Part shown: one piece after another, positions 1-17,041 of the stretch
How the letters are laid out: each line of letters begins with the position of its first letter
Numbering within the stretch: position 1 is the first letter of the stretch
Origin: Chrysochromulina parva
Taxonomy: Eukaryota > Haptophyta > Prymnesiales > Chrysochromulinaceae
Direction of reading: 5' to 3'
DNA length: 17,041 nt
Assembly: GCA_002887195.1 (NCBI GenBank)
Contig: PJAB01001125.1
Coordinates: 1 to 17,041 of the forward strand
The notes under the pieces: model-generated
The model's input: the letters and a program-made list of their open reading frames with translations, nothing else
The model's database searches: none
What the model was told of the DNA's origin: nothing
Position numbers and translations under genes: made by a program

Positions 1-2147
1 ACCACGCGCCTGGCGAACGCGCCAGGGTTGGTGAGCTCGTACCCCGACGCGACCGCGGCCACGTCATACAGCAGCTCAGCGAATCCCTTGGCCGCGCCGT
101 CGGCCTTGCCGTCGCCACCCTTGCCGACCATCGCCTGCAGGCGCGCGACGACGGCGTGCTTGGGGTTGATCTCGAGGTTGGCGGCCATCCCAGCCATCAT
201 CGCATCTTCGGTGCCCTGGGCGGCCGCTTGCGCCCGCATAAAGCGCTGCATCTGAGGCGACATGCCCCACTGCGGCTGCACGAGCGCCGACGGCGACGCC
301 TCGAGGCGTGACGAAACCTCGACCTTGTCGACGCGGTCGCCGAGGACGCCCTTGAGAAAGTCGGTGACCGGCTTGAGGCTCTCCTTGGCCTGCTTGGCCT
401 CTGCCTTCTCCTCCTCTGACACCTCGCCCAGGTCCACATTCTCCTTGGCCGCATCGATCACGTCGTACTCCTTGTCCTTGACCTTGAACTTGCCCACGCC
501 CTGCAGCGCAATCTCGTCGATCTGGTCGAGCGCGAAGAGCACCTCGAACCCCTTCTTCTTTAGGCGCTCGAGCACGGGCGACGAGGAGGCGGCCGCCTTG
601 GACGCACCCGACAGGTAGTAGATCTGCGTCTGCGCCTCGGGCATGCGCGACACATAGTCAGGCAGCGAGGTGACCTTATCGCCGAGCGTCGACGAGAACG
701 TGACGAGATCGAGCAGCTTCTCCTTGTTCTCGGTGTCCTCGATGACGCCCACCTTCAGGTAGCGCCCAAAGTTGGATTGGAACTTGACCCATTTGGCCTC
801 GTCCTTCGCGAGGTCCTTGAACATGTCCATCGCCTTGCGCACGAGCCGCTTCGAGATGATCGAGAGCGTGCGCGACTTTTGGAGCAGCTCACGAGACACG
901 TTTAGAGGGAGGTCCTCGGAGTCCACCATCCCCTTGAGGAATGAAAGCCAACGCGGCAGCAGCTCGGACTCGAAATTATCCGAGATGAAGACGCGCTTCA
1001 CAAAGAGCTTCATCGGCTTGTTCTTGTCCGAGAACATGTCCTGAGACAGCTCCCACGGAACCGACGACGGGCAGAAGAGCATCGCCTTGAATTCTACCTG
1101 GCCCTCGAGCGAGAAGTGGGCCTGCGCCGCCGGCGTGTCGTACGCCTTGAAGGTGGTCTTGTAGAACTCGGCGTACTCGGCGTCGGTCACATCCTTCGGG
1201 TCGCGCATCCACAGCGGCTTCGCAAGGTTGACCGTCTCCCACACGTTGGTCGTGCGCGGCACGGTCTTGGTGGGCGGCGTCTCACCCTCCTTGACCTCCG
1301 CGTCTGGATCCGGCACTGTGTCGTACTCCGTCTTCTCGGCCCACATCTCGATGGGGAAGGAGATGAACTCCGAGTACCGCTTGAGCATCGAGCGCAGTGT
1401 GTAGTCGTCCAGATACTTATCCGCATCCTCCTTGAGTGAGAGGATGAGCCGCGTGCCGGAGCCCTCGATCGGCGCGCTGTCGTCTGGCGAGATCGTGTAC
1501 TTGTTGGCTGACTCGCTCTCCCATCGGAGCTGCGGCTCGCCCTCGGCGCGCGTGACGACCGTCACCCGGTCCGCCACGAGAAACGCCGAGTAGAAGCCCA
1601 CGCCGAACTTGCCGATCAGATTGCTCGCGTCCTTGCTCTGCCCGAGCGCCTCGGTGAACTTCTTCGTGCCGCTCATACCAATCTGGCCGAGGTTGGTCTG
1701 CAGCTCCTTGCGCGTCATGCCCACGCCGTTGTCCTCGATTGTGAGCGTGTTCGATTTCTTGTCGCCGATGATGCGGATGCGCCCGCTGAAACCGCCCGAA
1801 GCTTCGTCGGTCAGCTTGATGAACCGCTTCTTGTCGCACGCATCCGACGCATTGCTGACGAGCTCGCGCAGGAAGATGTCCTTGTCCGAGTACAAGCTAT
1901 TGATGATGATATCCATCACTTTGCTCACCTCAGCCTCGAACTCGTACTCAGTTTTCTCGGCCGTTGGCGCCTCAGCCTGCGCGAAGATGTCGCCTGACGT
2001 GCGCTTTGGCGATGCCGGCGTTGCGGTCGCTGCGCTGCTCGAGGCGGAGCGAGAGCCGCTGGCCGTAGGCGGCCGGGAGGACGGCACGAAGCCGCTCACG
2101 GCAGCCGCGAGGCAGGCTGCAGACACCAGAAGCGAGAAGGTCCTCAT
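1..2147 (-). CDS. HSP90C: Plastid-targeted Hsp90 chaperone (HSP90C/HtpG type), C-terminus cut by window edge
   Basis: ATP-dependent chaperone that folds client proteins; the leader suggests the plastid stroma. The frame opens with ATG at 2145-2147 and stays open for 715 codons to the left edge, so the C-terminus is missing. Visible GHKL ATPase motifs: LRELVSNASDA near residues 93-103, DNGVGM at 139-144, and GKFGVGFYS at about 179-187. The middle domain shows NVSRELLQKSR, with the conserved Arg of the catalytic loop. A dimerisation-domain stretch (QPQWGMSPQMQRFM, then LEINPKH) matches the HtpG/Hsp90 C-terminal domain. Residues 1-19 form a hydrophobic signal peptide followed by Phe-Val-Pro and an Ser/Thr/Ala/Pro/Arg-rich stretch to about residue 50, which resembles the signal-plus-transit leader with a +1 Phe found in complex plastids. 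No intron is needed. A GRP94-like ER protein is the alternative: it would need a KDEL-type tail, which lies outside the window, but the long polar presequence favours the plastid. Confidence 0.93.
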   Translation of the reverse strand, partial: MRTFSLLVSAACLAAAVSGFVPSSRPPTASGSRSASSSAATATPASPKRTSGDIFAQAEAPTAEKTEYEFEAEVSKVMDIIINSLYSDKDIFLRELVSNASDACDKKRFIKLTDEASGGFSGRIRIIGDKKSNTLTIEDNGVGMTRKELQTNLGQIGMSGTKKFTEALGQSKDASNLIGKFGVGFYSAFLVADRVTVVTRAEGEPQLRWESESANKYTISPDDSAPIEGSGTRLILSLKEDADKYLDDYTLRSMLKRYSEFISFPIEMWAEKTEYDTVPDPDAEVKEGETPPTKTVPRTTNVWETVNLAKPLWMRDPKDVTDAEYAEFYKTTFKAYDTPAAQAHFSLEGQVEFKAMLFCPSSVPWELSQDMFSDKNKPMKLFVKRVFISDNFESELLPRWLSFLKGMVDSEDLPLNVSRELLQKSRTLSIISKRLVRKAMDMFKDLAKDEAKWVKFQSNFGRYLKVGVIEDTENKEKLLDLVTFSSTLGDKVTSLPDYVSRMPEAQTQIYYLSGASKAAASSSPVLERLKKKGFEVLFALDQIDEIALQGVGKFKVKDKEYDVIDAAKENVDLGEVSEEEKAEAKQAKESLKPVTDFLKGVLGDRVDKVEVSSRLEASPSALVQPQWGMSPQMQRFMRAQAAAQGTEDAMMAGMAANLEINPKHAVVARLQAMVGKGGDGKADGAAKGFAELLYDVAAVASGYELTNPGAFARRV

Positions 2148-2192
2148 GATTGGACGATGTGAGGTCGTCGGCACGTGTCGGATGATGAAAAG

Positions 2193-2202
2193 CTTCGAGA
2201 AA
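2193..2202. promoter_or_regulatory. Heat-shock-element-like site nTTCnnGAAn
   Basis: The bases read cTTCgaGAAa, a perfect tail-to-tail pair of HSF half-sites, about 46 bases upstream of the Hsp90 start. A further GAA lies at 2187-2189 but is out of the 5-bp phase. One pair alone is a weak signal by chance; its position before an Hsp90 gene raises its value. Confidence 0.4.
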
Positions 2203-2296
2203 AGCGCCGTCTCGAGCGCGAACTTCAGAATTGTGCACGGGCTTCAGCCTCTCCCCCCACATTTTGCATGCGCAATCGCGCATCGATTGCACGTTT

Positions 2297-2306
2297 CTTC
2301 GCGAGA
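2297..2306. promoter_or_regulatory. Near-perfect heat-shock-element-like site
   Basis: The bases read cTTCgcGAGa, one mismatch from nTTCnnGAAn, with another TTC at 2295-2297 next to it. It lies about 150 bases upstream of the Hsp90 start in the shared divergent promoter. Confidence 0.25.
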
Positions 2307-2422
2307 CTCCAATTTCCGCGTCGCGGCTCCTGCTCCTGGAGCGGCCCTAACGAGCGACTCGAGCACTACAGGGATATCGAGCACGCGAACTAATCAACGG
2401 CTTTCCAGTTGGTTCGCCTTCC

Positions 2423-4228
2423 ATGTCAGGTTGTCTAGTCCGCTCACCTGTCGAGCTGCGACGCTTTGTCGTCCAGCAGGAGTTGAAGCAGCTCGTGCAA
2501 GATCAACAAGTTTTAGCACAACCTTCCCCGCCCTCGTCGCCCTTCCACGCACTTCGCAACGGCACTGCAGGCTCACCGTCAAGTGCGTCGACCCGGTCTG
2601 CATCTGCATCTGAACAGAGCACGGCGCGGGCGCGCAGCCCCTTTGCACACTCGCCCAAAGGATCAGCACGAGGAATATCTAGTGCGCGATCAAGTGCGCG
2701 TGCCAAACTGAAGGAGCCACGTGCGCTGCTCAACTCGAGTACCATGTGCGCCTCCGACTCAAGTACCTCCGCGTCCCGCGGCGTACAGCCCGAGGATCCT
2801 GTCCGGCCTTCACCCGTGCCGCGCTCGTTAGTCGCTCGCTACGACGCCTCTCTGGGCAATTATCGCAAGGCGGAGGCCATGCGCAAAGAGCGCAGCGAGA
2901 GGCGGGCAGTGCGTGCGACTCAAGCGACGCTGCAGCGCGAGCATGTCCAGAGCACGGTACGAAGTCATCGGCAGCTGGAAGACAACATTTCCATGGCGAG
3001 ACAGGAAGTGCAGCAGCGGAACGCGGCGCAGGCAGAAGCTCAGCGACAGCAGGAAGCGCTCTGGAAGAAGGCGCGTGCACAGGAGGACCGAGCGCTGCTT
3101 GCCGACGTCAAAGAGCGTGTGGGGCACTCACGCTCACTCGAGGCGAAGCTGCTCGAGCACGGGCGCAGCATCTCGACGGTCGGTCAGACGGTGGGAGGGC
3201 CTACAGGAGGCATAGGAGGATCCTCTGCTGCCTCTTTGTTGTCCATCGACCTCAGGAGTCATGAACACGGCAAAGGTCGTAGCCGAGAGGAGGCACTTCC
3301 AGGCAATCGCGAGCATGAACGTCGCAAGATGCAGCAGCAGGCGCTCAATCGAGAGCGTGCCGCAACGCAGCGCGCGCAGAGCAGCTCGCGCTGTCAGGCG
3401 GCGCTGAGCGCAGTCGAGGGGTTGAAGCGAGCTTCCGCGGAGGGCGGCCGGCAAGATGCCGCGTGCCGACAGCGAACCTTGCAACATCTCGAACTCCAGA
3501 GACTGCAGCGCGCGCAAGAGGGCCGTGAGGCGCGCCATGCCCACCGTGCCGAGGCGCAGCGCGAGCTGCGGGAGCGCTGCCGCCGGCGGCGGTTGGAGGC
3601 GCTCGAGGAGGAGAAGGCCGCAGACGCTGCCATCGCCCAGGCGCGTCACGAGGCGTGGGTATCGAAGCGAGGGCTGCGGAATCGAGTCTTTGCCGAACGG
3701 TACGCAAGCGCAAGCGCGGCGGGGGCCTTTGTAGAGGGCTCTCCATTTTTGGATCTGTACCTTATGGATGAGGTCACCCATGCACAGATCGCCGAGGCGA
3801 ATCGGCGGCTACTAGAGAGGCTCTCGTCAGCCCTGCCTCGGACGGAGTATCGAATAGACCGAGTAGCTGCGGCCGAGGCGCGCGAGGAGGCGGCGGCACC
3901 GGCGGCGGCTCGTCGATGGGCGGAGGAGCAGCGCATCGAGGGCGAGAACGCGATGATGAAGGAGCGGCTGCTTCATCCGAGGCGTACCAGCTGGGTAGGA
4001 TGGGCACTCGACGGCGAACAAGGCGACGAGGTTGACGTGAACGAGGAGGCGGGCGGGCACGATGAGGAGGAGCGCCCGCATTTGCTGCTGCACCTTGTTC
4101 AGCCCACACTCGAGCCCGCACCGATGGCACCAGAGGCCCTGTTGCAAAAGGATGGAGCACAACTGGACCCCGCTTGCTTCCACCCCGTCGACATGCTTTC
4201 GTTTGTCGTGCCGAAGGATGCCGCATAG
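2423..4228 (+). CDS. Unrecognised coiled-coil protein, 601 aa
   Basis: I do not recognise this protein. It starts at ATG 2423 and ends at TAG 4226-4228. Residues 1-30 form a short charged helix (ELRRFVVQQELKQLVQDQQ), followed by a Ser/Pro/Ala-rich disordered stretch to about 130. Two long Arg/Gln/Glu/Ala-rich coiled-coil segments follow, roughly 138-255 and 280-425, separated by a Gly/Ser-rich hinge (GGPTGGIGGSSAAS). A more ordered-looking block at about 408-470 holds HEAWVSKRGLRNRVFAERY and SPFLDLYLMDEVTHAQIAEANRRLLERL; this is the best candidate for a conserved domain. An acidic linker and hydrophobic C-terminus end it. There is no signal peptide or membrane helix. A cytoskeletal or ciliary scaffold would fit the composition but is only a guess. 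It shares its promoter region with Hsp90 and converges with the glycosyltransferase gene. Confidence 0.7.
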   Translation: MSGCLVRSPVELRRFVVQQELKQLVQDQQVLAQPSPPSSPFHALRNGTAGSPSSASTRSASASEQSTARARSPFAHSPKGSARGISSARSSARAKLKEPRALLNSSTMCASDSSTSASRGVQPEDPVRPSPVPRSLVARYDASLGNYRKAEAMRKERSERRAVRATQATLQREHVQSTVRSHRQLEDNISMARQEVQQRNAAQAEAQRQQEALWKKARAQEDRALLADVKERVGHSRSLEAKLLEHGRSISTVGQTVGGPTGGIGGSSAASLLSIDLRSHEHGKGRSREEALPGNREHERRKMQQQALNRERAATQRAQSSSRCQAALSAVEGLKRASAEGGRQDAACRQRTLQHLELQRLQRAQEGREARHAHRAEAQRELRERCRRRRLEALEEEKAADAAIAQARHEAWVSKRGLRNRVFAERYASASAAGAFVEGSPFLDLYLMDEVTHAQIAEANRRLLERLSSALPRTEYRIDRVAAAEAREEAAAPAAARRWAEEQRIEGENAMMKERLLHPRRTSWVGWALDGEQGDEVDVNEEAGGHDEEERPHLLLHLVQPTLEPAPMAPEALLQKDGAQLDPACFHPVDMLSFVVPKDAA

Positions 4229-4308
4229 TCCGTAGACGAGCAAGCCCTGCGATACATTTTGGTTAGAACGTTTCGGCAACGTTAGATGTTGGATAAACTC
4301 GACGTAAC

Positions 4309-4327
4309 GCCGGAACAAAAAACCGGC
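4309..4327. repeat. Small inverted repeat with A-rich loop
   Basis: GCCGG at 4309-4313 pairs with CCGGC at 4323-4327 around the A-rich loop AACAAAAAA. It lies about 80 bases past the stop of the coiled-coil gene. It may be part of a 3' UTR structure or chance. Confidence 0.3.
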
Positions 4328-4371
4328 AGCGTACCGCGGCCGGACAAGCGACAACGTCGCGTCAACGACGC

Positions 4372-4398
4372 GCGCGGTTTTGCTGTATAAAACCGCGC
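4372..4398. repeat. Perfect 10-bp inverted repeat, possible bidirectional 3'-end structure
   Basis: GCGCGGTTTT at 4372-4381 is the exact reverse complement of AAAACCGCGC at 4389-4398, with a 7-base loop. The stem could form on transcripts from either strand, each with a GC half and an A/T half. It lies about 145 bases past the coiled-coil gene stop and about 175 bases past the GT8 stop. Confidence 0.55.
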
Positions 4399-4571
4399 AC
4401 AACTACGTCGGATACAATTCGTAAGACCCCATCCTCGCTCTGGCCTCAGCCACTGTGACATCTCTATGACATCTCCTGAATCCTGTCGTCTCCTAACCTA
4501 CCCGTAACCGTGCGCGGGGGCGGGCGCACTGCGCTGTGCTGGAGGCTTGTGGGGCTATCGTATCGTGTGGG

Positions 4572-5801
4572 TCAAAGTAGGGTCAAGCTCCGGTCACCCG
4601 GTAAATTCCGGTGAATCCCGGTATGGTTACGCATCAGACCCATCGTGTGGTTGCTCTTGTCATGGCCCTTCAGGTTTCCCAGAGTGATCTGCCTGCAAGT
4701 ATGGCCGCCTTTGGCAAGCTTGCTGGCCTCCTTTTCGTGCAGGTGTCGAATGCGGCATGGGGCGCCCTTTTGGCTGCGGAGTGTTTTCATAGAAGAGTAG
4801 TGCCGACAGTTCCATTCGGTACCAACCATGCGGCTATAGATGCCACCCACGAGCTCGATGACCTGATTGTCGCCCAGCTCCTTGACCCGGTCCAGCGGCC
4901 CGAAAATTCGCGACATGGTCGCGTGATGGTGCGTCAGATTTCTCATCCGTCCCCAAATGTCGGCTACGCAGTACGGCAGCAAGTTCATCATCATCACGCC
5001 ATTGTTGAACATGTGGATTTCATCAGTGTTGTTCCTGGACGGTCCCCAGGGAGCCATGAAGCCAAAGAGCTTCCTGGCGACCTGCAAGTCGGTGAACTTC
5101 TCGTCGAGCCAGAATCGAAGTTTCCACGTCGGCACCGCCCGGCGAGAAACGACGAGCGGCACGCTCTCGTCGATCGTGAAGATGTCGACGACCTCCGGCC
5201 GTATCACGCACGTATCCGCATCTAAGTAGAGCGCCTGCTTGATGCCGACTGGCAAGAGTACGAAATGCGCCAGGTAGCGAAGCCATGCACCAATGCCAAG
5301 GGACTCGCCGTAGCGGAACGGCGCTTTCCCGTACGGCCCGATGCGACTGGTCTGATTGGCGAGAACTTTTCTATCGGGCTTCTTCCAGATTCGGGCCTTT
5401 TGCTTCGGCGTAATCGTATCGTCCCGTTTGTACGAGAACAGTTCCTCGTGCACTTGCTCCAGATCGTATTCGGACGCGTTGATGCGTACAAGATACATGC
5501 GCTTCCTCTCGAGCACCGAGCTTCCAAGCTCACAACGCCCTGTGCGAACAGCGACCTCGTCAAAGGGTCGATGCTCTTCCTTGCACCGAAGACTTTCGAA
5601 TATCTTGATCGAAGAGCAGTTCAACGCACCGTCGTGAAGCAGGACAAAGGCCGCATTGTGCACCACCACGTATGCGGACTGGATTGAGTCTCTTAGGTTC
5701 GCCAGCTGCTCAGCGCTGGCAGATGCGGATTGATGTCGCTCACGGCCGTAGCCCCACAGCAAGGCCCTATCAGCGAGCGCAGCAAGCTGACCGTTTAGCA
5801 T
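4572..5801 (-). CDS. Glycosyltransferase family 8 protein, 409 aa
   Basis: GT8 enzymes are retaining glycosyltransferases that move a sugar from a nucleotide sugar to a glycan, protein or lipid, usually in the ER/Golgi. Visible motifs: LYLDADTCV at 191-199, with the metal-binding DxD (D194, D196); MFNNGVMMMNL at about 264-274; GDNQ at 310-313; EWNCRH at 329-334; and IRHLHE at 351-356, the late His region that completes the metal site. Several N-x-S/T sites occur, as in a lumenal protein. The start is the first in-frame ATG (5799-5801) after an in-frame TAG at 5844-5846. Unusually, no signal anchor is visible in the first 60 residues, although the bases just before the ATG still read as plausible protein. 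A short 5' exon carrying the anchor may be missing. The acceptor sugar cannot be told. Confidence 0.88.
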   Translation of the reverse strand: MLNGQLAALADRALLWGYGRERHQSASASAEQLANLRDSIQSAYVVVHNAAFVLLHDGALNCSSIKIFESLRCKEEHRPFDEVAVRTGRCELGSSVLERKRMYLVRINASEYDLEQVHEELFSYKRDDTITPKQKARIWKKPDRKVLANQTSRIGPYGKAPFRYGESLGIGAWLRYLAHFVLLPVGIKQALYLDADTCVIRPEVVDIFTIDESVPLVVSRRAVPTWKLRFWLDEKFTDLQVARKLFGFMAPWGPSRNNTDEIHMFNNGVMMMNLLPYCVADIWGRMRNLTHHHATMSRIFGPLDRVKELGDNQVIELVGGIYSRMVGTEWNCRHYSSMKTLRSQKGAPCRIRHLHEKEASKLAKGGHTCRQITLGNLKGHDKSNHTMGLMRNHTGIHRNLPGDRSLTLL

Positions 5802-6115
5802 GGCGTCGCGGGCTGCGCGAACTGGAGAGTTACCAAAAACGGCCTAGGTGCTAGGATCTGTAACCACATCAGCACCCGCGGGGGCGGTACACAGTGCATT
5901 TAGATGCTAAGACCGCAGGCTGATATGTGAGACATGGACTGGCCACACTGCGTCTCGACACACTTGGTACGCAAACCGAGTCCGAGAATAACTAACCGTG
6001 CTCCAAGTTGACCTCATACAATCCGAAATGCATAAAGTAATAAAGGCGAGAGATCTTCATCATCGGCCTGGGCGCTGTCGGCTGTCACTGCTGCCGAGCT
6101 CGTGCACAAGCGCGT
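5802..6115. other. Intergenic region upstream of the GT8 gene
   Basis: These 314 bases lie between the ankyrin-protein stop and the GT8 start, both genes on the minus strand, so they hold the ankyrin 3' UTR and the GT8 promoter and 5' UTR. A minus-strand mini-frame at 5992-6063 starts with two Met codons and encodes 23 residues (MMKISRLYYFMHFGLY...). It is the only candidate I see for a hydrophobic first exon of the GT8 gene, and it is weak. Nothing else is clear. Confidence 0.4.
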
Positions 6116-7131
6116 TCACCACGCCCCCCACGCCCCACTTCCTCGGCCGAGGCCACCGAAGCCATTGGCGAGGCCTGGCACGGTCCCCGGCGGCGGCGTG
6201 GCGGACGCCGACGGCTTGGACGCCCCCGGCGTCACCACTGAGGACGCGCGCCCGCCAAGCCACGCCTCAAAAGGCAGCGGCAGCGGCTCTCTCGACAGCC
6301 CCGACGGCCCCACGGGAGGCGGCACGGGCGAATAGCTGAGCGCGGCAGCGCCCCCGCCATTCGGGCTGAAGAGCTCATCGAGAGCAGCGAGGAAGTGGGT
6401 GTCGTCGCCAGCTGCGGCGCGGCCTCCGAGCACCTCGCCGCTTGCCAACGAGGCACAGCCCCCGGCGGCAAGCGCCGTCGCCATCTGCCATCGGCCGTCA
6501 CCGAAGGCGGCTGCAGAGGCCCGCTGCTGTGCGCTGATGCCCGAGACGGCGCCCGAGACGGCGCCCGAGACGGCGCCCGAGGCGGACGCTGGGTGCAAAG
6601 GCTGGGCTCCGATCTGCGCCGCGGCAGCCGCTTGCGCCTGCGCCGCGGCCTGCGCCTGCACCACGGCAGCCGCTTGCGCCTGAGCCTGCGCCCGTGCCTG
6701 CGCGTGCGCCACGGCCTCTCTCGCGGAGGCTGCGGGGCCGGGGGTAGAGTCCGCCTTGGCCCGGCGCCTTGCCTCCTCGGCTGCCGCCTCGCGCGCCGCG
6801 CGCTCAGCCTCCGCGCGCTCGGCTTCTGCCTCCGCCTTGGCCTTGGCCGCCGCCTCCGCCTTCCGCTTGGCATCGCGCCGCGCCGCCTCTTCGAGCTTTC
6901 GAGCCTCCTCTGCTGCCTCGCGACGCGCTTGCACCTCGGCCCGATGGCGCTCCTCTTCGACGCGAGCCTGCTCGGCACGGCTCGCCGCGCGCGTCGCCTC
7001 CTCGCGCTTTCGAGTTTCCTCCCGTGCGATCTCCTCGCGCCGCCTCTGCTCGCGCGCCACCGCCGCTCTCTTCGCCTCGACCTTTTCCAGCCGTTGCCTC
7101 TCGGCCCGTTCCGCCGCCTCGGCCGCCTCGG

Positions 7132-7172
<41 letters not shown>

Positions 7173-9064
7173 TCGGCAGCCGACGAGCTGAGAGCGCCGG
7201 CGGTGCCATTGGCCACGTACACCGCCGCCGCGCCGTTGGCCGCGTCGCCGGCGTCGGCGTCGTCCACATCATCATCTGCGTCATCAGCCGCCGCGGGTGG
7301 TGCATCCCCCGCGTCGGCGGCGCCGCCCTTTCCGAGCTGCTGCGACTTCTTCTCCTTCTCCTTGGCCTTCTTCTTTGCCTTCTTGTCACTCTTCTTGCCG
7401 CCGCCTCCGCCCTTGGCGCCGTCCACAGGCAGCTCTTCTTCATCCGCAAGCAGCGCCGCCATCGCCGCCGCCGCGCGCTCGTCGGCCTCCTGCGTCGCCG
7501 TACGCAGGAGCGCATGGCAGCGGAGCGTCGAGGCTCGCAGCGCCTCCGTCGTCTCGGACACGGAGGCGATCGAAGCGTCGGCCCCCTGTAGCCCGTCGAG
7601 CGAGTGGCCCGAGCATAACGCCGCCACCGCCGCCGCCGCTGCCGCCACCGAGGCGGTCGGCGCCGCCCCGGCCGGCGCGGGCGTGGCGGGCGTGGCGGGC
7701 GTGGCGGGCGTGGCGGGCGTGGCAGGCGTGGCGGGCGTGGCGGTGGCCGGCGCAGGCGTGGCCGGCGCGGGTGCGGTCGGCCCGGACCCAGCGGCCCCGG
7801 CCGCGGTCGGCACGGCCGCGGCCGCGATCGGCGCGGACGCGGCGGCTGCAGTGCTCAGCCGCAGCACTGAGCGGGCTACGCGATCGAGAGAACGCGAGAC
7901 TGCGGCCGAGTGTTCGAGGGCGGTCTTGCCGTTCGCGCGGAGCGAGAGGGAGGCGCCATGGCGCAGCAGGAGCTCGACGCACTCGGGCTGCCCACCCTTG
8001 GCCGCTGCGATGAGGGGCGATGTGCCGTCACGCCCACACAGGTCGACCGAGGCGCGCGCGTCCAGTAACAGTGTCGCGCACTCGAGGTGCCCCTTGAGGC
8101 ATGCGACGACGAGTGGCAGCGCGAGCGGCGTGCCGGTGCGTGAGTCCTTCTCGACGCGATCCGGCTCCGCTTTGGCTTCAACTAATCGCTTGACGTACGT
8201 CGCTGCACCGATCTCGCATGCCCAATGGAGGGACAGCTGACCTGCTTGCCCCAACGCGCCGGGCGGCGCGCTTGCATCGAGGCTGAGGCAGCGCGTGTTG
8301 GGCGAGGCGACCCAGGCCCACTGGCGGCCCGAGGCCAGCGCGTACACGTACGCCTGCCATACGCCCACCGCCTGCTCGGGGCAGCGCGCCGCGTCGGGGC
8401 AGTACAGGTATCCGCTCTTGGTGCCGTAGCCGCTCTCGGGGCCCGCCACCCATTGCTGATCGTGCCACCAGAGGCACCAGGTGCCCGCCTGGTCGCCTGG
8501 TGCGAGTGGCTCGCGCAGCACGTACGTGGGCCGCCGATTGAGGTCGCTCGGACGACGCTCGTACGTGCCCAACCCGCGCGCGCCGCCACGGGGTGGCGTG
8601 CCCACGAGAAAGACGGTCGAGGCGGCGCGCGCGAGCCGCCGGTCGAGCTCCTCCTCGTGCATCACGAGCGCGGCGCGCCCAGCGGCGCCGGCGAGGCAGT
8701 GCACGCCCGGCACGTCCTCCCAACCGCCGTCAAGCGCCGCCTGCCACGGCTTCATCGATGTCGTCAGGTCTGGGCGCGTGGCCGCATCCCGCAGGAAGAA
8801 GTGCGATGTCAGCAGCCCCAGGTCCTTCTCGTCGCCGACGTGCCAGCCGTCGCGGTACCACATGAAGGATGGCTGCGAGACTGCCGCTGACGATGAGCCA
8901 GCGCGGCCCGTCTGCCAGCGCAGCTCGTAGGTCGGCCGCGCCGCCATGTCCTTGCCTGGTCGGCGTGAGTAGATGCCGAGCCGTGCCTCGTGGTAGAGCG
9001 TGTCGCCAACGAAGACGACGTCATCGTCATGAATCGTGACGCCTTCGAGAGCTGCGGCTGCCAT
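6116..9064 (-). CDS. Large ankyrin-repeat and coiled-coil protein with a duplicated Tyr/Trp-rich N-terminal module, 982 aa
   Basis: Starts at ATG 9062-9064 and ends at TGA 6116-6118. Residues about 20-125 and 155-260 look like two copies of one module: IYSRRP...ARPTYELRW...FMWYRDGWHVG, then TYERRP...RRPTYVLRE...CLWWHDQQWVAG. Similar Tyr/Arg-Pro/Trp modules occur in algal and stramenopile proteins of unknown role (recalled, not searched). Three to four ankyrin repeats follow at about 276-390 (for example GTSPLIAAAKGGQPECVELLLRHGA). The C-terminal 590 residues are low-complexity: Ala-Thr-Pro repeats, poly-Ala, a Lys-rich stretch, a long Arg/Glu/Ala charged helix at roughly 660-800, Ala-Gln repeats and three GAVS repeats. 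No signal peptide or membrane segment is seen. The N-terminal half probably binds a partner; the tail looks like a charged single helix or scaffold. It diverges from the selenoprotein gene with 201 bases between starts. Confidence 0.8.
6543..6578. repeat. 12-bp tandem repeat, three copies, coding
   Basis: The unit GAGACGGCGCCC is repeated exactly three times at 6543-6554, 6555-6566 and 6567-6578. On the minus strand it encodes the GAVS repeat of the ankyrin protein. The unit length keeps the frame. Confidence 0.85.
7138..7170. repeat. (CCG)11 microsatellite encoding poly-Ala
   Basis: Eleven CCG triplets in a row encode a poly-alanine run in the ankyrin protein on the minus strand. The length is likely to vary between strains. 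Confidence 0.85.
7681..7743. repeat. 9-bp tandem repeat, seven copies, coding
   Basis: Seven head-to-tail copies of GCGTGGCGG, one with GCAG in place of GCGG, encode Ala-Thr-Pro repeats in the linker after the ankyrin repeats. The unit keeps the frame. Confidence 0.85.
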
Positions 9065-9265
9065 GACCAGCTCGAGGCCCCACTGTGGGCAGCGCTACCG
9101 GTAAAAAGACACCGGGGCAGCGCTAACGGTTCGCGGCGGGCGTTTCACGAAAGGTTTTGAAAAGAGAAGTGCAAACCCGTCGCAGATCCTTACATGTACA
9201 TTACGTGAAATGATGCCCGCACGCAAACGACGGCCGCCAAGCAAAAATTCACCAGAACTCGTTCG
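9065..9265. promoter_or_regulatory. Divergent promoter region between the ankyrin and selenoprotein genes
   Basis: These 201 bases separate two opposite start codons. They hold a pair of 16-base direct repeats near the ankyrin side (listed separately). An in-frame TGA at 9206-9208 closes the selenoprotein frame upstream, so its ATG at 9266 is the first usable one. No TATA box is seen. Confidence 0.55.
9087..9130. repeat. Two direct copies of GGGCAGCGCTAnCGGT
   Basis: GGGCAGCGCTACCGGT at 9087-9102 and GGGCAGCGCTAACGGT at 9115-9130 differ at one base and start 28 bases apart. Each contains the palindrome AGCGCT. Their place in a divergent promoter makes them candidate binding sites for a regulator. 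Confidence 0.55.
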
Positions 9266-9748
9266 ATGCTCCGAACGCTTCTCGTGCTGGTTGCCCTCGC
9301 GGCCTCGCGCGCGCAGCAGCACGCGCAGCAGCATCTCACCGGCAAGGTAATCTCGTGCAATGCGTGACGCCTCAATCGTCTGCCGAATGTGAAGCGGTTC
9401 CTCAAAGAGGCCGGCGGCATCGACCAATACCCTGACGTGTCTATCACCTGGATATTTCACCACGAGCCCCAGCTCTTCGTGTATGACGCCCTTGGACGCC
9501 AGGTCAATAAGATAGATCTGGCTACGTATGACTACGCAGCACTGCACCGACTCTTCAAAACCAGCTTCCGCATGTTGGAGCGAATTCCGGCAGCCGAGCT
9601 AGCAGAGCTAGCAGAGCTAGCAAACCGCACGAAAAGCGCTCAAGCGACCGCCAGCAAGGTGGTGTCGCCGTACCATCCTCACGGGCATAGGGCAGGCTCC
9701 TCAAATGAAGGCAGGCTCAGCCTCGCGCGAAGGCGCCAGAAGAATTGA
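9266..9748 (+). CDS. SELENOM: Selenoprotein M (SelM/Sep15-family thioredoxin-like ER protein) with in-frame TGA read as selenocysteine
   Basis: SelM is an ER-lumen protein with a thioredoxin-like fold and a redox Cys-x-x-Sec centre. ATG 9266 opens a 160-codon frame ending at TGA 9746-9748, interrupted only by an in-frame TGA at codon 34. Residues 1-16 (MLRTLLVLVALAASRA) are a typical ER signal peptide. The context SCNAURLNRLPNVKRFL, with U at the TGA, parallels the CGGU-x-LNRL-x-x-V-x-x-F region of animal SelM. Further down, HEPQLFVYDALGRQVNKIDL matches the family's strand region. The spacing Cys31-x-x-Sec34 fits SelM rather than the CxU of Sep15. Coding similarity on both sides of the TGA argues against a true stop or an intron there. 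The C-terminus (from about residue 105) is Ala/Glu- then Arg-rich and unlike the family. No KDEL-like tail is seen. The SECIS element should lie in 9749-10291 but was not identified. Confidence 0.88.
9365..9367 (+). other. Selenocysteine codon (TGA recoded as Sec34)
   Basis: This TGA is in frame with the signal peptide upstream and the SelM-like body downstream. Cys31 (TGC at 9356-9358) stands three positions before it, giving CxxU. Recoding needs a SECIS element in the 3' UTR and Sec-tRNA in the host. Confidence 0.85.
9593..9619 (+). repeat. 9-bp tandem repeat, three copies, coding
   Basis: GCCGAGCTA is followed by two copies of GCAGAGCTA and encodes Ala-Glu-Leu three times in the selenoprotein's C-terminal tail. 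It is a small frame-keeping expansion. Confidence 0.75.
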
Positions 9749-9875
9749 CAGTCAATGGCTCGTTGTGCCGTGCTTCGTGTTCCACACGTTTAATGACGTG
9801 AGCGCTCTGAGAACGCCATACCTGAGCATAGGTTAGCGAGGAGCCTCGCTGAGGATTGCGTGTTGGCGCAGGCCG

Positions 9876-9907
9876 CGACGAATTGATGTCGTCGGCGCGT
9901 TCGACGA
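9876..9907 (+). repeat. Three-part set of mutually exclusive 6-bp stems
   Basis: The centre TCGTCG (9889-9894) can pair perfectly with CGACGA on its left (9876-9881) or on its right (9902-9907). Loops are 7 bases each. It lies in the selenoprotein 3' UTR if transcription runs that far. Confidence 0.4.
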
Positions 9908-10016
9908 AGCCCAGAAAGGATCTCCTTCTACCTTGAAACGTCGAGAGCGTACTGAGTTTCAGTCGAGAGTTACTAGGTTGTAACCGACCCGGGCCCCGCG
10001 ACCCGGCCCCCGGGCG

Positions 10017-10030
10017 GCCGGCGCGCCGGC
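10017..10030. repeat. 14-bp GC palindrome in a GC island
   Basis: GCCGGCGCGCCGGC is a perfect palindrome inside a stretch of almost pure G and C (about 9987-10033). Confidence 0.6.
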
Positions 10031-10164
10031 GCCTAGGTGCGCCCGCAGCCCCGCCGGGCCCACAGACCCCAAAGTACGCGTCGGCCAGGGGCGGCCAGCG
10101 ACCCAGCGTGTCCTTACGTCCTCAAAAAACTCCAGCGCCTGGACCCGAGTTTGCAAGCGGGCAG

Positions 10165-10193
10165 AGGTTCCCGGGGGAGATTCCCCCGGACCT
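10165..10193. repeat. Strong 12-bp hairpin with a 2-base bulge
   Basis: CCGGGGGA (10171-10178) pairs with TCCCCCGG (10182-10189) around a 3-base loop. Outside it, AGGT (10165-10168) pairs with ACCT (10190-10193), leaving TC as a bulge. It lies about 100 bases beyond the JmjC stop. Confidence 0.6.
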
Positions 10194-10291
10194 ACATGAC
10201 GCCTCCGTGAAGCGACAACGTCAAGCGAGAACCGCGCCGGGACGCCGATCAGTAACTGTTGCGGCGACGATCATCAACATCATCAGTTTCA

Positions 10292-11890
10292 TCACAACTC
10301 CGCTCCATTCTTGCGAAGCCGCAGGCGCGCCAGGCGAGCCTCCCACGAGCTGTCGAACCGCTCGTACGCAATCTTGGTCGTCCAGAGGCGCTCGTGCTCG
10401 GGCGTGCCCCCTTCGGTGAGGAACCACGGTGGACTTGGCTGCGCGCCAAAGCACTCTCGCCAGAAAGCGAGCGCCTCCGACGCTCCCAGCGCCTCGGCTG
10501 TGAACTCCTCGATGGTCTCGCTCATCACGTGGTATCGGATCGCGACGGGGAGGCTCTCGAGACGAAACATGAGCAGCTCCAGATCGAGATTGATCCGGCC
10601 GAGACACCAGCGGCAGATCGGTGTGCCGCGCACGTCGATGGCGCACTGGAAGGCGTGGCCTCGCTCTGGTCGCGGCGCGTCCAAGGGAGCGTCCTCGGCC
10701 GCCGCGCCGCGCTCCAATGCCCGGCGCGTGCGCGCGACACGCCCGCGGCGGCGCGTGCGCCGGCGCCGGAAGACAGCAAGTTCCTCCAGCCTCGGCGTCG
10801 CAAGGTGCTCGAGGCCAGCGTATTGTATGAGAAGGTCTGCCATCAAGTTGGGCGCCTCAGCCTTCCTCATCAGCTTCGCGATGAAGGTGCGCAGCGCGTA
10901 TGCCTTCGCGTCGTAATGCAGCAGCTCGTCCCATAGATAATCGTACCCGTAGATGCTGTTCAGATGCTCGTAGAGCGCAGGCCAACGCGAGAGAGTCGAG
11001 AGGGAGAGCGACGGGCTGAGAGTCTCCACACTGTGCCACCAGTACGGAGGGATGTACAGCGCGTCGCCCGCTTGCACCTCAGCGACTAGAGCGACAGAGT
11101 GTGAGTAGTTCTCGCATGCGAGCACGCGCAGGTCCGGGGCCTCAAAATCTGCTCGGCTCTTGTGCCACAGAGGATGCAACCTCGGGTACGGGCACAGCTT
11201 CCGTGTCTCATTTGGATGCCAGAGTACGAATCGTTTGCGCCCGAGAAGCTGCAAAAAGACGTTCCGATCGGAGTCAAAGTGGGTGTGTGTGCGCATGCCG
11301 GGCGACGAGAGCCACAGGAACTGTTGACCCTTTTTCTGGTCGTCCTTGGTCGCGTACAAGGGCGCCTGTGGCTGCAACTCCGCTCGCAGCGCCTCGGGCA
11401 CCGCGGAAAAGTACGCTGTTCGCCGGCGCGCGGAGCGCCACGAGCGACGGGAGTACGTGGATGCGTTCGAGCTGCTGCCTTCGGCCGCACCAAGTTCATC
11501 GAGGAGCGTCTCGGAGCGGAGCCGTTGCACCTCGTGTGGCTCATGGTACCGCACCCATGGGTCGAGCGCCGCCCTCGAGTCAGGCACGAGGTAGTGGTGT
11601 TCGGTCGTGCGGATCACGCCTTCGAGCATGGTTCCAGCCAGCACAGCGCGCACACCAGCCCATGTCCATCGCCGTGACGCCCATCCTGTGTCACGCAGCA
11701 ACGCTGGCTCATCGGCAGTGACAAGTGCCGCCGCGTCGATCGGCTCGCCGAATCGAGGAGCCAGCACATTGGTTTTGCCGAGCGCCGCCACATCACCATG
11801 CGCAGCGCCGTACGGTCGCAGCAAAGGCGGCGCCGTACGGTCGCAGCGACGGCGGCCATACACGGTTGGCTCCGCGTGGGTTGACGGCAT
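10292..11890 (-). CDS. JmjC/cupin-8 domain Fe(II)/2-oxoglutarate oxygenase, 532 aa
   Basis: Cupin-8 JmjC proteins hydroxylate or demethylate proteins or RNA using Fe(II) and 2-oxoglutarate; members include FIH, JMJD5 and TYW5. Motifs: HTHFDSDRN at about 202-210, where His204-Phe-Asp206 gives the HxD iron ligands; LGRKRFVLW at 216-224, with the Lys that usually contacts 2-oxoglutarate; and AGDALYIPPYWWHSVETL at 274-291, with His286 as the third ligand. The N-terminal part (EPALLRDTGWASRRWTW) resembles the usual cupin-8 entry. After the fold, about 180 residues form a less familiar extension with a Cys group (CAIDVRGTPICRWC). ATG 11888-11890 is the chosen start; the first 35 codons cover an 18-base direct repeat, so the true N-terminus is uncertain. 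The substrate cannot be assigned. It shares a 123-base divergent promoter with the ZC3H3-like gene. Confidence 0.87.
   Translation of the reverse strand: MPSTHAEPTVYGRRRCDRTAPPLLRPYGAAHGDVAALGKTNVLAPRFGEPIDAAALVTADEPALLRDTGWASRRWTWAGVRAVLAGTMLEGVIRTTEHHYLVPDSRAALDPWVRYHEPHEVQRLRSETLLDELGAAEGSSSNASTYSRRSWRSARRRTAYFSAVPEALRAELQPQAPLYATKDDQKKGQQFLWLSSPGMRTHTHFDSDRNVFLQLLGRKRFVLWHPNETRKLCPYPRLHPLWHKSRADFEAPDLRVLACENYSHSVALVAEVQAGDALYIPPYWWHSVETLSPSLSLSTLSRWPALYEHLNSIYGYDYLWDELLHYDAKAYALRTFIAKLMRKAEAPNLMADLLIQYAGLEHLATPRLEELAVFRRRRTRRRGRVARTRRALERGAAAEDAPLDAPRPERGHAFQCAIDVRGTPICRWCLGRINLDLELLMFRLESLPVAIRYHVMSETIEEFTAEALGASEALAFWRECFGAQPSPPWFLTEGGTPEHERLWTTKIAYERFDSSWEARLARLRLRKNGAEL
11805..11847. 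repeat. 18-bp perfect direct repeat, 25-bp period
   Basis: GCGCCGTACGGTCGCAGC occurs at 11805-11822 and again at 11830-11847. It contains the palindrome CCGTACGG. The period is not a multiple of three, so the two copies are read in different frames inside the proposed JmjC N-terminus, which suggests DNA- or RNA-level function or a recent duplication. Confidence 0.75.
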
Positions 11891-12013
11891 GCGGAATTCA
11901 CAAAAACCGAGCGAAAACGGAGGTGATTGTTCCTCAACATTCGCACAAAACTCGCAAGGACATGCACAGCATCCAAACTTACCGTCCGAGCGCCGTCTTC
12001 GTCATCATCCCCC
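11891..12013. promoter_or_regulatory. Short divergent promoter between JmjC and ZC3H3-like genes
   Basis: Only 123 bases separate the two opposite start codons. The sequence is noticeably lower in GC than the genes beside it. I see no TATA box or clear repeat in it. Confidence 0.5.
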
Positions 12014-13288
12014 ATGAATGGCGAGGCGAATCGCGAGGCGCTCCTGCGCCGCCTCCACGAACTTGAGCTTCAGCGACGCGAGGCCTCGCTCAAGCTCACA
12101 TTGCTCACGAAGCGATCCAACGCCAACAGCGCCGAAGAAAGCATGCGTGCGCCCGCTCGAGCCGCATCAGCTCCGGCCGCACCTGCCGCAAAGCGGCCGC
12201 GCCTATCAGCTTTTGGTAGCTCGACCAGCCAGCCGATCGCACAGGTCACGCTCGGCGGCTCGACCTACGAGGTAATGCAAGGTGGCCGATCGCTGCGCCG
12301 TGCAGGCAGCGAGGCGTCCTCGACGTCCGAAGCCGTGACCAACGCCGCAAAAGCGGCGGTGGCTGCAGCCCAAGCGGCCCAGGCGGCTGCCGACGCACTG
12401 AAGCGCTACGTCGCAGCCGCTGAGGCGGCCGGTGGCGGCAGCTCGACGGGCGCAGAGACGAGGCCGTCACGAGCGCACCAGCAGCAGTATCCGCAGCCAG
12501 AGCCGCAAGCAGCGTCGCAGCCAGCACGGAAGCCAGCGCCGCATAGGCACGTCTCCGTGCCCGGTGCCGCATTCGAGCCGACGGCCAACGGCATGGGCTT
12601 GCAGCGGCGGCGTACCGACGGCAGCGCCGCCACCGGCGCGCTCCTCGTCCGCGGCGCGCCCCCTCGTACCTGCGTCGACTTTCAGCGGCAGAGACGCGTT
12701 GACGAGGCAAGAGCGGCCAAGGGCGCCGTGTTGTGCACTCAGTTTTGCCGCTTTGGCTTTTGCTCGCGCGAGGGGTCGGAGTGCCATTATGCGCACGACC
12801 CACTGCGGACGGCTATCTGCCAGCCCTTTTTGCACGGCCGCTGCGAAGCGCCCGCACCCTGCGCGCTCTCTCACGAGCCGGCGGCCGAGCGGATGCCCGT
12901 CTGCCGTCTCTACCAGCGCGGCTTGTGTGTGGCCTCACAGTGCGAGTTTTCGCACATTCATCGTGGCGCGAGCGCCACGCTGTGCGACGCGTTCAGCCGC
13001 GCAGGCTACTGCCCCGAGGGCGACACGTGCACGCGCCGCCATGAGCTCTGCTGTGAACTCGCCCAAGAGGACGCGTGTCCTTTGGGCGATCGATGCAAGC
13101 TCGGTCGCCCAGGCGTGGGCGCGGGCGCGGGCTGGCGCATGAAGCATGGCGTCCCGGCGCTCAGAGGCGGAGGTGACCTGATCGGAGCGACGGACGGAGG
13201 CGGACGGCGTTCCGGCGGGCGGCGTTCCGGCGAACGGGAGCCGGAGCCGCCGGAGCCCAAGCGATCGCTGCTCGAGCGGCGAGGCTAA
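12014..13288 (+). CDS. CCCH zinc-finger protein of the ZC3H3 (Smicl) type, 424 aa
   Basis: ZC3H3 family proteins bind RNA and link mRNA 3'-end processing (with CPSF) to poly(A) RNA export from the nucleus. ATG 12014 begins a short charged helix (residues 1-35); an in-frame ATG at 11927 is possible but would run through the promoter. The body holds tandem fingers: C241-x8-C250-x6-C257-x3-H261, C269-x7-C277-x5-C283-x3-H287, C297-x7-C305-x4-C310-x3-H314 and C324-x8-C333-x5-C339-x3-H343. A fifth unit has C347, C355 and C361 but Arg365 where His belongs. HDPLR after finger 1 and the MPVC link before finger 3 match ZC3H3 closely. QVTLGGSTYEVMQGGRSLRRA at about 77-97 resembles the short motif before the fingers in relatives. 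The rest is Ala-rich or Gly/Arg-rich and likely disordered; KRPR at 60-63 could be a nuclear signal. Confidence 0.88.
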   Translation: MNGEANREALLRRLHELELQRREASLKLTLLTKRSNANSAEESMRAPARAASAPAAPAAKRPRLSAFGSSTSQPIAQVTLGGSTYEVMQGGRSLRRAGSEASSTSEAVTNAAKAAVAAAQAAQAAADALKRYVAAAEAAGGGSSTGAETRPSRAHQQQYPQPEPQAASQPARKPAPHRHVSVPGAAFEPTANGMGLQRRRTDGSAATGALLVRGAPPRTCVDFQRQRRVDEARAAKGAVLCTQFCRFGFCSREGSECHYAHDPLRTAICQPFLHGRCEAPAPCALSHEPAAERMPVCRLYQRGLCVASQCEFSHIHRGASATLCDAFSRAGYCPEGDTCTRRHELCCELAQEDACPLGDRCKLGRPGVGAGAGWRMKHGVPALRGGGDLIGATDGGGRRSGGRRSGEREPEPPEPKRSLLERRG

Positions 13289-13387
13289 GGAGCGATGACC
13301 CGATGTGTGAGGCAATAGGTGAGGCACGCCGGCACCGTCCGTGTTTACGCGGTACGGCTTTCGGAGCGTGTAGCTCTGCACTCATGG

Positions 13388-13414
13388 CTTTTTTACGTTT
13401 TAGGTGTAAAAAAG
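13388..13414. repeat. Perfect 9-bp AT-rich inverted repeat
   Basis: CTTTTTTAC at 13388-13396 pairs with GTAAAAAAG at 13406-13414 across a 9-base loop. It lies about 100 bases past the ZC3H3-like stop and gives a poly-T run on either strand. Confidence 0.6.
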
Positions 13415-13605
13415 GTGTGAGCGGAGCGGACAGCGAGCGCAGCTCAGGAATGACGATTTCATGCATGCGGAGAACTTGGGGGCATGGGGGATCGCACGTC
13501 GAAGCGCGACGCCACGGAACGCCACGACAGTCCGGACGACTCACAGCTGCACAGTCCACAGACGCAGACGCGAGACCACAGACCTAGACACAGAGATCGA
13601 CATGC

Positions 13606-13635
13606 AGATATGGACCTAGCAGATATGGACCTAGC
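13606..13635. repeat. 15-bp tandem repeat, two copies
   Basis: AGATATGGACCTAGC is repeated exactly at 13606-13620 and 13621-13635, followed by a partial third copy (AGCGATATGG). A weaker related stretch lies just upstream (GACCTAGACACAGAGATC). Confidence 0.8.
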
Positions 13636-13857
13636 AGCGATATGGAGAAGCGATGTAATATGTTGCAAGACACCCGAAACAACCCCGCCACGGGCTGAGC
13701 CATGTGAAGCACAGTCTGGCGCTCTCTGGACGCTACAGAGCGCAGACAGCCATCATCTCGACAGCGCTTGCAGTGTGTGTCTGAGGAAAGGGTATTGGGA
13801 TCAAACAGCCACCAACCATCTCTCGATAACGAGGAAAGGGTGGAGCATCGAGCTCTG

Positions 13858-16659
13858 CTAGGCATCTAGCCCTCCAAAACGGACGTTGGGCCTGAGTGCG
13901 TTGCCAGGAGGTGTCCCTCGCTGCCGCGCGGGGGCGTCCGTACTAGGCTCCTCCCCGGCGCGGAAGTCGGTATCCCCACGACGAGGTGTGTTACGGCGTG
14001 CCTCCTCCGATTCGATGGGTGCAGGCGCAACCGTCGTGGATGGCGCCGAGATGGGCGCAGGCCGCTGCCGCCGCTTCTTCTGCACGATGTTGACGGCGGC
14101 TAAGGTTGCGCCGGCGGCGGTGTTGACGGGGGCAGAGTGCTGCTGTTCACGGACCATCGACATGAGCGCTCGCATCTGCTCTTGCATGCTGGAGAAGGAC
14201 GCCGTGAGCATCTTCTCAAGCTTGTCCATGCGCGCCTCGAGTGGCGCGTTGGCATAGCCTGCTGGCGCCCCTCCGCCTTGGGCTCCCGTATCTGGGTGGC
14301 TGCCTGCTGTGCTGGCGGCTCCTGGCGGGGATTCGCCGAGCAGAGAACGGAGCAGCCGGACGAACTTGCGAAACTCGGAGAACTCGACAGTGCCGTTCTT
14401 GTCCTCATCGGCCGACTTGAGGAGGTCCATCGCCTCAGGGGTCTGGAGATCCAATTCCATGTCCTTGAGGGCCGAGCGCAATTGGTGTCCATCCATGCAG
14501 CCGGTATCATAGGGATCGTACCGTCGGAAGACCCGGAGCAACGTGATGATTTCGTCAGACTCAGGGCTCGTGGGGTCGATGAGCACACGCTCGTTCCCTA
14601 CGTACGCGATCTCGCGCCAAGGGCCAAACTTGAGCCCGGAGATACCGACAATCGCCTGCAGCGCCTCCGCAGGCGTGGGGATGTAGCTCGCAGCGGTCAG
14701 ACTCTCAGGTTTGCGTTTCTTGAACGACTCACGTGAGTCTGCGTGGGTGAGGGTCATCTTGGAGTGCGACTTCTGTTTCACGACGACCAAGTGCTGAGCG
14801 ACGGAGTTATCTGCAGCCGAGCGGTCATTACTGGAGTTTGGCGCAAGATGGTGGTAACGGATGAAGACGGCGATCAGGGTGATCGCGCGTCTTGTCGCGA
14901 GCCTTAGGCTCGCCTGCATGACCGTCGCGCGCGCTTCGGGATGATCCCGCAGTACCTCGTGCAGGTCGGCCTCGGCGATGCGCGCGATCTCGCAATAGCT
15001 AAGCGCCTTGGCCGGCGTCGTATCGCGCAGCAGCTTCGAGTGTATCAGGATGTCCCCCCAATTCGATCCGGCGGCGAGGAAGACGCCTGCCCGAGTGGCC
15101 ATCCCGTGGGTCAGCATGAAGAGGGTGTCGGGCTCGTAGATGCGGTTCTGCGGCGCGTAAGCCATGCGCCGCACGCGACTGCTCAGCACCTCAAGAAAGT
15201 CCCGGTTGCATGCGCTGAGCCACCACACCCCTTGGAATACTTCGGAGGCGATCTGATAGCGCACGTCGCGCTGCAACTGATCAGCGAGGCAGATCTGCAG
15301 CAGCCCCTCGTACGACTTGCGCTTGAAGAGGCGTTTCGAGTTGCGGAAGAAGCGGCGCACGTTGAGGCGCGTCTCCCGAGGCTGCTTCGTGTCGTGCATC
15401 ATGTAGTTGAGCGCGTCCAAGTTCTGACTCCAACGGACCTCGTCAGGGTCGCCGTTGGTGGCGACGCCGCAGATGGTGCCCTGTGCGCTGGCAAAATAGA
15501 CAGCCCCCAAGAAGATGGTAAACACGAAGAGAACATACTCAGACCAGTTGGCGGGAACGATGGTCGCCACACCACCGACGATTTGCATGATGGCCACCAG
15601 CAGCGCGGCTGCATAGACTTCGCCAGGCTTGTCTTGGTGATCGATGGCTAGGTAGCCCATGCTCGAGTAGCGGCAGGTCCAGGCCTCTTGGCCCCAGACG
15701 TTTACCTTTGGGATCTCCAGGTGATTGGCGAGTGCTTGCAACTCGCAGTCGGACAGGCATATCCGACCGCAGTAGGCACCCACATGTCCGTCGGTTATCG
15801 CCGCTGCGTCCCCGTGGACACAGCCTGTGCACCCCGGGATGTGATTCGCGGAGTTCCCGTCCAGGAGGTCCAGCAGGGCCGGCTGGAACGCGCGGCCGTA
15901 CCATTCTCGCTGGGAGGTCCGAATGGTCGCTAACATACACCACATGCAGGCGTACCAATGCAACAGCACGATGGCACCAAGGAAGAAACTTCCTAGGGCG
16001 ATCGATGTCGACTTGATCGCAAACGAGTTTTCCCAGCGCAGAATGATCGTCGAAGCGCGCAGGATGCGGATGACGCGCAGCAGCCGCAGGACACGCATCG
16101 TCCTGAAAATCTTGACTTCGCCGTTGATGTCGCCCAGATACGTCAAGAGATCAAATGGGATGGTGGTGATCACGTCGATAAGAAACCATCCAGTCAAGTA
16201 CCGCCACGCAAGCGCTGAGTGTCGTCGCTCATAGTTGCCAATGATGGTCTCCCCGTTGGCATCACGCACCGGCTGCGGCAAGATAAACTGGATGCATATG
16301 TCCACGAAGAAGAAGGCGCAAATGAGGGTGTTCAGCACGAGTAGCGCATTGAGTTCGGTTGGCAAATTGAGCCCCACCTCGAAAGGAGTGACAAACGTTG
16401 TGTAAAAGAGGTTGAGGATCAACAGCATGTCCCAATACTGCACAAAGGCACCTCTTGGGTTGAGAAGACCACGATTTTGCCTCCGGATGCGCGACCTCAG
16501 CCTCACTGTATCCCTTGCGAACTCAGCTCTCTCTGCAGCAGAGGCATCCCCCTTAAAGCTCCTAAACCGATTGGCATCCCGAAGATGCTTCAACGCGCCG
16601 CCGCCACCGTGCTGGGTCACGAGCTGCTCAAAGCCGCTCGAGGGCAGTGGCGCGGCCAT
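13858..16659 (-). CDS. Six-transmembrane voltage-sensor cation channel (EAG/CNG layout) with CNBD-like domain, EF hands and a non-canonical pore, 933 aa
   Basis: Voltage- or ligand-gated membrane channel subunit, expected to form tetramers. ATG 16657-16659 is the first Met; the frame stays open upstream but without ATG. Approximate segments: S1 75-95, S2 103-127 (with FFFVDICIQF), S3 150-173 (GWFLIDVITTIPFDLL, typical of EAG/CNG channels), S4 184-204 with Arg at 186, 189, 192, 195, 198 and 201, S5 215-247, a 100-residue turret with seven Cys, pore loop 347-369, S6 370-399 ending AVYFASAQGTI. The filter position reads IVGGVATIVPAN, not TVGYGDIVP, so K+ selectivity is doubtful. A C-linker and CNBD-like fold span 401-591; its phosphate-cassette region reads WGDILIHSKLLRDTTPAKALSYCEI and lacks the usual Arg-Thr-Ala. 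EF hand 1 (YDPYDTGCMDG) is degenerate; EF hand 2 (DEDKNGTVEFSE) is canonical. A short coiled coil lies at 806-840. Confidence 0.9.
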   Translation of the reverse strand: MAAPLPSSGFEQLVTQHGGGGALKHLRDANRFRSFKGDASAAERAEFARDTVRLRSRIRRQNRGLLNPRGAFVQYWDMLLILNLFYTTFVTPFEVGLNLPTELNALLVLNTLICAFFFVDICIQFILPQPVRDANGETIIGNYERRHSALAWRYLTGWFLIDVITTIPFDLLTYLGDINGEVKIFRTMRVLRLLRVIRILRASTIILRWENSFAIKSTSIALGSFFLGAIVLLHWYACMWCMLATIRTSQREWYGRAFQPALLDLLDGNSANHIPGCTGCVHGDAAAITDGHVGAYCGRICLSDCELQALANHLEIPKVNVWGQEAWTCRYSSMGYLAIDHQDKPGEVYAAALLVAIMQIVGGVATIVPANWSEYVLFVFTIFLGAVYFASAQGTICGVATNGDPDEVRWSQNLDALNYMMHDTKQPRETRLNVRRFFRNSKRLFKRKSYEGLLQICLADQLQRDVRYQIASEVFQGVWWLSACNRDFLEVLSSRVRRMAYAPQNRIYEPDTLFMLTHGMATRAGVFLAAGSNWGDILIHSKLLRDTTPAKALSYCEIARIAEADLHEVLRDHPEARATVMQASLRLATRRAITLIAVFIRYHHLAPNSSNDRSAADNSVAQHLVVVKQKSHSKMTLTHADSRESFKKRKPESLTAASYIPTPAEALQAIVGISGLKFGPWREIAYVGNERVLIDPTSPESDEIITLLRVFRRYDPYDTGCMDGHQLRSALKDMELDLQTPEAMDLLKSADEDKNGTVEFSEFRKFVRLLRSLLGESPPGAASTAGSHPDTGAQGGGAPAGYANAPLEARMDKLEKMLTASFSSMQEQMRALMSMVREQQHSAPVNTAAGATLAAVNIVQKKRRQRPAPISAPSTTVAPAPIESEEARRNTPRRGDTDFRAGEEPSTDAPARQRGTPPGNALRPNVRFGGLDA

Positions 16660-17041
16660 GCCCCCGCTCGCTGCGAGTGCTAGCAAGCTCTCGGCTGCCT
16701 TCCTTTGCCAATGTACCCTCCTGGGCTGCTGCGCAGGATTAAATCCAGTTGAGGTGTCCGCGTGGCGCAGGATTGGATTTTGGCCAAACGTAGTAAACCT
16801 GGGTCGCGCGTTGAAACTGTGAATTGCAGATCATCAACGCTACACAAGCAGCCTGGTGAGCGCGAAACCCCGGTCCCTGCTAAAGCTAGACCAGGCTTAC
16901 ATCGCGGTGGGTGGGCGGGACCACTTAACTCTCGAGAGAGAGACCGACATCATGCGCGTCATTGCGCTGCGAATCTCCCCCAGAGATGCAGAGGTGCCGA
17001 GTAGCACTCTATCTGCCGACGAGATGCAGGGTGCCGAGTTC
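16660..17041. other. Upstream region of the channel gene
   Basis: These 382 bases hold the channel 5' UTR and promoter and run to the window edge. A direct repeat lies at the very end (16983-17039). The weak open frame at 16762-17004 (+) shows no family features. Nothing else is seen. Confidence 0.45.
16983..17039. repeat. Imperfect 20-bp direct repeat at window edge
   Basis: GAGATGCAGAGGTGCCGAGT (16983-17002) returns as GAGATGCAGGGTGCCGAGT (17021-17039), with one base lost, at a 38-base period. More copies may follow outside the window. Confidence 0.6.

Follow-up and report, generated by a model that had tools for sequence, protein, structure and literature searches.

The window, a 17,041-nt contig (C1125) in a 45.07-Mb Chrysochromulina parva assembly of 2,199 contigs, carries what we consider, with a probability of about 95%, to be an intronless-looking gene for a SelM-type oxidoreductase in which UGA at codon 34 specifies selenocysteine (Sec) with the help of a SECIS element in the 3' UTR. 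We infer that the hairpin works, that Sec is inserted and that the protein is secreted and has a redox role. Specifically, the 3' UTR would form a type-II SECIS hairpin that directs the decoding of the UGA by tRNA-Sec(UCA). The product would have a thioredoxin fold and likely enter the secretory pathway, and its C31-x-x-U34 would carry out thiol/selenol redox chemistry, with disulfides in proteins of that pathway as the probable substrates. Coordinates of the features are given in Table 1.

Table 1. Features of the SelM-type gene, its downstream hairpin and neighbouring frames, in window positions
Feature	Position	Strand	Basis or remark
Proposed SelM-type selenoprotein gene	9266..9748	+	160 codons plus TGA stop, no intron required
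Likely signal peptide, residues 1-16, MLRTLLVLVALAASRA	9266..9313	+	by inspection; helix 2-19 in model
Sep15_SelM thioredoxin-like redox domain, residues 27-99	9344..9562	+	profile, fold
Redox motif C31-N-A-U34	9356..9367	+	translation; predicted structure
In-frame TGA, read here as selenocysteine, U34	9365..9367	+	Cys at this place in homologues P0036, P0061
TGA stop codon	9746..9748	+	C-termini of P0002-P0005 at this place or one residue beyond
SECIS-like element	9779..9867	+	descriptor scan with controls, constrained fold
Quartets and AA of the SECIS-like element	AUGA 9793-9796; AA 9812-9813; UGAG 9850-9853	+	
Helices of the SECIS-like element	helix I 9782-9789 with 9858-9866; helix II 9798 to 9849	+	apical mini-stem
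Ankyrin-repeat frame	6116-9064	-	982 residues, long Ala-rich and charged stretches
Frame with Cupin/JmjC-like domain	10292-11890	-	convergent with the SelM gene
Ion-channel frame with C-terminal EF hands	13858-16686	-	

A redox domain that crosses the TGA

Read with TGA as U, the frame 9266-9748 yields a product of 160 residues and has a single in-frame TGA, at codon 34, in agreement with an earlier note on this DNA, which had claimed one uninterrupted 160-codon frame. The note had also described a Cys-x-x-TGA motif with SelM likeness on both sides. This holds as well, in the form C-N-A-U: the match to the Pfam profile PF08806 (Sep15_SelM) spans residues 27-99 (E 1e-14; 54.7 bits, cut-off 26) and the similarity therefore crosses the TGA. 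When the whole 45 Mb assembly was searched with PF08806, the site in the window was recovered at E 7.4e-12 with one TGA inside. The predicted model of the protein has a thioredoxin-like fold of the SelM/Sep15 type. The search against SelM and Sep15 that the note had proposed ends at SelM both by profile (1.5e-13 as compared to 7.2e-08 for Sep15/SELENOF) and by structure, where mouse SelM (2a2p) is the best match. The structural matches ranking below SelM and Sep15 are thioredoxin-like mitochondrial subunits, a likeness that we take to reflect the shared common fold. In the predicted structure C31-N-A-U34 lies between a strand (25-30) and two helices (35-38 and 40-47). The hydrophobic N-terminus looks like a signal peptide, and the protein probably enters the secretory pathway.

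Similarity ahead of the TGA was assessed with the block GKVISCNA; the chance expectation was taken from all stop-free 8-mers in the six-frame translation of the window other than this block. None of the 29,255 8-mers scores as high as GTVISCPA of the paralogue L003, 8 reach the score of the homologue P0036, and 81 that of the second paralogue, L001.

Homologues from the databases mostly lack the part with the Sec position. Our first search yielded four clusters among 266 candidates. They are 81-97% identical to the part after the TGA and differ in length only at the AELA repeat region and the last residue. All four begin at the residue matching V42, eight residues past the Sec position. The codon of V42 in the window is GTG, and the mechanical bacterial ORF list chose the same GTG as a start. 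Gene finders easily miss such a gene, as the note had foreseen, these four close clusters being stored as proteins that start after the Sec codon. A wider search with alignment, with scoring limited to the 7,996 candidates that had the most words in common, gave 60 homologue clusters. In 57 of them the local alignment does not cover the Sec position. The first residue is located 2-46 residues after it in 56 of the 57 (by ungapped extrapolation), as gene callers would place it if a stop lay there, and the remaining one, P0021, starts six residues before it with an unrelated N-terminus. Three homologues cover the position. Two have Cys there, P0036 (a complete, full-length homologue from an mmetsp transcriptome) and P0061; the note had suggested looking for algal homologues with Cys or Sec at this position. 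The third, P0056, has Trp, perhaps because a gene caller applied table 4, in which TGA is read as Trp.

A TGA that stands in frame could also be a true stop, leaving a pseudogene or a peptide of 33 residues only. We consider this very unlikely, given that the part behind the TGA is kept at such identity in four clusters, that two paralogues have a TGA at the same place and that a SECIS-like element follows downstream. Still less credit is due to a start behind the TGA, which would give a 119-residue protein of the kind listed in the databases as P0002-P0005. Eukaryotes mostly start at ATG, but the listed start corresponds to GTG in the window. M103 is the first in-frame ATG after the TGA and lies beyond the domain, so that a protein initiated at an ATG there would be without it. 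A protein begun behind the TGA would also lack strand 1 and the CxxU motif. Equally improbable is a short intron that excises the TGA. The stretch 9347-9390, whose splicing had been named in the note as a way to refute the gene, opens with GT but closes with GT, not AG. The GT at 9347 and the AG at 9393-9394, the earliest one to produce an intron across the TGA, do form an in-frame candidate of 48 nt (9347-9394). However, its removal would delete VISCNAURLNRLPNVK, i.e. the active site, a segment to which P0036 and both paralogues can be aligned with residues that match.

Sec machinery of the assembly and the probable hairpin after the stop

PF08806 matches three places in the assembly, namely L001 on C1145, the window site and L003 on C664, and each has one TGA. 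All four matches of PF10262 (Rdx, SelT/SelW type) and 8 of the 11 matches of PF00255 (GPx) likewise contain one TGA. Three GPx matches are without it, and one of these, on C529, may be a second exon. Altogether, exactly one TGA is found in 15 of the 18 SelM, SelT/W and GPx matches. All of these 15 but C1929 were fetched as loci, and in each of the 14 the TGA is at what we take to be the Sec site of the family, and nowhere else within the matched domains. The SelT/SelW and GPx loci L006-L013 and L015-L017 make up eleven more with one Sec-site TGA each, and a strict SECIS-like element is present downstream in nine of them. L008 and L009 are a very similar SelW-type pair on two contigs, and their SECIS candidates differ at several bases.

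A tRNA-Sec with anticodon TCA was detected at 70.7 bits as compared to a cut-off of 47 (53 of 4,198 candidates scored); the same model has weaker matches in all 14 control genomes, just five of them above the cut-off. SepSecS is present (TIGR03531, 568 bits against a cut-off of 225), with solved SepSecS chains among its matches, the best at 7.4e-134. There is a PSTK candidate with TIGR03575 at 1e-21 (77.6 bits, cut-off 382), for which no solved structure matched. For eEFSec, TIGR00475 has 21 matches in the assembly, none above the cut-off. Eight of the 21 were fetched and read by eye as other translational GTPases, presumably EF-Tu, IF2, LepA, TypA and eIF2-gamma. The single PF21208 match is below the cut-off in a frame unlike an elongation factor, and PF21131 has no match in the assembly and none in its controls. 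For SelD, TIGR00476 finds nothing in the assembly, and the sole AIRS match scores best, under the cut-off, as purM. These two factors may be absent from an incomplete draft or have escaped the models. The presence of Sec machinery, implied by the earlier note, is thus borne out for tRNA-Sec, SepSecS and a PSTK candidate, while eEFSec and SelD were not found in the assembly. The note's central claim, that the TGA encodes Sec in a SelM gene, is supported by the one-TGA siblings, a SECIS candidate, tRNA-Sec and SepSecS.

A general reading of TGA as Cys or Trp in this organism, for which one could cite the read-through in these genes and the Trp of P0056, has hardly any chance against the tRNA-Sec, the confinement of TGA to the Sec site in the domains of the 14 loci and the six neighbouring long frames, three of which end with TGA and none of which contains it, so that TGA is also a stop here.

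Decoding of the UGA as Sec would require a signal, which we place in the hairpin listed in Table 1. It is absent from the earlier note. Its AUGA lies 44 nt past the UGA stop and 425 nt past the Sec UGA. The element was first spotted by eye; the scan rules, drawn from the literature, were set and then changed once afterwards. They ask for ATGA, helix II, AA 9-15 nt in, NGAN and a helix I term, in the final version with nine pairs and AA, and were applied, in each of the 14 Sec loci, to the 1,500 nt that follow the matched domain. Strict matches were found in 11 of the 14, the window site having -27.8 kcal/mol. The controls gave 1 match in 14 reverse complements, 1 in 14 upstream stretches, 23 in 560 dinucleotide shuffles (4 at -27.8 or lower) and 3 in 28 strands of other loci (94,894 nt, best -24.0), and no match in the upstream stretches or the other loci equals the window site in energy. 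L001, L007 and L010 have no match under the strict rules, L001 having only a relaxed candidate. When the whole window was scanned strictly, 9793-9853 was the sole site on the + strand, and the - strand had one weaker site (11480-11544, -20.9).

With the quartets held unpaired, 9779-9867 folds at -28.8 kcal/mol into helix I, a quartet loop, helix II, AA in the loop and the apical mini-stem. The free minimum, -29.5 kcal/mol, is a different fold, 0.7 below the SECIS fold. Judged by plain folding energy, the segment does not stand out (z -1.5, with 20 of 200 shuffles at least as stable), and therefore the case for a SECIS rests on the arrangement of motifs and on location. The Rfam model SECIS_1 matches neither the window nor five sibling loci, and has no match in the assembly among the 133 of 303 candidates scored. 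We read this silence as low sensitivity of the model rather than absence, since the sibling loci are silent too. Ten SECIS segments aligned with MAFFT matched poorly in their loops, and so no covariance model was built. It is likely, judging from motifs and position, that 9779-9867 is the SECIS hairpin of the window gene.

Comparison with known SelM proteins

Mouse SELENOM (2a2p) has the same Sep15/SelM domain and thioredoxin-like fold as the window protein, and CxxU followed by xLNRL is common to the two, which agrees with the note's remark that URLNRLPNVKRF parallels animal SelM. The motif itself differs, being CNAU in the window protein where SELENOM has CGGU, or CGGC in the chain of 2a2p. 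Fly Sep15/SELENOF (2a4h) shares Pfam family and fold with the window protein, with a weaker profile match. Animal SelM and Sep15 are ER proteins and animal SelM carries a C-terminal ER-retention end, whereas the window protein has a low-confidence C-terminal tail whose last residues are RRRQKN, without a KDEL-like or other retention end. For this reason we do not file it as a strict orthologue of animal SELENOM.

SelM has been described in a green alga (Ostreococcus) and a diatom (Thalassiosira) (PMC2375036), and SelM fusions in a pelagophyte (Aureococcus) and a haptophyte (Emiliania), with the SECIS placed in the 3' UTR (PMC7539508). The window gene is not described in the accessible parts of either paper. 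SelM is thus already known in algal selenoproteomes and the window gene is an additional member. L001 (1390-2043 on G000:C1145) has a SelM domain, the motif CSGU, two ShK stretches and an FKDEL end. It resembles the SELENOM-ShKT fusion of Emiliania huxleyi, while the window gene has no ShK domain. With their differing ends and the hydrophobic segment of L003, the three SelM paralogues may act at different places. The window gene brings a Sec-containing SelM to a genome in which at least 14 other such genes or matches are present, and standard annotation easily overlooks it; the Rfam SECIS model detects none of the SECIS-like elements of this assembly.

A SECIS candidate within the coding sequence of the sister gene

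L003 (G000:C664) is the nearer paralogue of the window gene, with 41% identity as compared to 26% for L001. By inspection it combines the SelM domain with a hydrophobic segment, which probably anchors the protein in a membrane. The only strict SECIS candidate of L003, at 1808-1860, has -40.2 kcal/mol, the best of the 14 loci. It is located within the open frame, ahead of the codons of the hydrophobic segment, and the stop follows at 2062-2064. The 75-nt core folds at -41.7 kcal/mol, the mean of synonymous recodings being -23.0 (z -4.6, 0 of 3,000 as low). In a scan of the segment some hairpin appears in 386 of 3,000 recodings, and a single one of the 3,000 attains the real energy.

Anchor-type proteins were aligned as L003 plus eleven relatives, not counting the near copy P0006 and the window protein. 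At the place of the SECIS, 11 of the 12 have [NHYD]-D-[AV], and the same 11 have A-[DE] downstream; P0056 has neither. The D of the first motif and the D/E of the second are 13-20 residues apart, and the two motifs together are what NAT-GAT-G...GCN-GAN would be translated into. N, H, Y and D are all encoded by NAY codons, and ATGAT-G occurs within NAT-GAT-G, so the peptide motif would encode such a hairpin. Two tests bear on this, both, like the recoding test of L003, under rules laxer than those of the strict scan (8 pairs, AA or CC) and both excluding P0006 (98% to L003) and the L003-like pieces P0023, P0040 and P0060. In the first, random synonymous codings of the linker gave SECIS-like hairpins more frequently than codings of shuffled linkers in all 11 proteins with the motif. 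P0056 fails it (2 of 400 codings, 14 of 400 for shuffles) and so does the window protein (0 of 400 against 10 of 400), as expected with its SECIS-like element after the stop. In the second, the motif was fixed and always encoded as NAT-GAT, and shuffling was confined to the residues between its parts and on either side. The real order was ahead in 11 of 11, from 555 against 282 (P0047) to 2011 against 308 (P0041) of 2,500. At -15 kcal/mol or lower it was again ahead in 11 of 11, in P0047 barely (64 against 47 of 2,500). Viral contigs yielded no relatives of the window protein, of P0047, of P0041 or of alignment A3, and genome contigs none of alignment A3.

The SECIS candidate in the coding sequence of L003 is supported by one DNA sequence and ten proteins. 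We think it probable that L003 and its ten relatives have a SECIS in the coding sequence between redox domain and anchor. In L003 the candidate hairpin precedes the probable anchor, while in the window gene, which has no anchor, the SECIS-like element comes just past a nearer stop. One could speculate that the SECIS moved between coding sequence and 3' UTR in these two sisters; the direction of such a move would be speculation as well.

A fowlpox virus GPx4 homologue has its SECIS inside the reading frame, as proposed here for L003, and this element works in mammalian cells (PMC6769590). That case is viral, whereas L003 is a cellular gene with ten database relatives, and the SECIS-like element of the window gene follows the stop. 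In Stylonychia GPx a coding-region SECIS was noted on the reverse strand, among GPx without Sec (PMC7409322). A published pipeline dropped SECIS candidates in coding regions of known proteins (PMC2375036) and would therefore have missed an element of this kind. Within the portions of the literature searched, we found no report of a coding-region SECIS in algal SelM. The proposed coding-region SECIS of L003 is more surprising than the window gene and matters more. If true, this lineage has a conserved cellular gene family with a translated SECIS, in which one can ask how ribosomes cross a SECIS that is needed upstream.
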